Source: Prolixibacteraceae bacterium
GTDB taxonomy: Bacteria; Bacteroidota; Bacteroidia; Bacteroidales; Prolixibacteraceae
Assembly (NCBI GenBank): GCA_028683385.1
Contig: JAQUIJ010000002.1
Coordinates: 1-64,000, forward strand
DNA length: 64,000 nucleotides
Direction of reading: 5' to 3'
Shown here: piece after piece, positions 1 through 64,000 of the stretch
Numbering within the stretch: the first letter of the stretch is position 1
Layout: each line of letters begins with the position of its first letter
The notes under the pieces: model-generated
The model's input: only the letters and a program-made list of their open reading frames with translations
Database searches by the model: none
Told to the model about the DNA's origin: nothing
Program-made: the position numbers and the translations under genes

Positions 1-1
1 C

Positions 2-232
2 CCGATTCTGTGCGGAATCTTCGTGATCGAAAATCTTTCGGTAGTTATTCAGGTAGCTTATTTCAAATATACCAAACGGAAATATGGCGAAGGACGCCGT
101 GTTTTCCTGATGAGTCCGATCCACCATCATTTTCAGAAACAGGGAATACCTGAACCAAAAATTGTAACCCGTTTTTGGATTGTCGGGATTATCCTGGCGG
201 TATTGACGATCGTAACGTTGAAGATGAGGTAA
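2..232 (+). CDS. mraY: MraY, C-terminal end (partial)
   Basis: This is the end of phospho-N-acetylmuramoyl-pentapeptide transferase, the inner-membrane enzyme that makes lipid I from UDP-MurNAc-pentapeptide and undecaprenyl phosphate. The window begins inside the gene; the frame is open from base 2 and gives 76 residues. The diagnostic sequence is MSPIHHHFQ, the histidine motif near the MraY C-terminus, followed by a last hydrophobic helix ([15 protein letters not shown]) and a short basic end. Its position just upstream of murD and ftsW fits the conserved division and cell-wall cluster. Confidence 0.95.
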
Positions 233-310
233 AACAGAAAAGAGAAAGTGATCAGTCGCAGTTGGCGGTCGCAGGGAAGATAGTCATTGGTCAATAGGAA
301 AAAGGAACCG

Positions 311-403
311 GCACCAGAGGTGCAAAATATTTGTAGAAGAAACAGAAAGAAGGAAATCGTCCGCGCAAAAAGTGTAGAAAAGCGTTGACCTTCTTGCGGA
401 CGA
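311..403. repeat. Palindromic repeats between mraY and murD
   Basis: Two small inverted repeats lie in the mraY-murD gap. GCACC-aga-GGTGC (311-323) is followed by AAAATATTTGTAG. An 8-bp stem TCGTCCGC/GCGGACGA (357-364 with 396-403) is followed by AATGGG. Both have relatives elsewhere in the window: the first resembles the element at 4297-4322 and the second those at 4366-4413, near 16473 and near 40276. They look like dispersed intergenic repeats rather than terminators, because no T-run follows. Confidence 0.6.
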
Positions 404-518
404 AATGGGTTAGAAATTGATAAAAGAAAAAAATAAGAAACATCGAATAAGAAACAAGAAACATCCAAGTTGTCGTTTTTGATTTCTTATTTCTAGTTCC
501 TTTTTGAAATTATATAAA

Positions 519-1856
519 ATGAAACAAAGAGCAGTCATATTAGGAGCCGCCGAGAGTGGAGTTGGTGCAGCCATTCTGGCGCGCAAACAAGGCTTCGACG
601 TGTTTGTATCTGACCTTGGAAGCATCAAAGACAAATACAAGAAAGAATTGACCGAGCGTCAGTTCGACTTTGAAGAGGGCCAACACACTGAGGAGAAAAT
701 ATTGAATGCGGATCTGATTATTAAAAGTCCGGGTATTCCTGATAAAGCGCAGCTGATCAAGAAACTGAAGGAAAAGGGAGTTCCAATTATTTCTGAAATC
801 GAATTTGCCGGAAGATACACTTCAGCAAAAAAGGTTTGCATTACTGGAAGTAACGGGAAAACCACCACGACGCTGCTGATATATCACATGTTTCAGAAAG
901 CGGGTTTGAATGTGGGTTTAGCCGGAAATGTGGGGCAGAGCATGGCCTGGCAGGTGGCTGAGCAGAATTTTGATTACTACGTGATTGAACTGAGCAGTTT
1001 CCAACTGGACGGAATGTACGAATTCAAAGCCGATATCGCCATTCTTCTGAATATCACTCCCGATCATTTGGATCGGTACGACTATAAAATGCAGAACTAC
1101 GTGGATTCGAAATTCAGGATTGCGCAAAATCAGACTGCCGATGATCTTTTCATCTATTGCGCCGACGATCCGGTAGTGAAGCTTGAAATGTCGAAACGGA
1201 AGTTGGGTGCCAGATGTATTCCTTTCGGATTGGGTGTTCCACCCGCAGAAGGCGCTGGAATTATTGATAACAACATGATTATTAACTGGGAACAAAATAT
1301 TTTTACTATGTCTATTTTAGATATTGCATTACAGGGGAGTCACAATACCTACAATTCGATGGCTGCGGGTATTTCAGGAAAGGCAGTGAACATCAGGAAC
1401 GAAAAAATTCGTGAGAGCATGGCCGATTTCAAAGGAGTTGAACATCGTCTCGAACGGTTTTTAAAAGTTCATGGCATTGAGTTCATCAACGACTCAAAAG
1501 CAACGAACATCAACTCAACCTGGTATGCGCTCGAAAGCATGACGCAGAAAACGGTTTGGATTGTTGGGGGAATTGACAAAGGAAACGACTATTCGGAATT
1601 GTACGAATTGGTTAAATCGAAGGTGAAAGCTATCGTTTGCCTGGGAGTTGACAATTCGAAAATTCTGGAAGCCTTTAAAAACCTTGGAATTGACATGGTT
1701 GAAACGCAATCGATGGAAGATGCTGTTCGTTCGGCTTATTTCCTGGCTAAGAATGGCGATACTGTATTGCTATCTCCGGCATGTGCAAGTTTCGATTTGT
1801 TCGAAAATTACGAAGACCGCGGTCATCAGTTTAAACAGGCAGTAAGGGAATTGTAA
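519..1856 (+). CDS. murD: MurD, UDP-MurNAc-L-alanine:D-glutamate ligase
   Basis: Cytoplasmic ATP-dependent ligase that adds D-glutamate to UDP-MurNAc-L-Ala in peptidoglycan precursor synthesis. The N-terminal part has the nucleotide-fold motif VILGAAESGVGAAILA. The central Mur-ligase P-loop is ITGSNGKTTTT near residue 110, followed by NITPDHLDRY. The C-terminal part has the family motifs GVEHRLE and NDSKATN. At 445 residues it has the usual length. I chose the ATG at 519; an in-frame TTG at 504 would only add five residues. It is followed one base after its stop by ftsW, so the two are surely co-transcribed. Confidence 0.96.
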   Translation: MKQRAVILGAAESGVGAAILARKQGFDVFVSDLGSIKDKYKKELTERQFDFEEGQHTEEKILNADLIIKSPGIPDKAQLIKKLKEKGVPIISEIEFAGRYTSAKKVCITGSNGKTTTTLLIYHMFQKAGLNVGLAGNVGQSMAWQVAEQNFDYYVIELSSFQLDGMYEFKADIAILLNITPDHLDRYDYKMQNYVDSKFRIAQNQTADDLFIYCADDPVVKLEMSKRKLGARCIPFGLGVPPAEGAGIIDNNMIINWEQNIFTMSILDIALQGSHNTYNSMAAGISGKAVNIRNEKIRESMADFKGVEHRLERFLKVHGIEFINDSKATNINSTWYALESMTQKTVWIVGGIDKGNDYSELYELVKSKVKAIVCLGVDNSKILEAFKNLGIDMVETQSMEDAVRSAYFLAKNGDTVLLSPACASFDLFENYEDRGHQFKQAVREL

Positions 1857-1857
1857 A

Positions 1858-3093
1858 ATGGCAGGCAGACTGGCTAAAATATTTAAAGGGGATTTAACGC
1901 TTTGGGTGATACTGATCTTTTTATCACTGATTTCATTGGTCATTGTGTACAGTGCAACCGGGAAACTGGCCTATCGCGAAGCTAACGGAAATACGATGTA
2001 TTACCTGATTAGGCAGGTTTTGTTTATCCTGGTGGGATTTGGAATTATGCTTTTCCTGGTGAATGTTTTACCGGTTACGCTTTATTTCAAAATATCTCCT
2101 GTGCTGATTGGGATTACCATCTTTACCCTGATTTTAGCCATCATTCAGTATAAATTAACAGGTAGCGCCGATAATAAGGAAACTTCGCGCTCGTTAAATA
2201 TGCCCTTCTTTAGCTTTCAGCCGGCCGAGTTGGCGAAGATTTCCCTGATTATGTATGCGGCGCGGCTGTTGTCAAAAGCTCAACGCACCGAAGAAGAACT
2301 TAAAATAGCATTTTATTGGATTACCGGAGTTTCCGGAGTAGTTTGTTTCCTTATTTTCATGAGCAATTTCTCTACGGCTGCTCTTGTATTTGTTACCATT
2401 CTGATCCTGATGCTGATTGCCCGTGTTTCGTTTAAATATATTTTGTCTCTTGTTAGCGCCGGAATTGTGGCTGTATTTCTGATCTATGGGGCAGCAACTG
2501 TTTTTCCTGACAGTATCGGGAAAGCTGGACGTATTGCCACCGTAAAAGGACGTATCGACGATTTTATTCATGGCGATAATAATGCAGTAAATGGTACTAC
2601 TCAGGCCGATTATGCACGCCTGGCAATTTTCGAGGGCGGCGTATTGGGAAAAGGTCCTGGCAACAGTGAAGTAAGTAATTACATGGAAGCTGGCTACAAC
2701 GACTTTATCTATGCCATTTTTATTGAAGAATACGGTTTTGTTGGCGGTGCATTTCTGGCCTTGCTTTACCTTATTCTATTATTCCGGGGAGTTATTATTG
2801 TTCGCCGCTGCGATCGAACGTTTCCGGCATTTATGGTCACGGGCCTGGTATTGCTGATGACGTTTCAGGCATTCATCAATATGGCAGTTTCGGTGGGTGC
2901 CGTTCCTGTTACAGGACAGCCTTTGCCGTGGGTAAGTATGGGAGGTTCGTCGATGTTGTTTACCGCTGCTTCTTTTGGAGTTATTCTGGCAGTGAGCGCG
3001 AACAATCAAAAAAATAAAGCATTGGCAGAACAACCAGAACAGGCAGAGCAATCTGCTCCTGTTGAACCGCAAAACGAAGATCAGGCTTTATGA
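1858..3093 (+). CDS. ftsW: FtsW, septal peptidoglycan polymerase (SEDS family)
   Basis: Multi-spanning inner-membrane SEDS protein that polymerises glycan strands from lipid II at the division septum. The 411 residues contain about ten hydrophobic segments. The family signatures are IVYSATGKLAYR in the first helix region and, late in the protein, GAVPVTGQPLPWVSMGGSS, which matches the conserved P-x-T-G-x-x-L-P-x-x-S-x-G-G-S-S loop. The hydrophilic C-terminus (residues ~390-411) is rich in Glu, Gln and Pro. It starts one base after murD ends and overlaps murG by 4 bp. It is FtsW rather than RodA because of this cluster position. Confidence 0.95.
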   Translation: MAGRLAKIFKGDLTLWVILIFLSLISLVIVYSATGKLAYREANGNTMYYLIRQVLFILVGFGIMLFLVNVLPVTLYFKISPVLIGITIFTLILAIIQYKLTGSADNKETSRSLNMPFFSFQPAELAKISLIMYAARLLSKAQRTEEELKIAFYWITGVSGVVCFLIFMSNFSTAALVFVTILILMLIARVSFKYILSLVSAGIVAVFLIYGAATVFPDSIGKAGRIATVKGRIDDFIHGDNNAVNGTTQADYARLAIFEGGVLGKGPGNSEVSNYMEAGYNDFIYAIFIEEYGFVGGAFLALLYLILLFRGVIIVRRCDRTFPAFMVTGLVLLMTFQAFINMAVSVGAVPVTGQPLPWVSMGGSSMLFTAASFGVILAVSANNQKNKALAEQPEQAEQSAPVEPQNEDQAL

Positions 3094-4220
3094 AAAAATT
3101 AAAAGTCATAGTAAGTGGAGGAGGAACCGGAGGACATATTTTTCCAGCAGTTTCCATTGCCAACGAGATACGGGATCGTTTGCCCGAAACAGAGATCCTG
3201 TTTGTCGGCGCTCTCGGCAAAATGGAGATGGAACGAGTTCCGGCAGCCGGCTACCGCATTGTTGGTTTGCCGGTCGTTGGCTTTCCACGGAAGCCCTCGC
3301 TGAAGATGTTGACTTTCTTCTGGAAGTTATTTCAGAGTATGCGTTTGGCCAATAAAGTGATTGTCGATTTTGAGCCTGATGTGGCTATTGGTGTTGGGGG
3401 ATTTGCCAGCGGACCGGTGTTGAAGGCTGCCGTTCGTAAAGGTGTTCCGGCTGTACTTCAGGAACAGAATTCATATGCCGGAGTGACCAACAAGTTGCTG
3501 TCATCGAAGGTGAATAAAATTTGCGTAGCCTATCCAAATATGGAACGCTATTTCCCGGCTGAAAAGATTGTGGTTACCGGTAATCCGATCCGTAGAAATC
3601 TGATTGATGCGGTAGTTAATAAAACAGAGGCTTACGATTATTTTAAACTGAATGCTGAAAAACCGGTAGTGTTGCTTGTTGGAGGAAGTTTGGGAGCACG
3701 TACGCTGAATGAAAGTGTAATGGCCAATCTGGAGCTGATTCGCAAGTCTGATGCTCAGGTAGTTTGGCAAACAGGAAGCTACTATTATAAAGAAATGCTT
3801 GAGCGATTGGGCGACAATTGTCCGAAGAATCTTCAGGCGATGGAATTTGTTTCGCGGATGGATTTGGCCTATGCTGTGGCTGATGTAGTCATCTCAAGAG
3901 CTGGCGCAGGTACCATTTCGGAGCTTTGCTTATTGGGCAAACCGTCGGTTTTGGTGCCGTCGCCCAATGTGGCCGAGGACCATCAGACCAAAAATGCCAT
4001 GGCGTTGGTTGATAATCAGGCCGCTTTGTTGATAAAAGATGCCGATTCGAAAGAACAATTATGGCAAGAGACCTTTAAATTGCTCAACGATAAAATGAAG
4101 TTAAAGAGTCTGTCAGAAAATATGATAAAGCTGGGCAAACCGAATGCTGCCAAAGAAATTGTGGATGTGATTCTGGAGGTAGTTGAGAGTCGGAAGTCAG
4201 AAGCCAGAAGTCAGAAGTAA
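3090..4220 (+). CDS. murG: MurG, lipid II synthase
   Basis: Peripheral inner-face membrane enzyme (GT28) that transfers GlcNAc from UDP-GlcNAc to lipid I. The N-terminal glycine-rich motif SGGGTGGHIFPA, the IGVGGFASGP loop and the C-domain stretch VISRAGAGTISEL followed by GKPSVLVPSP and EDHQTKNA are all diagnostic. The start overlaps ftsW by 4 bp (ATGA). The last dozen residues (ESRKSEARSQK) are encoded by a short repetitive AGTCAGAAG tract that resembles dispersed intergenic repeats here, so the extreme C-terminus is probably a recent, unconserved run-through. Confidence 0.95.
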   Translation: MKKLKVIVSGGGTGGHIFPAVSIANEIRDRLPETEILFVGALGKMEMERVPAAGYRIVGLPVVGFPRKPSLKMLTFFWKLFQSMRLANKVIVDFEPDVAIGVGGFASGPVLKAAVRKGVPAVLQEQNSYAGVTNKLLSSKVNKICVAYPNMERYFPAEKIVVTGNPIRRNLIDAVVNKTEAYDYFKLNAEKPVVLLVGGSLGARTLNESVMANLELIRKSDAQVVWQTGSYYYKEMLERLGDNCPKNLQAMEFVSRMDLAYAVADVVISRAGAGTISELCLLGKPSVLVPSPNVAEDHQTKNAMALVDNQAALLIKDADSKEQLWQETFKLLNDKMKLKSLSENMIKLGKPNAAKEIVDVILEVVESRKSEARSQK

Positions 4221-4250
4221 AACGAATATTGATCTGGCTATATCCTTTGC

Positions 4251-4413
4251 AGTTGGCTTTAGCCAACGGGTTGAGGGGAGAAAAATAAATGAGTTCAGCT
4301 CCGTAGGAGCGAAATATTAATAGCGCCGGGTTTCAACCCGGGGGAAAGAAAAAACCGAAGGCACCCCGTCCGCGCGATAAAAATAAGAAGAGTGAAGGTC
4401 TCCTTTCGGACGG
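4251..4413. repeat. Cluster of four different palindromes between murG and murC
   Basis: The 228-bp gap is almost filled by hairpin-forming repeats: GTTGGC-ttta-GCCAAC (4251-4266), GCTCC-gta-GGAGC (4297-4309) followed by GAAATATTAATAGC, CCGGGTT-tc-AACCCGG (4326-4341), and the long-loop pair CCGTCCG/CGGACGG (4366-4372 with 4407-4413). The first and last have relatives at 16390-16490. None has a terminator-like T-run, so transcription may continue into murC. They look like REP-type dispersed elements accumulated at one site. Confidence 0.7.
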
Positions 4414-4448
4414 AATGAATGGAATGAAAAAAAAGAAGTAAAAATAGA

Positions 4449-5837
4449 ATGTTAAAATTTACCGACATAAAGCAAGTGTATTTCCTCGGAATCGGGGGAA
4501 TTGGGATGAGCGCTCTGGCACGTTATTTTGCGAGTCAGGACATCGCTGTTTCAGGTTACGACCGCACGGCTACTGAATTAACTGCTGCCCTTGAAAACGA
4601 AGGAATTAATGTGCATTATAACGACGATCCGGCTATGTTACCAGTCAATCTGAATTTAGCTGATTCGCTGATCGTTTATACACCTGCAGTGCCAGCTACT
4701 CACAAAGAATTAAATGCCTTGATTAGTCACGGGTTCGATATTCATAAACGCGCCGAAGTACTTGGTATCATTTGTAATAGTAAACGGACTATCGCCGTTG
4801 CCGGAACCCATGGTAAAACCTCTGTATCGACAATTACCGCACACATTCTGAAGTCATCGACCAAAGGTTGCGCTGCTTTTATGGGTGGAATTTCTAAAAA
4901 TTATAAAACCAACCTGTTACTCGACGATACAGGCAGCGAGTGGATTGTTGCTGAAGCCGATGAGTTCGACCGTTCGTTCCTGCACCTTAAACCTGAACTG
5001 GCAGTGATTACCTCTATGGATGCCGATCATTTGGATATTTACGGAACGCACGAAAAAGTAATCGAAAGCTTTAAACTTTTCGCCGGAAATATTAAAGAGG
5101 GTGGGGCGTTGGTTCATAAAAAGGGACTTCCGCTGGGTACTGATCCTTCAGTCAAATACAAAGCCTATTCGTATTCAATTACTGAAATTGCTGATTTTTG
5201 CGCAGTTAATATAGAGCTGAAAGATGGCTATTATCAGTTCGACCTGAAAACTCCGGAACGTACCATCGAAAAACTGGTGCTGAATTATCCGGGCTTGTTG
5301 AATGTTGAGAATGCGGTTGCTGCATCTGCTCTGTCACTTTTGGCAGGTGTTTCTCCGGAAGAAATTCGTGGTGCACTGGCAACTTACGCTGGTGTTAAAC
5401 GCCGGTTCGACATCCACCTGAAAAATGAAAACTTTGTGCTGATTGATGACTATGCGCATCATCCGGAAGAACTTCGCGCGACCATTCAATCGGTTCGCGA
5501 CATTTATAAAAACCGGACATTGACGGGCGTATTCCAGCCGCACCTTTACAGCCGCACCAGCGATTTTGCTGAAGGTTTTGCTAAGAGTCTTGATCTGTTG
5601 GATGAAATTGTTCTGCTCGATATTTATCCGGCACGCGAATTACCGATGGAGGGCGTGACTTCGGAATTGATTTTTAAACAACTGAAAAATACAAATAAGC
5701 GATTGTGTGCCAAGGCAGAATTGGTAAAACTGGCTGCCACATTTAAACCGGGAATAATAATAATGATGGGCGCTGGCGATATTGACACGCTGGTTGAACC
5801 GGTAAAAGGGCAATTATTGAAGTATGAGGATCGTTAA
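4449..5837 (+). CDS. murC: MurC, UDP-MurNAc:L-alanine ligase
   Basis: First amino-acid ligase of peptidoglycan precursor synthesis, cytoplasmic and ATP-dependent. Visible motifs are the N-terminal dinucleotide fold FLGIGGIGMSALA, the Mur-ligase P-loop VAGTHGKTSVST near residue 119, EADEFDRSFLHL, the metal/ATP-binding SMDADHLDIYGT, and the C-terminal DDYAHHPEELRAT followed by FQPHLYSRT. At 462 residues it is typical. Its stop overlaps the ftsQ start by 14 bp, so the two are translationally linked. The only real gap in the cluster, filled with repeats, is upstream of it. Confidence 0.96.
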   Translation: MLKFTDIKQVYFLGIGGIGMSALARYFASQDIAVSGYDRTATELTAALENEGINVHYNDDPAMLPVNLNLADSLIVYTPAVPATHKELNALISHGFDIHKRAEVLGIICNSKRTIAVAGTHGKTSVSTITAHILKSSTKGCAAFMGGISKNYKTNLLLDDTGSEWIVAEADEFDRSFLHLKPELAVITSMDADHLDIYGTHEKVIESFKLFAGNIKEGGALVHKKGLPLGTDPSVKYKAYSYSITEIADFCAVNIELKDGYYQFDLKTPERTIEKLVLNYPGLLNVENAVAASALSLLAGVSPEEIRGALATYAGVKRRFDIHLKNENFVLIDDYAHHPEELRATIQSVRDIYKNRTLTGVFQPHLYSRTSDFAEGFAKSLDLLDEIVLLDIYPARELPMEGVTSELIFKQLKNTNKRLCAKAELVKLAATFKPGIIIMMGAGDIDTLVEPVKGQLLKYEDR

Positions 5838-6579
5838 AAAGATATTGATCATTTTCGGATGGATGTGTCTGGTAGGAGCTATCGGATTTACAATCTACTA
5901 CGCTTACATGGAACGCGAGGCTGTGAGGTGTCAGGAAATTGTAGTGAATATCAATCCGAATTCTCCAAAATTTCTTGACGAAGCAGAGATTGCAAATATG
6001 ATTGAAAAATCGGGTGAAATGATTATCGGAAACAGGCTTTCGAAGATTAATATCAATTTAGTGGAGACTAAACTTAATTCATCTTCATCGCTGGCTAATG
6101 TGCAGGTTTTCAAAAAGGTCGAATCCAAAGGTTTGTCGTTTAAGGGGAAATTGGTGGTTAGTTTGGATGAAAGAACCCCAATTATCCGGATCAAAAATTC
6201 GACAGATGACTACTATATGGATATGGAGGGAAATAAAATTCCGACATCGCCAAAATATGTTGAGCGGATTATGATTGCTTCGGGACCCATTGCTGATCCG
6301 GAGATACAGAAGAATTTGCTAAAAATGGCCGATTTTGTGAATAAAGATGATTTTTGGAGAGCTCAAATTGAGCAGGTTTTTGTTCAGGCCAATGGCGAGT
6401 TACTGTTGTTGCCACAGGTTGGTGATTACCTGATTGAGTTTGGGACTCCGGATGATTTTGTTGTGAAATTTAGAAACTTAAAAGAAGTATACCAGCAGGG
6501 ATTTAAGAATCTGGGCTGGAACAAGTATCGAACTATCAGTGTGAAATATCGGAACCAGGTTGTTTGTACAAAAAAGTAG
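5824..6579 (+). CDS. ftsQ: FtsQ-like division protein
   Basis: Bitopic inner-membrane divisome protein that bridges early cytoplasmic and late periplasmic division proteins. It has one N-terminal membrane helix (residues ~5-24, ILIIFGWMCLVGAIGFTIYY) followed by a periplasmic region of about 225 residues with a POTRA-like start and an FtsQ-type beta domain containing LDERTPIIRI. Sequence conservation in this family is low, so the call rests on topology, length (251 residues) and position between murC and ftsA. It overlaps murC by 14 bp and precedes ftsA by 3 bp. Confidence 0.9.
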   Translation: MRIVKKILIIFGWMCLVGAIGFTIYYAYMEREAVRCQEIVVNINPNSPKFLDEAEIANMIEKSGEMIIGNRLSKININLVETKLNSSSSLANVQVFKKVESKGLSFKGKLVVSLDERTPIIRIKNSTDDYYMDMEGNKIPTSPKYVERIMIASGPIADPEIQKNLLKMADFVNKDDFWRAQIEQVFVQANGELLLLPQVGDYLIEFGTPDDFVVKFRNLKEVYQQGFKNLGWNKYRTISVKYRNQVVCTKK

Positions 6580-6582
6580 ATT

Positions 6583-7872
6583 ATGGACAAGAACGAGAAA
6601 ATTTTTGCAGCAGTAGATATCGGATCTACAAAAATTGTGGCCCTTGCCGGTAAAAAGAACGAAGAGGGAAAAATCCAGATTGTTGGACTTGGACATAGTG
6701 CATCGAGAGGCGTTAAACGGGGTGTTGTTCTGAATGTTGAAGAAGCTTTTGCCGCCATCAGCGATGCTCTTGGACAGGCTGAAAAAGAAAGCGGACAGGA
6801 CATCGAAACCGTTTTCGTAAACATTTCGGGGCAGCAGCTTACCACCCAAACAACGCGTCAGCAAAAAGTGTTTGGCCGCGATCATTGTGTGTCGGAATCC
6901 GATATTGACCAAATGATCCAAATGGCTCGTCAGATTAACCTGGCAGAAGGAATGTCGATATATCACACAAATTCTGAGTTTTATACCATCGATGGGGAAT
7001 CAGGAATAACCAATCCGGTAGGTTCAATCTGTGAAAAAATTGAAGCCAATTTTAAAGTTCATATTGCTCCCGATTCGTATCAGCGCAACATTGCCATGTG
7101 TTTCGATCGTGGTTCAATCCAGGTTCATAATGCCATTCTCGATCCGATTGCCTCTTCCGAAGTGGTATTAACCGAAGAAGAAAAAGAAACCGGTGTAGCG
7201 TTAGTTGACATCGGTGGCGGAACGACTAAAATTTCCATTTTTTATGAAGGTGTACTTTGTCATACCTCGATGGTTCCGTTTGGAGGGAATGTGGTCACCA
7301 TGGACATTAAAGAAGGCTGTTCCATAACTGTTAGGCAGGCCGAATCGCTGAAAGTTCAGTTTGGACAGGCGATGGCCGATTTTGCTCCGGAAGATAAAGT
7401 GGTAACCATCCCGATTAACGGATGGGAACCGAAACAGATATCGTTTAAAAGCCTGGCTCACATTATTCAGGCCCGGATGGAAGAGATTGTGGTTCAATTT
7501 TTCTACCAGATTCGCAAATCAGGTTATGTCGATAAACTCGGTGCCGGAATTGTAATTACAGGTGGCACTTCCTTGTTGCCTAATTTGGGGCAATTGGTTA
7601 AGTTTCATACTGGATTCGATGTCCGCATTGGAAAACCAAACCTGAATACATTTGTTGTCCGGAAGGGCATCGACGATCCGCGCTTTGCAACTGCATTGGG
7701 TTTACTTAAAATGGCTGCAGAGGAAGAAGGCTTGTACGGGAAAAAAGGACGCAGGAAAATGAGGAAGGAAAAGTCGAATGAGCCTGGAATATTATCGAAA
7801 ATGCAAAATAAAATTGTTCAGGGTGTAATTGGTTTTTTTGAAGAAGTCCCTGCAGATACGGAAATGACTTAA
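6583..7872 (+). CDS. ftsA: FtsA, actin-like membrane anchor of FtsZ
   Basis: Cytoplasmic actin-fold ATPase that tethers FtsZ to the membrane. Phosphate-binding loops are AAVDIGSTKIVAL at the N-terminus and VALVDIGGGTTKISI near residue 205; ITGGTSLLPNL near residue 326 is the adenosine motif. SHS2 (1C) domain sequence lies between the first two. The C-terminus ends in a short amphipathic stretch (KIVQGVIGFFEEV, ~residues 408-420), as expected of a membrane-targeting helix. With two ftsZ genes directly downstream, the question is which of them it binds. Confidence 0.95.
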   Translation: MDKNEKIFAAVDIGSTKIVALAGKKNEEGKIQIVGLGHSASRGVKRGVVLNVEEAFAAISDALGQAEKESGQDIETVFVNISGQQLTTQTTRQQKVFGRDHCVSESDIDQMIQMARQINLAEGMSIYHTNSEFYTIDGESGITNPVGSICEKIEANFKVHIAPDSYQRNIAMCFDRGSIQVHNAILDPIASSEVVLTEEEKETGVALVDIGGGTTKISIFYEGVLCHTSMVPFGGNVVTMDIKEGCSITVRQAESLKVQFGQAMADFAPEDKVVTIPINGWEPKQISFKSLAHIIQARMEEIVVQFFYQIRKSGYVDKLGAGIVITGGTSLLPNLGQLVKFHTGFDVRIGKPNLNTFVVRKGIDDPRFATALGLLKMAAEEEGLYGKKGRRKMRKEKSNEPGILSKMQNKIVQGVIGFFEEVPADTEMT

Positions 7873-7897
7873 GAATAAATATAATCAAGTCTGCCTT

Positions 7898-9181
7898 ATG
7901 ATTATTGATGAACTATTTAACTTCGGATTAGAACGCGCAAACTCCTCCATCATCAAGGTCATTGGTGTTGGCGGAGGTGGGTGTAATGCCGTCAAGAACA
8001 TGTTTGAAGAGGGCATTGAAGGTGTAAATTTCATGGTTTGCAATACGGATGCACAGGCGATGCAAAACAACCCTGTGCCGGTAAGAATACAGCTTGGGGT
8101 AACCCTCACTGGAGGCCGGGGTGCGGGTAATCTTCCGGAACAGGGAGAGCAAGCTGCCATCGAAAACCTGGACGACATTCGCGAAATGCTTGAAGGCACA
8201 ACCAAAATGGTGTTTATCACCGCCGGAATGGGAGGTGGAACCGGTACTGGTGCTGCCCCTGTGATTGCCCGACTAGCGCGCGAATTAGATATTTTGACCA
8301 TTGCCGTTGTAACTATTCCTTCACGTTCTGAGGGGAAACGAAGGTTCGATCAGGCGCTTGAAGGGGTTGAAAAGTTGAAGGAACATGTTGACAGCATGCT
8401 GGTTATAAGCAACGAAAAGCTTCACAAAATATACGGCAATCTCCCCGCATCACAGGCATTTAAGAAAGCTGACAATATCATAACCACTGCGGTAAAAGGA
8501 GTTGCCGAGATTATTACACTTCACGGAAATATCAATATCGACTTTGCCGACGTTAGTACTGTGATGGCAGGAAGTGAGGTTTTCATCATGGGAACTGGAT
8601 TAGCCGAAGGGCCGAACCGTGCCATGAATGCGGTTAGGCAGGCTCTTGAATCGCCATTGCTCGATAGCAGCAGCATCCGTGGAACAAAAGACATTCTGCT
8701 CAACATTATCTCCGGAACCGAGGAAATTACCATGAGTGAGATTGGCGAGATCATCGATTATTTGCAGGATGAAGCTGGTCAGGATGCCACCATTATCTGG
8801 GGAAATGGTACCGATCCAAAGTTAGCGGATCAGATTAGCGTAACCATTATTGCCACCGGATTTGATATTAATCCAAACCGTTTGTTTCAGCCTCCGGTTG
8901 AGATGGTCGAATTGCTGAATGAAGAGTCTGCTTTCGAAATTAATCTGGAAGACGATAATTTGTTTCTGAAAAACGAACCGGTGGAACCCAAAGAAGAACC
9001 TGTTCGTGCACAAGCATATACTGCAAAACCTAAAAAGAAAACAAGAAAAGAAAAGAAACAATTGGCAGATGATCCGGAAAACGCCAATGTGGATGGATGG
9101 TTTTTTAGGCAGTTTACTAAATTCTTTGACGATAAAGACAATTCTGATACACCTGTTTCGGAAGAGAATACAAATCAATAA
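7898..9181 (+). CDS. ftsZ: FtsZ paralogue 1 (lacks a recognisable C-terminal peptide)
   Basis: Tubulin-like GTPase, 427 residues. The GTP-binding core is intact: VGGGGCNAV near residue 25, CNTDAQA, the tubulin signature GGGTGTGAAPVIA at ~112, and the T7-loop catalytic residues in NIDFADVSTVM. It should therefore be able to form polymers and hydrolyse GTP. The core ends near residue 325 (SVTIIATGF). The rest is an acidic/basic linker (KPKKKTRKEKK) followed by VDGWFFRQFTKFFDD (~398-412), aromatic and basic, and a short acidic end. I see no IPAxxR-type peptide, which normally binds FtsA and other partners. The second ftsZ begins 29 bp downstream. The two products share a core but differ over much of their length, so the duplication is not recent. 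Confidence 0.93.
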   Translation: MIIDELFNFGLERANSSIIKVIGVGGGGCNAVKNMFEEGIEGVNFMVCNTDAQAMQNNPVPVRIQLGVTLTGGRGAGNLPEQGEQAAIENLDDIREMLEGTTKMVFITAGMGGGTGTGAAPVIARLARELDILTIAVVTIPSRSEGKRRFDQALEGVEKLKEHVDSMLVISNEKLHKIYGNLPASQAFKKADNIITTAVKGVAEIITLHGNINIDFADVSTVMAGSEVFIMGTGLAEGPNRAMNAVRQALESPLLDSSSIRGTKDILLNIISGTEEITMSEIGEIIDYLQDEAGQDATIIWGNGTDPKLADQISVTIIATGFDINPNRLFQPPVEMVELLNEESAFEINLEDDNLFLKNEPVEPKEEPVRAQAYTAKPKKKTRKEKKQLADDPENANVDGWFFRQFTKFFDDKDNSDTPVSEENTNQ

Positions 9182-9210
9182 AGTATAAACACGAAATAAA
9201 ATAGACGATC

Positions 9211-10632
9211 ATGTCAAACGAAATTATGAATTTTGATTTAACCGTAAATTCCGGTTCAATCATCAAGGTAATCGGAGTAGGTGGCGGCGGTGGAAATGCC
9301 GTAAATCACATGTATTATCAAGGTATTCGTGATGTGGATTTTATGGTTTGCAATACCGATGCCCAGGCATTAATAAATAGTCCCGTTCCGTATAAAGTGC
9401 AGTTGGGGTCATCGCTTACTGAAGGCCGAGGAGCAGGAAATAAACCGGAAACAGGTCGTGATTCAGCGATTGAAAATATTGAAGATGTGAAGCAAGTGCT
9501 TCGAAACAATACCAAAATGGTATTTATTACTGCCGGGATGGGTGGTGGTACCGGTACCGGAGGAGCGCCGGTTATTGCACAGGCTGCCCGCGAGCTAGGT
9601 ATATTGACAGTTGGTATTGTCACAATTCCTTTCCGGAATGAAGGACGTCGCCGTATCAAACAGGCTGTTGAAGGTATTGCTGCCATGGAAGCTCATGTCG
9701 ATTCGTTGCTGGTGATAAACAATGAGCGCATTCGCGAAATGTATGGCGATTCAAAAATATCGGATGCTTTTGCCAAAGCCGATAATATTTTAACAACGGC
9801 AGCGAAGGGAATTGCCGAAATCATTACTGTGCCCGGCTATATCAACGTTGACTTCGCCGATGTGGAAACAGTAATGAGAAACAGCGGTGTGGCATTGATG
9901 GGAACCGGAATTGCTTCAGGAGTTAATCGTGCAGTAATTGCGGTTGAGCAGGCTTTAAATTCGCCTTTGCTTAACAACAACGACATCATGGGAGCCCGCA
10001 ACATCCTGTTGAATATTACTTCAGGAATTGAAGAAATTACCATGGACGAAATTGGTGACATTACCGACTTCGTTCAGGAAAAGGCTGGTAATTCTGCTGA
10101 CCTGATTTGGGGAAATGGTGTTGACGAAGCACTGGGCGATAAAATTTCGGTGACTATTATTGCTACCGGCTTCAGTACAAGTAGTATTCCTGAAATGGTG
10201 ATCAATCAGAACCAGGAAAAGACTTACCATACCTTGATGGATGACCCGATGGATATTATTCCAAAAACCAAAACCGAAGTTAAATCGTCAGTTGAAAATG
10301 AGTTGTACGGATCGAAAAATGTGAAGCAAAAAACCTTCGAATTTGAGATCAATGCTGGAGGTTACGATGAATTTGAGGAATTGTATGGAAGCAACAATTC
10401 TAAGAAAGAATCGTATAGCGAAGCCACTGAACCTGTTGATTTTACTCATACTTCGGAGGAAGCAGTTGATGAACTGGAAAATATTCCGGCATACCGCCGA
10501 AAGAATTCAAAGCTGTTCAGCTTTAAAAAAAAAGTAGATGAAAAATTTTCAAGGTTCTCTATTTCTCCGGATGAAAATAATAATGTAGTTTTACGTGACA
10601 ATAATTCGTATTTGCACGATAACGTCGATTAA
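9211..10632 (+). CDS. ftsZ: FtsZ paralogue 2 (canonical C-terminal peptide)
   Basis: Second FtsZ, 473 residues, with GVGGGGGNAV, the tubulin signature GGGTGTGGAPVIA at ~112, IPFRNEGRRR and the T7 loop INVDFADVETVM. The conserved core ends near residue 325 and is followed by a linker of ~100 residues rich in Glu, Ser and Asn. Near residues 425-430 it has IPAYRRK, the usual FtsA-binding C-terminal motif, and then a further ~40 residues (FSFKKKVDEKFSRFSI and an Asn/Asp-rich end). This is the likely main division FtsZ. It lies 29 bp after paralogue 1 and 11 bp before the yqeY-like gene, so all are probably co-expressed. Confidence 0.95.
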   Translation: MSNEIMNFDLTVNSGSIIKVIGVGGGGGNAVNHMYYQGIRDVDFMVCNTDAQALINSPVPYKVQLGSSLTEGRGAGNKPETGRDSAIENIEDVKQVLRNNTKMVFITAGMGGGTGTGGAPVIAQAARELGILTVGIVTIPFRNEGRRRIKQAVEGIAAMEAHVDSLLVINNERIREMYGDSKISDAFAKADNILTTAAKGIAEIITVPGYINVDFADVETVMRNSGVALMGTGIASGVNRAVIAVEQALNSPLLNNNDIMGARNILLNITSGIEEITMDEIGDITDFVQEKAGNSADLIWGNGVDEALGDKISVTIIATGFSTSSIPEMVINQNQEKTYHTLMDDPMDIIPKTKTEVKSSVENELYGSKNVKQKTFEFEINAGGYDEFEELYGSNNSKKESYSEATEPVDFTHTSEEAVDELENIPAYRRKNSKLFSFKKKVDEKFSRFSISPDENNNVVLRDNNSYLHDNVD

Positions 10633-10643
10633 TTTTTACTAAA

Positions 10644-11093
10644 ATGGGTTTATTTGAACAGATAAGTAGTGATATTTTGGTTGCGATGAAGGCTAAAGAG
10701 AAGGAAAAACTCGAAGCTTTACGTGGAATCAAAAAAGTAATGATTGAAGCTAAATCAGCGGCAGGTGCAACCGGAGAATTAACCGATCAGGAATGCCTGA
10801 AAATTATCTCGAAGTTAGCCAAACAGGGAGCCGATTCTGCTGCGATTTACAAAGAACAAGGGCGTACCGATCTGTATGAGCAGGAAATGTTTCAGGTACA
10901 AATTTTTGAAGCCTATCTACCTGCAAAAATGTCGGATGCTGAATTAACTGAAAACATTCAGACAATCATTGCTGAAGTTGGTGCTACAGGCATGAAAGAC
11001 ATGGGAAAAGTAATGGGAATCGCTTCCAAAAAGCTGGCTGGACTGGCCGAAGGGAAAGATATCTCAGATAAAGTAAAAGCGCTGTTAAGCTAA
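10644..11093 (+). CDS. GatB/YqeY domain protein
   Basis: Small soluble protein of 149 residues in the YqeY family, which resembles the tail domain of GatB in the amidotransferase that forms Gln-tRNA; the exact role of the free-standing form is not established. Family features are KAKEKEKLEALRGIKKV near the N-terminus, the middle stretch KQGADSAAIYKEQGR, and GATGMKDMGKVMG near the C-terminus. It starts 11 bp after the second ftsZ and is the last gene of the plus-strand cluster, ahead of a strong hairpin terminator. Confidence 0.9.
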   Translation: MGLFEQISSDILVAMKAKEKEKLEALRGIKKVMIEAKSAAGATGELTDQECLKIISKLAKQGADSAAIYKEQGRTDLYEQEMFQVQIFEAYLPAKMSDAELTENIQTIIAEVGATGMKDMGKVMGIASKKLAGLAEGKDISDKVKALLS

Positions 11094-11150
11094 AGATAGA
11101 ATGTCGGGGCCTGAAATCTCAGGTTTTGTGCATTTGGGGTGGAAAAAAAG

Positions 11151-11174
11151 GAAAGCGGGCAGAGGCCCGCTTTC
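11151..11174. terminator. Bidirectional intrinsic terminator
   Basis: A perfect 10-bp stem (GAAAGCGGGC/GCCCGCTTTC) with an AGAG loop lies between the convergent yqeY-like and Wzi-like genes. On the minus strand it is followed by CTTTTTTTCC, on the plus strand by TATTTG, so it should stop transcription from both sides and is strongest for the minus-strand capsule operon. Confidence 0.85.
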
Positions 11175-11219
11175 TATTTGTAGATGTTGTAGGTAATGGT
11201 GTCTGAATTTGATTTGAGA

Positions 11220-12632
11220 TTAAAACTTCCAAAATCCTGAATACGAAACTCCGAGTATTACAGCAAGGTTTTTTCCATACATCGAACCCTGATCTCCTGA
11301 AATTCCAAGACTTATCTGTGTATCTTTTACAAATCTGGCAGCAGTTGAAGTCTCTAATTGCCAGGAAAATTGGTTTTTGTAACTTGTATAAATCGGTGCA
11401 GTATGCCCGTAATTTTCTGAATAAGCCAATGTTAATCTATAATTGACGGATTTAACCGTTCCTTTTCCAGAGAAATAATAAAGCCTGACGGTGTTATTGA
11501 CTATTGAAGTTGATCCGTCTTTGTTGTATTTTGGAGAGGTGAGCCATGGATTTCCGATCGTCATTCCTTTGTAGCTCCATCCGTTGGGAATTAAACCGTT
11601 CGTGTAATAACCGTCCTGACCGCCATAAATAACACCATCCAAATCGTGCCACGGACCGCTCTGATCAGTCGTACTCAAATATTCAAATACAACATGATTT
11701 AAAGGCTGAAATCCGGGTAGTTTGACCGACATTCCCCACAATCCATCTTCAATTGTGGGAGTGTTGGTAATGAACTTTTGTACTGGAGCATCTTCTGCAA
11801 TGCTTTGCCAATAAAATGAAACTAGCACAGATTTTAATTTGAAATCCAAGCCTAGATTTTGGGAAATGATATGATTCCCCAAGGCATTTTCCTGATCAGA
11901 CCAGTTGGCCGTTGAGTTACCACTTTTCCCCCAAAAAATACGAAGATAATTATCCAGGGTAGCAGGCATTGATCCATAAACATTCGAGTGACCGCCCCAT
12001 TGTGCAACATGTTGCACCCCATACGATAAATTAACAGGGAACGAACCACCCATACGGATATAAGCGTATTTATGATGAAGCAATAAACCTTTGAGGTCTT
12101 TTTGATTTTCAAACCACCCATGCGAAAGTCCACCTTTGACTTCCATATAACCTTTGGTGTAAGGTACTGCAACATACCCATCCGATTGGATTGACAATTT
12201 GGGCATGGATCTGCTGTTTTGCGACCACAACATTCCTCCGCTCGAAAGTTCTTCATCCTGGTTGCCAAACACCTCCCGTTTAGAGCCGGCGTTAACATTC
12301 AGAAAAAATATTTTGCCCTGAGCATAGATTTCTCCGGGGAAAAACCGGCTTCTGGTGTTGGAAATGTTCCCGTCCAATTCTACTCCAAATCCGTAATCAA
12401 AGTTCTTTTGCTTTTTTACTTCTTTATGCATCGTTCCCCATACCGTTAATGAGTTGGGTGAAATGTCGAATCGATCGTATTGGTTTGTGGTTGATAAAAA
12501 AGGAGCATAAGATCCTGTTCCTCCGGTAAAGCGGGAATTGATTGAATAAGTGATTGAATCGGCACGACTTTGAGCCTGGAGTACGACTGATGCCAGTAGG
12601 AAGATCAGTATTTGATAATGTTTTAGCTTCAT
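11220..12632 (-). CDS. Wzi-like capsule assembly outer-membrane protein
   Basis: Predicted outer-membrane beta-barrel of 470 residues resembling the Wzi family, which helps attach or organise capsular polysaccharide at the cell surface. There is a signal peptide (residues 1-20, ILIFLLASVVLQAQ), many alternating aromatic strands, and a terminal phenylalanine (SGFWKF) typical of BAM substrates. Characteristic stretches are PGEIYAQGKIFFLNVNAG and YGVQHVAQWGG. It is the last gene of the polysaccharide locus, 10 bp after the Kelch lipoprotein gene. The family call is from overall resemblance; the barrel and location are secure. Confidence 0.8.
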   Translation of the reverse strand: MKLKHYQILIFLLASVVLQAQSRADSITYSINSRFTGGTGSYAPFLSTTNQYDRFDISPNSLTVWGTMHKEVKKQKNFDYGFGVELDGNISNTRSRFFPGEIYAQGKIFFLNVNAGSKREVFGNQDEELSSGGMLWSQNSRSMPKLSIQSDGYVAVPYTKGYMEVKGGLSHGWFENQKDLKGLLLHHKYAYIRMGGSFPVNLSYGVQHVAQWGGHSNVYGSMPATLDNYLRIFWGKSGNSTANWSDQENALGNHIISQNLGLDFKLKSVLVSFYWQSIAEDAPVQKFITNTPTIEDGLWGMSVKLPGFQPLNHVVFEYLSTTDQSGPWHDLDGVIYGGQDGYYTNGLIPNGWSYKGMTIGNPWLTSPKYNKDGSTSIVNNTVRLYYFSGKGTVKSVNYRLTLAYSENYGHTAPIYTSYKNQFSWQLETSTAARFVKDTQISLGISGDQGSMYGKNLAVILGVSYSGFWKF

Positions 12633-12642
12633 TTTACATCAT

Positions 12643-13611
12643 TTAGGGTTGGAACATCCAAACATCTGATTTTCGTTCAACATCATCTTCACCTCCCACA
12701 ACATAGCCTTTCCCGTTGAGTGTAAACGCAACAACATTTTGCCGGGCACCACCAGGAAAATCACCGCACTTTGTCCATTCATCAGATGCAGGATCGTATC
12801 GTACCACATCAGAGAGTAATCTCCCTCCATTCAATGATCCATTCCAGTATCGCCCAAGCATAATGTAACCTAGTCCGTTAATCGATATTCCTTTCGATAG
12901 AACACGTGCTTTGGGCAAATCGGCCACTCTGTTCCAACTGTCAGTTTCGGTGTGGTAACAATAAAAGTCTTTGTACCGCTCACTGTCGAAGCCGGTACCA
13001 ACATAAAAATTCTTTCCGATAACAAATCCTGCAGTTCCCGAACGCTTTACAGGGCAATCTTTCAGGCGTGTCCATTCATTGGTCTTTGGATTGTATTTGT
13101 AAGTGTCTGGTTTATATTGTGTTTTTGTATAGCCTTCGGTTGTATAAATACAATCATCAATTACTGCATAGAATAAATCGTTCGAGGCTTCTCCGGGGAA
13201 TGATGCTACTTGTTTCCAGGTATCGTTTTTTAAATCATATTCCCAAAGATCGTTGTAGATGGGACCTGTATAGGGTGCAATAGCACCCAGACCAACATAG
13301 GCTTTATCTCCGATTACTGTTCCGATTGCTTTTACTCTTGCCGCACCAGGAAAATCTGCTTTGCGTGTCCATTGGTCGGTTTGACTGTCATATTCCCAAA
13401 GGTCATTCAGAAAATCAACTTTCCAACCCGATCGCCCCAAGCAGACATATGCTTTGTCCTGCCAGATAAAAGAGGTGGCCGAAGCACGCGCCTCTCCCGG
13501 AAAGTCATTTAGCTGCGTCCAATCGCTGATGGGTGTTGATTCAAATTTTTGACAGGCACCTAAAAGAAGAATACACAAAAGCAGGCACCCATGCCTTATT
13601 TTAAAATCCAT
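12643..13611 (-). CDS. Kelch-repeat lipoprotein
   Basis: Secreted protein of 322 residues. The signal peptide ends in a lipobox (LLLGACQK, Cys ~20), so it should be lipid-anchored. The body consists of about five Kelch-type blades with repeated patterns such as NDLWEYD, W-x-x-x-x-D-F-P-G and aromatic-Gly pairs (AYVGLG, YVGTGF, YVVGGE). These would form a beta-propeller used for binding rather than catalysis. Its place between the CapD-like and Wzi-like genes suggests a role at the cell surface with the exported polysaccharide, but no enzyme activity can be inferred. Confidence 0.82.
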   Translation of the reverse strand: MDFKIRHGCLLLCILLLGACQKFESTPISDWTQLNDFPGEARASATSFIWQDKAYVCLGRSGWKVDFLNDLWEYDSQTDQWTRKADFPGAARVKAIGTVIGDKAYVGLGAIAPYTGPIYNDLWEYDLKNDTWKQVASFPGEASNDLFYAVIDDCIYTTEGYTKTQYKPDTYKYNPKTNEWTRLKDCPVKRSGTAGFVIGKNFYVGTGFDSERYKDFYCYHTETDSWNRVADLPKARVLSKGISINGLGYIMLGRYWNGSLNGGRLLSDVVRYDPASDEWTKCGDFPGGARQNVVAFTLNGKGYVVGGEDDVERKSDVWMFQP

Positions 13612-13757
13612 ATAATCGTATGATATAAAAATTGAAATCCTCCAGCGACCAGATTTTGGCGGTGATAAAGGATTTTATGTGGGAATATTTGAATAGGGGG
13701 TTTGTCGGCTAATGAAATGCAACATGAATTACATTCTCATTGCGTAAGACTAAAAAG

Positions 13758-15848
13758 CTAATAAAATAGATTAAATGTCAAAGTGTTAAATGTTTCAACC
13801 AATTTCGTAATAATAGTCTTGCCATTCTTTTTTACTAGAGGTTTTAATGCTTGCTCATTTCCCTTTTTATCACGCAAACCCGCAAATTCAGTATTGTTAA
13901 TCATCGGTTTAGAGGTTATTATTGTTGAGTCCTGATGACTTGGTGTTAAAAATTGATCCAGTACCTCAAATTGTGAGTTTTTCGATTCGAATTCAGGAAC
14001 AATTTTTTTCATCCGCGTAACAATCTGCCACTCATCTTCCTCATCCAGATTCTTCAGTAATTCAAGGATACTGGCTTTAGAAGCTTCATAATTTTGTGGC
14101 CTGATTTTCCCAATCATGATCTTCTTATTGCCTGTCGGTAGTGTTTCTTCCTTATTGGCGAGTAACTCCTCATACAATTTTTCCCCCGGGCGCAGGCCTG
14201 TTTCCATAATTTGTATATCACTATGAGGAATAAAGCCAGACAATGAGATCATTCGCTCGGCTAAATCGTAAATACGGACAGGTTCTCCCATATCGAAAAG
14301 ATAAATTTCTCCTCCATTTCCCATAAATCCAGCTTCCATAACCAATTGACAGGCTTCCGGAATGGTCATAAAGTAGCGGATAATATCCTTGTGTGTTACT
14401 GTAACGGGTCCTCCATTACTAATTTGCCTTTTGAAGATAGGAATAACTGAACCATTCGAACCCAATACATTGCCAAACCGAGTGGTTATAAACTGGGTTT
14501 TCATTCCGGGACGCTGTGATATGGCTTGAATATAGATTTCGCAAATGCGTTTGGTGGCTCCCATCACGTTGGTAGGATTCACTGCCTTGTCCGTTGATAT
14601 CATCACAAACTTTTCTACGCCAAATTCTACCGAAAGATCAGCGATATTCCTTGTTCCACCAACATTGTTTCGTATCGCCTCATAAGGTTGAAACTCCATA
14701 ATCGGTACATGTTTGTAGGCGGCTGCATGATAGATGATCTGGGGTTGACAAATGCCAAAGATCTTGCGCATTTTAATTGCATTCGTCACATCGGCAACAT
14801 AAGTATGCAATTGAACCTGACCAAGTATTGGTAAAATCTCGTTCTTGATTTCAAAGATAGCTGATTCGGCTTGATCAATAATCGTTATACTTTCAGGATT
14901 GAGATATACCAATTGCCTCACAATTTCAGAGCCGATCGAACCAGCACCACCAGTCACCATGACACGTTTTCCTGCGATGCCTCGACTTATAGACTCCACT
15001 TTCATTGAGATTGGCTCCCGTCCTAACAGATCCTCTATTCTTACGTTGGTAATTTTTCCTTCTCCCAGTTTTCCATCGATTAAGTTGGATGGATCAGAAA
15101 CTTCTTTTACTTTCAATCGATTAGCCAGACAACGGTCTACAATTTCCCGTTTTCGGGCAACCTCAACCTTTGGACCCGATATGGCCAGAATCATTTCCTG
15201 GACTTTTTGTTCCTGAATCACATTCCCGAATGCCTTTTCAGGTGAGAATACCTTAACTCCTCCAACGCTGCTTTTCCACAGACTGGGGTTATCGTCTATA
15301 AAACCAATAATGTTGTAGTGGATGTTGGTGTCTTTAACGATCACACTTTTGGCGATACTTCCCATTATCCCAGCGCCATAAATCATGATGTTGATGGTGT
15401 CATTTGGTTTAGCAAGCAGATTTCGGTAAGTAAACTGTACACCGAATCGGAAAGATACCATCAGGAAAACCGAAAGAAAATAATGAACGATAATTACTGA
15501 CCAGGGAATAAGAAGTATTTCGGCGATGTTATGCCCGAAAATACTAAGCAGAAAATAGCCGCCTGAAAAGAGCAAATGCGCCTTTGCCAGGATAACCGCA
15601 TCTTGCATGGTCGAATGCCGTAATATTCCCCGGTGAGGTTTGAAAATGATTGCTGCAAGTATAAAAAAAGGAAGTCCTGTCATGAATTGAACCAACATCA
15701 TGGGGACATCAACATGTTCTGAGAAGAGGTTATAGCGTAGTAGGTATGTTAACAAAAAGGACGATGAAGCAATGCCCGCATCTACCATCAGAACAAGCCA
15801 TCGTGGTAAAAATCCTTTGTCTATCAATTCCTTTAATTTGAGTCTCAT
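13758..15848 (-). CDS. CapD/WbpM-like UDP-sugar 4,6-dehydratase (membrane-bound)
   Basis: Membrane-anchored short-chain dehydrogenase of 696 residues, of the family that converts UDP-GlcNAc to a 4-keto-6-deoxy sugar for capsule or O-antigen building blocks. The N-terminal part has four hydrophobic helices (~residues 15-140), then a Rossmann-like domain with YGAGIMGS, then the catalytic SDR domain beginning VTGGAGSIGSE (~297). STDKAVNPTNVMGATKR carries the active-site region with its Met/Thr-Asp-Lys variation typical of CapD. The last ~65 residues, after the usual family end (PEFESKNSQFEVLD), form an unconserved tail ending LTFNLFY, perhaps from loss of an earlier stop codon. Confidence 0.88.
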   Translation of the reverse strand: MRLKLKELIDKGFLPRWLVLMVDAGIASSSFLLTYLLRYNLFSEHVDVPMMLVQFMTGLPFFILAAIIFKPHRGILRHSTMQDAVILAKAHLLFSGGYFLLSIFGHNIAEILLIPWSVIIVHYFLSVFLMVSFRFGVQFTYRNLLAKPNDTINIMIYGAGIMGSIAKSVIVKDTNIHYNIIGFIDDNPSLWKSSVGGVKVFSPEKAFGNVIQEQKVQEMILAISGPKVEVARKREIVDRCLANRLKVKEVSDPSNLIDGKLGEGKITNVRIEDLLGREPISMKVESISRGIAGKRVMVTGGAGSIGSEIVRQLVYLNPESITIIDQAESAIFEIKNEILPILGQVQLHTYVADVTNAIKMRKIFGICQPQIIYHAAAYKHVPIMEFQPYEAIRNNVGGTRNIADLSVEFGVEKFVMISTDKAVNPTNVMGATKRICEIYIQAISQRPGMKTQFITTRFGNVLGSNGSVIPIFKRQISNGGPVTVTHKDIIRYFMTIPEACQLVMEAGFMGNGGEIYLFDMGEPVRIYDLAERMISLSGFIPHSDIQIMETGLRPGEKLYEELLANKEETLPTGNKKIMIGKIRPQNYEASKASILELLKNLDEEDEWQIVTRMKKIVPEFESKNSQFEVLDQFLTPSHQDSTIITSKPMINNTEFAGLRDKKGNEQALKPLVKKNGKTIITKLVETFNTLTFNLFY

Positions 15849-16295
15849 AGTATGAATTTTTCACTTGTAATTAATAGATGTCAAGATGGGCCTAAAGGTT
15901 GCGTATGTTGTTAAATAATATGATTCTACTTTTTTTTTCGATCGTTTCATTTATCATTCTCAGAAACCGGGTGCTAATTCTCTTTTAGCTAAAACGTATA
16001 AGATTGAAACTTAGTATCGGTTTATTTCTGAAGTTTTAGGACTTCAGAGATGCCCTGATTCTTCGATTTTCAAATTTAATCATAATTATGCCTGAAAAAA
16101 TCGTTGCTTGGCAAGGGAAGTCAAGAAAAAAAATGAAACGTCTGTTTCTTTACACGAATGGTCTAATTTGGGATATGAATGAGAAATTATTTTTATCTCA
16201 ACTGAATTTTGAATAAAGGAATTTTATCTATAAATCCATTTTTTGAGTAAAATTGCTGTCCAAAGAAGATAGGGGAGAGGTGGTAATCGTTATCC
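15849..16295. other. Non-coding stretch upstream of the CapD-like gene
   Basis: No convincing gene is seen in these 447 bases. The sequence is AT-rich with several T-runs near 15928-15940. It probably contains the leader or promoter of the CapD-like gene, but I could not identify a clear -7 box. Confidence 0.4.
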
Positions 16296-16593
16296 GTCAG
16301 CTGAAGCAAACTGCCTGTTCGGATGCAGATCGGGAGCAAAGAATAGTTCTTTTATCAACAGTTTCGGGTTATCCTTTGCATTTATCCATTGCCGTTTGCC
16401 TTTAGGCAACGGTATAGATGACTGTTCTGGGAAACCGGCCGAGTGATGACCTAATTTGAAACGAAAAACTTGTTTCGGACGGAATGAGATTGTCCTTGCA
16501 TTCATACCTGTCAGCTAAGGCAGACTGCCTGTCCCGATGTAGATCGGGAGCAAAGAATAGTTCTTTTATCAATAGTTTCGGGTTATCCTTTGC
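16296..16593. repeat. Direct pair of 84-bp repeats with palindromes
   Basis: Two 84-bp copies lie at 16296-16379 and 16510-16593 and differ at about seven positions by eye. Copy 2 carries the palindrome CCCGAT-gtag-ATCGGG; in copy 1 it is partly decayed. Between them are GTTTGCC-ttta-GGCAAC-like (near 16396-16412) and TTTCGGACGGAATG (16473-16486), which match elements at 4251 and 4405. The first ~43 bp recur in the opposite orientation at 34698-34740. The cluster separates the CapD-like and phosphoglycosyltransferase genes. Confidence 0.8.
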
Positions 16594-16624
16594 CGCCACA
16601 TTCATATGACTGATGTGAAAATTT

Positions 16625-17176
16625 TCAATGTTTTACCCCTTTACTCATCAAAACAGAGGTAAACGTGAGTACTATTATTTTCAGATCAAAGCCTATCGAT
16701 TTGCGTTGCAAATACTCTTTTTCGTAAGCTACCTTTTCTTCCAATGATATTTCATCGCGACCATTAATCTGTGCCCAACCGGTTATGCCTGGTTTTAACT
16801 TTTCCACCCCTGCCGCTACTCGTAATGCCATTAAATCATCCTGATTATAGAGAGCGGGCCGTGGACCCACAAAAACCATTTCACCGCGGATGATATTAAT
16901 GAGATTAGGCAATTCATCTAAGCTCAGCTTCCGAAGCAGACCTCCCGTTTTTAATACATATTGCTCCGGATTTTCCAACAAATGGGTAGCCACATTGGGA
17001 GTTCCTTTTTTCATGCTCCGGAACTTATAAATAGGGAAAAAGGTATAATTCACTCCAACCCGTTTCTGCTTGAAGAACACGGGGAAGCCATCTTCGATTA
17101 GTATAGCAAGCGAAACAAGTAAAAAGACTGGCGACAGCAGTATGATCAGGACTAATGCGATGATTCGGTTAAGCAT
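16625..17176 (-). CDS. Initiating phosphoglycosyltransferase (PglC/WcaJ-type sugar transferase)
   Basis: Monotopic membrane enzyme of 183 residues that starts repeat-unit synthesis by moving a sugar-1-phosphate from a UDP-sugar to undecaprenyl phosphate. It has an N-terminal re-entrant hydrophobic segment (IIALVLIILLSPVFLLVSLAI), then KQKRVG, KFRSMKKG, LDELPNLINI, MVFVGPRPAL and PGITGWAQINGR, all diagnostic for the bacterial sugar transferase domain. It is the short PglC-like form without the extra N-terminal domain of WcaJ. Upstream, across the RAYT insertion, lies an epimerase gene that commonly pairs with such enzymes in Bacteroidota. Confidence 0.92.
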   Translation of the reverse strand: MLNRIIALVLIILLSPVFLLVSLAILIEDGFPVFFKQKRVGVNYTFFPIYKFRSMKKGTPNVATHLLENPEQYVLKTGGLLRKLSLDELPNLINIIRGEMVFVGPRPALYNQDDLMALRVAAGVEKLKPGITGWAQINGRDEISLEEKVAYEKEYLQRKSIGFDLKIIVLTFTSVLMSKGVKH

Positions 17177-17200
17177 ATATCTAAATGGTTATAGTGATTA

Positions 17201-17285
17201 ACACCGAAGGTGTTTTATTTTCGTAACCTTTGGCCAACGGCCTAAGGTTAATGAATCCTACCTTACAACTGCCTGAAAGGCAGGA
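17201..17285. repeat. REP-like palindromes on the 3' side of the RAYT gene
   Basis: Three hairpins lie here: ACACC-gaa-GGTGT (17201-17213), AACCTTtGGCC-aac-GGCCtAAGGTT (about 17225-17249) and CTGCCT-gaa-AGGCAG (17269-17283). The last is the inverse of a copy on the other side of the transposase gene at 17753-17769, sharing 17 bp. Confidence 0.75.
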
Positions 17286-17290
17286 TAAAA

Positions 17291-17740
17291 TCAATCTTTC
17301 AGAAAATATCGTTCATCAATGTCGATACCGTTTTCAATCAAAAACTGACGATATTCTGCTTCAAAACTCACCTTTTTATGGTGCTCTTTCTGGTTCTTAA
17401 TATAATCGATTATTGTTTGTTTTTCTTTAAGACTATACGTTAAACAGGCAAAACTGACTGCCCACCCTTCAAATTCAGGAAAGTTCGAATTGGTTGACAA
17501 CAATTTACTGGAATACTCTTTTAGTTCTTTCATGAAATCAGATACAGCTATTGTCGGATGAATATCAACTAACAAATGAATGTGGTTAGGCATACCACCA
17601 ATACGATAGAGTTTACTCTTTTTGTTGTTGATAATACCCATGATGTATGCATACAATTCTTTATCATGTTGTTCTGGAATTGTATTTTTACTACTCTTAG
17701 TTCTAAATACTATATGATATAACAGTTGTGTGTAACTCAT
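17291..17740 (-). mobile_element. REP-associated tyrosine transposase (Y1/HUH, IS200-like)
   Basis: Single-domain Y1 transposase of 149 residues. It carries the HUH metal-binding motif in MPNHIHLLVDI (~residues 50-60) and a likely catalytic Tyr in the helix DYIKNQKEHHKK (~residue 120). Such enzymes cut single-stranded DNA at hairpins. It is flanked by inverted copies of a small palindrome (17269-17285 and 17753-17769), the arrangement expected of RAYT modules that spread REP sequences. The gene looks intact. It lies inside the capsule locus on the coding strand of the operon, between the epimerase and phosphoglycosyltransferase genes. Confidence 0.9.
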
Positions 17741-17752
17741 CTATCTATTTTG

Positions 17753-17769
17753 TCCTGCCTTTCAGGCAG
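17753..17769. repeat. REP-like palindrome on the 5' side of the RAYT gene
   Basis: TCCTGCCTTTCAGGCAG forms a 6-bp hairpin with a TTC loop. It matches, inverted, the 17 bp at 17269-17285. A further hairpin, TTGACT-ttt-c-AAGTCAA, lies near 17828-17845. These probably mark the ends recognised by the transposase. Confidence 0.75.
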
Positions 17770-17879
17770 ATTATGGTTTTTGTTTGATTTTCCGCAGGTC
17801 GCTGATCCTACGGTTATGAAGATGTTGACTTTTCAAGTCAAAGTGAAGTAATGACGATCTTATCAGCATCAGCTGTGTT

Positions 17880-18872
17880 CTATTCCTTAAATGATTCCAA
17901 TGTTTTCCTCAATCCTTCTTTGGCCGTTACCGGCATCTTCTCAATCCCCAATGCCGTTTTAAGCTTTTGGTTGGAAACCACATACGATTCGGTTAATTTT
18001 TTAAGCCGTTCGCTGTTTAAAGGCAGATGAAAAAAATCTCCTGTATGGGCTAAAGTTTTAATTAATCCGGGCGGAACACGCCAAATCTTTGCTTTCTTGT
18101 TTTGAGAATCCGCCATAATTTGAATCAGTTCATTGGTTGACAAAGCTTCATCATCAGCAACCTGGTAAATACCTGGCTCAATATTCTTTTCAATGATTTG
18201 TTGAATTACGAATTTTAGATTATCGACTGCACAAAACGAACGTTTGTTTTGGTATGCGCCCAATGGCCAGGGAAGACCTTTTTGTTGAACCTGATACAAG
18301 AGATTTAGATTTCCCTTATTGCCGGGACCATGAATCATACAGGGACGAAGAATATAAACTCTTTTGTCTGAAGATCGGAGACCGGAAACCGGAGATGGGA
18401 GTCCGAAGTCTGCTCCCTGAGTAGCGAAGTGTATCGAAGGGAGATGATTGAGTATGTATTGCTCTGCCGCCATTTTGCTTTCTCCATAAGGCCCTTTAGG
18501 GGTTGGGGTAACATCTTCGGTTAAGATATCTCCATCTACTTGATCGGCTGCTGCTTTTACCGAACTAAAAAAGATAAATTTTTGGGCATTGGTTGTTAAA
18601 AACCAATCAAATATTTGTTGTGTTAATCTGGTATTGATATCAAAATAAACCTGTGGATTGGTTTGGTTTTTGGTGTCGTGGGCTTTTCCTGCCAAATGAA
18701 TAACACAATCAATTGAAGGAATCTTTTTTAATTCATTCCAATCATATGTTTTAACAACGCCATCCTTTATGGGGGAAACGATATCTAGACCAAAAATAGT
18801 ATGCTGGTTTTTTAGTCTAGAAACGATATTGTTTCCCACAAAACCGTGGATGCCTGTGATGAGTATTTTCAT
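17880..18872 (-). CDS. NAD-dependent sugar-nucleotide epimerase/dehydratase with an in-frame repeat insertion
   Basis: Extended SDR enzyme, 330 residues, with the NAD motif ITGIHGFVGN at the N-terminus, VIHLAGKAHDT, FFSSVKAAAD and the catalytic YGESK (Tyr-x-x-x-Lys). It probably reduces or epimerises a lipid-linked or UDP sugar used with the neighbouring phosphoglycosyltransferase. I chose the ATG at 18872 because MKILITG is the normal SDR start; upstream in-frame codons encode unrelated sequence. Residues ~140-168 (SIHFATQGADFGLPSPVSG and flanks) are encoded by a dispersed repeat also found between genes at 42609-42639. Without it, AEQYILNHLP would run directly into KRVYILRPCMIHGPGN, as in typical relatives. 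Confidence 0.88.
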   Translation of the reverse strand: MKILITGIHGFVGNNIVSRLKNQHTIFGLDIVSPIKDGVVKTYDWNELKKIPSIDCVIHLAGKAHDTKNQTNPQVYFDINTRLTQQIFDWFLTTNAQKFIFFSSVKAAADQVDGDILTEDVTPTPKGPYGESKMAAEQYILNHLPSIHFATQGADFGLPSPVSGLRSSDKRVYILRPCMIHGPGNKGNLNLLYQVQQKGLPWPLGAYQNKRSFCAVDNLKFVIQQIIEKNIEPGIYQVADDEALSTNELIQIMADSQNKKAKIWRVPPGLIKTLAHTGDFFHLPLNSERLKKLTESYVVSNQKLKTALGIEKMPVTAKEGLRKTLESFKE

Positions 18873-18976
18873 TGTGAAAATTAAGCGAATAAAATAGATG
18901 AAAAGTTGGCTGATTTTGTTTTTTATGCAGCATTCCCATAGAAATAATTTGACCTTTTGAAATGCGAACAACCTTG

Positions 18977-19765
18977 TTAAACTGATCTTTTTATGAGACG
19001 ATCAAGAAAAGCAATAATAAAATGTGTTGTAGTAAATATTATTGAGAAATATTTTAGTTTAAAATTATTATTTAATTGATAATTATACAAAACATTATAA
19101 TGTCTTTTGACCATTGTAAATTTATTGCCAGAAATTTGATTATCACTTAAACGATATGCTACCAATTTCATTCCAATTTTATAACTATAACGTATGTTTT
19201 CATGAAACTTTAACCATAAATCAAGATCCTCTCTGGCTTTATATTTTATATCCTCGTTAAAATATTGAATTGCGAACAACGATTTAGAGACCATGACTGT
19301 AGAAGTTGGTGTGCGGAATTTAAAAAGTAAATTCCGAAATTTAATTAACTTATCATCATTGATATTTTTAGGCCATTTTAATCTAGAAAGATCTCTAAAA
19401 TTGATAATTTCCGTACTTATGAAAAGAATATCCGGATTTGTTTTAATAATCTCGATTTGTTTTTCAAGTTTTTTTGAATGCCAAATATCGTCAGAATCAA
19501 TAAAAGAAATCCAATTATATTTAGAAGTTTGTACTCCAATATTTCGTGGAGCAGCAGGACAACCGCTATTTTGACCAACCTTGACAATTTTAATTCTTGA
19601 ATCAAATTCGGAAAATTCTGTAATAATATTTAATGTTTTGTCAGTCGATCCATCATCAATGATGATTAACTCAAATTCTGAATGAGTTTGAGTTAATACA
19701 GATTTAATAGTTTCACCAATATGTTTTTCACTATTAAAAGTAGGTAGTATTATTGAAATATACAT
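18977..19765 (-). CDS. Family 2 glycosyltransferase
   Basis: GT-A fold enzyme of 262 residues that transfers a sugar from a nucleotide sugar to the growing repeat unit at the inner membrane. Motifs are SIILPTFNSE, the IIIDDGSTDKT loop, the metal-binding DSDD (SFIDSDDIW, ~94) and a later RED region (KAREDLDLWLK), the probable catalytic base. The C-terminus is basic and hydrophobic, suggesting membrane association. Sugar specificity cannot be read from the sequence. The gene is AT-rich like most of the locus core and separated by ~100 bp from the epimerase gene. Confidence 0.9.
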   Translation of the reverse strand: MYISIILPTFNSEKHIGETIKSVLTQTHSEFELIIIDDGSTDKTLNIITEFSEFDSRIKIVKVGQNSGCPAAPRNIGVQTSKYNWISFIDSDDIWHSKKLEKQIEIIKTNPDILFISTEIINFRDLSRLKWPKNINDDKLIKFRNLLFKFRTPTSTVMVSKSLFAIQYFNEDIKYKAREDLDLWLKFHENIRYSYKIGMKLVAYRLSDNQISGNKFTMVKRHYNVLYNYQLNNNFKLKYFSIIFTTTHFIIAFLDRLIKRSV

Positions 19766-20041
19766 TTTTACAAAATTTTCAAATTTACAAGACTAATTCA
19801 TAAAATTTTAAACACTCGATATATATGAGAATTGAATATGGATCTAATTGGGAATCTATGTTTTGGAAACAATTATATACGTATGATTGAGGAACAATCA
19901 TAAACATTTATTTAATTTGCTCAACAACAAAATGAAGCTGAAGAAATAATTTTTAAATTACTTTTTTCAAGTTTTCCTACATTAAATTTTGGAGGAATTA
20001 TGCAAAAATAAATTTGATTTGTTATAGTTTCATTTAAGAAC
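19766..20041. other. AT-rich spacer
   Basis: These 276 bases between two glycosyltransferase genes contain no convincing gene, repeat or terminator that I could recognise. They border the compositionally foreign gene at 20042-21175. Confidence 0.4.
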
Positions 20042-21175
20042 CTAGGTGCTCCGATTCCTCATCTTTTCAATTATGGGCATCATTGCATTCAAAAACGCAT
20101 GACGTGTAGCATCTGATGTAAAGCGTTCATCTTGATAGCGTACCTGACGACCTGAACCACTAGCGGCACTAATTGCTTTAGCCATATCATGGATATTTAA
20201 TGGGCTAAAATAATGTGGATAGTCCCCAGCCACCTCTCTAAATACCTCAAGGTTTGAGCAGGCCAAAGGCGTACCACAAGCCATCGCTTCGAGACAAACT
20301 CGACCAAATCCCTCACACATTGTAGGATAAACTACGGCATCAACAGCCTCATAAGCTAAGCGCAATTGTTCAAGTGTTAGGCGGCCAAGAAATCTAATAC
20401 GCTCAGGGTAGTTCTTATGTTCAGGAAGTAAGAGGTCCCATCGTTGATCAAGTTGACCCGTAACTAATAGCGTGATTTTTTCACCATTTTCCCAAAGGAG
20501 TCGAAGTGCTGCAATGAGACCGGGTAGGTTCTTTCGAGGCTCGATTCCCCCGGAATAAAGTAACAAAGAATTGCTTCTATAAGCGTCACCATGATCTTGC
20601 CGCCACGTGGTTATAATGGCTTGAGCAGGTGGAGCTAAAAGGAATTGATTGGATAATGAATTGGGAACTACACTAATACGGTCTTTCGGTAGACTAAGAA
20701 CCTTCATCAATCGCTCTCGAGAGTAATTCGAAACTGTGATTATATGTTGAGCTCTTGCAACATTAGCCCGAAGCAATCCTAAGCGATATGCCCTTAGATA
20801 CCAAGGATAACATTGAGGCACATCATAATAACAGAGATCATGCACCGTGATGACGGAGGTGATGCCGCGTGGCATTCGTATATCGTGGTAGGGTGAAAAA
20901 ACCAGATCGGGTTGTATTTTAGAAAGAGCAAGGGGGAAAAGCAAATTATCGTAAATGGCATGCTGCAAATGAAGCGGCAATTGTGTTGGCCACGGCACAG
21001 ATGCTGTCTTAGTTCCAGTCATGATCACAGATTTTACTCCATTTCCACTCGGGGTGATCAGCGTGACTTCATCGTTAATACACGCTGCCACCCATTCCGG
21101 CAATACCTCTGACGCCCAATTCGAAATACCACCACCGTATAGGGCTTGATTTTTACAATCAATTGCTATTTTCAT
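20042..21175 (-). CDS. Family 4 glycosyltransferase with foreign-looking composition
   Basis: GT-B fold enzyme of 377 residues. The N-terminus has DCKNQALYGGGISNWASEVL with the glycine loop of GT4 enzymes, then TVHDLCYYD and TVSNYSRERL. The donor-binding C-domain has YSGGIEPRKNLPGLI and CEGFGRVCLEAMACGTPLACSN with the E-x7-E motif. It is typical of mannosyl- or similar transferases in O-antigen clusters. The gene is visibly richer in G+C than its neighbours: a 60-base sample at 20401 has 29 G/C, one at 22561 has 12. Protein style and composition suggest recent acquisition from another lineage. It stops 276 bp before the next gene and starts 1 bp after the upstream one ends. Confidence 0.9.
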   Translation of the reverse strand: MKIAIDCKNQALYGGGISNWASEVLPEWVAACINDEVTLITPSGNGVKSVIMTGTKTASVPWPTQLPLHLQHAIYDNLLFPLALSKIQPDLVFSPYHDIRMPRGITSVITVHDLCYYDVPQCYPWYLRAYRLGLLRANVARAQHIITVSNYSRERLMKVLSLPKDRISVVPNSLSNQFLLAPPAQAIITTWRQDHGDAYRSNSLLLYSGGIEPRKNLPGLIAALRLLWENGEKITLLVTGQLDQRWDLLLPEHKNYPERIRFLGRLTLEQLRLAYEAVDAVVYPTMCEGFGRVCLEAMACGTPLACSNLEVFREVAGDYPHYFSPLNIHDMAKAISAASGSGRQVRYQDERFTSDATRHAFLNAMMPIIEKMRNRST

Positions 21176-21176
21176 G

Positions 21177-21935
21177 TTAACGACTTTCTAAATTGAAGAT
21201 TGCCTTGACTATGTTAATAATCAGCCTAATGAAATTTTTTATTAATGTTTTAAAAACAACTATAGTCTTTGTTCCGAAAAATGAATTAATTCTAACTTGC
21301 TCCATAGATGAGGAGTAATAATTTTTTAGAGAAAGTCTACTATATCCTTCATTGTTATAAATGCAGATCACTCTATCTATATATGTAGGCGTGGACAAAT
21401 GATACAATCTGCTGAGCAAGAAATGATCTGCATGAATTCTGAAGAATAAAGGATAATATCCCGTTTCGTCAATATATTTCCTATTAACAAATGCAGATTG
21501 ATGGAATATTGGCGGACATTTAATCTTTTTAGCACGATATACTTCTGGCGGATGCATTTTGATTAACTTCGACCAGCTTTTACCAACAGATATTACATTA
21601 CCGTAAATCAATGCTACGTTATTATCTACAACATTTGAAACATCTTGCAATACATATTCATCGGCAAACTTATCATTTGAACCTAAGACATAAAGCCATT
21701 CTCCTCGTGCTTGTCTCATACCTTTATTTAATGCATCATATATTCCAGAGTCTGGTTCTGAAATTATTTTTGCTGATGGACAAAATGAGTGAACTATTTC
21801 AATTGTGTTATCAGATGACATGCCATCAATGATAATCACCTCGAAATCTTTATAAGTCTGATAGTTAATTGATTGTAGTGTGAATTGTACTGAGCCTGCC
21901 GAATTATATGTAGCAATGATAATCGAAAATTTCAT
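21177..21935 (-). CDS. Family 2 glycosyltransferase
   Basis: GT-A enzyme of 252 residues in the WcaA/colanic-acid-like group. Motifs are FSIIIATYNSAGSV, EVIIIDGMSSDNT, ISEPDSGIYDALNKGMRQA and GEWLYVLGSNDKF, where GSND takes the place of DxD. The stretch ISEPDSGIYDALNKG is very characteristic of this subgroup. It overlaps the polymerase gene by 4 bp and is followed closely by the family 4 gene. Donor and acceptor are unknown. Confidence 0.9.
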   Translation of the reverse strand: MKFSIIIATYNSAGSVQFTLQSINYQTYKDFEVIIIDGMSSDNTIEIVHSFCPSAKIISEPDSGIYDALNKGMRQARGEWLYVLGSNDKFADEYVLQDVSNVVDNNVALIYGNVISVGKSWSKLIKMHPPEVYRAKKIKCPPIFHQSAFVNRKYIDETGYYPLFFRIHADHFLLSRLYHLSTPTYIDRVICIYNNEGYSRLSLKNYYSSSMEQVRINSFFGTKTIVVFKTLIKNFIRLIINIVKAIFNLESR

Positions 21936-23128
21936 TTTTTTATAACAAGTTTTGTTCTTAAATATTTATTAATGATAACTATCCATATAACTGTAGACCA
22001 AAGTATGCTTGAAATTAAGGGCATAAACAAGCTAAAAGTCATAAAAAATACGACACTAATAAAAATTGGATTTGCTGAATATATGTTATATTGAATGCCT
22101 GATTTTGAAAACCAACCTATAAGAAAAAAACAGATAAACACTCCTAGAAATCCTCCATCGGCATAAAAAGGTAATATACAAGTAGTAAATGCATTCGCAG
22201 GCATATTCAGGGTTTTTAAAAATAGTCCATTATTATATATTTCCATAAGTTCGTTGAAGGAATTTGGAAAGATTGGTAAAACCATACTATATTTAGTAAT
22301 TAAGTTTAAAAACCAACCAATACTACCAAGAGAAGTCGTAGGGAAAGTATAATTAATGTTATTTGAATATACAAAGTGATCTAGCATATGAAATCCAATT
22401 ACATGATAATTTAATAAATACGTTTTAATTATCATGGATGCATCTAAACCTCTCCCTTCAAATTCCATTTTAGAAATCTGCAATTTCCATGCCCCGTATA
22501 AAATTACAGATATAACGAACAATGTCCCCAAAAACTTAAATATAATATTTCTTTTTTTACGCAATAATTGAATGGATATAGTACTGTCAATTATTTTATT
22601 AACAACATATAAATATATCATATAATACATTGGGAAACGACCTAGTGTTTGTATTACCATAAGAAATAGAAGAAAATATGCATAACGTGTGAATTTTTTC
22701 CCTTCAATCTTTGTAATAGTAGCAATAATAATCGCAGCATAAGTTAGAGGTTGAATAATATAGTTTAAAAACAACGTAATCCACACACTGTTAAATAATC
22801 CTGCCGACGTAAATATTAAATCTCTATGATTAAAACCTCTAGAATAAATTGATATAAGCGAAGCAATTGAAACTATAAGATTAATATAAATGATTGTTTT
22901 AAAAAAATGTATGATTTTATAATAATTTGAAGGTGCTAATATAACAATCTGACTTTTTCGTCTATTTAGTAACCAACCAAAAACAAAAGCTATTAATGTT
23001 AAGAAGATTAGTGCTACAGTCTTTGTCCCTAATTTATATTCATTATACCAATTGTACGTCAACCAAAATACCCAAAAAAACAGGAATATTGTAATTAATT
23101 TAGCTTGATTACTGATCTTATTAGGCAT
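21932..23128 (-). CDS. Wzy-like oligosaccharide repeat-unit polymerase
   Basis: Integral inner-membrane protein of 398 residues with about ten to eleven hydrophobic helices and a large central loop (~residues 220-300). Such proteins join lipid-linked repeat units on the periplasmic side. Primary sequence is poorly conserved in this family, so the call rests on topology, length, and a location beside glycosyltransferases, wecB and a Wzx flippase, with no other polymerase in the locus. The gene is very AT-rich. It overlaps the downstream glycosyltransferase by 4 bp. Confidence 0.82.
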   Translation of the reverse strand: MPNKISNQAKLITIFLFFWVFWLTYNWYNEYKLGTKTVALIFLTLIAFVFGWLLNRRKSQIVILAPSNYYKIIHFFKTIIYINLIVSIASLISIYSRGFNHRDLIFTSAGLFNSVWITLFLNYIIQPLTYAAIIIATITKIEGKKFTRYAYFLLFLMVIQTLGRFPMYYMIYLYVVNKIIDSTISIQLLRKKRNIIFKFLGTLFVISVILYGAWKLQISKMEFEGRGLDASMIIKTYLLNYHVIGFHMLDHFVYSNNINYTFPTTSLGSIGWFLNLITKYSMVLPIFPNSFNELMEIYNNGLFLKTLNMPANAFTTCILPFYADGGFLGVFICFFLIGWFSKSGIQYNIYSANPIFISVVFFMTFSLFMPLISSILWSTVIWIVIINKYLRTKLVIKK

Positions 23129-23155
23129 AATTTAAATTAATATTAAATTCATCTA

Positions 23156-24319
23156 TTAATTTGACCTGCTTTGTTCGAAGGTGGCAACGATTCTACTGCA
23201 AGCTTTTCCATCACCATATGGATTGATTGCTTTTTTCATATTATTATAATAGCTTGAATCATTTAACAATGCTGACACCTCTGATATAATATTGTTATAG
23301 CTAGTGCCTATTAGTTTCACAGTACCAGCATCAATGGCTTCTGGTCGTTCTGTTGTGCTGCGCATAACCAAGACTGGTTTTCCTAAGCTAGGTGCTTCTT
23401 CTTGAATTCCACCACTATCAGTCAAAACAATATCACTCCTATTCATTAGAAAGACGAAAGGCAGATACTCTAATGGTTCAATAAAAAACATATTTGAAAT
23501 CAAATTATTTTTTCCAAAAATCTGCTGAATAGGTTCTCTGACATTTGGATTCAAATGCATGGGATATACAAAATCCACATCATGATGTTTTTCTGTCAGT
23601 GTTTTAATGGCTGAGCATATATTGATAAATCCTTCCCCAAAGTTTTCTCTACGGTGACCGGTTATTAAAACTAACCTTCGTTTACCATCCAAACGTGTTA
23701 CATCATAACCAACATCTTTTATTTCTTTTTTTAGTTGAATAGACATATTTGAATCACTTTTAATATTGTTTAGAACTATGTGTAAGGCATCGATTACTGT
23801 ATTTCCCGTTACAATAATTTTGTCTTCGCTTATTCCCTCATCAAGTAAATTTTGTTTACTTAATTGAGTTGGGGAAAAATTATAGGTTGCAATTCGGCTA
23901 GTAATCAATCTGTTCATCTCCTCTGGCCAAGGGCTACAAATATTATGAGTCCTTAACCCAGCTTCAACATGTCCAACAGGTATCTGCTGATAAAATGCGG
24001 CCAGAGCAGCTGCCGTTGATGTTGTTGTATCACCATGTACCAATACAATATCTGGCTGAGCCAACTTAAGCACATCTCTCATACCTACAAGAACGCGAGA
24101 AGTCACTTCATACAGATCTTGGCCTTGTTTCATAATGTTTAGATCATAATCTGGTTTTATTTTAAATAAAACCAAGACTTGATCGAGCATCTCACGATGT
24201 TGCCCAGTTACACATATTATTGTTTCATATTTATTGGGGTATTTTTGAAACTCATTTACAAGTGGTGCCATTTTAATAGCTTCTGGTCGAGTACCAAAAA
24301 CAAGCATTATTTTTTTCAT
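23156..24319 (-). CDS. wecB: WecB, UDP-GlcNAc 2-epimerase (non-hydrolysing)
   Basis: Cytoplasmic enzyme of 387 residues interconverting UDP-GlcNAc and UDP-ManNAc. Signature sequences are FGTRPEAIKMAPLV at the N-terminus, CVTGQHREMLDQ, VHGDTTTSTAAALAAF, VEAGLRTH, ITGHRRENFG, and TDSGGIQEEAPSLGKPVLVMR. It supplies ManNAc-type donors for the capsule. No ManNAc dehydrogenase (wecC) lies beside it, so ManNAc or a derivative made elsewhere is probable. It has a somewhat higher G+C content than its flanking genes. Confidence 0.96.
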   Translation of the reverse strand: MKKIMLVFGTRPEAIKMAPLVNEFQKYPNKYETIICVTGQHREMLDQVLVLFKIKPDYDLNIMKQGQDLYEVTSRVLVGMRDVLKLAQPDIVLVHGDTTTSTAAALAAFYQQIPVGHVEAGLRTHNICSPWPEEMNRLITSRIATYNFSPTQLSKQNLLDEGISEDKIIVTGNTVIDALHIVLNNIKSDSNMSIQLKKEIKDVGYDVTRLDGKRRLVLITGHRRENFGEGFINICSAIKTLTEKHHDVDFVYPMHLNPNVREPIQQIFGKNNLISNMFFIEPLEYLPFVFLMNRSDIVLTDSGGIQEEAPSLGKPVLVMRSTTERPEAIDAGTVKLIGTSYNNIISEVSALLNDSSYYNNMKKAINPYGDGKACSRIVATFEQSRSN

Positions 24320-24361
24320 AGTCTAATATTTTAAAACTAAGTTTTTTTGCTAGGATATTCA

Positions 24362-25555
24362 TCAATAGTTATCCTTCAAGATATTTCCAAAATTTTCAGT
24401 CCAGTTTTCAAGAGAAAATTTTTTTACTCCTTCAATTTGTTTTTGTCTAATTTCATAAAAATTCAGAATCAATTCTTTTATGGCAATCGCAATATCGTCA
24501 CATGATATTGATTTACTCTTATATGTGGGTAAATCAAGCAATCCACCTATAGGAGTGGATATGCAAGGAGTGCCGCAAGCCATTGATTCCAAGGCTGATA
24601 GTGAAGTGCCTTCTAGCGACTGCGAAGGAACTAGTGATAAACTCGATTTTCTATATATATCTGCAACTTCAGAATTATTTACAGTTCCTTTAAATTTTAT
24701 TTGATTTTCAAGGCTCTTCGGAATTAGATTTTTACACATTAAATAGTAAGAGTCTTTTTCTTCATATAAACCAAAAATATCCAAAGTCCAATCTAAAAAT
24801 TCTTCATTATTAAGGAAAATTAAAAAGGATTTTATTGCCTCATAAATGCCTCGGTCATTTCTGATATTTCTAATTAGTATTATTCTTTTAAAATCAAGAG
24901 AATTATTCGATACCGAACGATCAAAATAAAACATTGATAAATCAACAGGGTTAGGGAGAAAAATAAGTTTCTTATTCATAATTACTTTTTCTGAAGAAAC
25001 CTTTTCAATTTCTCTAATATAGTCATGATCGTTTGCTATTACACCTTTTACATTCTTATTTTTAATTACTAATTCCAAGGTATTCATTCTAATATGATCG
25101 AGCTTTGTTTTAGGCGGCCGTTCCCATATTACGCCATGACTAAAGATGAAAGAATTACTCAAGTTAAAACTTGGTTGATGAAAATGATAATGAATTATCA
25201 CCATTTTCTTAAAATTAAACAACTTAAAAAAACAAGAAAATAATTTTAAACTAAAATTAAATGATACCCAAGGAATATAATTTGATGTTTCCGTTGAAAA
25301 ATCAATCTTAAATATATTAATCGTTTTTTTTGCCAAAATAAATAAATTGTAAAAGGTAGGAATTGGCAATAAAATTGTATTCTCAGGGAAATTACCTTGG
25401 GTATACGTACTACGCTTTAATAAAGAAAACTGGAAAGGTTGAATTATTAAAGTTCTCATACCCAGAGAACTGGCTACTTTGCACATTTTATGAATCAACA
25501 ATTCCTGACCGCCACGCATTGGCCAAAAATGTTGTGTAATATGAATAATAGGCAT
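24362..25555 (-). CDS. Family 4 glycosyltransferase
   Basis: GT-B fold enzyme of 397 residues. ITQHFWPMRGGQELLIHKM at the N-terminus is the usual GT4 glycine-rich start. The C-terminal donor site contains SLVPSQSLEGTSLSALESMACGTPCIST with the E-x7-E catalytic/donor motif. LPNPVDLSMF precedes it. The gene is strongly AT-rich. The acceptor and sugar are unknown. Confidence 0.88.
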   Translation of the reverse strand: MPIIHITQHFWPMRGGQELLIHKMCKVASSLGMRTLIIQPFQFSLLKRSTYTQGNFPENTILLPIPTFYNLFILAKKTINIFKIDFSTETSNYIPWVSFNFSLKLFSCFFKLFNFKKMVIIHYHFHQPSFNLSNSFIFSHGVIWERPPKTKLDHIRMNTLELVIKNKNVKGVIANDHDYIREIEKVSSEKVIMNKKLIFLPNPVDLSMFYFDRSVSNNSLDFKRIILIRNIRNDRGIYEAIKSFLIFLNNEEFLDWTLDIFGLYEEKDSYYLMCKNLIPKSLENQIKFKGTVNNSEVADIYRKSSLSLVPSQSLEGTSLSALESMACGTPCISTPIGGLLDLPTYKSKSISCDDIAIAIKELILNFYEIRQKQIEGVKKFSLENWTENFGNILKDNY

Positions 25556-25606
25556 ATTAGATTTATTTGATTAATTTTTGGTTTAGTAACTATCAAAGTA
25601 TAGTTA

Positions 25607-26536
25607 CTATTTATTAAAAATTGAGAAGATAATGAGTCTTAAATAAAACAAATACTTAGTTTTATATTTTCTAATTAATATTTTATTAGAATGAATATTG
25701 TCGGCGGAACAATTGGCAAGAAATTGGTCAGGCTTTATTAAGGGGAGTTCTATACCTGAGATGTCCATATTTGACAAATTTGAATTAACATCTTTTGTAT
25801 TAAAAGATTCTTTTGAGAATCCAATATTACTAACAAGATTTTTATTTGGAATGCATGTCAACCCTTTATTTTTCCAAATAGCATATACCCATTGATAATC
25901 CCATGTATCTATATTATTTGATTTAACTTTTGAGAAAAGTTGAAACCAATACAGCCGATCAATAAAATCAAGATATTTAAGATTTTTCAAAAAAACTTTT
26001 AAGGAATTGTCCGATTGATAATCCAAATTAACATTATAATGTTTCCACGCTCTTTTCCATGTGGCCCATCCCCATATTAATGGATAATTGGAAAAATAAT
26101 AACTAGAATCTATTTTGATTAAATTAGATACAAAATTACAACCTGATATGCACATAATTCGATCATCATTGCTGTATAATTCCAGCAATTCATCGCAATA
26201 ATGGAAAAAAGAAATATCTACCAAGCAATCGTCTTCAATAATAATTCCCTTTTCTTCGTGTTTAAAGAACCAATCAATTGCTTGAGATATTGCTTTCTTA
26301 CAGCCAAGGTTATCCTGCCTAAAAAGAGTATTAATTTCACAATCCCAATCAACTTTATTTACTATGGATCGAACTTCCGCACAAAGTTCATTATCCTCTT
26401 CATTGTTTAATCTAGGACCATCGCATGCAAAATACAACTTTGTTGGTTTTACTAATCCAATCCTATTTAATATCTTCATGGTTTCATTTGGGCGATTAAA
26501 CCCTAATAATAATATTGGCTGAGAGAATGTTACCAT
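25607..26536 (-). CDS. GT-A type glycosyltransferase (HlpA-like)
   Basis: Protein of 309 residues that starts QPILLLGFNRPNETMKIL, contains LYFACDGPR, RQDNLGCKKAISQAIDWFF and the metal-binding IIIEDDCLVDISFF (~100). These features place it among GT-A proteins annotated as hemolytic protein HlpA-like or sugar transferases in O-antigen clusters. GWATWKRAWKHYN is also typical of the group. The role is inferred from the locus; substrate unknown. Confidence 0.82.
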   Translation of the reverse strand: MVTFSQPILLLGFNRPNETMKILNRIGLVKPTKLYFACDGPRLNNEEDNELCAEVRSIVNKVDWDCEINTLFRQDNLGCKKAISQAIDWFFKHEEKGIIIEDDCLVDISFFHYCDELLELYSNDDRIMCISGCNFVSNLIKIDSSYYFSNYPLIWGWATWKRAWKHYNVNLDYQSDNSLKVFLKNLKYLDFIDRLYWFQLFSKVKSNNIDTWDYQWVYAIWKNKGLTCIPNKNLVSNIGFSKESFNTKDVNSNLSNMDISGIELPLIKPDQFLANCSADNIHSNKILIRKYKTKYLFYLRLIIFSIFNK

Positions 26537-26594
26537 AAATAAGTAAATTAAAAATACAATAAACTATAAATTATTATTTGCAAGTAACTCAATG

Positions 26595-27563
26595 CTATCT
26601 ATTTATGATTTTCTTTTTCAGAGAAAGCAAAATCTTTTTAATTCTATATTTTAAAACCGGAAAGAACAATTGTGATAAAACCAAGCTTTTTCCTGTTTCA
26701 ATTCGATTTAATAGGTTTGTGATATAGAATTGAGGTAACCAACTTAAATTGATACATATTAGTTTTATATGTATATCAGTTTGCGGATTTTTAATATATA
26801 ACTCATTATTTATATAGAATATCTTTTTTAAACATACTCCAAGCATTTTATCATAGGTCATTACCGAATCTCTCTCCTGAAGTAAAGCATCATCGAAAAC
26901 TTCATTATTTATATTAGTATATAATGTAACTGTATTGGGCTTTTTCCTTATCTTATATTCTATATAAGCCCTCATATCGCAAAATGCCCAATCTTTATTT
27001 TGTGATAGTTCTGACTTAATACGATTAATATAAATTTCATCAATTAATAATTCATTGATAATTTGAATAAAATTATGCAAATGAACTTTGCTAATTAAGC
27101 CTTTCATACAAGTGCCGTTGCTCTGTTCAGTTAAATCATACGAGATATACTTCCTTTCATGAGAAGTTAATGAATCCAATAATAAAGTGTCTGAATCAAA
27201 ATACCAACAATGGCTTAAATCATGCAAATCCATAAAAAAATATAAATAGAACCACCTTACAAAGCAAAATCTTTCAAATTCGCGCATTCGTATTAAATCG
27301 CCCGAGAAGGATTTATATTCAATTCCACCTTTGATGTATTTAAAATTTTTGTTAAAACGAACAATTTCCGGTTTGTTATCAAATTGATTAAAATATTCAT
27401 GTTGAATACCTAATTCTTTGTAATGTTCATTTGCGGAGTCTCCTAGTAAAATAATATCCTTATCAGTATTGTTCTTTAATGCATACTTTAATGTATGTTC
27501 TAGATATCCTTTATCTCCAAAATGGATATATACAACTGGGATTTTTGATTTATTCATGGTCAC
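26595..27563 (-). CDS. Probable glycosyltransferase with a DSD motif
   Basis: Protein of 322 residues without a family I can name with certainty. It begins PVVYIHFGDKGYLEHTLKYAL, then IILLGDSAN, which resembles GT-A proteins working on glycan chains. WYFDSDTLLLDS (~118-130) provides a D-x-D metal site. The C-terminus is basic (RIKKILLSLKKKIINR), suggesting membrane attachment. Location between the flippase and another glycosyltransferase supports a transferase role, but this is an inference. Confidence 0.7.
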   Translation of the reverse strand: MTMNKSKIPVVYIHFGDKGYLEHTLKYALKNNTDKDIILLGDSANEHYKELGIQHEYFNQFDNKPEIVRFNKNFKYIKGGIEYKSFSGDLIRMREFERFCFVRWFYLYFFMDLHDLSHCWYFDSDTLLLDSLTSHERKYISYDLTEQSNGTCMKGLISKVHLHNFIQIINELLIDEIYINRIKSELSQNKDWAFCDMRAYIEYKIRKKPNTVTLYTNINNEVFDDALLQERDSVMTYDKMLGVCLKKIFYINNELYIKNPQTDIHIKLICINLSWLPQFYITNLLNRIETGKSLVLSQLFFPVLKYRIKKILLSLKKKIINR

Positions 27564-27596
27564 TTTTGCTTGTTTATTTTTGTCTTTTTCAATATA

Positions 27597-28928
27597 TTAT
27601 ACTTGTGAAATTGTCGTATTTTTATAAAAAAAGGATCGTGTTTTTATATTAAATAGCTCGCGTGTCTTTTTTGAAAATGCATCAAAGATGTAATTAGAAA
27701 AAGCTTGGCTTATCAATGTTGATATTGCCGCACCCATCGGACCATATTTAGGAATTAAAAATAAATTTAGAAATACACATAGTCCAGCTCCAATTAGTGT
27801 TCTATAGAAAACAATCTTTTGAAGATTATTTGCTATGTACCAATTTCCACCCATAATTCCTAAGCCAACAAAAAGACCTGTCCAAATATGAATTATTAAA
27901 ACATTTGCTGAAGCCAGATATTCATTACCGTAAACCAATAATATGATTTGTACAGAAAATAGACTAGTAATCCCTATAATAATTATTGAAATGAAATTCA
28001 AACTCTTCAGTACTTTTATTATTTGGTTATTATATTTACTTATATCTACTGATTTTGATCTCAGTATTTTAGGAAAGGCTGATGAAATAATAATTGTAGG
28101 AATTAGGTACCAGAGTTCACTTAAACGCAAAGCCGCCGAATAGACTCCAACACTTTCATTACCAAGTATTTGTCCGAGCATAACTTGATCTATTCTCATA
28201 TATATTGAGATCCCAACGGCTGATAAAAATATAGGTATAGAATCTTTTAATGCCCTTTTGATGTATTTTCTATCAATAATCCACTTTATAGATTTGGATA
28301 TGAATTTATAATAAATGAAAATTAAACCAAATGATGTAATAAATGTTTCAAATACGGCTAACCAAATAAAATATATTAATGTTGTATGCATTAATATCAT
28401 CATGATTTTCAATGAAGATATTACTATGAATACTATGTTTTCAACAACTACAACATATTTGGACTTAATTTGAGCCTCAAAATAAAATCTAATTATATCC
28501 GATGCTTTTGATATTAATGTTAGGCCATAAATTGATATTAATACTTTAATTATTAAGTCTTTATTTATCACATGAACAGTCACTATATTTATTAGATATG
28601 CAAGCGACCCAGAGATCAAAAGAACAGTTAAAATTGAAGAAATTATTTTATCTCTATCTTTAGGAGTATTGACTAAATCTCGGACAATAATACCATTCAT
28701 ACCTAATGAGGCGAGAGTTCCAAATATTGAGACGAAGGCTATCACATAATTATATATACCAAATTGTTCAACCCCAAGATATCGAGCAAACCAAGTTCCA
28801 ATGAAAAATCCTACCCCTAATCTTATAGCCTTATCAAGAAATAACCAAATTATATTATTTATTACATCGGAATTACTTAAATATATTTTTTGAGTTTTTG
28901 AGAAATTATTATGTATTTTATTTTTCAC
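27597..28928 (-). CDS. Wzx-like polysaccharide flippase
   Basis: Integral membrane protein of 443 residues with about twelve to fourteen hydrophobic helices, of the MOP superfamily (polysaccharide biosynthesis, RfbX-like). Characteristic segments are WLFLDKAIRLGVGFFIGTWFARYLG at the N-terminus and YNYVIAFVSIFGTLASLGMNGIIV. It would move lipid-linked repeat units across the inner membrane for the Wzy-like polymerase. With Wzy, Wzz and the SLBB protein it completes a Wzx/Wzy-dependent export route. Confidence 0.92.
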   Translation of the reverse strand: MKNKIHNNFSKTQKIYLSNSDVINNIIWLFLDKAIRLGVGFFIGTWFARYLGVEQFGIYNYVIAFVSIFGTLASLGMNGIIVRDLVNTPKDRDKIISSILTVLLISGSLAYLINIVTVHVINKDLIIKVLISIYGLTLISKASDIIRFYFEAQIKSKYVVVVENIVFIVISSLKIMMILMHTTLIYFIWLAVFETFITSFGLIFIYYKFISKSIKWIIDRKYIKRALKDSIPIFLSAVGISIYMRIDQVMLGQILGNESVGVYSAALRLSELWYLIPTIIISSAFPKILRSKSVDISKYNNQIIKVLKSLNFISIIIIGITSLFSVQIILLVYGNEYLASANVLIIHIWTGLFVGLGIMGGNWYIANNLQKIVFYRTLIGAGLCVFLNLFLIPKYGPMGAAISTLISQAFSNYIFDAFSKKTRELFNIKTRSFFYKNTTISQV

Positions 28929-28940
28929 AGCTATTGCTAA

Positions 28941-29930
28941 TTATTTATAGGAATGAACTATATGCTTTCTTGAATATACTTCCATTTTATCAGTAAATAA
29001 TAAATGGTCAAGTGTAGGAATTATTACATTTTTTGCAATTCTCAATTTTAGAAACACATCATCAGGAATTTCGATATAGGCAGAACAATTGAAAACAAAG
29101 GGTATTGAGCCAAAAGAACTAGCTTCATATGGTATATAACCAAAACCTTCATACCTCGATAAGCAAAGAGTTGCCTTTGAGCTGGAATATGCTTTTGCCA
29201 AATCAGAATCTTTAGTCAAATCCCTTTTTATTATTTTAATATAAGGATTTTTAATTATTAAAAGACTATTGACTTTATTGAAATATTTATCATCAACCAG
29301 TATTGTTGAATTTTTATTTTCAAATATTAGTCTATCAAGAACCCAAATTCCTTTATATTCACGAGTACTTAACGGTAAAAAATAATCGATTGTTCTATTT
29401 TCTTTTTTATTTGAATCAGATTCAGATTTATCTAAAAGAAATACTCTTTTAAGAGTATTTCTTACACTATCTTTTTTTAGAATTATCTTCAGTTGTCTTT
29501 TAACAATGTCAGAATTAACCAAAATATTATCAGTAAAATAAATTACAAAAAGATAGATATATTTTTTTAAAAATATATTTTTTCCAACAAACTCTTTCTT
29601 TAAAAGGTCTTGCTTACTTAGAAAATGTAGATCATGTACAAAAGTTGTTAATTTTATTTGTCTAAATAATCTTAGAAGGATTATGTCAATTTTTGATCTT
29701 TGAATTGGAAGTATTACTGTTGAACCGTAAATTATTTTCAAATCAAAAAATGAATTAATATGTACAATGTTTAGAAAAGGTATTTGCTGATCGAGTAAAA
29801 AATCAGTCATCCATTTTTTATTTACGATATATTTTATTTTCGAGTCAAAATAGTAATATCCAGCCATTGCATTAAGTAAGCCCAATGCTTCTTTCGAATT
29901 GTGAAAAATTCTTAAATCAATTATTTCCAT
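28941..29930 (-). CDS. GT-B type glycosyltransferase
   Basis: Protein of 329 residues, strongly AT-rich. HDLHFLSKQDL in the middle and LSRYEGFGYIPYEASSFGSIPFVFN near residue 265 correspond to the donor-binding motif of GT4-type enzymes (E-x7-E). The N-terminal domain is poorly conserved. It is the first transferase gene after the 740-bp gap downstream of the UDP-sugar genes. Confidence 0.82.
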   Translation of the reverse strand: MEIIDLRIFHNSKEALGLLNAMAGYYYFDSKIKYIVNKKWMTDFLLDQQIPFLNIVHINSFFDLKIIYGSTVILPIQRSKIDIILLRLFRQIKLTTFVHDLHFLSKQDLLKKEFVGKNIFLKKYIYLFVIYFTDNILVNSDIVKRQLKIILKKDSVRNTLKRVFLLDKSESDSNKKENRTIDYFLPLSTREYKGIWVLDRLIFENKNSTILVDDKYFNKVNSLLIIKNPYIKIIKRDLTKDSDLAKAYSSSKATLCLSRYEGFGYIPYEASSFGSIPFVFNCSAYIEIPDDVFLKLRIAKNVIIPTLDHLLFTDKMEVYSRKHIVHSYK

Positions 29931-30670
29931 AGAAAATATTCTTTTATTTCATGAAATATTTTGTTGTATTTTAATTATCCCAATATCTTGAACAGAATTT
30001 TGTTTGACGACATTCTTGGTTTTCTTTCTTTTACAGACTCTACAATATTTATATGCTCTACCATATTTTACATCCAAATTTGAATGATATATTCCATATG
30101 TACTTCTGTATTTCTATAATTCGAGCATTGATTAGGATATCCATTTCGGTATCAAGTAAGGTTATTTTTTTGTTCAATATTTTTTATGAAATCCAATCGA
30201 ATTTTCATAACATCTATGTTATCTCTGCTATATGCAGGTATAGTTGGTAAAATTTGATTTCATTATAATAAAGACCCAATTCCCTATAAATTCTCCTTAT
30301 ACAATATTCCTCCTATTAGACACAAAAACTGGTTTAGTTTACGATTATAAAATTATTGCTAGTTGTATGTTTTTAACTCGTCTTACTCAAGCAGAATCAC
30401 ACTATGAAAAGCATGGTTGAACCAAAAAGAATTAGAAATAGTACATCAAAACATTGCTGAGAGTAATGCGATCAACAAAATTAGAAACGGAAATAATTTG
30501 ATAATGATTTAAATTATATGAAGTTACGAGATCTAAATGGGATGACATTCTCGAAAGTACTGACATTCTGTAATAGTTAACTGGATAGAGATGTTAACTT
30601 ATTAGATTACATGAAATACATTTGCAATCTTCAAAATATTTCACATGAAACGGTTGATATAAACATGCAG
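29931..30670. other. 740-bp gap without a convincing gene
   Basis: The only open frame (plus strand, about 30053-30250) is short, antisense to the operon, and rich in Ile/Tyr with no recognisable motif. The sequence shows scattered short frames broken by stops, which may be a decayed gene. It divides the UDP-sugar half of the locus from the transferase half. I see no intact IS or clear terminator. Confidence 0.4.
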
Positions 30671-31606
30671 TTATAAGTGATTTTTAAAATACTCGATTGT
30701 TTTAATTAAACCTTCATTTAAAATTACTCTCGGTTCCCAATTATTCAATTTCTCTTTTGCTAATTCAATAATTGGCTGACGTTGCATTGGATCATCTTGG
30801 GGTAATGGCAAATGGATGATATTTGATTTGGAACCCGTTAAATCAATGATTTTTTTAGCAAGTTCCAACATCGTAAATTCACCCGGATTCCCAATATTTA
30901 CTGGTCCAATAAATGAATTATCGGTTCTCATCATCCGTATCATTCCCTCAATTAAATCATCCACATATTGAAAACTGCGGGTTTGTTTTCCATCTCCATA
31001 AATGGTAATATCTTCATTATTTAAAGCTTGTACAATAAAGTTAGAAACGACCCGGCCATCATTAGCATTCATCCGGGGACCATAGGTGTTAAAGATTCGA
31101 ATAATCTTAATGCGGACATTATTTTGATGATAGTAATTTATAAACAAAGACTCGGCACATCGTTTCCCTTCATCATAACATGAACGAGGTCCAATCGGAT
31201 TAACATTTCCCCAATAGGATTCGGGCTGAGGATGAATAGCAGGATCGCCATAAACTTCACTAGTCGATGCTTGCAATATTTTTGCATTAACCCGCTTGGC
31301 CAATCCAAGCATATTAATGGCACCCATAACTGAAGTTTTTATTGTCTTAATGGGATTATATTGATAATGAATGGGAGATGCAGGGCAAGCCAGATTATAA
31401 ATCTCATCCACTTCAATAAAGAAAGGATGAGTCACATCATGGCGCACTAATTCAAAATATGCATTGTCAAGCAAATGCGCAATATTTGATTTATGCCCAG
31501 TAAAGTAGTTATCCAGACAGATTACTTCATTGCCTTCATTTAATAGTCGTTCACAAAGGTGAGAGCCAATGAACCCAGCACCACCAGTTACAAGAATTCT
31601 TTTCAT
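30671..31606 (-). CDS. UDP-glucuronate decarboxylase (UDP-xylose synthase)
   Basis: Extended SDR enzyme of 311 residues that decarboxylates UDP-glucuronate to UDP-xylose. Motifs are [56 protein letters not shown] and the catalytic [11 protein letters not shown], all typical of UXS. Its stop is 1 bp from UDP-glucose dehydrogenase, which makes its substrate. UDP-xylose, or a 4-keto intermediate, is therefore likely to be a donor for this polysaccharide. Confidence 0.93.
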
Positions 31607-31607
31607 T

Positions 31608-33035
31608 TTATTTTCCTATTGAATATAGTTCAAATCCTATTTTTTGTAATTCTATTTTATCCAGAATATTCCGTCCATCAAAAGCAAATGCTGGTTTCAG
31701 CATATGGTTATAAACCTGTTGCCAGTTATAAGTTTTAAACTCCTCCCATTCAGTAAGAATCGCGATAGCATGAGCATCAGCCATGGCTGCATAAGGATCA
31801 GAATGAACATGAACGTATTGAAGGATTGAAGGATCAAGTCCTGAAACAAGTTCAGAATGACTTTCTCCATAAGTGGCAGATTGAGATTGTGTTAGGTATT
31901 TTAAATCGCGAAGAATTTGGTCCTTGGTCACTTTGGGATCGTATATATGAATCTCTGCTTTGTCTTGCAATAATTCCCAAGCTACATATATAGCGGCAGA
32001 TTCGCGGGTGTCGTTGGTGTCTTTCTTAAATGCCCATCCTAAAATTGCTATTTTTTTACCTGAAACGGTATTAAACAGCGTATCGATAATTTGTTTGGCA
32101 AATCGGTGTTTTTGATAATCGTTCATTTTAATAACCTGTTCCCAGTAATCGGCAACTTTGGGCAGATTAAAATGGCGACACAAGTAAACCAGATTCAGAA
32201 TATCTTTTTGAAAACATGAACCTCCGAAACCTACTGAAGCTTTTAAAAATTTTGAGCCAATACGGCTATCAGCACCTATTGCTTTGGCAATTTCATTGAT
32301 ATCTGCTCCTGTTTTTTCGCATAATGCAGAAATCGAATTAATACTTGAAATACGTTGTGCCAAAAAAGCATTGGCCGTGAGTTTCGAAAGTTCACTGCTC
32401 CATAGATTAGTTTGAATAATCTTTTCGCGTGGAATCCACCGGGCATATATTTTAGCCAACGTATCGATAGCTCTCAATCCTTCCGGTGTTTGATCGCCTC
32501 CAATTAATACCCTGTCAGGTTGGTATAAATCTTCAATGGCAGTTCCCTCAGCCAAAAATTCCGGATTGGAAAGAACCTGAAACCGCAAGCCTTTAGTATT
32601 ATTACTTAAAATGGTTTTAATGGATTGGGCAGTACGTACAGGTAAGGTAGATTTTTCAACTACGATTTTATTTCCTTCAGCGACATTGGCAATCTGACGG
32701 GCACAAAGCTCTATGTATTTTAAATCTGCAGCCATGCCATTACCAACTCCATATGTTTTGGTTGGGGTGTTCACCGATATAAAGATGATGTCTGCCTTTT
32801 GAATGGCTCCTTCCACATCGGTTGAAAAGAAAAGGTTTCGGTTGCGGGCTTTTTTGACCACTTCGGCCAAGCCAGGTTCATAAACTGGAAGATTATTCAG
32901 ATCTTCGTCATTCCATGCGGCAATTCGTTGTGGATTAATGTCCACAATGGTAACTTCAATATCCGGACATTTTTCCGCGATCACGGCCATAGTCGGTCCG
33001 CCAACATATCCGGCGCCAATACAGGTAATTTTCAT
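31608..33035 (-). CDS. UDP-glucose 6-dehydrogenase with a repeat-derived insertion
   Basis: NAD-dependent enzyme of 475 residues that oxidises UDP-glucose to UDP-glucuronate. It resembles the long animal-type form: [42 protein letters not shown], the catalytic Cys in [10 protein letters not shown], and [17 protein letters not shown] chose the ATG at 33035, where MKITCIGAG begins; in-frame codons further upstream are unconserved. Between QILRDLKYL and [17 protein letters not shown], residues ~385-410 contain [17 protein letters not shown], encoded by a palindromic sequence (31841-31855 stem) of the kind scattered between genes. Adjacent UXS uses the product. Confidence 0.93.
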
Positions 33036-33247
33036 GTTAATGTTAAGTGATAAAATGATCAATGTTTTGAATTAATTTCAGATTGCTTTGTTATCCTTTA
33101 TCGCTCGCCTGGGGTGGGCGGTTGTAAATGACGAGTATGAATTAATTTATTGAAACTTGGTGTCTTTTTCGCCAACAAGGATTTAGGAAATGTTTCGTGT
33201 TGCGTTCTCTTGTGTAATCGGCCTTTTTTTCTTCGGAACTAAATGGT

Positions 33248-33541
33248 TATTTGGATTAAACACCGTTCCGAATGGATTACAACAGGACTTAATTGGATTT
33301 AAACTCCTTTAGAATGGATTGCAACTGTCAATAAATGGATTTGAAGTCCTTTAGAATGGATTTAAACTGTCTTTATATAGATATGAACCCGTCTAGAATG
33401 AATTATAACAGGCATTAAATGGATTTAAACTTCTTCAAAATGGATTATCACGGAGCTTAAATGGATATAAACGGTTCTGAAATGCAAAAGAACTGTCATT
33501 AATTAGATTGTACTTCTTTCAGAAGGAAACATGTCTTCTTT
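33248..33541. repeat. Degenerate 21-bp tandem array with 42-bp alternation
   Basis: Fourteen consecutive 21-bp units with no indels from 33269 onwards (and one more before it with a small shift). Units starting at 33269 + 21n alternate between two types: one beginning TAAATGGATTTAAAC and the other AGAATGGATTACAAC-like. The shared core is AATGGATT...AAC. Each unit differs from its neighbours at several places. There are no spacers, so this is not a CRISPR. It lies between UDP-glucose dehydrogenase and an unknown gene, and reads through stop codons in its obvious frame. Confidence 0.85.
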
Positions 33542-33614
33542 TGAGGAGGGTTGCGGATATATCTATGAAAAAAACTGCATCAAGAACCATACAACTAACC
33601 GGATCCAGATAAAC

Positions 33615-33649
33615 CGGATACCCTAGTGTTGTTATACTTCGGGTATCCG
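33615..33649. terminator. Hairpin near the end of the unknown gene at 33674
   Basis: CGGATACCC (33615-33623) pairs with GGGTATCCG (33641-33649) around a 17-nt loop. On the plus strand it is followed by ATTTTTC; on the minus strand, the direction of the operon, there is no T-run. It may still pause or stop capsule transcription, which would fit a locus run by an antiterminator. Confidence 0.5.
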
Positions 33650-33673
33650 ATTTTTCAAGAGGTTTATTGCTGC

Positions 33674-34429
33674 TTATTCGGTAGCATGACTTTCGGGATC
33701 TTTAGCTGCCGGTTTATCTTCTTCCGGTTTGTCGACTCTGCGAACCTGTTTTAGCAGATGAGAGAAGGTGTAATCGTTTAGTTTCGCCTTATCGGTTGTT
33801 TTATACAGGATTTTACCGATTTTGCAGATTTCAGTCAACTGGTCGTAGAGATCATTCAACAGGTCGACGTTGGTTTGCACCAAAGCAGCCCGGTTCGAAG
33901 TGAGCGCATATTTTTTATTTTTGTCTTCGGCCAGCGAGGTAGCGGCATCGCTAAATTTAGCGGTTAGCTCCTCTGTTAAGCCTTTCGCAGTCAGAGCCAC
34001 TTTGTACTTCTTCAGGTTGCTTGCCACCGTGCGTAACAGATTCAACGCGTTTTCCACATCATGCGAGCGGGCGCTTTTTCGGAGTTGTACCAGTCCAAAG
34101 TCAGCTGCAGAGATCGGGATGGTATTGCCAGCCAGGTCGACGTAACCTTCTACGTAATTAATCGGTGAAAATAGTCCGTCGAGCGTTGAGTAAATACGTT
34201 CGGTGATAATTTTCTGCTCAACCGTTTCCGATTTGGGTTGAACCAACTCTTCCACCGCAGCAATTTTTGCTTCGTAAGCGGTGAGATAGGCCTCATTAAA
34301 CATTGGTGAATAACCGGTAAAATCTGGCAGATCGCGTCTTAGGTTTTGTACCGAAAAGCCACAAATAACGGTCAGTTCTTCATTCTTGCAGTTGTAACTG
34401 CGTAGTGCATTTCCATTCATTGTCATCAT
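33674..34429 (-). CDS. Unrecognised helical protein in the capsule locus
   Basis: Protein of 251 residues that I do not recognise. It has no signal peptide or membrane segment. After an N-terminal part with YNCKNEELTVICGFSVQNLRR-like order (split by polar residues) it is rich in Ala, Leu, Lys and Glu and looks helical (~residues 45-230), with an acidic C-terminus (DKPEEDKPAAKDPESHATE). There are three Met codons in the first four; the exact start is uncertain. It lies between the Wzz-like gene and UDP-glucose dehydrogenase but is separated from both by long repeat-rich gaps, so it may be an insertion rather than a capsule gene. Confidence 0.65.
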   Translation of the reverse strand: MMTMNGNALRSYNCKNEELTVICGFSVQNLRRDLPDFTGYSPMFNEAYLTAYEAKIAAVEELVQPKSETVEQKIITERIYSTLDGLFSPINYVEGYVDLAGNTIPISAADFGLVQLRKSARSHDVENALNLLRTVASNLKKYKVALTAKGLTEELTAKFSDAATSLAEDKNKKYALTSNRAALVQTNVDLLNDLYDQLTEICKIGKILYKTTDKAKLNDYTFSHLLKQVRRVDKPEEDKPAAKDPESHATE

Positions 34430-34697
34430 TTTTAGGGTTCGTAAATCAAATCTTTTGAACTTTAAGGTTAATCGTTCAAATAAATTTACGAAACAATAAA
34501 ATAAAAGTCAAGTGTTAAACGGTTGAAAATGAATGAATTTAATTGAACCGTCAGTTATTCGTTTCGAATGGCACGATTTAGCATATGAAACGACAAAATT
34601 AATTGTTAATGATGAATGGTTGTAAATGTTAATGGTCAATTGTTAACGGTTAAATTGTTTCGGGATACAGCTTTCGTGTTGTTGTTACTTATCCTTG

Positions 34698-34795
34698 GCT
34701 CCCGATATTCATCGGGACAGGCTGTCTGCTTTAGCTGATGGGAATAGATTGTCGCGTCCTCCTTCGTCGTCCTCGCCCGCCTGCCGCGGGCAGGC
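34698..34795. repeat. Dispersed repeat copy plus GC-rich palindrome
   Basis: Bases 34698-34740, read on the minus strand, match the first ~43 bp of the 84-bp repeats at 16296 and 16510, including the CCCGAT/ATCGGG palindrome. A second palindrome, GCCTGCC-gcg-GGCAGGC, lies at 34779-34795. The rest of the 450-bp gap (34430-34879) is AT-rich with short TTAATTGTTAA-like runs and holds no gene that I can see. Confidence 0.75.
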
Positions 34796-34879
34796 AATGA
34801 TGCGCAAATATGAATGGTAAATGGATAAATAGTCAATTGTTAATTGTTATATTTTCAAATCTTCAAATCATTATTATTC

Positions 34880-35995
34880 CTACTCATTCCATTTTTCCTT
34901 GATGTCTTTCAAATATACTTTTCCAAAGACCATTCCAGTTCCAACAATTCCTCCCAAAAACAACCAGATGAATACAATCATTGGTTTCTTTGGTTTCGAT
35001 TTTTCGCGTGGCACCATAGCCGGCTCCAAGATGGAAAATACCGGTGTTTCTTCCTTCACCTGTATTTTGGCTTGCTCCAGTTGTTTGGCCAATTCGTTGT
35101 AAACGTTCATGGCAATGGTATAATCTCCCTGTAAGCGCGATTCTTCGGTACGGGCAACCGCGCTGGTTACATTCTTGTTTTGATCACTAAAAGAAGCAAG
35201 TCGGATCTGCGCTTTTTCAAATTCTTTTTTCTTTTCCTCGTAGCGTTGTTCAATGAAAGACAGCTTATCTGATGCCTTTTCGATTTTAAAACGGGTAATG
35301 TATTTCTGGAGCAATTCGCGGGCCTGATCTGCTACCTGTGCCGAAAGCAAAGCTTCGGGGAAAGCGGCCTGAAGGGTGATGAAACCTTGTTTGGAATCTA
35401 AATTGATGGTTACCTGTGAAGCAATCATCTTCCGAACTTTTTCTTGTTTTTGAGTTAATGCAATGGGTCCTATATTTTCGGAAATTGTTTTCTGTTCAGA
35501 ATCGCCTTTGATCGCTGAAATAATAACACCTGGAAGACCGATGGTGTATTTGCCAATCAATGAGATAACGCTTGGTCTGGAGATTTCACTGTAATATTCG
35601 TAAAGGCTTACCGGATGATTCACTTCAGCAAAACTGAAAGGAATATTCATCAGATCCATTTGAAAAGGAACGGATGAAACAATTTCAGGATAAACCGTAG
35701 GAGAAAGTATCTCTCCGGAAGTCGCATTATCGAGATTAAATCCGGCCATTGCTGCCAACGAAGATAAGCCCCCCAGCTTGCTTGTTGATGAGGACGTTTG
35801 GGGAACGATGGTTGTGGTTGCCGTATATTCTTTGGGCGACAGCAATGCAATTGCAACTCCCAGAATTCCTGCAATAAACATTGTTTTAAGAATGATGCTT
35901 CGGCCATTCCAAAAGGTTTTTGCCAGTTCCAGCAAATCTATTTCGTCGTCGTTTGAAGCCGCAGGTTTGGGATTGGAGGTTGGTAGGGTGCTCAT
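34880..35995 (-). CDS. Wzz-like chain-length determinant protein
   Basis: Inner-membrane co-polymerase of 371 residues. A membrane helix follows the N-terminal cytoplasmic tail (~residues 36-55, TMFIAGILGVAIALLSP), and a second helix lies at ~340-360 (MIVFIWLFLGGIVGTGMVFG), preceded by the proline-rich PREKSKPKKP that marks the Wzz family. The periplasmic region is helical with coiled-coil-like heptads (SDKLSFIEQRYEEKKKEFEK). No C-terminal Walker kinase domain is present, so it is a kinase-free Wzz rather than Wzc. It would control polymer length together with the Wzy-like protein and the SLBB exporter. Confidence 0.88.
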   Translation of the reverse strand: MSTLPTSNPKPAASNDDEIDLLELAKTFWNGRSIILKTMFIAGILGVAIALLSPKEYTATTTIVPQTSSSTSKLGGLSSLAAMAGFNLDNATSGEILSPTVYPEIVSSVPFQMDLMNIPFSFAEVNHPVSLYEYYSEISRPSVISLIGKYTIGLPGVIISAIKGDSEQKTISENIGPIALTQKQEKVRKMIASQVTINLDSKQGFITLQAAFPEALLSAQVADQARELLQKYITRFKIEKASDKLSFIEQRYEEKKKEFEKAQIRLASFSDQNKNVTSAVARTEESRLQGDYTIAMNVYNELAKQLEQAKIQVKEETPVFSILEPAMVPREKSKPKKPMIVFIWLFLGGIVGTGMVFGKVYLKDIKEKWNE

Positions 35996-36475
35996 GTATG
36001 GAGTTATGAATTATGAGTTATAAATTATGAGTGTTCAATGATTGATTGTTGAAGAACTAATGGATTGAAGGACTGAAATAATGATTAATTGTCAATGATC
36101 AATGGTTAACTGGTAAAAAGGCTTGATGGTCATTAATACTTTATAGTTCATCATTCAATGCCACTTAGTTAAGACTGAAAGCCTTTGATCTAATTCCACA
36201 GGGCAACGCCCTGTGGAAAAATGGGACATATCAATCGAATGGGCTGTCTCAAAACTCATTGATCCCGTCATCCTGAACTTCCTGCCTGCTTGCTTGTCAT
36301 GCGGGGTTTCAGGATCCCAACGCATTGTATGTCAGATCCCGAAATACCTGCCAGCCGGCAGGCTGGAATTCGGGATGACCCGATCCTCGATCATTTTGAC
36401 TTTTGATACAGTCTCGTTATATTCATCCCATTCAGGGCTTAACTAAACGAATTTAATTATCATTACTAATCCTTT
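35996..36475. repeat. Repeat-rich gap with a perfect hairpin and a MITE-like segment
   Basis: The 480-bp gap holds a simple ATGAATTATGAGTTATAAAT-like run (36003-36030), a perfect 11-bp stem TTCCACAGGGC-aac-GCCCTGTGGAA (36194-36218), and a segment (36237-36433) bounded by GAATGGG/CCCATTC with inner TGTCTCAAAA/TTTTGATACA and GTCATCC/GGATGAC pairs. The last may be a MITE or nested palindromic element. No gene is seen. Confidence 0.55.
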
Positions 36476-38875
36476 CTATTTCACCAATGTCGCAATGGCA
36501 ATGGCTACAGTAGCCATGGTACTGGCAATGCCCAACCATTTACCTGTTTGATCTGTCCGTTGTCTTTCGGGTTTTTGAGGCACAATAATCTGTGATCCTG
36601 GTTCAATGGTCGGATACTTTCGGTAGAAAAAACTACGGGCTACCTGTGTGGTGCCATCACTATAAATGACAAATGTTTTTCTTTTTAGTGCATTATCCGT
36701 AAATCCTCCCGATCGGTTAATATAGTATTTCAGACTCTTCCCGTTCTGAAATGCCAAACCAATTGGGTTTTGTATTTCTCCTGAAATCCGGACTTCCTGT
36801 GATACTTCAGGAATGATAATCTGGTCGCCATCTTTTAGTAGATAATCAAAAGGCGACTTCGGGTTTTTAAGAATATTTTCAAGACGCAATTCCAACTTGT
36901 CGCTTGAGATTTGTTTCTCGGCTTTTGAAAGCAAACTATCTGGTAAATTGTTTCTCAAAATTTCAGCCTTTTGGATGGAGTCCGGATTGTTACGTTTCAT
37001 GCGTGCCCCTTTAATAAAAGCATCGGGCGTTAAACCTCCTGAACGCTTGATGAGATCTGAAATACGTTCTTTCTTCGATCCGATGCTATAGGCTCCCGGG
37101 TAACGAACTTCTCCTGAAATATAAACCGTACGTTGCTCATGATAGGATGGAGCTTTGCGCACATAAATATAGTCGAAGGGTTGTAAATGAAGGGTATCGC
37201 CTTTAGCATCCAGATTCAATTTTCGGTCGATGTTAAACTGATACAATTTAACCAGTTCATCGCTCATCAGATTAGATTCTGCATAATTGTGGCGGCGAGC
37301 CAGTTCAATAAACGATTCACTGGCCGCTTCGGTAAATCCTCCGGCCTTGAATATCATATCTTTTAAGGTCATGTTGTCTGAAAATGGATATACACCCGGG
37401 TTCTGTACTTCTCCCAGAATTTGAATCGTTCTTTTCTCGCGCATGCTGAAAATATCCTGAATGATGACCTGATCTTCCCGCTGTAGTTTAATGTCATTGG
37501 TTCCCTTTAATACCTCATCAACATTAAACGATAAGGTCATTGGGGCAAGGTTATTTTGAAGGCGGATAATCAATCCGCGGCTACTGAAATAGTTTTCGGT
37601 AACTCCCTGTGCTTTCTTGATCAGGCCAGAAAGAGTAAGTCCTTCAGTCAATTCGTAGGTTCCCGGACGGAAAACTGCACCCGAGATGTTGATACGATTT
37701 TCGAAACGTTTGATTACTTCAGAGGCAACAATTGAATCTCCATTGTTAGGTACAAAGCTTTCATAAATCGATTGATTGATGTCGATCACTTTTTTCTCGG
37801 TATCTGTGATACGTGTCAGTGATAGTTGGGCTTTGAATGCCTGATCGGTGAATCCACCGAGGTAACGAATCAGATCTGAAAGCTTTTCTTTTTCGCTAAG
37901 TTCAAATATTCCTGTCCGCTTAAATGCACCTGCTGCCTTCACCCTCTTTTGATAGGTTGGAATATATAGTACATCCTGCTCACGCAGCTGAATATTTCCC
38001 TCCATATTGGCGTTGATCAAATAGTCATAAACATCAATGATTTTTACTATTTTGTTGTCGCGGATCAGTTGGATATTTCGGAACGATCCATTTTCGTTGG
38101 GCCCTCCTGAAAGGTATAATGCATTAAATGCTGAAGCGGTGGATGGTAGGGTGTAGGTTCCGGGAGCCATTACCTCACCGATTACGTTCACTTTGATGGA
38201 TCGCAGGTTGCTGATACTTACGTCGGCATAGGTGTTCGGATTCGGACCATTCATGCCTTGATAAATGGAGATTAAATGTTTTTTGATGAGTTCTTTTGCC
38301 TTGACGAATTCCATGCCGGAAACATAGATTTGCCCGATGTCCGGAATATTAATAGCTCCGTTTGTATTAATGGGTAACTGGTATGTCTGTTGACTGGCTC
38401 CCCAGATGGAAACGGTTAATTCATCATCAATTCCCAATACATAGTTTTGAGGAGTTGGCATATTAACAGGAGGTTCAAAAGTCAATTTGTCTGAATTGAA
38501 AAACTGAAATCCAAAAATTCGTTTGTTTTCTGGTGTGGTTTCAACAATCGCTTTTTCTGAATAGACTTCCTTGTTCAACTTATTTTTTTGTGACTTTTTA
38601 GTTGTCTGATTGATTGTAGAATCTGCTTTGGAAAAATTGAGTTCCTGTATCCGGCGTTTCAATTGCTCAATCTGAACGGGTGTTGCCCCTTGCATTTGTG
38701 CCATTTGTGCCGCCTGATCGATAGTCAGACCCCGGGCATTTACCTGGGTAACGATTTGCTGAATCTGTTGGTCAGAAAGATTATTGACATTAATACTTGC
38801 AGGATTTTGAGCCTGTAGAGTAACAGATGCATAAAAGCAGATAAGTACACCAATGAATAAGCTTATTTTTTTCAT
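36476..38875 (-). CDS. SLBB-domain polysaccharide export protein (Wza-like)
   Basis: Outer-membrane/periplasmic export channel protein of 799 residues. It starts MKKISLFIGVLICFYASVTLQAQ, a clear signal peptide, so I chose the ATG at 38875; upstream in-frame codons are unconserved. After a helical region (QQIQQIVTQVNARGLT) comes the polysaccharide-export domain (YVLGIDDELTVSIWGASQ, ~165) and then a series of SLBB domains with repeated signatures such as VKVIGEVMAPGTYTLP, INISGAVFRPGTYEL, IQILGEVQNPGVYPF, VYISGEVRYPGAYSI and VRISGEIQNPIGLAF. A last hydrophobic helix ends the protein. It would carry the polymer made by the locus to the surface. Confidence 0.93.
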   Translation of the reverse strand: MKKISLFIGVLICFYASVTLQAQNPASINVNNLSDQQIQQIVTQVNARGLTIDQAAQMAQMQGATPVQIEQLKRRIQELNFSKADSTINQTTKKSQKNKLNKEVYSEKAIVETTPENKRIFGFQFFNSDKLTFEPPVNMPTPQNYVLGIDDELTVSIWGASQQTYQLPINTNGAINIPDIGQIYVSGMEFVKAKELIKKHLISIYQGMNGPNPNTYADVSISNLRSIKVNVIGEVMAPGTYTLPSTASAFNALYLSGGPNENGSFRNIQLIRDNKIVKIIDVYDYLINANMEGNIQLREQDVLYIPTYQKRVKAAGAFKRTGIFELSEKEKLSDLIRYLGGFTDQAFKAQLSLTRITDTEKKVIDINQSIYESFVPNNGDSIVASEVIKRFENRINISGAVFRPGTYELTEGLTLSGLIKKAQGVTENYFSSRGLIIRLQNNLAPMTLSFNVDEVLKGTNDIKLQREDQVIIQDIFSMREKRTIQILGEVQNPGVYPFSDNMTLKDMIFKAGGFTEAASESFIELARRHNYAESNLMSDELVKLYQFNIDRKLNLDAKGDTLHLQPFDYIYVRKAPSYHEQRTVYISGEVRYPGAYSIGSKKERISDLIKRSGGLTPDAFIKGARMKRNNPDSIQKAEILRNNLPDSLLSKAEKQISSDKLELRLENILKNPKSPFDYLLKDGDQIIIPEVSQEVRISGEIQNPIGLAFQNGKSLKYYINRSGGFTDNALKRKTFVIYSDGTTQVARSFFYRKYPTIEPGSQIIVPQKPERQRTDQTGKWLGIASTMATVAIAIATLVK

Positions 38876-38950
38876 AAAAAATATATTGAGGCTTTTATAT
38901 GTAATGAGAATGAAATAATGTCGCAATTTTTTTATTAAGCCACGAACTTG

Positions 38951-39033
38951 ACTCACCCCGTCGCATCTGTGATGCTCTGCCCCTCTCTCGCGAGAGAGGG
39001 GCGAAACGTCCGCTAGCGGACGTTGGGGTGAGT
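38951..39033. repeat. Cloverleaf-like palindromic repeat
   Basis: Outer stem ACTCACCCC (38951-38959) pairs with GGGGTGAGT (39025-39033). Inside are three perfect hairpins: GCATC-tgt-GATGC (38963-38975), a 24-bp palindrome with arms GCCCCTCTCTCG (38979-39002), and a 20-bp palindrome with arms AACGTCCGCT (39005-39024). The whole can form a four-way junction in RNA or single-stranded DNA. It is upstream of the SLBB gene, within the leader of the export genes. Confidence 0.85.
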
Positions 39034-39132
39034 ATTTTTGATAATACGAATAAATTGTTCCTATTATCTTATATTCGGATTTGATAATTAATATTGTTTA
39101 GTTTCTTGCGAAAATAAGAATTAAGCTGGAGC

Positions 39133-39687
39133 TTAATTTAGATTTGTACAAGCATTTATTGTTTCAGATCGCCAGATCAGCAGCACTGGCTTATTCCTGA
39201 ATACCCGGATCAACTCTTCCTGACTAAGAATAATGTATTTAATAGATCGGCTAATGAATTCTTCAGCTTTTAAAACGAGTGAATCGATCAGCTCACGGTC
39301 GAGCTTATTTCCGATCAGAACCATATCAATAATTTGAGAATCTTGTCCGGTGGCAAAATCACCAGTTAGGTAGGCAGCCTGAAGATCTCCAAGCTGACTC
39401 GTAATTTTATCAATGATCTGGTCAATGCCAACAAATTTCTTCAGGATATTATTGATATCCTCGAATAGCGGGTGACTGATGTTTGCAAAATACATTTTTT
39501 TATTGCCATCGTTGGTTGAATTAAGAAGTTTAGCTTTTTCCATTTTATTTAATTCAACCCGGATTGAGTTGCTTGATTCTCCAAATTCAGATTCCAGGCT
39601 TCTCAGGTAACTCTTTGTTTCACTGTTTAGAAAGAATTTGAGCAAAAGTCTAATGCGCGTTTTTGATGTAATCAGGCCTTCAATCAT
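39133..39687 (-). CDS. Winged-helix regulator with nucleotidyltransferase-like C-domain
   Basis: Protein of 184 residues starting MIEGLITSKTRIRLLLKFFLN, followed by SYLRSLESEFGESSNSIRVELNKM, a winged helix-turn-helix resembling ArsR/MarR types (~residues 1-75). The C-terminal half (AAYLTGDFATGQDSQIIDMVLIG, ~108-130) resembles the fold of minimal nucleotidyltransferases, with G-D-F and D-x-V, but the usual catalytic D-x-D looks incomplete. Such genes recur at the head of Bacteroidota polysaccharide loci, which suggests local control. I chose the ATG at 39687; an in-frame start at 39795 would add 36 less conserved residues. Confidence 0.75.
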   Translation of the reverse strand: MIEGLITSKTRIRLLLKFFLNSETKSYLRSLESEFGESSNSIRVELNKMEKAKLLNSTNDGNKKMYFANISHPLFEDINNILKKFVGIDQIIDKITSQLGDLQAAYLTGDFATGQDSQIIDMVLIGNKLDRELIDSLVLKAEEFISRSIKYIILSQEELIRVFRNKPVLLIWRSETINACTNLN

Positions 39688-39795
39688 TTTTTTAGGAATT
39701 AATGAACGTATGAATCTTCCATTGCAGTAGTTTTTATGATTTGATTTCTGCTGAATGATGGCAGTTTTTAAAATGGAGATAGGTTCGGCTTTCAT

Positions 39796-40365
39796 GGCTT
39801 CGCCACCTCAGTCACATCGCTGTGAAAGAGTTGGCTGCAAATTAGGCATCAATGATAGACTGGTAATTTGAAATCTGAATGAGTTTCAGCATGCCTACAG
39901 AAGCTTTTTAGATGCAAGCTTGAGTACAAAAGTAACTCAAATTAATGCTGAAATTCTATGTTCTTATTAATATATGTTGTTTAATTCAATGAGATGCCTG
40001 TTTTTGTATTTGAATGGTCGAATTCAGGATATGAACGAAAGGTCTTGCTCCCTTCATCATGAATACACACACCATTTAAAAACCATTTTGGATCGATTTT
40101 ATTGCCCACGCATACTTAATGTGCGAAGATTTATTCTTTTATCTGTTAAGGCGAGAGCCTAAATGGAACTGTATTATGGGAAAGATGCTTGTACTGTTGT
40201 GATGTGATATTTACAGAAAAGGGAATAGGAGAAAGGAGTCAGGCTCAGGGAAATAGTAGGAAGACAATAACCCTTTTTCGGACGGAACAGCACGGGCCTT
40301 TAAGGGCAGTTGCCGGACTTTGAGACCAAAACTTTGAAATCAGAGTGAATTCGCAAAAGAGAATG
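39796..40365. other. Leader/spacer between the antiterminator and winged-helix genes
   Basis: No gene is convincing here; a 62-codon plus-strand frame at 39974-40162 has no motif. CAAAAGTA at 39927-39934 reads TACTTTTG on the minus strand, a possible -7 box. Near 40276-40288 is TTTCGGACGGAA, a copy of the dispersed element seen at 4405 and 16473. Confidence 0.4.
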
Positions 40366-40890
40366 TTATTTGTTCAATAGCTCTACTTCATTGGTTCCCA
40401 AGTCAGCGTGAACGCAGAATCCCAAATCATTAAAGCGTAAAACAATGCTGCGTTTCCCCCGAATTTCAACAACTTCTCCTGATATGCCTGACATAGGACC
40501 GGAAACAATTTTCACAAAAGTACCTTTTGATATTCGTTCAGATGTCACTTCAACTTCCGTATTCATGTTTTGTACAAAATACTTGAGGTCGCTGATCTGG
40601 TTTTCAGGAATCGCGGTCGGAAAGCCTTCGAAACAAACATATCTGCGTACAGCAGGTATGTTGAGAACCTCGTAATATTCACGAGTGCTGACTTTTACAA
40701 AAATATACCCACGAATCAATGGATTTTCTACGACTTTTACCCGGTCGCTCCATTGTTTTTTTTCAATCTTTAATGGTAAATAGCAGTCTATGTCTTTTTT
40801 TGTCAATTCCTGGCATACTTTTTTTTCTGCTCTGGAATCAGTGTAGGCTGCATACCATTTATAGGTATTGTTAAGTGAGTCATTTGCCAT
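40366..40890 (-). CDS. UpxY-like transcription antiterminator (NusG family)
   Basis: NusG paralogue of 174 residues. The N-terminal NGN domain has WYAAYTDSRAEKKVCQELTKK and IDCYLPLKIEKKQW, then LIRGYIFVKVS. The C-terminal part has the KOW motif KIVSGPMSGISGEVVEIRG. In Bacteroides, UpxY proteins act on the 5' leader of their own capsule operon to prevent premature termination. Here it is the first gene of the capsule-locus strand. I chose the ATG at 40890; an upstream TTG at 40917 is less likely. A 21-bp-arm inverted repeat lies 32 bp upstream. Confidence 0.9.
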   Translation of the reverse strand: MANDSLNNTYKWYAAYTDSRAEKKVCQELTKKDIDCYLPLKIEKKQWSDRVKVVENPLIRGYIFVKVSTREYYEVLNIPAVRRYVCFEGFPTAIPENQISDLKYFVQNMNTEVEVTSERISKGTFVKIVSGPMSGISGEVVEIRGKRSIVLRFNDLGFCVHADLGTNEVELLNK

Positions 40891-40921
40891 TAGATTCTTC
40901 TTCTGTAGTGTTACCAAACCA

Positions 40922-40968
40922 TTTCATGGATTATATGCCGAACTCGTTTCGGCATATAATCCATGAAA
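40922..40968. promoter_or_regulatory. Perfect 21-bp inverted repeat upstream of the antiterminator
   Basis: Arms 40922-40942 and 40948-40968 pair perfectly over 21 bp around the 5-nt loop CTCGT (core CATGGATTATATGCCGAA). It lies between the guaB stop and the antiterminator start. Neither strand has a T-run directly after the stem, so it is not a textbook intrinsic terminator. It may be a leader hairpin, a recognition site for the antiterminator, or a guaB 3'-end structure. Confidence 0.75.
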
Positions 40969-41021
40969 AAACTAAGAAATAAGTTCGGTGAACTGCCAAA
41001 TTCGATCAAGGTGACTTGATC

Positions 41022-42518
41022 CTAAATATTAGTCTCCTTCAAAATCACATCGTGCGCTCCGCCTTCGATGATGCTGGTTGAAGATACTAAAGTGATCTTG
41101 GCATTCTTTTCCAACTCCGGAATGCTTAATGCGCCACAGCTACACATGGTCGAAATGATTTTGCCGACCGTAATATCCAGGTTGTCTTTTAGCTTTCCGG
41201 CATAAGGGACATAGCTGTCGACACCTTCTTCAAATTTAAGGCCTTCGCTGCCGCCCGTATCGTAGCGTTGCCAGTTACGTGCCCGGTTCGATCCCTCGCC
41301 CCAGTATTCTTTCACGTAATTACTTCCTACTTTTAGTATTTTGGTTGGACTTTCGTCGAAACGGGCAAAGTACCGGCCCATCATAATGAAATCGGCTCCC
41401 ATAGCTAACGCAAGCACCATGTGGTAATCCTGAACAATACCTCCATCAGAGCAAATCGGAACATAGATTCCGGTCTGTTCAAAATATTCATCGCGGGCTT
41501 TTGCTACTTCAATCAAAGAAGTTGCCTGACCGCGGCCAATCCCTTTTTGTTCGCGGGTAATGCAGATAGAACCGCCGCCAATTCCGACCTTGATGAAATC
41601 GGCACCAGCTTCAACGAGGTAGAGAAAACCGTCTTTGTCGACCACATTCCCAGCACCAACTTTTACTTTTCCGTTGTATTTATTTTTAATGAATCCGATT
41701 GTTTCGGCCTGCCATTCAGAAAAGCCATCTGACGAATCGATACACAAAACATCTACTCCTGCTTCAACCAATTGTGGAACACGTTCAGTATAATCGCGCG
41801 TATTAATTCCTGCACCTACCAACAATTTCTTGTTTGGGTCGAGTAATTCGTTTGGATTTTCTTTATGTGCATCGTAGTCTTTCCTGAACACAAAATATTG
41901 CAGGCTCTGGTCTTTATCGATGATAGGAAGGGTATTGAGTTTATGATCCCAGATTATGTCGTTGGCTTCAGTAAGTGAAATGCCCAGTTCGCCTGTAACC
42001 AGTTTCGAGAATGGGGTCATGAATTCGCTGATTTTTGTATCCAGATTGTCTTTTGATTCGCGGTAATCTCGGCTGGTCACAATTCCGAGCAGTTTGCCGT
42101 TTGAAGTCCCGTCGGCAGTAATTCCAATCGTGGAGTGACCGGTCGATGCCTTAATGGCAAGCACTTCTTTTAAGGTGTCGTTTGGAGTTAAATTGGCATC
42201 AGATACAACAAATCCAGCTTTAAATTTTTTTACTTTCCGAACCATCTCAACTTGTGTTTCAATGGCCTGAGAGCCGAATATAAATGACAATCCTCCATTT
42301 TTTGCCAGTGCAATGGCCATTTTATGATCGGAAACCGACTGCATAATTGCTGAAACAAATGGAATGTTGAGTTCCAATTCAGGAGCAGTACCTTTTTGAT
42401 ACTTGACGAGGGGCGTTTTTAATGATACGTTTTGCGGAAAACATTCTTTCGTAGTTAATCCGGGAATCAATAAATATTCATTGAAAGTTCTGGAAACATC
42501 GTTGAAATACCTGGCCAT
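41022..42518 (-). CDS. guaB: IMP dehydrogenase
   Basis: Cytoplasmic enzyme of 498 residues that oxidises IMP to XMP, the rate-limiting step of GMP synthesis. The TIM-barrel catalytic segment is [16 protein letters not shown], then [11 protein letters not shown], the active-site loop [15 protein letters not shown] with the catalytic Cys, and SDGGI later. Two CBS-like segments (~residues 95-215) interrupt the barrel. The flap contains RARNWQRYD in place of the short flap of common GuaB, as in a subgroup of IMP dehydrogenases. A minus-strand TAAATTTG (42547-42554) is 29 bp upstream. Confidence 0.93.
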
Positions 42519-42546
42519 ATGTTTGTTTTTAAATTGAAAAAGTGTG

Positions 42547-42554
42547 CAAATTTA
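42547..42554 (-). promoter_or_regulatory. Possible -7 box for guaB
   Basis: CAAATTTA on the plus strand reads TAAATTTG on the minus strand, matching the Bacteroidota -7 consensus TAnnTTTG. It is 29 bp upstream of the guaB start. No good -33 TTTG is visible at the usual spacing. Confidence 0.5.
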
Positions 42555-42608
42555 AATAAAAAGTTCGGAGTGTCTAAAGTTCGGAATGCCTAAAGTTCCG
42601 ACTCCAGT

Positions 42609-42639
42609 CTCCCTTCGATACGCTTTGCTACTCAGGGAG
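42609..42639. repeat. Dispersed 31-bp repeat, also found inside a gene
   Basis: CTCCCT...AGGGAG, 31 bp, matches inverted the coding bases 18413-18443 at 29 of 31 positions. Flanking it are short CGGAACTTTAG- and CCGGTCTTCCGTCTTC-like tracts that also resemble the flanks at 18371-18412. Confidence 0.8.
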
Positions 42640-42664
42640 CGGTTCTCCGGTCTTCCGTCTTCTT

Positions 42665-43072
42665 TTAATATTCTCCTTTTAGGAAAGCAGTGCCGTTGAA
42701 CAGGGCTATTTTATTCCCGTCTTCATCGGTGATGTCGACAATGTATGTCGCGAGCGTTTTGCCTGAACTATGTTCTTTTGCGTTGGCGGTTAACTTTCCG
42801 GAAGATACTCCTTTGAAAAAGTTAATCGTCGCATTGGCTGCAACGGCAATTCTTCCATGAGAATTGGACGCTGCCGCAAAGGCAAAATCAGCAAGTGTAA
42901 ACAGCGCTCCACCCTGAATAATGTTTACGCCATTCAAATGCTTTTCGGTAACGGTCATTTCGGCGGTAGCCTCTCCTTTGCCTATTGAAACCAGATGAAT
43001 GTCATTGCTACTGGCAAATCGGTCATTCAATAATAGTTGCTCGAGCTTTTTAATTCGTTGTTCCATATTCAA
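42665..43072 (-). CDS. Hotdog-fold thioesterase (PaaI-like)
   Basis: Small cytoplasmic protein of 135 residues with the hotdog pattern EKHLNGVNIIQGGALFTLADFAFAAASN (split here), containing G-x-x-x-x-G-G-A and the Asp of TLADFAF, the likely catalytic acid. These hydrolyse acyl-CoA thioesters; the exact acyl group is unknown. It is 112 bp upstream of guaB after a terminator, so it may form its own unit with guaB. Confidence 0.88.
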   Translation of the reverse strand: MNMEQRIKKLEQLLLNDRFASSNDIHLVSIGKGEATAEMTVTEKHLNGVNIIQGGALFTLADFAFAAASNSHGRIAVAANATINFFKGVSSGKLTANAKEHSSGKTLATYIVDITDEDGNKIALFNGTAFLKGEY

Positions 43073-43097
43073 TCGATTGGGTTGACGAAACCTGAAA

Positions 43098-43126
43098 AAA
43101 AAAGCGGGCTATTAGCCCGCTTTTTT
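43098..43126. terminator. Intrinsic terminator after the PpiD-like gene
   Basis: Perfect 13-bp stem AAAAAAGCGGGCT/AGCCCGCTTTTTT with a 3-nt ATT loop. A- and T-tracts on both sides make it work in either direction. It separates the periplasmic foldase gene from the thioesterase gene. Confidence 0.88.
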
Positions 43127-43140
43127 CCTGATCTATTCTA

Positions 43141-45249
43141 TTAATAAAATTTTGATCGTTTGTCGACAATTTCGGTGACCTTTTTAAGGGATTCAAAAAC
43201 CTGCGATCCGGCTCGATAACCCAAGGTTTGAGCGATTCGGTTTTTTTCGCCTTTCAGATCGGTATCTGTACCGGTTGTGAACGAAGTTACCTTAGTCAGA
43301 TAAACCCCATTGTTTCCTTCGATAGGAGCTGAAACTTTTCCTTCAGGAAGTGAACAAACAGTACCTACAACAGCTGGTTCGAATCCGAGTGATGGAATAG
43401 AGAAACTAGTGAAGTTAACACCGGTAGCCTCTTTAACATCAGTTGAAAGTTTTGAAGCTACGCTTGCCAGATCAGATCCGGCACTTTTTAACTTGTCGGC
43501 AAGCAACTGTGCTTTTTTCTCTTTACGAACAGCCAGATCAACACGTATTTTAGCTTCTTCGAAAGTTGATAATCCTTCTTCTGTTGCACCAGTCATGGCA
43601 GCTACAACAAATTTGTTCCCAAATTCGAAGATCGTAGATCCTTCGTTATTCACACACATTTTTCCTGGCTCGGCAGTAAATGCAGCACGCACAAGTTGGC
43701 GTGAAGATTCCAATCCGGTTACTTCACGGTCGTTTTCTTTCAGTGTAGCAATTTTTTTATCCAGCTTCTGATCAACCACGGCTTTGTTGAAAGCTTCAAC
43801 TGTTTGGTTTTCGCTGGCAAATTTGCTGGTTTCAGAATAAATCTTCTGGTAAGTTTCGGTACTTGGTTCTACTTTTTTAGTAAGAATAGCAACACGAACC
43901 TGATTGGTTTCTTTGCCTTTCTTGGTTGGTTTAATCAGGTGGAATCCGTAGCGAGTTGTAGCAATATAAAGTTTGTTTACCTCGCCTGAGAAAGCAGCTT
44001 CTTCAAATTCAGGAACCATTTGTTTGCGTTTGAACCATCCCAGATCGCCGCCTTTAATTTTAGACCCTGCATCTTCAGAGTATTTCATAGCAGCTTCAGC
44101 AAAACTTCCGCCAAGCTCAATGTTTCTTTTCAAGCTGTCAACCAAAGCCTGAGCTTTTTCAACGCTTCCAACAGTTTGTGGATTAATCAGGATGTGGCTT
44201 GCCTGAACAGAATCGGGCAGCATTTTAAACTGATCAATTTTAGCTAATTTGTATTCACCGTTTTCAAAATAGGGTCCGTAGAAATCGCCCGGTTGAGCAC
44301 TGAATGCCCAAGCTGCAATTGCAGGAGAAAGCTCTTCTTTCTTCGAAAAAGTTGGGTCGAAGCGAGTGTCTGAATTAACGTTGATGTATTGAGCATTATC
44401 GGTAACAGTAGAAAATTCAGCTTTGCTGTCGTTTAACCATTTCTGAGTAGTTGCTTTATCAGCTTCCGACGGAAGTACCTCGAACGTAACATATTCGATT
44501 TTCCGTGTTTTATCCTGTTTGTATTCGTCTTTGTGTTTGTTGTAGTATGCTTTCAATTCATCATCCGAAACTTTTACATCACCATCTGATACTGTTGAGT
44601 AGTTCAGTGCTACATACTGAAAATTAGCATTCTTGTTTTTTTCGATTAAACTCTTCTTAGCCTCGTCGGTTGTAACATACAATCCTTTTGAAACCAAAGT
44701 ACTATATTTTGTACGCAGTTTATCTTGTCTGATCTGGTTTTCGATGTATAACCAATACGATTTTTGTTCAGCAGTGGCATTGGTTTCAAGCGATTTTAAG
44801 AACTGAATTATGGCTGATTTGTCAACTTGCCCTGTTTTTTGGTTTCTGAAGAGTTGCTGAATAATTGGGTGTGGGTTGTTCCCTTGCACCAAGTCAAAAA
44901 GTTCTTCGGCGCTAACAGTAATGCCTAGCTTTTCAGTTGCTTTTCCTATAATGTTTTCCTGAAGGTAACCTTGCCAAACCTGTTCGCGAATCTGTTCCCA
45001 TGTATTTTCATCGATCTGCGTCTGTTGGGTATTCATTTTGTACACTTCAGAAAGCTCTTCAACTTTCTTTTGAAAATCAGGATATTGTATAGATTCCCCA
45101 TCAATTTCAGCAATTTTCATCTGACTGGGTCTCATTAACTTACTTCCCGAATTGAGCATATCGCCCAAAATAAATGCGCCTAAGGCAAGCCCGATTACGA
45201 TCGCTATCATCATACCCCCGCGATTCCGTATGTTTTGTAAAGTAGCCAT
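43141..45249 (-). CDS. PpiD/SurA-like periplasmic peptidyl-prolyl isomerase
   Basis: Membrane-anchored periplasmic foldase of 702 residues. It has one N-terminal helix (GMMIAIVIGLALGAFILGDML, split around 13-32), a SurA-type N-terminal chaperone region, then a parvulin domain (~343-445) with VQASHILI, AEAAMKYSEDAGSKIKGGDLGWF and FGFH-like YGFHLIKPTKKG. A second, degenerate parvulin-like C-terminal part follows. It probably helps fold outer-membrane proteins, which are abundant in this lineage. It lies downstream of a GldE-like gene by ~95 bp on the same strand. Confidence 0.9.
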   Translation of the reverse strand: MATLQNIRNRGGMMIAIVIGLALGAFILGDMLNSGSKLMRPSQMKIAEIDGESIQYPDFQKKVEELSEVYKMNTQQTQIDENTWEQIREQVWQGYLQENIIGKATEKLGITVSAEELFDLVQGNNPHPIIQQLFRNQKTGQVDKSAIIQFLKSLETNATAEQKSYWLYIENQIRQDKLRTKYSTLVSKGLYVTTDEAKKSLIEKNKNANFQYVALNYSTVSDGDVKVSDDELKAYYNKHKDEYKQDKTRKIEYVTFEVLPSEADKATTQKWLNDSKAEFSTVTDNAQYINVNSDTRFDPTFSKKEELSPAIAAWAFSAQPGDFYGPYFENGEYKLAKIDQFKMLPDSVQASHILINPQTVGSVEKAQALVDSLKRNIELGGSFAEAAMKYSEDAGSKIKGGDLGWFKRKQMVPEFEEAAFSGEVNKLYIATTRYGFHLIKPTKKGKETNQVRVAILTKKVEPSTETYQKIYSETSKFASENQTVEAFNKAVVDQKLDKKIATLKENDREVTGLESSRQLVRAAFTAEPGKMCVNNEGSTIFEFGNKFVVAAMTGATEEGLSTFEEAKIRVDLAVRKEKKAQLLADKLKSAGSDLASVASKLSTDVKEATGVNFTSFSIPSLGFEPAVVGTVCSLPEGKVSAPIEGNNGVYLTKVTSFTTGTDTDLKGEKNRIAQTLGYRAGSQVFESLKKVTEIVDKRSKFY

Positions 45250-45343
45250 TTACTGTTAGTTATTTTATAATAATTAATCGTTAAAATTTCGCGGTACGAA
45301 GATAATAATTTTCAATATTAAACCTCCGAATTCGATTTTTATT

Positions 45344-46615
45344 TTAGTTATCGTCCAATATCTTAAGGTGAACCAGTTCAATTTTGGTACTGGTTGCTTT
45401 AAGTATTCTGAATTGGTATTGGTCGATTGTGATTACCGTATTTACTTTAGGAATGCTTTCGTAATTGGCCAATATAAATCCGGCAAGTGTCTCGAAGTTT
45501 TCGTTTTCAGGGAATTCAAGGTCTAAATTTTCGTTCAGTTCATCAAGCTCCAAACGGCCAGAAAGGACAAACTCATTGTCATTGACTTTTTTCATGATCA
45601 AATCAATCGTGTCGTGTTCGTCTTCAATTTCACCAAAAATTTCTTCCAGAATGTCTTCGCTTGTAACCATCCCGGATGTTCCTCCAAATTCGTCGACAAC
45701 AATAGCCATGCTTAAACGCTGCTGAATAAATTTGCTCAATAGTTTACTGGCAGGCATTGTTTCAGGTACAATCAATACCTTCCGGAGGTTCGACTTAATT
45801 GAGTCGGGTTTCGTAAATATAACCGAATGGTGAATGTAGCCGACGATGTTGTCGATGTTGCCAGAATAGAATAAAATGCGGGAGTATCCGGTTTCAATGA
45901 ATTTTTGATGAAGTTCTTCAACTGTCGAGTCGATATCGAGAGCAACCATTTCGGTTCGTGGAACCATAACCTCACGAAGCTTTACTTTGGAAAAGTCAAG
46001 CGCATTACGGAACAGTTTCACTTCGTTGTCTATCTCCTGACCCGATTTGGGCGCAATGTTGTTTTCTTGTTCATCAACAAAATGAGTCAGATCTATTCGG
46101 CTGAAAACAACTTTTTCATCTACATTTTGGATCTTTTCATTCAGGATAACTTTTAGAACAAATTTTGAAATCCCCATTGCAATTTTTGTTATGGGGTAGA
46201 AAAGGAAATAGAAAAAGGCAATGGGTACCGTAAATGCTTTTAATATTTTGTTTGGATTGATCCGGAAAAGCATTTTGGGCAAGTATTCGGCAGTGGCCAG
46301 GATGATTAGGGTCGAAATGATTGTTTGCGCCAATAAAACCAGTGAATCGGATTGTAAATATAAAAACAGGATGGGTTTGAGCAGGTTGGCGAAAGCTATA
46401 CCATATATGACCAAAGCCAGATTGTTGCCAACAAGCATTGTAGCTATAAATTGGCCGGGGTTTTGGGTATAAAGCGAAATCAGACTTGAAAACACTACAT
46501 TTTGTTTTTTGTCGAGTTCGAGCCTTAACTTATTGGCCGAAATAAATGCAATCTCCATTCCGGAGAAGAAAGCAGAAAATAAAATGGTTATAAAAATGAC
46601 GATAAGCAAATTCAT
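45344..46615 (-). CDS. GldE/CorC-like CBS transporter-associated protein
   Basis: Membrane protein of 423 residues: a DUF21/CNNM membrane domain with three to four helices (~1-150, starting IVIFITILFSAFFSGMEIAFIS), two CBS domains (~200-320) with MVPRTEMVALDID and VVDEFGGTSGMVTSEDILE, and a C-terminal CorC/HlyC domain. In Bacteroidota, members beside lptC are often called GldE, linked to gliding; others take part in magnesium or cobalt handling. No gliding genes are near it, so the ion-transport role is equally possible. Confidence 0.85.
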   Translation of the reverse strand: MNLLIVIFITILFSAFFSGMEIAFISANKLRLELDKKQNVVFSSLISLYTQNPGQFIATMLVGNNLALVIYGIAFANLLKPILFLYLQSDSLVLLAQTIISTLIILATAEYLPKMLFRINPNKILKAFTVPIAFFYFLFYPITKIAMGISKFVLKVILNEKIQNVDEKVVFSRIDLTHFVDEQENNIAPKSGQEIDNEVKLFRNALDFSKVKLREVMVPRTEMVALDIDSTVEELHQKFIETGYSRILFYSGNIDNIVGYIHHSVIFTKPDSIKSNLRKVLIVPETMPASKLLSKFIQQRLSMAIVVDEFGGTSGMVTSEDILEEIFGEIEDEHDTIDLIMKKVNDNEFVLSGRLELDELNENLDLEFPENENFETLAGFILANYESIPKVNTVITIDQYQFRILKATSTKIELVHLKILDDN

Positions 46616-46622
46616 AGGTATT

Positions 46623-47204
46623 TTATTTCTCTACGTTAACGTACATGTTGCCTTTTAGATTCTTGATGTGATAGGACGTAAAATCCTGATTCGACTCAAA
46701 CCCGATGCCAGTATACACCTGATCTTTTTGAATGATTTTTACGAACTGGTCGGAGTAAATTTTTTTGTTTTTGGTGTCCCACACCAGATATTCGGTTTTG
46801 AGTGTGTCGCCTTTTAAGTTGACAGCAATCACATTGTTTTTGGCTTCCCAACGATCCTCCCCGGTGAAATTTTTGGCGTATTGGGCAGTTATACTTGAGA
46901 TAACGTTCATTTTGGCATCGTACTCTACAATTTTCACTCCCTTAGGAAATTCAATGTAAGGATCTTTTTCGTTGTCGTGCTTGATTAGTAGTGGTGTTTG
47001 CATTTTAGACCGAATGACCGACGAATCGGATACTAGCATTTCAAACCCTTCGGCAGTGATTGCCGGTAAATCTTCAGTACTGGTAACCGTCTTTATTTTG
47101 GAAATCTCGTTTTCGCACGAACCCAATAGCATTGTTAGCAAGACAATGAATGAGAAAAATGTCACTTCCCAAATTCGAAATCTTTTTAACTTTTTGAATT
47201 GCAT
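46623..47204 (-). CDS. lptC: LptC, LPS-export periplasmic protein
   Basis: Periplasmic protein of 193 residues anchored at its N-terminus; LptC passes LPS from LptBFG to LptA. I chose the ATG at 47204, which gives a basic start (MQFKKLKRFR), a hydrophobic helix and a lipobox-like LLGSC, as usual in this phylum. The beta-rich body (EYDAKMNVISSITAQYAKNF, AEYLVWDTKNKKIYSDQ-like) matches the OstA-fold. It precedes the GldE-like gene by 7 bp. Confidence 0.88.
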   Translation of the reverse strand: MQFKKLKRFRIWEVTFFSFIVLLTMLLGSCENEISKIKTVTSTEDLPAITAEGFEMLVSDSSVIRSKMQTPLLIKHDNEKDPYIEFPKGVKIVEYDAKMNVISSITAQYAKNFTGEDRWEAKNNVIAVNLKGDTLKTEYLVWDTKNKKIYSDQFVKIIQKDQVYTGIGFESNQDFTSYHIKNLKGNMYVNVEK

Positions 47205-47262
47205 ATGATTTACTGCATTAATGCTTGTTTTTGCCAAGATAGGATAAATTTTCATTTTGGAA

Positions 47263-47352
47263 CAACCCGCCACGGGTTGAAAGATTAAAGCTAAAAATAA
47301 AATGTGTTAAAATGAAGTGAGCCATGAGCATTATTTACTCATGGCTCACTTC
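47263..47352. terminator. Long hairpin after the beta-barrel gene, plus a small palindrome
   Basis: GAAGTGAGCCATGAG (47314-47328) pairs perfectly with CTCATGGCTCACTTC (47338-47352) around a 9-nt loop. On the minus strand it is followed by ATTTTAACACATTTTATTTTT, a plausible terminator for the nadB-nadC-coaX-barrel operon. CAACCCG-cca-CGGGTTG (47263-47279) lies nearby. Confidence 0.75.
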
Positions 47353-47383
47353 CTCAAATCGTAATTTTATCGCGTTTTGATGA

Positions 47384-48682
47384 TTAATCAAATTTGCGTT
47401 TTACAAACCAATAGTCGTATAAATTCAGGTACAAACTAAATTTGGTGTAGTTGTTTCTTACGAGGTTGTCTTTTGTCGTTCCTTGTTTGCCAAACTCAAG
47501 AGCAAAATTTGCAGTCGATTTTGATTTCGGAAATGGGAATCCAGCTCCAAAGCTTACTCCAAATTCTTTAATCTGATGGTTGTTTAATTTCAGGTACGAA
47601 CTTTCATGATGAAGTCCGGCTCTGTATCTCACTCTGCTAAAGTAGTTTCTTATTGAAAAGGCATTTGGAATGTATTCAAATCCGGCAGAAATGCGACTCT
47701 GATCAACTAAATCGACATTATCGGTGGCCGGGTTGTATAGTTTTTCTCCGAAGAAAGTGGCTTTGCTCCATGCTGCATGATAATAGTCAACATTGACTTC
47801 CAGCTTGTTGACCTTATTGTACGATAGCCCGATTCCGAATGTTGACGGCAGTTTAATGATGCCTTTACTTTCAGGAATGTATTCAAGTGTATCAGAAAGA
47901 GAACTTGAACTTACAGAGATTATCTTTTGTGAGTATAAACGATGAAGTGCTGTTACATCTGACTCTTTTTCAAATGTGACACCAAGGGTCAAGTATTGAT
48001 TTTTCTTAATTTCCATATCATATTGAAGACCGTAAGTAAGCGTAAAATCGCGAAGACGGGTTCCTTCAACTTTTGAGATGTAGAATAGATCGGCAGTATC
48101 AAAGCCAATTCCTGTATTCTGAGTTATCCGGCCAAAAATATAATTTAAGTTAGCACCTACCGATAAACCTTTAAACGGGCTGATTGATGCTCCAAAGAAG
48201 GCTTTTGAGTTCGTTCCATCGCCTGAATAACTGTGATAAACATTTCCAACACCAGTTACGGTTTCGGTAAAGGCAACTTCGTAGCCCATATCCGAGAATG
48301 GTTGAATCCCCATTCCGGCACCTAACCATTTGGTTACCGGCCAACTCAGCGAAAAATATCTGAAATTGACATCATTGGCATTCATTTTTCCGGTAGAACT
48401 CTTGTATTTCGAATAGGTACCATCAATACCAAAATCGAATATAAATGATAAACTATCGTTAGCATCGTACGAAGCCGGATTCGCAGAATTGATCTGAACG
48501 CTGTGACGACTACCAAGTGATGCTCCTCCCATGGCAGCTGTACGGCCATACCCATATTGGTGCAAATCACCTAATCCATATCTCGAAAAAGGAGATGTTG
48601 TGTTGTTGTTTTGCGCAAGTCCAGATAATCCGCAGAAAATCAAAACGATAGCGACTGATAGTGCATTATTTATTTTTAGCAT
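47384..48682 (-). CDS. Outer-membrane beta-barrel protein (FadL/OmpP1-like)
   Basis: Protein of 432 residues with a signal peptide (ALSVAIVLIFCGLSGLAQ) and about twelve to fourteen predicted strands. Near the N-terminus, SPFSRYGLGDL and AAMGGASLGSRHSVQINSANPA match a conserved barrel family of Bacteroidota resembling FadL. It could carry hydrophobic compounds, but function is not known. It overlaps the upstream coaX by 17 bp, indicating co-transcription. Confidence 0.78.
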   Translation of the reverse strand: MLKINNALSVAIVLIFCGLSGLAQNNNTTSPFSRYGLGDLHQYGYGRTAAMGGASLGSRHSVQINSANPASYDANDSLSFIFDFGIDGTYSKYKSSTGKMNANDVNFRYFSLSWPVTKWLGAGMGIQPFSDMGYEVAFTETVTGVGNVYHSYSGDGTNSKAFFGASISPFKGLSVGANLNYIFGRITQNTGIGFDTADLFYISKVEGTRLRDFTLTYGLQYDMEIKKNQYLTLGVTFEKESDVTALHRLYSQKIISVSSSSLSDTLEYIPESKGIIKLPSTFGIGLSYNKVNKLEVNVDYYHAAWSKATFFGEKLYNPATDNVDLVDQSRISAGFEYIPNAFSIRNYFSRVRYRAGLHHESSYLKLNNHQIKEFGVSFGAGFPFPKSKSTANFALEFGKQGTTKDNLVRNNYTKFSLYLNLYDYWFVKRKFD

Positions 48683-49403
48683 TGTATTCCAGGATCCTGT
48701 TTAAACCAATTAGGGTTATATTAAAGTGTACAAATATGGTATAATTTAATTTTTTATCAAAAAAAATAGAATCACCCCCAGTCATAACGATCTGTAAATT
48801 CTGATAATTTTTGTTAAATAATTCGATAGTTTGAGCAATCTCGTATAAAATTCCATTTTGAACTCCGGCACGGATGGCATCGGTTGTGTTTCTTCCAATG
48901 GGTTGAAATTCATTAGAATGACTAACTAAAGGAAGTTTCCCGGTAAATTGGTTTAGCGCTTTAAAACGCATTTGCAGTCCCGGTGAAATATTTCCGCCAA
49001 TAAACTCATTCTTTTCTGAAACCAAGTCGTAAGTGATGGCAGTTCCAGCGTCGATTATCAGTATATTCTGATCGGGGAAGAGCTCGTTTGCCCCAACGGC
49101 TGTGGCAAGTCGGTCTTTTCCCAGAGTTTCCGGAGTTTCATATCGATTTTTAATCGGAATCTCTGTTTGATGATCAAGTTCAATGAAAAGATCAAAATTT
49201 CCGGATAAAAATTGAAGCAACTCGTCGTCAACTGGTTTTCCGCTCGAAAGAATGGCCTGATTTAATTGAGGATGTTCATCTTTAAGCATTTTTAAATGAC
49301 TTACTGTTAACTGTTCGATTGGAACATTAAACATTAAATCGTGCTGATTGAACAAAGCTATCTTTGTGCGACTATTACCGATATCGATTACGAGATTGAG
49401 CAA
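48666..49403 (-). CDS. coaX: Type III pantothenate kinase
   Basis: Cytoplasmic enzyme of 245 residues that phosphorylates pantothenate, the first step of CoA synthesis. The ASKHA-fold motifs are LVIDIGNSRTKIALF (phosphate 1), KDRLATAVGAN, IIDAGTAITYDLV (phosphate 2) and GGNISPGLQMRFKAL, with a terminal VMTGGDS. It overlaps the barrel gene downstream by 17 bp and is 2 bp after nadC. Confidence 0.95.
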   Translation of the reverse strand: MLNLVIDIGNSRTKIALFNQHDLMFNVPIEQLTVSHLKMLKDEHPQLNQAILSSGKPVDDELLQFLSGNFDLFIELDHQTEIPIKNRYETPETLGKDRLATAVGANELFPDQNILIIDAGTAITYDLVSEKNEFIGGNISPGLQMRFKALNQFTGKLPLVSHSNEFQPIGRNTTDAIRAGVQNGILYEIAQTIELFNKNYQNLQIVMTGGDSIFFDKKLNYTIFVHFNITLIGLNRILEYNAKNK

Positions 49404-49405
49404 GG

Positions 49406-50248
49406 TTAATCTTCAATTCGTTGACTGATATCCATCGCACTCACGGAGTGGGTGAGAGCACCGATTGAAATATAATCGACTCCGGTAGCAGCAACATCGC
49501 GCAAACGTTCGAGAGTAATATTTCCTGATGCTTCTACCTTTGCCCTGCCAGCAATAAGTTGGACTCCTTTACGCATCGTTTCCAAATCCATATTATCGAG
49601 CATGATGACATCTGCTTTTGAGTCAATTGCTTCCTGAACCTGTTCAAGTGTGGTGGTTTCAACTTCAATTTTAATTCCATGCTCAACACTGCTGCGCACG
49701 GCTTTTACCGCAGCAGTGATTCCACCAGCTACTTCAATGTGATTATCTTTGATCATGGCCATGTCGTGCAGGCCTAGTCGGTGATTACTGGCACCTCCGG
49801 TTTTTACAGCATATTTGTCAAGCTTGTTGAAGCCGGGAAGTGTTTTTCTTGTATCCAAAATCACGGTCTGAAAATCTTTAACAGCATCGGCATATATGGC
49901 TGACATTGTTGCAATACCCGATAAACGCTGCAAAAAATTAAGAGCAGTTCGTTCGCCAGTCAGCAATGCACGGTAGGTTCCTTCGAACTCAACCAATACA
50001 TCACCTTTCTTAACTTTTGTGCCGTCTGGCGTCAGTTCATTCCAGGTCAGATCCTGATCAAGTTTTCTGAAAACCATTTCTGCAACCGGAAGTCCTGCAA
50101 CTACGCCATCGCTTTTGGCAACCATTTTAGCTTTGCGCCTTAATTCTGATGGGACTATATTATCTGTTGTAATATCACCTTCGCCGACATCATCTTTTAG
50201 TGCCAGGTCGATGAGAATGATAGCTGCTTCTTTTACTTTTTTGTTCAT
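49406..50248 (-). CDS. nadC: Quinolinate phosphoribosyltransferase
   Basis: Enzyme of 280 residues converting quinolinate and PRPP to nicotinate mononucleotide in NAD synthesis. Motifs include DDVGEGDITTDNI at the N-terminus, RTALNFLQRLSGIAT, ILDTRKTLPGF, KTGGASNHRLGLHDMAMIKDNH (split), and VEVETTTLEQ with VDYISIGALTHS near the end. It lies 3 bp from nadB and 2 bp from coaX, so the vitamin genes form one operon. Confidence 0.96.
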   Translation of the reverse strand: MNKKVKEAAIILIDLALKDDVGEGDITTDNIVPSELRRKAKMVAKSDGVVAGLPVAEMVFRKLDQDLTWNELTPDGTKVKKGDVLVEFEGTYRALLTGERTALNFLQRLSGIATMSAIYADAVKDFQTVILDTRKTLPGFNKLDKYAVKTGGASNHRLGLHDMAMIKDNHIEVAGGITAAVKAVRSSVEHGIKIEVETTTLEQVQEAIDSKADVIMLDNMDLETMRKGVQLIAGRAKVEASGNITLERLRDVAATGVDYISIGALTHSVSAMDISQRIED

Positions 50249-50251
50249 ATT

Positions 50252-51841
50252 CTATTTTCTGATTTCCTGAAATTTAAACTGATGGTCTATCTGCTGAATC
50301 AGGTGAGCGCAAAAATTCGGGTCTTCCGATTGATAATCTTCCCGAATATGTCCGCCACGGCTTTCTTTTCGAATTAATGCCGATTCGCAAATGAGGCTGC
50401 AAATATCAGTAATGTGTTTGATTTTTAAAAGATTGTATTCTGTAATTTTTTCAGGTAAATGGTTTTTTATCTCCTGAAGTTCTTTTATTGCTTCGTTTAA
50501 TTTTTGGGCCGAACGTACGATTCCTGCCTTTTTACTCATTAGCGTTGCAATCTGGTTTTTAGTTTCCAGAAAGAAGGTTTCATTGGCGTTATCGACGTGA
50601 ATGATATTTATTTCGGGCAAACTAAATGCAATTTCTCTTTCTGCATTTGCTTTTTCGGCTGCCCGTTTCCCGAAAACCAAGCATTCGAGCAGTGAGTTGC
50701 TTGCCAGTCGGTTAGCTCCCATAACTCCGGTTGATGCTACTTCACCACAGGCAAACAGCCCTTTAATGTTGGTTTCTCCGTTCAGGTCGGTCTGGATTCC
50801 TCCAACCATGTAGTGCGCTGCCGGCGATATAGGCAACAGGTCGTTAGTCAGGTCGATGTTGTATTTTAATAAAGTATGGTATATCGTTGAGAACCGTTTT
50901 TTTATTGTTTCCGGATTGAGGTGTTTTAAGCTTAGGTAAACGAAATCGGAATGGTGAATCTGCAATTGATTGTATATTTCAAAGGCCACCACATCGCGGG
51001 GAGCAAGTTCTGCAAGTGGGTGACTGTGCTGCATAAACCGTTCGCCTTCTTTATTAAGTAGCCATGCCCCTTCGCCACGAACAGCTTCGCTGATCAGAAA
51101 TGCGTCTTCGCCCGGAATATACAAGGCTGATGGATGGAACTGAATAAATTCGATGTCAGCTAATTTGGCGCCAGCGTGGTATGCCAGTGCAATTCCGTCG
51201 CCAGTGGCGGTATGCGGATTGGTTGACCGATCGTAAATGCGAGATAATCCTCCGGTTGCGATAATGGTTGACTTCGATCTGAAAATAATGTTATTTCCGC
51301 TGACAAAATCAAAAGCCTGAACTCCGGAACAATTCTGATTTTCAACCAAAAGTTCAACAACAGTGGTGTATTCGAAGACCGAAATGTTATTTTGTTCCTT
51401 AACGCGGTTCAGCATAAATAAAGTGAGTCCTTTCCCGGTTGCATCTCCTCCGGCATGGAGAATACGGCGATGACTATGACCACCTTCCAGCCCAAGAACA
51501 AATCCGTCATTTTCTTTGTCGAATTGCATCCCAAGCCGAATTAATTCCTGTACACAACTTTGTCCTTCGCGAACCAGTATTTCTACAGCATCCAAATCAC
51601 AAAGCTCACGGCCTGCAGTAAGAGTGTCCTGAATGTGCGATTCAAACGAATCTTCAGGAGCCGTAACAGCGGCGATTCCGCCCTGGGCATAATATGAGTT
51701 ACTGGTGTCGAGATGAGATTTGGTAATGATGGCAACACTTCCGTTTTTCGAAGCGTGAAAAGCAGCCGTAAGTCCGGCTAACCCACTTCCTACGACAATG
51801 GTGTCAAATTCTTTAATTTCAGTTGAATGAAGATCTGCCAT
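50252..51841 (-). CDS. nadB: L-aspartate oxidase
   Basis: FAD enzyme of 529 residues that oxidises L-aspartate to iminoaspartate for quinolinate synthesis. The FAD motif is VVGSGLAGLTAAFHASKNG; others are SYYAQGGIAAV, EGGHSHRRILHAGGDATG, FIQFHPSALY, EAVRGEGAWLLN, APRDVVA and AAHYMVGGIQTD, with ACGEVASTGVMGANRLASN near the C-domain. nadA is not in the cluster. A minus-strand TACCTTTG (51868-51875) 27 bp upstream is a plausible -7 box. Confidence 0.96.
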   Translation of the reverse strand: MADLHSTEIKEFDTIVVGSGLAGLTAAFHASKNGSVAIITKSHLDTSNSYYAQGGIAAVTAPEDSFESHIQDTLTAGRELCDLDAVEILVREGQSCVQELIRLGMQFDKENDGFVLGLEGGHSHRRILHAGGDATGKGLTLFMLNRVKEQNNISVFEYTTVVELLVENQNCSGVQAFDFVSGNNIIFRSKSTIIATGGLSRIYDRSTNPHTATGDGIALAYHAGAKLADIEFIQFHPSALYIPGEDAFLISEAVRGEGAWLLNKEGERFMQHSHPLAELAPRDVVAFEIYNQLQIHHSDFVYLSLKHLNPETIKKRFSTIYHTLLKYNIDLTNDLLPISPAAHYMVGGIQTDLNGETNIKGLFACGEVASTGVMGANRLASNSLLECLVFGKRAAEKANAEREIAFSLPEINIIHVDNANETFFLETKNQIATLMSKKAGIVRSAQKLNEAIKELQEIKNHLPEKITEYNLLKIKHITDICSLICESALIRKESRGGHIREDYQSEDPNFCAHLIQQIDHQFKFQEIRK

Positions 51842-51867
51842 CTGAAGATTGTTTTCTTACAAGGGCG

Positions 51868-51875
51868 CAAAGGTA
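51868..51875 (-). promoter_or_regulatory. Possible -7 box for the nadB operon
   Basis: CAAAGGTA on the plus strand reads TACCTTTG on the minus strand, fitting TAnnTTTG, 27 bp before the nadB start. The nearest TTTG upstream (as CAAA at 51901) is a few bases further than usual. Confidence 0.5.
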
Positions 51876-51963
51876 TAAAAACAGATCGACAGGAGCATGA
51901 CAAACGGCATTTTGTGTGTTACTCGCATGGTTTCTTAACTCAAATAGTATATTTGGAGGAAAC

Positions 51964-52656
51964 TTATTCTTTAATTTCTAGCATGAATCCGCTTCCGTGT
52001 ATGTTGCGGATTTCGACTGACTCATCGTCAGCAAAGAACTTCCGGAGTTTGGTGAGGTAAACATCCATGCTGCGAGCGGTAAAATAACCATCGTCGCCCC
52101 ATATTTTTCGGAGTGCGGTTTCGCGTGGTAGCAACTCGTTCAGATTGTCGCAAAGCATTTTTAGCAGTTCAGCTTCTTTGGGCGATAGCTTTTGCTTCGA
52201 ATTGTTGTGTTCGAGGGTTCGCAATTTGAAATCGAACTGATAAGTGCCGATTTGATAAAAGTCTGATTCTTTGGATTGGTTCCCATTCCCTCTTTTTAAA
52301 ATGGCCTTAAGTTTAAAAATAAGGACTTCGGTATCGAATGGTTTGGTGATGTAATCGTCGGCACCAATTTTATAGCCTTTCAAAACATCCTCCCGAAGGT
52401 TTTTTGCGGTCAGAAAAAGAATTGGAACAACTGAATTCAGCTTCCTGATTTCTGAGCCGATGGTGAATCCGTCAACATTAGGCAACATCACATCCAGAAT
52501 ACAGATGTCGTAACTACTTTTATTGAATTGGGGTATAGCAAGTTGCCCATCATCTACCCAATCGACTTCAAAATCGTTGATTTCGAGATAGGATTTCAGG
52601 ACAGCACCAAAACTGAGATCGTCCTCAACCAGAAATATGTGGGGTTTTGTGGTCAT
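51964..52656 (-). CDS. OmpR-family response regulator
   Basis: DNA-binding protein of 230 residues. The receiver domain (~1-118) has the acidic pocket in FLVEDDLSFG, the phosphoacceptor Asp in CILDVMLPNVDG (~53), and the Lys of ITKPFD (~103). The winged-helix output domain (~135-228) contains LSPKEAELLKMLCDNLNE and the recognition region SMDVYLTKLRKFF. It is downstream of the histidine kinase gene by ~160 bp on the same strand and is its probable partner. Confidence 0.94.
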   Translation of the reverse strand: MTTKPHIFLVEDDLSFGAVLKSYLEINDFEVDWVDDGQLAIPQFNKSSYDICILDVMLPNVDGFTIGSEIRKLNSVVPILFLTAKNLREDVLKGYKIGADDYITKPFDTEVLIFKLKAILKRGNGNQSKESDFYQIGTYQFDFKLRTLEHNNSKQKLSPKEAELLKMLCDNLNELLPRETALRKIWGDDGYFTARSMDVYLTKLRKFFADDESVEIRNIHGSGFMLEIKE

Positions 52657-52817
52657 TATTCAGGATATTATTGTGTAAAGATATTAATGCTGATAAACAA
52701 AAGGATGATTTTATTTCTCTTTTCCTTTGACCTTTTCGCTCCTAAGCAACCGGAAACTGTCATTAGTCATTGGTAAAAAGTTTAAAAGCATCTTTCCGAA
52801 TGACTGATGACTATTTT

Positions 52818-54473
52818 CTAATCTCGAATAAATGGGATGAAGACTTCAAAACTACTGCCTTTTCCTTGCTCACTGTGTACCGTAATGTTCCCGTGGTTAG
52901 CTTCCAGTATTGCCTTCACATAGCTCAGTCCGAGTCCGAAGCCTTTTACATTATGAATGTTTCCGCTCGTTTGGCGATAGAAGCGCTCGAAAATACGACT
53001 TTGAACCATTTTGGTCATGCCAATTCCTTTATCTTCAATCGTGATTAGTACTCCTTTGCTGGTGTTTCGGGTGGCGATTTTAATTTTCGGGGCGTTTAAC
53101 GAGTATTTATTGGCATTGTCGAGCAGGTTGTAAATCAGATTGGCAAAGTGGTTGACATCACTTGTTGCCACCGGATTGACAGCCTGAAAATCACTGTCGA
53201 TTGTTCCACCTTTTTTCTCAACCTGAAGCACAATGCTTTGCATGGCGTTTTCAATGACTTCGTGCAAGTTGAAGGCTTCCCAGTTGAATTCAAATTCTTT
53301 TTTATCGAGCCTGGCAATGGTTAAAATATCTTCAACCTGTCGGTTCATTCGTAAATTTTCTTTTTTAATCATCCCGATAAAATACCTGATTCGCTCCGGG
53401 TTTTCAATCACTTTCTGATTCGAAATAGAATCGGCTGCGACAGAAATGGTTGCAATCGGGGTTTTAAACTCGTGCGTCATATTGTTGATGAAATCCGACT
53501 TCATTTCCGAAATTTTCTTTTGCTTCAGAATGAAATAAATACTAACAGCAAAAGTAACCAGAACAATAACTGAAAAAATCAGGGAAATCATCAATAACCA
53601 ATTGATTGTTTTGTATATAAACGATTCTTTTTCAGGAAAATAAATGGAGAGTTTTATGTTTTTCTGGAAAATATCGTTTGGAAACATGTTGACCTTGTAA
53701 TTGCTTTGAGCCAGAAGGATGGAATCTGCTTTTACTGTTTTGGATGAGATCAGTGAATCTTTGATGATCCCAATCTCAAATGGGATGGGAATGTTGCGGT
53801 TTTTGAGTTCCATCGTTAATACTTCTTTTACGCGATCAATCGACACATCCTCTTCCCACATCGAAATTTCCTGAACGACCTTGTTGGCAACCCGTTTCAG
53901 TTGGTCGGTTTTGACTTCAAATCTTCGTTTTATGCCAGATGCCGAATCGTTCCATTCTTCGTATTGACCGACAAGCGAATCCATTTTATGAATACCATGC
54001 GAATATAGTGAGTCTAAATTTTGGGCAAGACTATCTTTATTTATTATGACAACTTTCTTATTGCGTCCATAACCCAATCTGTTGTTTTTGGTCGAAATAT
54101 GATATTGAATGCCTTTTTTACTTCTTTCTCCTTTCACGATCATCTCAATTTGTTGGGCTGATGGCTTTGGTTGGATCAGTCTCCTTTGGGATTTCGATCC
54201 TTCAAAATTTGGGGATGGTGGGGGAGGAGGTGGAGGTGGCACAGCATCAGGAAGATTAGCTGTGTCGCCCAAAGCAAAATGATTAATCATCCTGAAATCT
54301 TGCAACGTTTCAAGCCGGTTAGTTGTGCCGTTCAATGCTTCGCTAACACTGCGGTCGAACAATTCATTTCTGACCCGAATGGCATTGTTCATCCATATCA
54401 ACTGAATGATAATGATTCCGAGAATCGAAATACCCATTAGCGCGATAAGCCCTGTGATGATTTTCTTGTTCAT
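52818..54473 (-). CDS. Sensor histidine kinase with proline-rich periplasmic domain
   Basis: Inner-membrane kinase of 551 residues. One helix (~7-28) leads to a ~260-residue periplasmic domain that contains a run of eight prolines near residue 80 (PDAVPPPPPPPPSPN). A second helix (~287-311) precedes the kinase. The H box is MTHEFKTPIATIS (His ~334); N and G boxes are NLLDNANKYS, DKGIGM and GFGLGLSYVK. It probably phosphorylates the regulator downstream. A divergent gene encodes a secreted protein also rich in proline runs, possibly a ligand, regulator or target. Confidence 0.92.
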   Translation of the reverse strand: MNKKIITGLIALMGISILGIIIIQLIWMNNAIRVRNELFDRSVSEALNGTTNRLETLQDFRMINHFALGDTANLPDAVPPPPPPPPSPNFEGSKSQRRLIQPKPSAQQIEMIVKGERSKKGIQYHISTKNNRLGYGRNKKVVIINKDSLAQNLDSLYSHGIHKMDSLVGQYEEWNDSASGIKRRFEVKTDQLKRVANKVVQEISMWEEDVSIDRVKEVLTMELKNRNIPIPFEIGIIKDSLISSKTVKADSILLAQSNYKVNMFPNDIFQKNIKLSIYFPEKESFIYKTINWLLMISLIFSVIVLVTFAVSIYFILKQKKISEMKSDFINNMTHEFKTPIATISVAADSISNQKVIENPERIRYFIGMIKKENLRMNRQVEDILTIARLDKKEFEFNWEAFNLHEVIENAMQSIVLQVEKKGGTIDSDFQAVNPVATSDVNHFANLIYNLLDNANKYSLNAPKIKIATRNTSKGVLITIEDKGIGMTKMVQSRIFERFYRQTSGNIHNVKGFGLGLSYVKAILEANHGNITVHSEQGKGSSFEVFIPFIRD

Positions 54474-54572
54474 GATTCAAAGGTAATCATTAAATGTAAC
54501 GTTGATAGGACTTTAACTTTTCCTTAACAGACTTTAACCGGGCATTAACTCAGTGTTTGCTACAGGTTGGCG

Positions 54573-54580
54573 TATCTTTG
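54573..54580 (+). promoter_or_regulatory. Possible -7 box for the secreted proline-rich protein gene
   Basis: TATCTTTG fits the TAnnTTTG consensus, about 135 bp upstream of the ATG at 54715, within the gap between the divergent kinase and secreted-protein genes. TTTG at 54556-54559 lies upstream but at a spacing of 13 bp, shorter than usual. Confidence 0.45.
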
Positions 54581-54714
54581 TTACACGAAACGAACTAAAA
54601 CATTTGCTGCGAAAAAGAATAAATTTTAGATGCGGATTTCAATAGATCGCATAGATTCTTAAAAATAGCGAATGGCTCTTTCAAATGTAAATTATTCACT
54701 AAAACTATATAATC

Positions 54715-55575
54715 ATGAAAAACAAGTTGCTCTCAGTTGGATTAGTTGGATTGACAGGTGTATTGCTCTCATCTTTTATGTTGATTCAAAAAGATAACGA
54801 ATCGCAGGAGCCTAAAAAATCACGCCATATTAAAATGGTAAAAATTGAGGACGGAAAAAAAATGGAACTGGATACGGTTTTGACTGGTAACGATGTTTTT
54901 GTATGGAATGGCGATACTATAAATCCGGAGAAACACATCAAAAAGTTTAATCGCACTGAGTTTGACAAGATGCATCGGTTTGATGTAAAAGTAGATAGGA
55001 AGGGTGAACCCGAAGATGTAATGATTATCAACCACAAAGGTGGAAAAAAAGGTGATCCTGCGATTTGGAGAATGTCGCCAGACGATGGTATGGAAGTAAT
55101 TACTGAAGATATTGATTCGGTTGGGAAACGAATTATAGTTAGAAAGCGGATGAAGGATGCCCATGGAAACAATATGATTTATTTCAATGAAGAAAACATG
55201 AAGGATTTTCCGCCCATGCCGCCCATGCCCCCTGTGCCTCCGGTTCCACATATGAAAATGATGGGAATTCAACATTCCGGACAAATCATTGATTTGAATG
55301 ACCCCAACATTATTTCATTTAAGAAAAAGGAAATGAGTGGCGACCGCGAAAAGATTGAGATCATCCGTAAAAAATCGGGGAACAAGGAAGAATCGACTTT
55401 TAATTTCCAATTTGACGATGAATTGATGCCTCCCATGCCTCCCAATGCACCGGAATTCAATTGGAAATCAGATGGTGATAGTCTTCGCACGAGAATTATT
55501 GAAAAGAGAAAAATAATAAAAGGAAAAGATGGCAAGGAAATTGATGTAAAAGTTGAGACTGAAGAAAATAAATAG
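54715..55575 (+). CDS. Secreted protein with proline-rich motifs, function unknown
   Basis: Protein of 286 residues with an N-terminal hydrophobic signal (LLSVGLVGLTGVLLSSFML). I do not recognise a family. The body is very charged (Lys, Asp, Glu) with two proline-methionine runs: FPPMPPMPPVPPVPH (~165-179) and ELMPPMPPNAPEF (~236-246). There are near-repeats of the type RIIVRKRMKDAHGNN and RIIEKRKIIKGKDGK around them. It is transcribed away from a histidine kinase whose sensor domain also has a proline run, so the three genes may form one signalling unit. Confidence 0.7.
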   Translation: MKNKLLSVGLVGLTGVLLSSFMLIQKDNESQEPKKSRHIKMVKIEDGKKMELDTVLTGNDVFVWNGDTINPEKHIKKFNRTEFDKMHRFDVKVDRKGEPEDVMIINHKGGKKGDPAIWRMSPDDGMEVITEDIDSVGKRIIVRKRMKDAHGNNMIYFNEENMKDFPPMPPMPPVPPVPHMKMMGIQHSGQIIDLNDPNIISFKKKEMSGDREKIEIIRKKSGNKEESTFNFQFDDELMPPMPPNAPEFNWKSDGDSLRTRIIEKRKIIKGKDGKEIDVKVETEENK

Positions 55576-55649
55576 CATACTTTTGCGTTAATTATGTTGT
55601 GCACTTTCCCCCGAAGTCATAACGCGATAACAATTAAACAGAAATCAGT

Positions 55650-55681
55650 AAAAGCGATCGGAATAAATTTCTGATCGCTTT
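55650..55681 (+). terminator. Intrinsic terminator
   Basis: AAAAGCGATC pairs with GATCGCTTTT around a 12-13-nt loop, and the plus strand continues as a T-run. It ends the secreted-protein gene. Confidence 0.85.
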
Positions 55682-56144
55682 TTTATTGTACTAGCTTCTA
55701 AGTGTTTGGAGCATTAATTTGAAAGGTCGAAATCAACAATTTTTATTGTTTTTAAAAGAAGAAACCACCGAAGGGGGATTCGGTGGTTCAAATGCCTTTA
55801 CATTTCTGTGATGGGCCATACTAACACATAGCGGTCCTGAAATTGAATTTAATGCTGTTTAACTTGAAAAAAATCGCGTTATGTGTTTGCTGAATCAAAA
55901 TTAGATAATTGTTATTTCTGTTGGAATTAAATTCTGTGAACTCATGTTTTTTGTAGACAAACGGCAGTTTTGGCAATAATAAATGTAGAGTGGATATTTT
56001 TTTTTGAATTTCGATGGTTATCCAGTTTTTGCTGCATAAACGTCGTTGTGACACATCTTTTTTGTAAACGGTTAACTCGATAATCTGAGATTGTTTTGAA
56101 TCGGACTGACTTATAGTATATATAATAATCCGATAAATTATTTA
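55682..56144. other. Non-coding stretch before the sigma factor gene
   Basis: No gene is seen. AACCACCGAA-ggggga-TTCGGTGGTT (55763-55788) is a perfect 10-bp hairpin; on the minus strand it is followed by TCTTCTTTT. The remainder is AT-rich and presumably holds upstream control sequences for the sigma-factor operon. Confidence 0.45.
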
Positions 56145-56152
56145 TAAATTTG
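56145..56152 (+). promoter_or_regulatory. Possible -7 box for the ECF sigma gene
   Basis: TAAATTTG fits TAnnTTTG and lies 23 bp upstream of the ATG at 56176. No clear -33 TTTG is seen. Confidence 0.5.
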
Positions 56153-56175
56153 TGAACCACTAAACAAAAAAGCCA

Positions 56176-56811
56176 ATGCACTCTGTTGAAAATAAATCTG
56201 ATGAACGTATGCTTTGGACCAGGTTTCTGAAAGGAGACAACCAGGTTCTAAGTTTGATTTATTTGCAATACTCCAATGCATTGTTCGATTATGGCTGCCG
56301 GTTTACTGTTGATCGGGATTTGGTAAAAGATTGTATTCAGGAAGTGTTTTGTACCTTAATCCGAACCCGGAAAAATTTGTCGGAAACGGATAATGTCCGA
56401 CTTTACCTTTTGAAGTCGCTTAAGCGAAGAATTATCAGAGATTTGAAAAGTGCCAGTGGTAAACCTCGGTTATTAAACGATCAGGATTATTCGTTCGACT
56501 TGCTTTTGTCTGACAGTTTGGATGACCAGCTAAATGAACTTGACGAGGAAAAAAGACAGCTCCTTTCAAGTGCCATGCTATCACTCACCGACAGGCAAAA
56601 GGAAGCCATTTATCTTCGATTTAACCGAGGACTTGAATATGAGGAAATTTCATTTCTGCTGAGCTTGAATTATCAATCTTCGAGAGCATTAATTCACCGT
56701 GCAATCGAAAAACTCAGGGAAGTTATCCATGTTCAGCAAAAGAAAATCAATCAAATTTTATTCTCAATTCTTTGCTGCGACACAAAATATGCTTTTCAGC
56801 ATAAAAAATAA
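56176..56811 (+). CDS. ECF-type RNA polymerase sigma factor
   Basis: Sigma-70 family factor of 211 residues. Region 2 (~25-95) contains YLQYSNALFDYGCRFTVDRDLVKDCIQEVF, here in the usual D-x-x-Q-E-x-F pattern, and region 4 (~140-195) contains LTDRQKEAIYLRFNRGLEYEEIS. It pairs with the FecR-like anti-sigma gene 59 bp downstream and should turn on the SusC/SusD genes when the substrate is sensed. Confidence 0.94.
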   Translation: MHSVENKSDERMLWTRFLKGDNQVLSLIYLQYSNALFDYGCRFTVDRDLVKDCIQEVFCTLIRTRKNLSETDNVRLYLLKSLKRRIIRDLKSASGKPRLLNDQDYSFDLLLSDSLDDQLNELDEEKRQLLSSAMLSLTDRQKEAIYLRFNRGLEYEEISFLLSLNYQSSRALIHRAIEKLREVIHVQQKKINQILFSILCCDTKYAFQHKK

Positions 56812-56870
56812 TTAAAAATTCGCATCAACAAAAATCAAATGCTTGTCTTTTCGTTATAGAAATTACAAAC

Positions 56871-58070
56871 ATGGAGAAGTACAGGGATTATTCGGCAGTT
56901 GACTTTTTAGACGACGAAAGTTTTCTGAGGTGGTTAAGCAGTCCAACTCAGGAAGAAAATGACTTTTGGAACGGATTTCTGAAAAAATATCCCTATAAAA
57001 AAACTGAAATCAGAGAAGCTACGCTGGTTTTCCATTTATTCTCTTCAAGAGAAAATAAACTCGCACTCACAGAACAATATGACCTCTGGAAAAGGATTCA
57101 AAATGAATCAAAGACATCGAAGCAAGATGTGCTCCTGAAATTCGCAAAATATGCAGCTATTTTAGTTTTGGTATTCTTTTCTGGTGCAGTTTCTTATCAC
57201 ATTTATCAAGATACCCCAATACAACAGCAGTTTCAATTGGCAGAAGCCATTCCTGCAGCTAAAGGTGAAGCCATGATTGTTTTGGCTGACGGATCAACGG
57301 TTTCGCTTGATAAACAAATGTCTGAAATATCATACAGTCAGGATGGCAAACAACTAATCGTCAATAAGGATACGGTACGCCAGAAACCCGGATCAGAAGA
57401 TGAATCAATAAATAAGGTAATTATTTCCTACGGGAAAAAGTCGATGATTGTACTTTCAGATGGTACTAAAATCTGGCTGAATGCCGGAAGTCAACTCATA
57501 TACCCATCTGTTTTTACCGATAAAATCAGACAGGTTAAATTGATTGGAGAAGCTTTTTTTGATGTAGCTAAGAATCCGAAAAAACCTTTCATCGTGAATA
57601 CCTCAGATTTAAGTGTTCATGTTTTAGGTACGCGTTTCGATATTTCTGCTTATCCCGATGATAAAGTAATTCATACTGTTTTGGAAGAAGGGAAAGTTAG
57701 CTTGAAATATTCCGCAAACGGAATTTTGGGTCGGGAATATGTTGTTGAAATGGAGCCAAATCAAATGGTCGAACTGGAAAAAGCTACCGGAAAGGTTAGT
57801 CGTACAATGGTGGATGTTTCCAAATATATTGCCTGGAAAGGTGGATTGCTCGAATTTGAAAAAGCTGATTTAGGAAGAGCGTTGAAGCAGGTTGAACGTT
57901 TTTATGATGTTAAAATCTTTCTTCCTGATCAAACGATTAGTTCCTATAAATTGTCGGGTAAGCTCGATTTGAAAGATGATCCTGAAAAAGTACTCAATGT
58001 AATTAAGCTGACTGTGCCGATTGAATGGCAGAGAAAGAGTAATGGAGATTTTATAATAACTAAAAAATAA
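56871..58070 (+). CDS. FecR-type anti-sigma factor
   Basis: Bitopic membrane protein of 399 residues. A cytoplasmic N-terminal part of ~85 residues, which would bind the sigma factor, precedes one helix (KYAAILVLVFFSGAVSYHIY, ~87-107). The periplasmic FecR domain has LADGSTVSLDKQ, VLSDGTKIWLNAGSQLIYP and LIGEAFFDVAKNPKKPFIV; the C-terminal DUF4974-type domain follows (~320-398). It links the STN domain of the SusC-like receptor to the sigma factor. Confidence 0.94.
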   Translation: MEKYRDYSAVDFLDDESFLRWLSSPTQEENDFWNGFLKKYPYKKTEIREATLVFHLFSSRENKLALTEQYDLWKRIQNESKTSKQDVLLKFAKYAAILVLVFFSGAVSYHIYQDTPIQQQFQLAEAIPAAKGEAMIVLADGSTVSLDKQMSEISYSQDGKQLIVNKDTVRQKPGSEDESINKVIISYGKKSMIVLSDGTKIWLNAGSQLIYPSVFTDKIRQVKLIGEAFFDVAKNPKKPFIVNTSDLSVHVLGTRFDISAYPDDKVIHTVLEEGKVSLKYSANGILGREYVVEMEPNQMVELEKATGKVSRTMVDVSKYIAWKGGLLEFEKADLGRALKQVERFYDVKIFLPDQTISSYKLSGKLDLKDDPEKVLNVIKLTVPIEWQRKSNGDFIITKK

Positions 58071-58085
58071 TAAGCAAAAAAAAGA

Positions 58086-58117
58086 GATCCGAAGAATGTT
58101 CCCGCATTCTCCGGATC
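58086..58117 (+). terminator. Hairpin between anti-sigma and SusC genes
   Basis: GATCCGaAGAATG (58086-58098) pairs with CATTCTcCGGATC (58105-58117) with one mismatch. It lies 16 bp after the FecR stop and is followed by GAAATAAAAAGTG. It could reduce read-through or stabilise an mRNA end, allowing separate control of susC. Confidence 0.55.
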
Positions 58118-58166
58118 GAAATAAAAAGTGCATGTGATTAGTAATTAAAACTAAACGTCTAAAAGT

Positions 58167-61100
58167 ATGAAAAAAAAGTTTTATCAACGAATCTTCCATG
58201 ATTTTGGCAGGTTCAAAAAACTGTTCCTTATTATGAGGCTATCTTTTGTCATGTTGCTTATCAGTTCATTAACTGTTATCGGCAACAGCTATTCTCAGTC
58301 AACAAAATTTTCTTTTCAATTGTCAAAAGCGACAATTAAAAATGTTTTTCAGGAAATTGAGCAAAACAGCGAATTTATTATCGTTTACTCAGACGATATG
58401 ATCGACGTTTCGCGCGAAGTTTCTTTGAAGGTTTCTGATGTTTCTGTCGAAAGAATATTAGATCAGGTTCTTAAAGCATCGGGAAATGGTTATGAGATCA
58501 AAGATCGACAAATTGTTATTACTGAACGAAAAGGTGTTCCGGTAATGGAGTCAATGGTTCAGAAAGACCGTGAACTAACTGGTACTGTGAAGGACTTCTC
58601 AGGTCAGCCACTGCCAGGAGTTACTGTTATGGTAAAGGGAACTACCGTAGGAACTATCACCGACTTCGATGGCAAATTTTCCATCAAGACACAAGTCGAC
58701 ACCCAAGTACTTGTATTTTCGTTTGTTGGGATGAAACCACAGGAAATCCCTGTTGCAGGCAAAACATCTTTCAACGTAGTTTTAGAAGAAGAAACTATTG
58801 GATTGGAAGAAGTAGTTGCCGTAGGTTATGGAACACAGTCAAAACGGGAAATTTCTGGTTCTGTAACTAATGTTTCTGAAAAGAGTTTTAACAAGGGCGT
58901 AACTCGCACTGGTGTTGATTTGTTAAAAGGTAAAGTTGCCGGTTTAACAATCACCAACGGTAGTGGCGATATTACCAAGGATCAGACTATCCGTTTGCGC
59001 GGTACTTCATCGTTAAACGCCAGTAGCCAGCCTTTCATTGTTGTTGATGGTGTTCCTGGAATGAGCCTGAACTCAGTAGCTCCTCAGGATATCGAATCTA
59101 TCAGCGTACTGAAAGATGCTTCTGCAGCTGCAATCTACGGATCACGTTCTGCCAGTGGTGTAATTCTGATTACCACCAAAAAAGGTAAAAAAGACCAGAC
59201 ATCGGTTGATTATGATGGTTATGTTGCTGTTGATAACGTAACCAATGTTCCTGAGCTTTTAAATGCACAGCAGTGGAGAGATTATACCAAGACTAACAAT
59301 ATCAGTACTACAGGTATGGACCTGGGTGGCAACACCGATTGGTTTGACCAGATTATGCGTACCGGGATTACGCAGAACCACAACTTGTCGTTATCCGGAA
59401 GTTCAAAATCGAGCAATTACAGGGCATCTGTTTCTTATTTGAAACAAGAAGGTGTTGTAAAAGACAACTCACTTGAACGCTTCAATGCCCGTATGACATT
59501 TAATCAGAAAGCCTTTGACGACAAATTGGATTTGACATTTACCGGCGTAATGACTCAACGTGATTATAGCCCAAGTGATACCCGTAACTTCGTATTGGCC
59601 TACAACATGCTTCCTGTTTACCCAGTGAAGAATACTGACGGTACCTGGTACGACAATCAGGAATACGACCAGGGAAACCCGGTTCGTAACATTCAATATA
59701 ATTCACAGGAAAACAAAAACAGCCTGTATTTTGGAAATATTAAAGCTGACCTTGATGTATTTGCAGGCTTAAAAGCAGGCATTAACGTACTGAAACAACG
59801 TGAAAGCAATGACTATAGCCAATACTACGATTCTCAAACAGAACGTGGACGTAATGATTTGGGTTATGCCAAACGTGAAGGCTGGACTGCTGACAAACAA
59901 TTACTCGAAGCTACCCTGAACTACAAGAAGGTCATCGAAAATCACAATATGAATTTCCTTGCTGGTTATTCGTACGAAGACAACTATTATCAAAACATGG
60001 GTGCCCAGAACCGCCAGTTTGTAACTGATCTTTTTGGTGCAAACAATTTGAGCGCTGGTGAAAACCTTCGCTCAGGTGATGTTTGGTCAGGTAAAAACAT
60101 GAACAAACTGATTTCATTCTTCGGAAGATTGAATTACACTTTCCATGAAAAATACGTTTTAACGGCTTCTATCCGTCGCGACGGTTCTTCTAAATTTGGT
60201 AAGAATCACCAGTGGGGTACTTTCCCATCAGTTTCAGCTGCATGGCACATGAAAGAAGAATCATTCCTAAAGGATGTAAGTGTACTTGATGATTTGAAAT
60301 TCAGAATTGGTTATGGTGTATCTGGTAACCAGGATGGTTTAAATCCTTACCTGTCGCTTCCTTTGTACGGTAAAGCCGGTCAGTATTATGACAATGGCAA
60401 ATGGTACAGTGCTTACCAGTTCGACCAGAATGAAAATCCAGACCTTCGCTGGGAACAGACTTCTATGTTTAACGTAGGTTTCGATTACAGCTTCATTAAA
60501 GGCCGCATCAATGGTAGTATTGATTACTACAACAAAAATACCGATGACCTTCTTTATACTTACACCGTGCCACAACCTCCATATTTGAAAGGTACAATGA
60601 TGGCCAACGTAGGAGCAATGAATAATACAGGTTTCGAGTTTGTGGTAAACGGAGATATTATCCGCAAAACTGATTTCCGTTGGAATGCTTCATTCAACAT
60701 TGCACACAATAAGAACGAGATTACCAGCTTGTCAAACGATCAGTTTACAACAAGTTCAATTAAAACCGGTTCTGCCTGGATCCGCGGTGGTTCAAACAAC
60801 ACAACTCACATTATTGAAGAAGGTAAAGAGGTTGGAACATTCTACGGATGGGTTTGCAAAGGCATCGACAGTTCAGGAAAATACATTATGGACGATATGA
60901 TCGACGGAAAAGCAGGTTTAACTGACGAAGACCGTACTTATATTGGTTCTGCACAGCCAGCATTTACTTATGGTCTGTCAAGTGCATTGTCATATAAAAA
61001 CTGGGAATTAAACTTCTTCCTTCGCGGTGTTCAGGGCAACGATGTGTTGAATTTCTCAAAAATGTCGTATGCTACCACACAGTGGTTGCCAGGTGCTAAT

Positions 61101-61403
61101 GTATTGCAGGAAGCACTTACAATCGGGTTGAAAGAAAGTCCGAAATATTGCAGCTATTATATCGAAGATGGTTCGTTCCTGAGAATGGACAATGCTAGTG
61201 TTGCATATAATTTCGATACAAAAGGGAAATATGGTATTAATAAATTAAGAGTTTACCTGACCGGACAAAACTTATTCGTTATTACCAAGTACACAGGTTT
61301 GGATCCAGAAGTTGAAATGTCGGGACTTGATCCAGGCGTTGAAGGCCGCGAGTATTATCCAAAATCAAGAACTTTCTCTGTAGGAATTAACTTGAGTTTC
61401 TAA
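58167..61403 (+). CDS. SusC-like TonB-dependent receptor with STN domain
   Basis: Outer-membrane transporter of 1078 residues. After the signal region (LIMRLSFVMLLISSLTVIGN, ~21-40) comes an STN domain (~48-118, FSFQLSKATIKNVFQEIEQ) used in transmembrane signalling to the FecR protein. A CarboxypepD-like domain (~135-210, GQPLPGVTVMVKGTTVGTIT) and the TonB box/plug (EEVVAVGYGTQ, DVLLKGK-like, PFIVVDGVPG, DASAAAIYGSRSASGVI) follow, then the barrel, which ends in SVGINLSF with terminal Phe. I kept the upstream start at 58167; one at 58233 is possible. It works with the SusD protein 19 bp downstream. Confidence 0.95.
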   Translation: MKKKFYQRIFHDFGRFKKLFLIMRLSFVMLLISSLTVIGNSYSQSTKFSFQLSKATIKNVFQEIEQNSEFIIVYSDDMIDVSREVSLKVSDVSVERILDQVLKASGNGYEIKDRQIVITERKGVPVMESMVQKDRELTGTVKDFSGQPLPGVTVMVKGTTVGTITDFDGKFSIKTQVDTQVLVFSFVGMKPQEIPVAGKTSFNVVLEEETIGLEEVVAVGYGTQSKREISGSVTNVSEKSFNKGVTRTGVDLLKGKVAGLTITNGSGDITKDQTIRLRGTSSLNASSQPFIVVDGVPGMSLNSVAPQDIESISVLKDASAAAIYGSRSASGVILITTKKGKKDQTSVDYDGYVAVDNVTNVPELLNAQQWRDYTKTNNISTTGMDLGGNTDWFDQIMRTGITQNHNLSLSGSSKSSNYRASVSYLKQEGVVKDNSLERFNARMTFNQKAFDDKLDLTFTGVMTQRDYSPSDTRNFVLAYNMLPVYPVKNTDGTWYDNQEYDQGNPVRNIQYNSQENKNSLYFGNIKADLDVFAGLKAGINVLKQRESNDYSQYYDSQTERGRNDLGYAKREGWTADKQLLEATLNYKKVIENHNMNFLAGYSYEDNYYQNMGAQNRQFVTDLFGANNLSAGENLRSGDVWSGKNMNKLISFFGRLNYTFHEKYVLTASIRRDGSSKFGKNHQWGTFPSVSAAWHMKEESFLKDVSVLDDLKFRIGYGVSGNQDGLNPYLSLPLYGKAGQYYDNGKWYSAYQFDQNENPDLRWEQTSMFNVGFDYSFIKGRINGSIDYYNKNTDDLLYTYTVPQPPYLKGTMMANVGAMNNTGFEFVVNGDIIRKTDFRWNASFNIAHNKNEITSLSNDQFTTSSIKTGSAWIRGGSNNTTHIIEEGKEVGTFYGWVCKGIDSSGKYIMDDMIDGKAGLTDEDRTYIGSAQPAFTYGLSSALSYKNWELNFFLRGVQGNDVLNFSKMSYATTQWLPGANVLQEALTIGLKESPKYCSYYIEDGSFLRMDNASVAYNFDTKGKYGINKLRVYLTGQNLFVITKYTGLDPEVEMSGLDPGVEGREYYPKSRTFSVGINLSF

Positions 61404-61422
61404 ACCTTAAAATTTAAACAAC

Positions 61423-62955
61423 ATGAAAAATAGTAAAATATTCATTTTCATAGCTGTCGTAATAGCATCATGGGGATTCTCAGGTTGTACAAACCTCGAT
61501 GAAGAAGTTTACGACAAGCTTCCTGTTGATCAATTTGGGAAAAACACCAAAGAGGTTAACTCGTTGATCGCTCCAATTTACAGAACATTAAAAGATGTAT
61601 TTCCTTCGAACTATTTCTTGCTTAGCGAATGTTCTTCTGACATGGCAATCACTCCAACCCGTAAGGGTGGTGACTGGTGGGATGGTGGACAATTCAAGGA
61701 ATTGCGCTTCCATACCTGGACTCCTTCAACAAATTTAGTTGTTGGTTCTTATAATTCTGCTGTTTCAGCAATTACGCTTTGTAACAAGATTTATGCAATG
61801 ATCAATGAAAATCCCGCTATTGAAAATAAGGATCAGATTATTGCTGAAATCAGGGGTGTAAGAGCCTTCTGGTATTATACTTTGCTCGATTATTACGGAA
61901 ATGTGCCAATCGTAACTGACTTTAATAACAAAGATCTGCCAAAGACAAGTACAAGAGTAGAAGTTTACAAGTTTGTCCTTGATGAATTGAATGCGATTAA
62001 AGATGTGGTAAGAGCTGATGTTTCATCGGCCAGTTATGGTAAGATTACAAAAGGTGTGGTTTACACCATGTTGGCAAAAATGTATCTGAATGCAACGGTC
62101 TGGAATCCGGCCGGCGGAGCTAAATGGCAGGAATGTATTGCTGCAGCTGATGAAGTAATCAAACTTCCTTACCTGATTGAACCAAGCTTTAAACAGAGTT
62201 TCATTGTTAAGAATCAAAACTCACAGGAAATTATTTTCCCGATTGTATTTAGCACCAGCGACGGTGGTAATCACATTGCCCAGCGTACACTTCACTATTT
62301 GGCAGCTCCATCATTGGGACTGAAAATAGGAACATGGAATGGGATCTGCGCGATGCCTGACTATGTAAAGGCTTATGATCCTGCTGATAAACGAATAGGG
62401 TGGTCATTCCTAACAGGCCCAATGAAAGATCCTGCAACAGGCTTGACTTACATTACAGCTCACGGTCGTCCGCTTATCCACACGGTTGATGTTACCATGA
62501 AATATGGTTTCGATGCTGATGGTTGGGGACAAACAGAACAGGAAGATGGTGCACGTTGCTGGAAATGGGAATTTGAAAGCGGACAGAATGGTGATGCCGA
62601 AAACGACATGGCTATTTTTAGACTTGCTGATGTTTACCTGATGAAAGCCGAAGCCTTAGTTCGCTCAGGTGGCGATATTGCAGAAGCAACCCGCTTGGTT
62701 AATGTTATCCGGAAAAGAGCTTTTGATGATGCAGCAAAATTGAAAACTACTGTTACTCTTGAAGATGTTTATCAGGAAAGAAGGTTCGAATTGGCTTGGG
62801 AAATAAGTTCACGTCAGGATATGATCCGTTTTGGAACATTCCTGAATGCAATTCCTGGATGGAAAGGAGTAACAGCTTCAAAATATTTGTTATTCCCGAT
62901 TCCGCGTACAGCAAGAGATGCTAATCCAAACCTGACTCAGAACCCAGGTTACTAA
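61423..62955 (+). CDS. SusD-like glycan-binding lipoprotein (RagB/SusD)
   Basis: Surface lipoprotein of 510 residues partnering the SusC-like channel. The signal ends at WGFSGCTNLDEEVYD (Cys ~22). Typical SusD features are the tetratricopeptide-like N-terminal helices (EIRGVRAFWYYTLLDYYGNVP), ADVYLMKAEALVRSGGD and the C-terminal VRKRAFDDA and YQERRFELAWE, ending in NPNLTQNPGY. With the following GH51 gene it points to an arabinose-containing plant polysaccharide as substrate. Confidence 0.95.
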   Translation: MKNSKIFIFIAVVIASWGFSGCTNLDEEVYDKLPVDQFGKNTKEVNSLIAPIYRTLKDVFPSNYFLLSECSSDMAITPTRKGGDWWDGGQFKELRFHTWTPSTNLVVGSYNSAVSAITLCNKIYAMINENPAIENKDQIIAEIRGVRAFWYYTLLDYYGNVPIVTDFNNKDLPKTSTRVEVYKFVLDELNAIKDVVRADVSSASYGKITKGVVYTMLAKMYLNATVWNPAGGAKWQECIAAADEVIKLPYLIEPSFKQSFIVKNQNSQEIIFPIVFSTSDGGNHIAQRTLHYLAAPSLGLKIGTWNGICAMPDYVKAYDPADKRIGWSFLTGPMKDPATGLTYITAHGRPLIHTVDVTMKYGFDADGWGQTEQEDGARCWKWEFESGQNGDAENDMAIFRLADVYLMKAEALVRSGGDIAEATRLVNVIRKRAFDDAAKLKTTVTLEDVYQERRFELAWEISSRQDMIRFGTFLNAIPGWKGVTASKYLLFPIPRTARDANPNLTQNPGY

Positions 62956-63002
62956 TCAGTTTAATGATATTCGGGATTTTATCCCGGGTTTTTGCGAATA
63001 AT

Positions 63003-63036
63003 CCGGCGGCTTTCCAGAGGGAAGGCCGCTTTTTAT
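63003..63036 (+). terminator. Hairpin terminator after susD
   Basis: GGCGGCTTTCC (about 63005-63015) pairs with GGAAGGCCGC (63020-63029) with a small bulge and AGAG loop, followed by TTTTTATCC. Confidence 0.7.
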
Positions 63037-63046
63037 CCAATAGATG

Positions 63047-63087
63047 AACCCTAAAGCCGACCCTTGAAACAGGTTGACTTTAGGGTT
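63047..63087. terminator. Second hairpin downstream of susD
   Basis: AACCCTAAAG (63047-63056) pairs with CTTTAGGGTT (63078-63087) around a 21-nt loop, followed by TTATC. Together with the upstream hairpin it separates the SusC/SusD unit from the GH51 gene. Confidence 0.5.
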
Positions 63088-63156
63088 TTATCATGATCTG
63101 TCTGGAATTTTTTTGTAATTGATTACTAAACCTATTTTAAGTGTATATTATACAAT

Positions 63157-63164
63157 TATATTTG
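63157..63164 (+). promoter_or_regulatory. Possible -7 box for the GH51 gene
   Basis: TATATTTG fits the TAnnTTTG pattern 33 bp upstream of the ATG at 63198, after two hairpins. This suggests the glycosidase gene has its own promoter. Confidence 0.5.
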
Positions 63165-63197
63165 TATATCATTATAAACCGAAATAACCAGCTTAAT

Positions 63198-64000
63198 ATG
63201 AAACTAAAACACTCTGTTCTTTTGATTTGCCTGATGATTGCAGCTTCGTTAAGTGCACAAACGCAACCCAAAACTCTGGTTGTTAAAGCAGGCACTCCAA
63301 TTGCTACCATCCAGTCAACGATGTGGGGGCTATTTTTCGAAGACATCAACTTTGCTGCCGATGGTGGAATTTATGCCGAGTTGGTTAAGAACCGCTCTTT
63401 TGAGTTTAATAAACCGCTCATGGGCTGGACAAAAATCGGCGAAGAATATGCCGGTCAATTCCAGATCATCAATAGCCAAAATGAAAATAATCCACGTTTC
63501 CTGCGTCTCGAGTCGTTGCAGGGAAAAGAACTTGGGTTGATCAACGAAGGGTTTCGTGGAATGGGAGTTGTTGCTGGTGAAAATTACCTGTTTTCAATTC
63601 TGGCAAAACAAGAACAAGGAGCTTCAGCGCTCAAAATCGAGTTGCTCGATTCAACCGGATTGGTAATTGGCAATGCGGAAGTGAAAAACTTTTCAGGTGA
63701 TTGGAAAACGTATGAAACGAAATTCGCTTGTTCGGTAACTCATCCAAAAGCTCAATTACGTCTTACTCTCGTTGGGAAAGGAGTACTTGATGTTGATATG
63801 GTTTCGCTTTTCCCGGAACATACCTGGAAAAATCGCAAGAATGGTCTTCGTGCCGATTTAGTGCAGAAACTTGCCGACCTGAAACCTGGATTTTTGCGTT
63901 TTCCCGGAGGTTGTATTGTTGAAGGCCACGAACTTGAAACCCGCTACCAATGGAAGAAAACCGTTGGAAATGTGGACGATCGCAAGTTGATTGTCAATCG
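63198..64000 (+). CDS. GH51 alpha-L-arabinofuranosidase, N-terminal part (partial)
   Basis: Open to the window edge: 267 codons. A signal peptide (LLICLMIAASLSAQ) is followed by STMWGLFFEDINFAADGG, the conserved entrance of the GH51 barrel, then a carbohydrate-binding-like insertion (~80-205), and PGFLRFPGGCIVEGHEL with TRYQWKKTVGNVDDR, both diagnostic of the family. Such enzymes remove terminal L-arabinofuranose from arabinan or arabinoxylan. The catalytic Glu residues lie beyond the window. Periplasmic location is expected. Confidence 0.92.
   Translation, partial: MKLKHSVLLICLMIAASLSAQTQPKTLVVKAGTPIATIQSTMWGLFFEDINFAADGGIYAELVKNRSFEFNKPLMGWTKIGEEYAGQFQIINSQNENNPRFLRLESLQGKELGLINEGFRGMGVVAGENYLFSILAKQEQGASALKIELLDSTGLVIGNAEVKNFSGDWKTYETKFACSVTHPKAQLRLTLVGKGVLDVDMVSLFPEHTWKNRKNGLRADLVQKLADLKPGFLRFPGGCIVEGHELETRYQWKKTVGNVDDRKLIVN

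Follow-up and report, generated by a model that had tools for sequence, protein, structure and literature searches.

The iteron arrays of plasmids, with their Rep protein, and the centromere arrays of partition systems consist of tandem protein-binding sites that lie beside the gene of their binder. In type III toxin-antitoxin systems, a repeat RNA gene precedes that of the toxin, the two being separated by a terminator, and the REP/BIME elements are associated with RAYT transposases. We report here on an array of 21-bp units in a Prolixibacteraceae bacterium (assembly GCA_028683385.1), within positions 1 to 64,000 of contig JAQUIJ010000002.1 (this whole stretch of 64,000 nucleotides is called the window below), and on the gene that adjoins it. 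The link between the array and the gene is our main result, and was absent from the initial annotation of this DNA. Because most of the relatives that we examined carry a 21-base array of their own, spelled differently, a chance repeat is disfavoured and a two-part module of gene and array is favoured.

The array (33248..33541, no strand assigned) consists of 14 head-to-tail units of 21 bp with a 42-bp A/B alternation, and is non-coding, as judged from direct reading, a repeat finder, autocorrelation, shuffles and the reading frames. In the register that starts at 33269, positions 33269-33541 hold thirteen successive 21-mers with zero indels, and one additional 21-bp unit (33248-33268) precedes them. 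Units resembling TAAATGG begin at 33290, 33332, 33374, 33416, 33458 and 33500, and units resembling GAATGG at 33269, 33311, 33353, 33395, 33437, 33479 and 33521. Degradation is strong in the final three units and worst in 33521-33541; summed over the 14 units there are 97 mismatches to the consensus, and conservation is uneven among the columns of the unit (z 4.0). Over 33241-33541, the autocorrelation is 0.49, 0.64 and 0.62 at periods of 21, 42 and 84, respectively, and does not exceed 0.40 at any period of 5 to 109 outside the multiples of 21. The top 200-bp stretch reaches 0.70 at period 42, compared with 0.42 elsewhere in the window and with a maximum of 0.425 in 200 shuffles of two-base blocks. 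Tandem Repeats Finder likewise called the array, in 42-, 84- and 21-bp versions. The indel-free run of thirteen units with one preceding, and its alternation, had been described in the initial annotation, and both the reading and the computational re-measurement of the phase agree with that description.

A pattern search of the own genome for the window unit, which the initial annotation had proposed, returned scattered single matches only at up to 3 mismatches and no second array; the best of these matches, on contig C17, is not within an array. Rfam gave zero matches in the whole window at the gathering score, and a DNA-similarity search for the array across the taxonomic family gave short weak hits only. 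One such weak similarity led to an array at L041:1390-1550 (G040:C1), with best periods of 41, 61 and 20. Searches against plasmids and phages were without result, apart from one 45-bp match to a Priestia plasmid, as were searches of viral contigs (single proteins); one locus with a 22-residue match was taken as spurious. The window holds further short tandem repeats at 36001-36032 and 42560-42598, with periods of 14 and 16.

The array lies 3' of a minus-strand gene (33674..34429), the 251-aa product of which is all-helical and belongs to an uncharacterised family, as judged from annotation, profile searches and a structure model, and 132 bases separate its stop codon from the array. Direct reading of this interval revealed a 9-bp inverted repeat (CGGATACCC / GGGTATCCG; 33615..33649, no strand assigned), at which the terminator scan made no call on the gene strand. 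On the minus strand the order is a Wzz / chain-length determinant protein gene (34880..35995), the 251-aa gene, the array and, on its far side, a UDP-glucose/GDP-mannose dehydrogenase family gene (31608..33035); both flanking genes are minus-strand Pfam assignments and are given as context only. In the window's subfamily and its kin, five loci (the window, L110, L111, L118 and L129) have a nucleotide-sugar dehydrogenase gene close by; we read these as exopolysaccharide clusters. A conserved partner gene was sought at 56 loci, and no neighbour family occurs at more than 6 of the 56.

The 251-aa protein is unmatched in Pfam at E 0.001, where chance-level matches begin at E 0.026, and unmatched in NCBIfam, PHROG and PADLOC. 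Its AlphaFold2 model is all-helical and confident (pLDDT 92.5), and a fold search with this model recognised no fold (best E 0.44 in the PDB and 0.21 among viral structures). No DNA-binding domain was recognised in the window protein or in the relatives searched. The proteins beside arrays are mostly acidic, with a median pI of 5.4 across 64 of them and 5.8 for the window protein. Each of two PADLOC models of anti-phage defence proteins matched one of 23 relatives, with best E values of 5e-5 and 0.002.

Used as a single query, the window protein detected homologs in 24 of the 100 genomes searched from its taxonomic family, and a 23-member alignment detected them in 61 of 140. An array of period 21 or 42 lies within 1.5 kb of the gene at 65 of 113 homologs of this taxonomic family, and with the same 113 genes the pairs of periods 19/38, 20/40, 22/44 and 23/46 each gave none and 24/48 gave two. 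The 113 genes derive from 114 of 145 homolog rows, the 31 omitted rows being mostly weak, partial or at contig ends, and including a gene fragment in L129, which carries an array. The calling of arrays relied on autocorrelation at 21 or 42, each gene was given one row in the tally, and since the homologs are kin by descent, all these counts are non-independent. At the threshold used, 48 of the 113 homologs are without an array; with a more sensitive score, 21 is the best of nine periods in 21 of these 48, clearly so in about seven. Elsewhere in the phylum (41 of 48 search rows outside the own genome), 31 of 41 homologs have a 21/42 array, every one 5' of the gene, arrays are missing at 10, and the other pairs of periods give 0 or 1 of 41. 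The initial annotation had proposed that the strict phase reflects selection on spacing, which is largely borne out by this recurrence of the period with mostly unrelated units. One exception to the period is an array of period 41 beside a gene of G030 (L066). In the same genome, two paralogs 2.8 kb apart (L117:1463-2191 and L117:4964-5686) are without a 21/42 array, and the first adjoins an array of period 41.

The only named family weakly related to several members of the window protein's family is PQLLE (NCBIfam NF052641), to which 7 of the 23 members of alignment A1 gave weak matches; the three inspected in detail are all below the curated cut-off of 80 bits, and the window protein itself has no match up to E 1. 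All three PQLLE loci above the NCBI cut-off, from 2 of 247 genomes, have arrays of period 21 or 42, L270 barely so (0.58). The family name was not found in our search of the open-licence literature.

The 67 arrays called in the taxonomic family are 105-442 bp long. Two branches of the protein tree (107 of the 113 proteins, midpoint root), one being the window's, have them on the 3' side of the gene, and others on the 5' side; the side is clade-specific, being identical in all 191 protein pairs with at least 45% identity. The 5' arrays end 66-392 bp ahead of the gene in 30 of 31 cases, and the 3' arrays mostly start within 200 bp of the stop codon. Of 789 units, 695 are in register, a figure that is partly circular since the arrays were called by period. 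Within arrays the units differ by 7.1 mismatches per 21 bp, i.e. about a third of the positions are off consensus, and conservation is uneven among columns (mean z 2.6, with z above 3 in 25 of 67 arrays). A CGGAA core is found in 12 of 59 independent arrays, for 1.1 expected, and GCGGA in 9 of 59, for 0.9 expected; by count, the window array is not among the carriers. Dyad symmetry is weak, with p at or below 0.05 in 9 of 67 arrays.

Unit sequence is common to close protein relatives only, and the period is common widely. The mean similarity of the unit motifs, computed for the proteins of the tree, is 0.66-0.69 for protein pairs with at least 60% identity and 0.41-0.45 at 45-60%, and about 0.3 below 45% (0.29-0.31 below 20%), except for five same-genome pairs at 0.41. 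The same-genome pairs, few in number (58), behave like pairs from different genomes, so that the code goes with the protein rather than with the host genome. The nearest array pairs differ mostly by whole units, L092 and L093 as well as L095 and L100 by a single 21-bp block. In the alignments of 15 array pairs, 7 of 95 gaps are multiples of 21, against 4 of 6 in the six closest pairs; the other nine pairs, more diverged, gave loosely gapped alignments, whose gap lengths we judged uninterpretable. The initial annotation had offered recent amplification of a 42-bp unit as an alternative to selection; the whole-unit differences between close arrays speak for its amplification part, and the steps are of 21 bp.

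The homolog genes are under purifying selection: across 15 gene pairs, which include two from the array-less clade, dN/dS is 0.03-0.32, the synonymous sites being near saturation in some. Gene and array duplicate jointly, as in G029, where 1170 bp comprising the gene, the array and a terminator are present at two places with 93% identity. The array-less clade is a fully supported group (100/100) of nineteen genes, one of them in the own genome, and is syntenic, its neighbours being common to 13 to 15 of the fetched loci. Its syntenic members include L162:7844-8548 (G000:C23), L249, L255, L257, L258 and L262, and the group adjoins a gene for a typA/bipA-like GTPase, which we take to be typA/bipA, and a second conserved gene. 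Outside the taxonomic family, the proteins of L137, L152, L146, L156, L157 and L147 have the helical domain followed by C-terminal beta domains, undetected by Pfam in the members scanned; in L137, the one case modelled, these are tandem fibronectin type III domains according to the model and Foldseek.

Arrays of similar period are not confined to the vicinity of these genes. Of the 64 arrays detected within 600 bp of protein-family genes (97 kb), 62 have a period of 21, 41 or 42; the corresponding figure for the other 872 kb of the fetched regions is 10 of 18. This comparison covers 968 kb, in which some regions overlap and were counted twice. A background control relied on 20-kb stretches picked by position, the protein family being disregarded. 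The own genome, sampled over 400 kb, yielded zero arrays. The 400 kb sampled from G113 contained five loci, of period 41/42 and all orphans with no protein-family gene, and 360 kb from four further genomes contained three arrays; in half of the eight, the best period is 41 rather than 42. At that density, simple arithmetic predicts an array within 1.5 kb of about 2% of genes by chance. The background rate is thus above zero, because orphan arrays exist, mostly in the genus of G113 and G114. In these two genomes, orphan arrays of period 41 or mixed 41/42 were seen at L284:7686, L291:17720, L349:9290, L351:6871 and L353:8787, the unit of L291 being also that of an array beside a protein-family gene in L102; two arrays of period 22 in G113 are at L278:5723 and L292:3336. 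In G113, moreover, two arrays at other places, of which one lies 13 kb from a different protein-family gene, share the unit of one module's array, and the array unit of another module is found in two further places.

Several explanations other than a module of gene and DNA array have to be weighed. A tandem array whose sequence goes with a single adjoining protein gene is what one would expect if the repeat transcript bound or neutralised that protein in the manner of type III toxin-antitoxin systems, an explanation that we consider quite unlikely. The 5' position of the arrays in the wider phylum would suit it, as would the folding of the RNA of 5' arrays, for which the mean z against 20 shuffles per strand is -2.0 for the gene strand and -0.9 for its complement; the 5' arrays may have an RNA role. 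In the 3' arrays, by contrast, there is no folding signal (mean z about 0). An intrinsic terminator beyond the array, with which the array would be transcribed, is present in 2 of 31 3' arrays, but in 6 of 31 a terminator parts the gene from the array (5 of 31 in a cruder scan), and among 5' arrays a terminator ahead of the gene was found in 0 of 30. A crude test found no strict TA..TTTG promoter before or after the 5' arrays. The orientation of the arrays relative to the gene is also variable: for the 64 similar pairs out of 2145 array pairs, the best match is in the same orientation in 46 and in the opposite one in 18. Thus, L204 matches L216, L227 and L231 at 0.70-0.72 in opposite orientation and at 0.24-0.31 in the same, and in the orthologous arrays of L095 and L100 sites with TCACC at multiples of 21 bp give way, after 31 bp, to inverted GGTGA sites at a distance of 21 bp from one another. 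On balance, a DNA-level role is favoured, as the orientation of the units is variable and some arrays are cut off from their gene by a terminator. The wide divergence of the units and the lack of a fold match to a known toxin also stand against an RNA partner. Past the array and the terminator, we observed a hairpin around GGTGACTCCAAGTCACC at L114:7889-7921 and L115:1-40, the copies of which show paired changes; its core matches in 9 of 268 loci.

One might also think of a mobile or recombinogenic element, or of a minisatellite hot spot, that accompanies the gene, has no binding partner and owes its phase to amplification. This would agree with the same-unit arrays at several sites of G113, the joint duplication in G029, the whole-unit differences between close arrays and the lack of arrays in the syntenic clade, which has no signs of mobility. 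We nevertheless regard it as unlikely, because neutral slippage would be expected neither to give unrelated units the same period beside homologs throughout the phylum nor to leave the column profile uneven, and the register is kept though a third of the positions differ, with the proviso that the arrays were called by that register. An architectural element, in which any sequence repeated at each two turns would give a planar bend used by a general nucleoid protein, would account for a shared period with mostly unshared unit sequences and for the position of arrays on either side; it leaves unexplained, however, the placement beside one gene family, the conserved core columns and the enrichment of CGGAA, and we rank it below the RNA explanation as improbable. 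Since 21 bp equal seven codons, the array could finally be a decayed coding sequence with heptad repeats, which the initial annotation had named as a finding that would refute its own reading. This is scarcely credible for the window array, since every one of its six frames is interrupted by 4 to 12 stops, leaving no open frame through it, and a codon-position pattern is absent; a stop-free frame in some of the other arrays is expected for any 21-bp unit that lacks a stop.

We tentatively prefer to read gene and array as a two-part chromosomal module, in which a phased, putatively DNA-binding array functionally belongs to the adjoining gene, and we consider this possible rather than probable. 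The array would be double-stranded recognition DNA, and its partner half the adjoining gene for an all-helical protein of about 240 aa. Each array would offer some five to twenty copies of the site (fourteen in the window) spaced two turns of B-DNA apart, and proteins bound at successive sites would lie on one face of the DNA and assemble side by side and cooperatively. We propose such a face-on assembly because the two-turn spacing is constant while the sequence varies with the adjoining protein. The site would be private to its module and drift along with the protein at a constant spacing, and units would be gained and lost as whole blocks of 21 or 42 bp. That a protein is bound to the array, as the initial annotation had suggested, is plausible, although the proteins of the adjoining genes are mostly acidic. 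The module's own product would be the first candidate, though that it is itself the binder is less likely than the tie between the phased array and the gene. The outcome would be local, either autoregulation or a nucleoprotein anchor, and may partly extend in trans to other arrays in the genome that have the same unit. Against the module reading stand the mostly acidic proteins, in which no DNA-binding domain was recognised, and the existence both of homologs that have no array and of orphan arrays, as well as the RNA folding of 5' arrays, the period-41 exceptions, the weak dyad symmetry and the gaps in the more diverged pairs, few of which are multiples of 21. A broader version is doubtful: a phylum-wide set of orthogonal protein-DNA pairs, with an unrecognised fold, private two-turn arrays, action in trans on same-unit arrays, co-diversification of protein and code, and one lineage that was domesticated, array-less, next to a typA-like gene.

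If the module reading is true, an uncharacterised protein family gains a testable job, nature provides a library of mutually distinct protein-array codes, and there is a reason for the fixed spacing in a class of repeats between bacterial genes that might be taken for minisatellites. Even with a wrong mechanism, the tie of a gene family to a 21-bp period demands an explanation.

Compared with the systems described above, REP/BIME elements and their RAYT transposases are alike in having gene-linked repeats plus orphan copies elsewhere, and differ in that the protein of the module has no Pfam transposase match, the unit is private to its module and the phase is 21 bp. Type III toxin-antitoxin systems, such as ToxIN (PMC8860590), share a tandem repeat array beside one protein gene. 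The module protein, in contrast, is all-helical with no PDB match at E 0.001 or below, a consistent RNA fold and a fixed array orientation are lacking, the window array is 3' of its gene, and the 5' arrays have no terminator before the gene. PQLLE proteins are remote relatives whose members carry 21/42 arrays, the window protein being unmatched by their model (cut-off 80). No title returned by our searches of the open-licence literature describes the gene-array module, and for iteron/Rep systems, type III toxin-antitoxin systems, REP/RAYT, Rfam RNAs and coding repeats alike, one or more of the defining features tested are lacking here; the module, with its putative mechanism, appears to be undescribed. 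From iteron and centromere arrays it differs in lacking a Rep or Par match and a known DNA-binding domain (no replication initiator was matched by the window protein in Pfam, NCBIfam or PHROG), in having arrays either 5' or 3' and in the several different codes per genome. The contig that bears the window array is 531 kb long and could be a large replicon, with the window protein unmatched among plasmids. The likeness to these arrays lies in tandem sites about two helical turns apart beside the gene of the presumed binder, and the window array, in which binding is putative, has this iteron-like spacing between direct repeats. The module may resemble an iteron or centromere array in its working.
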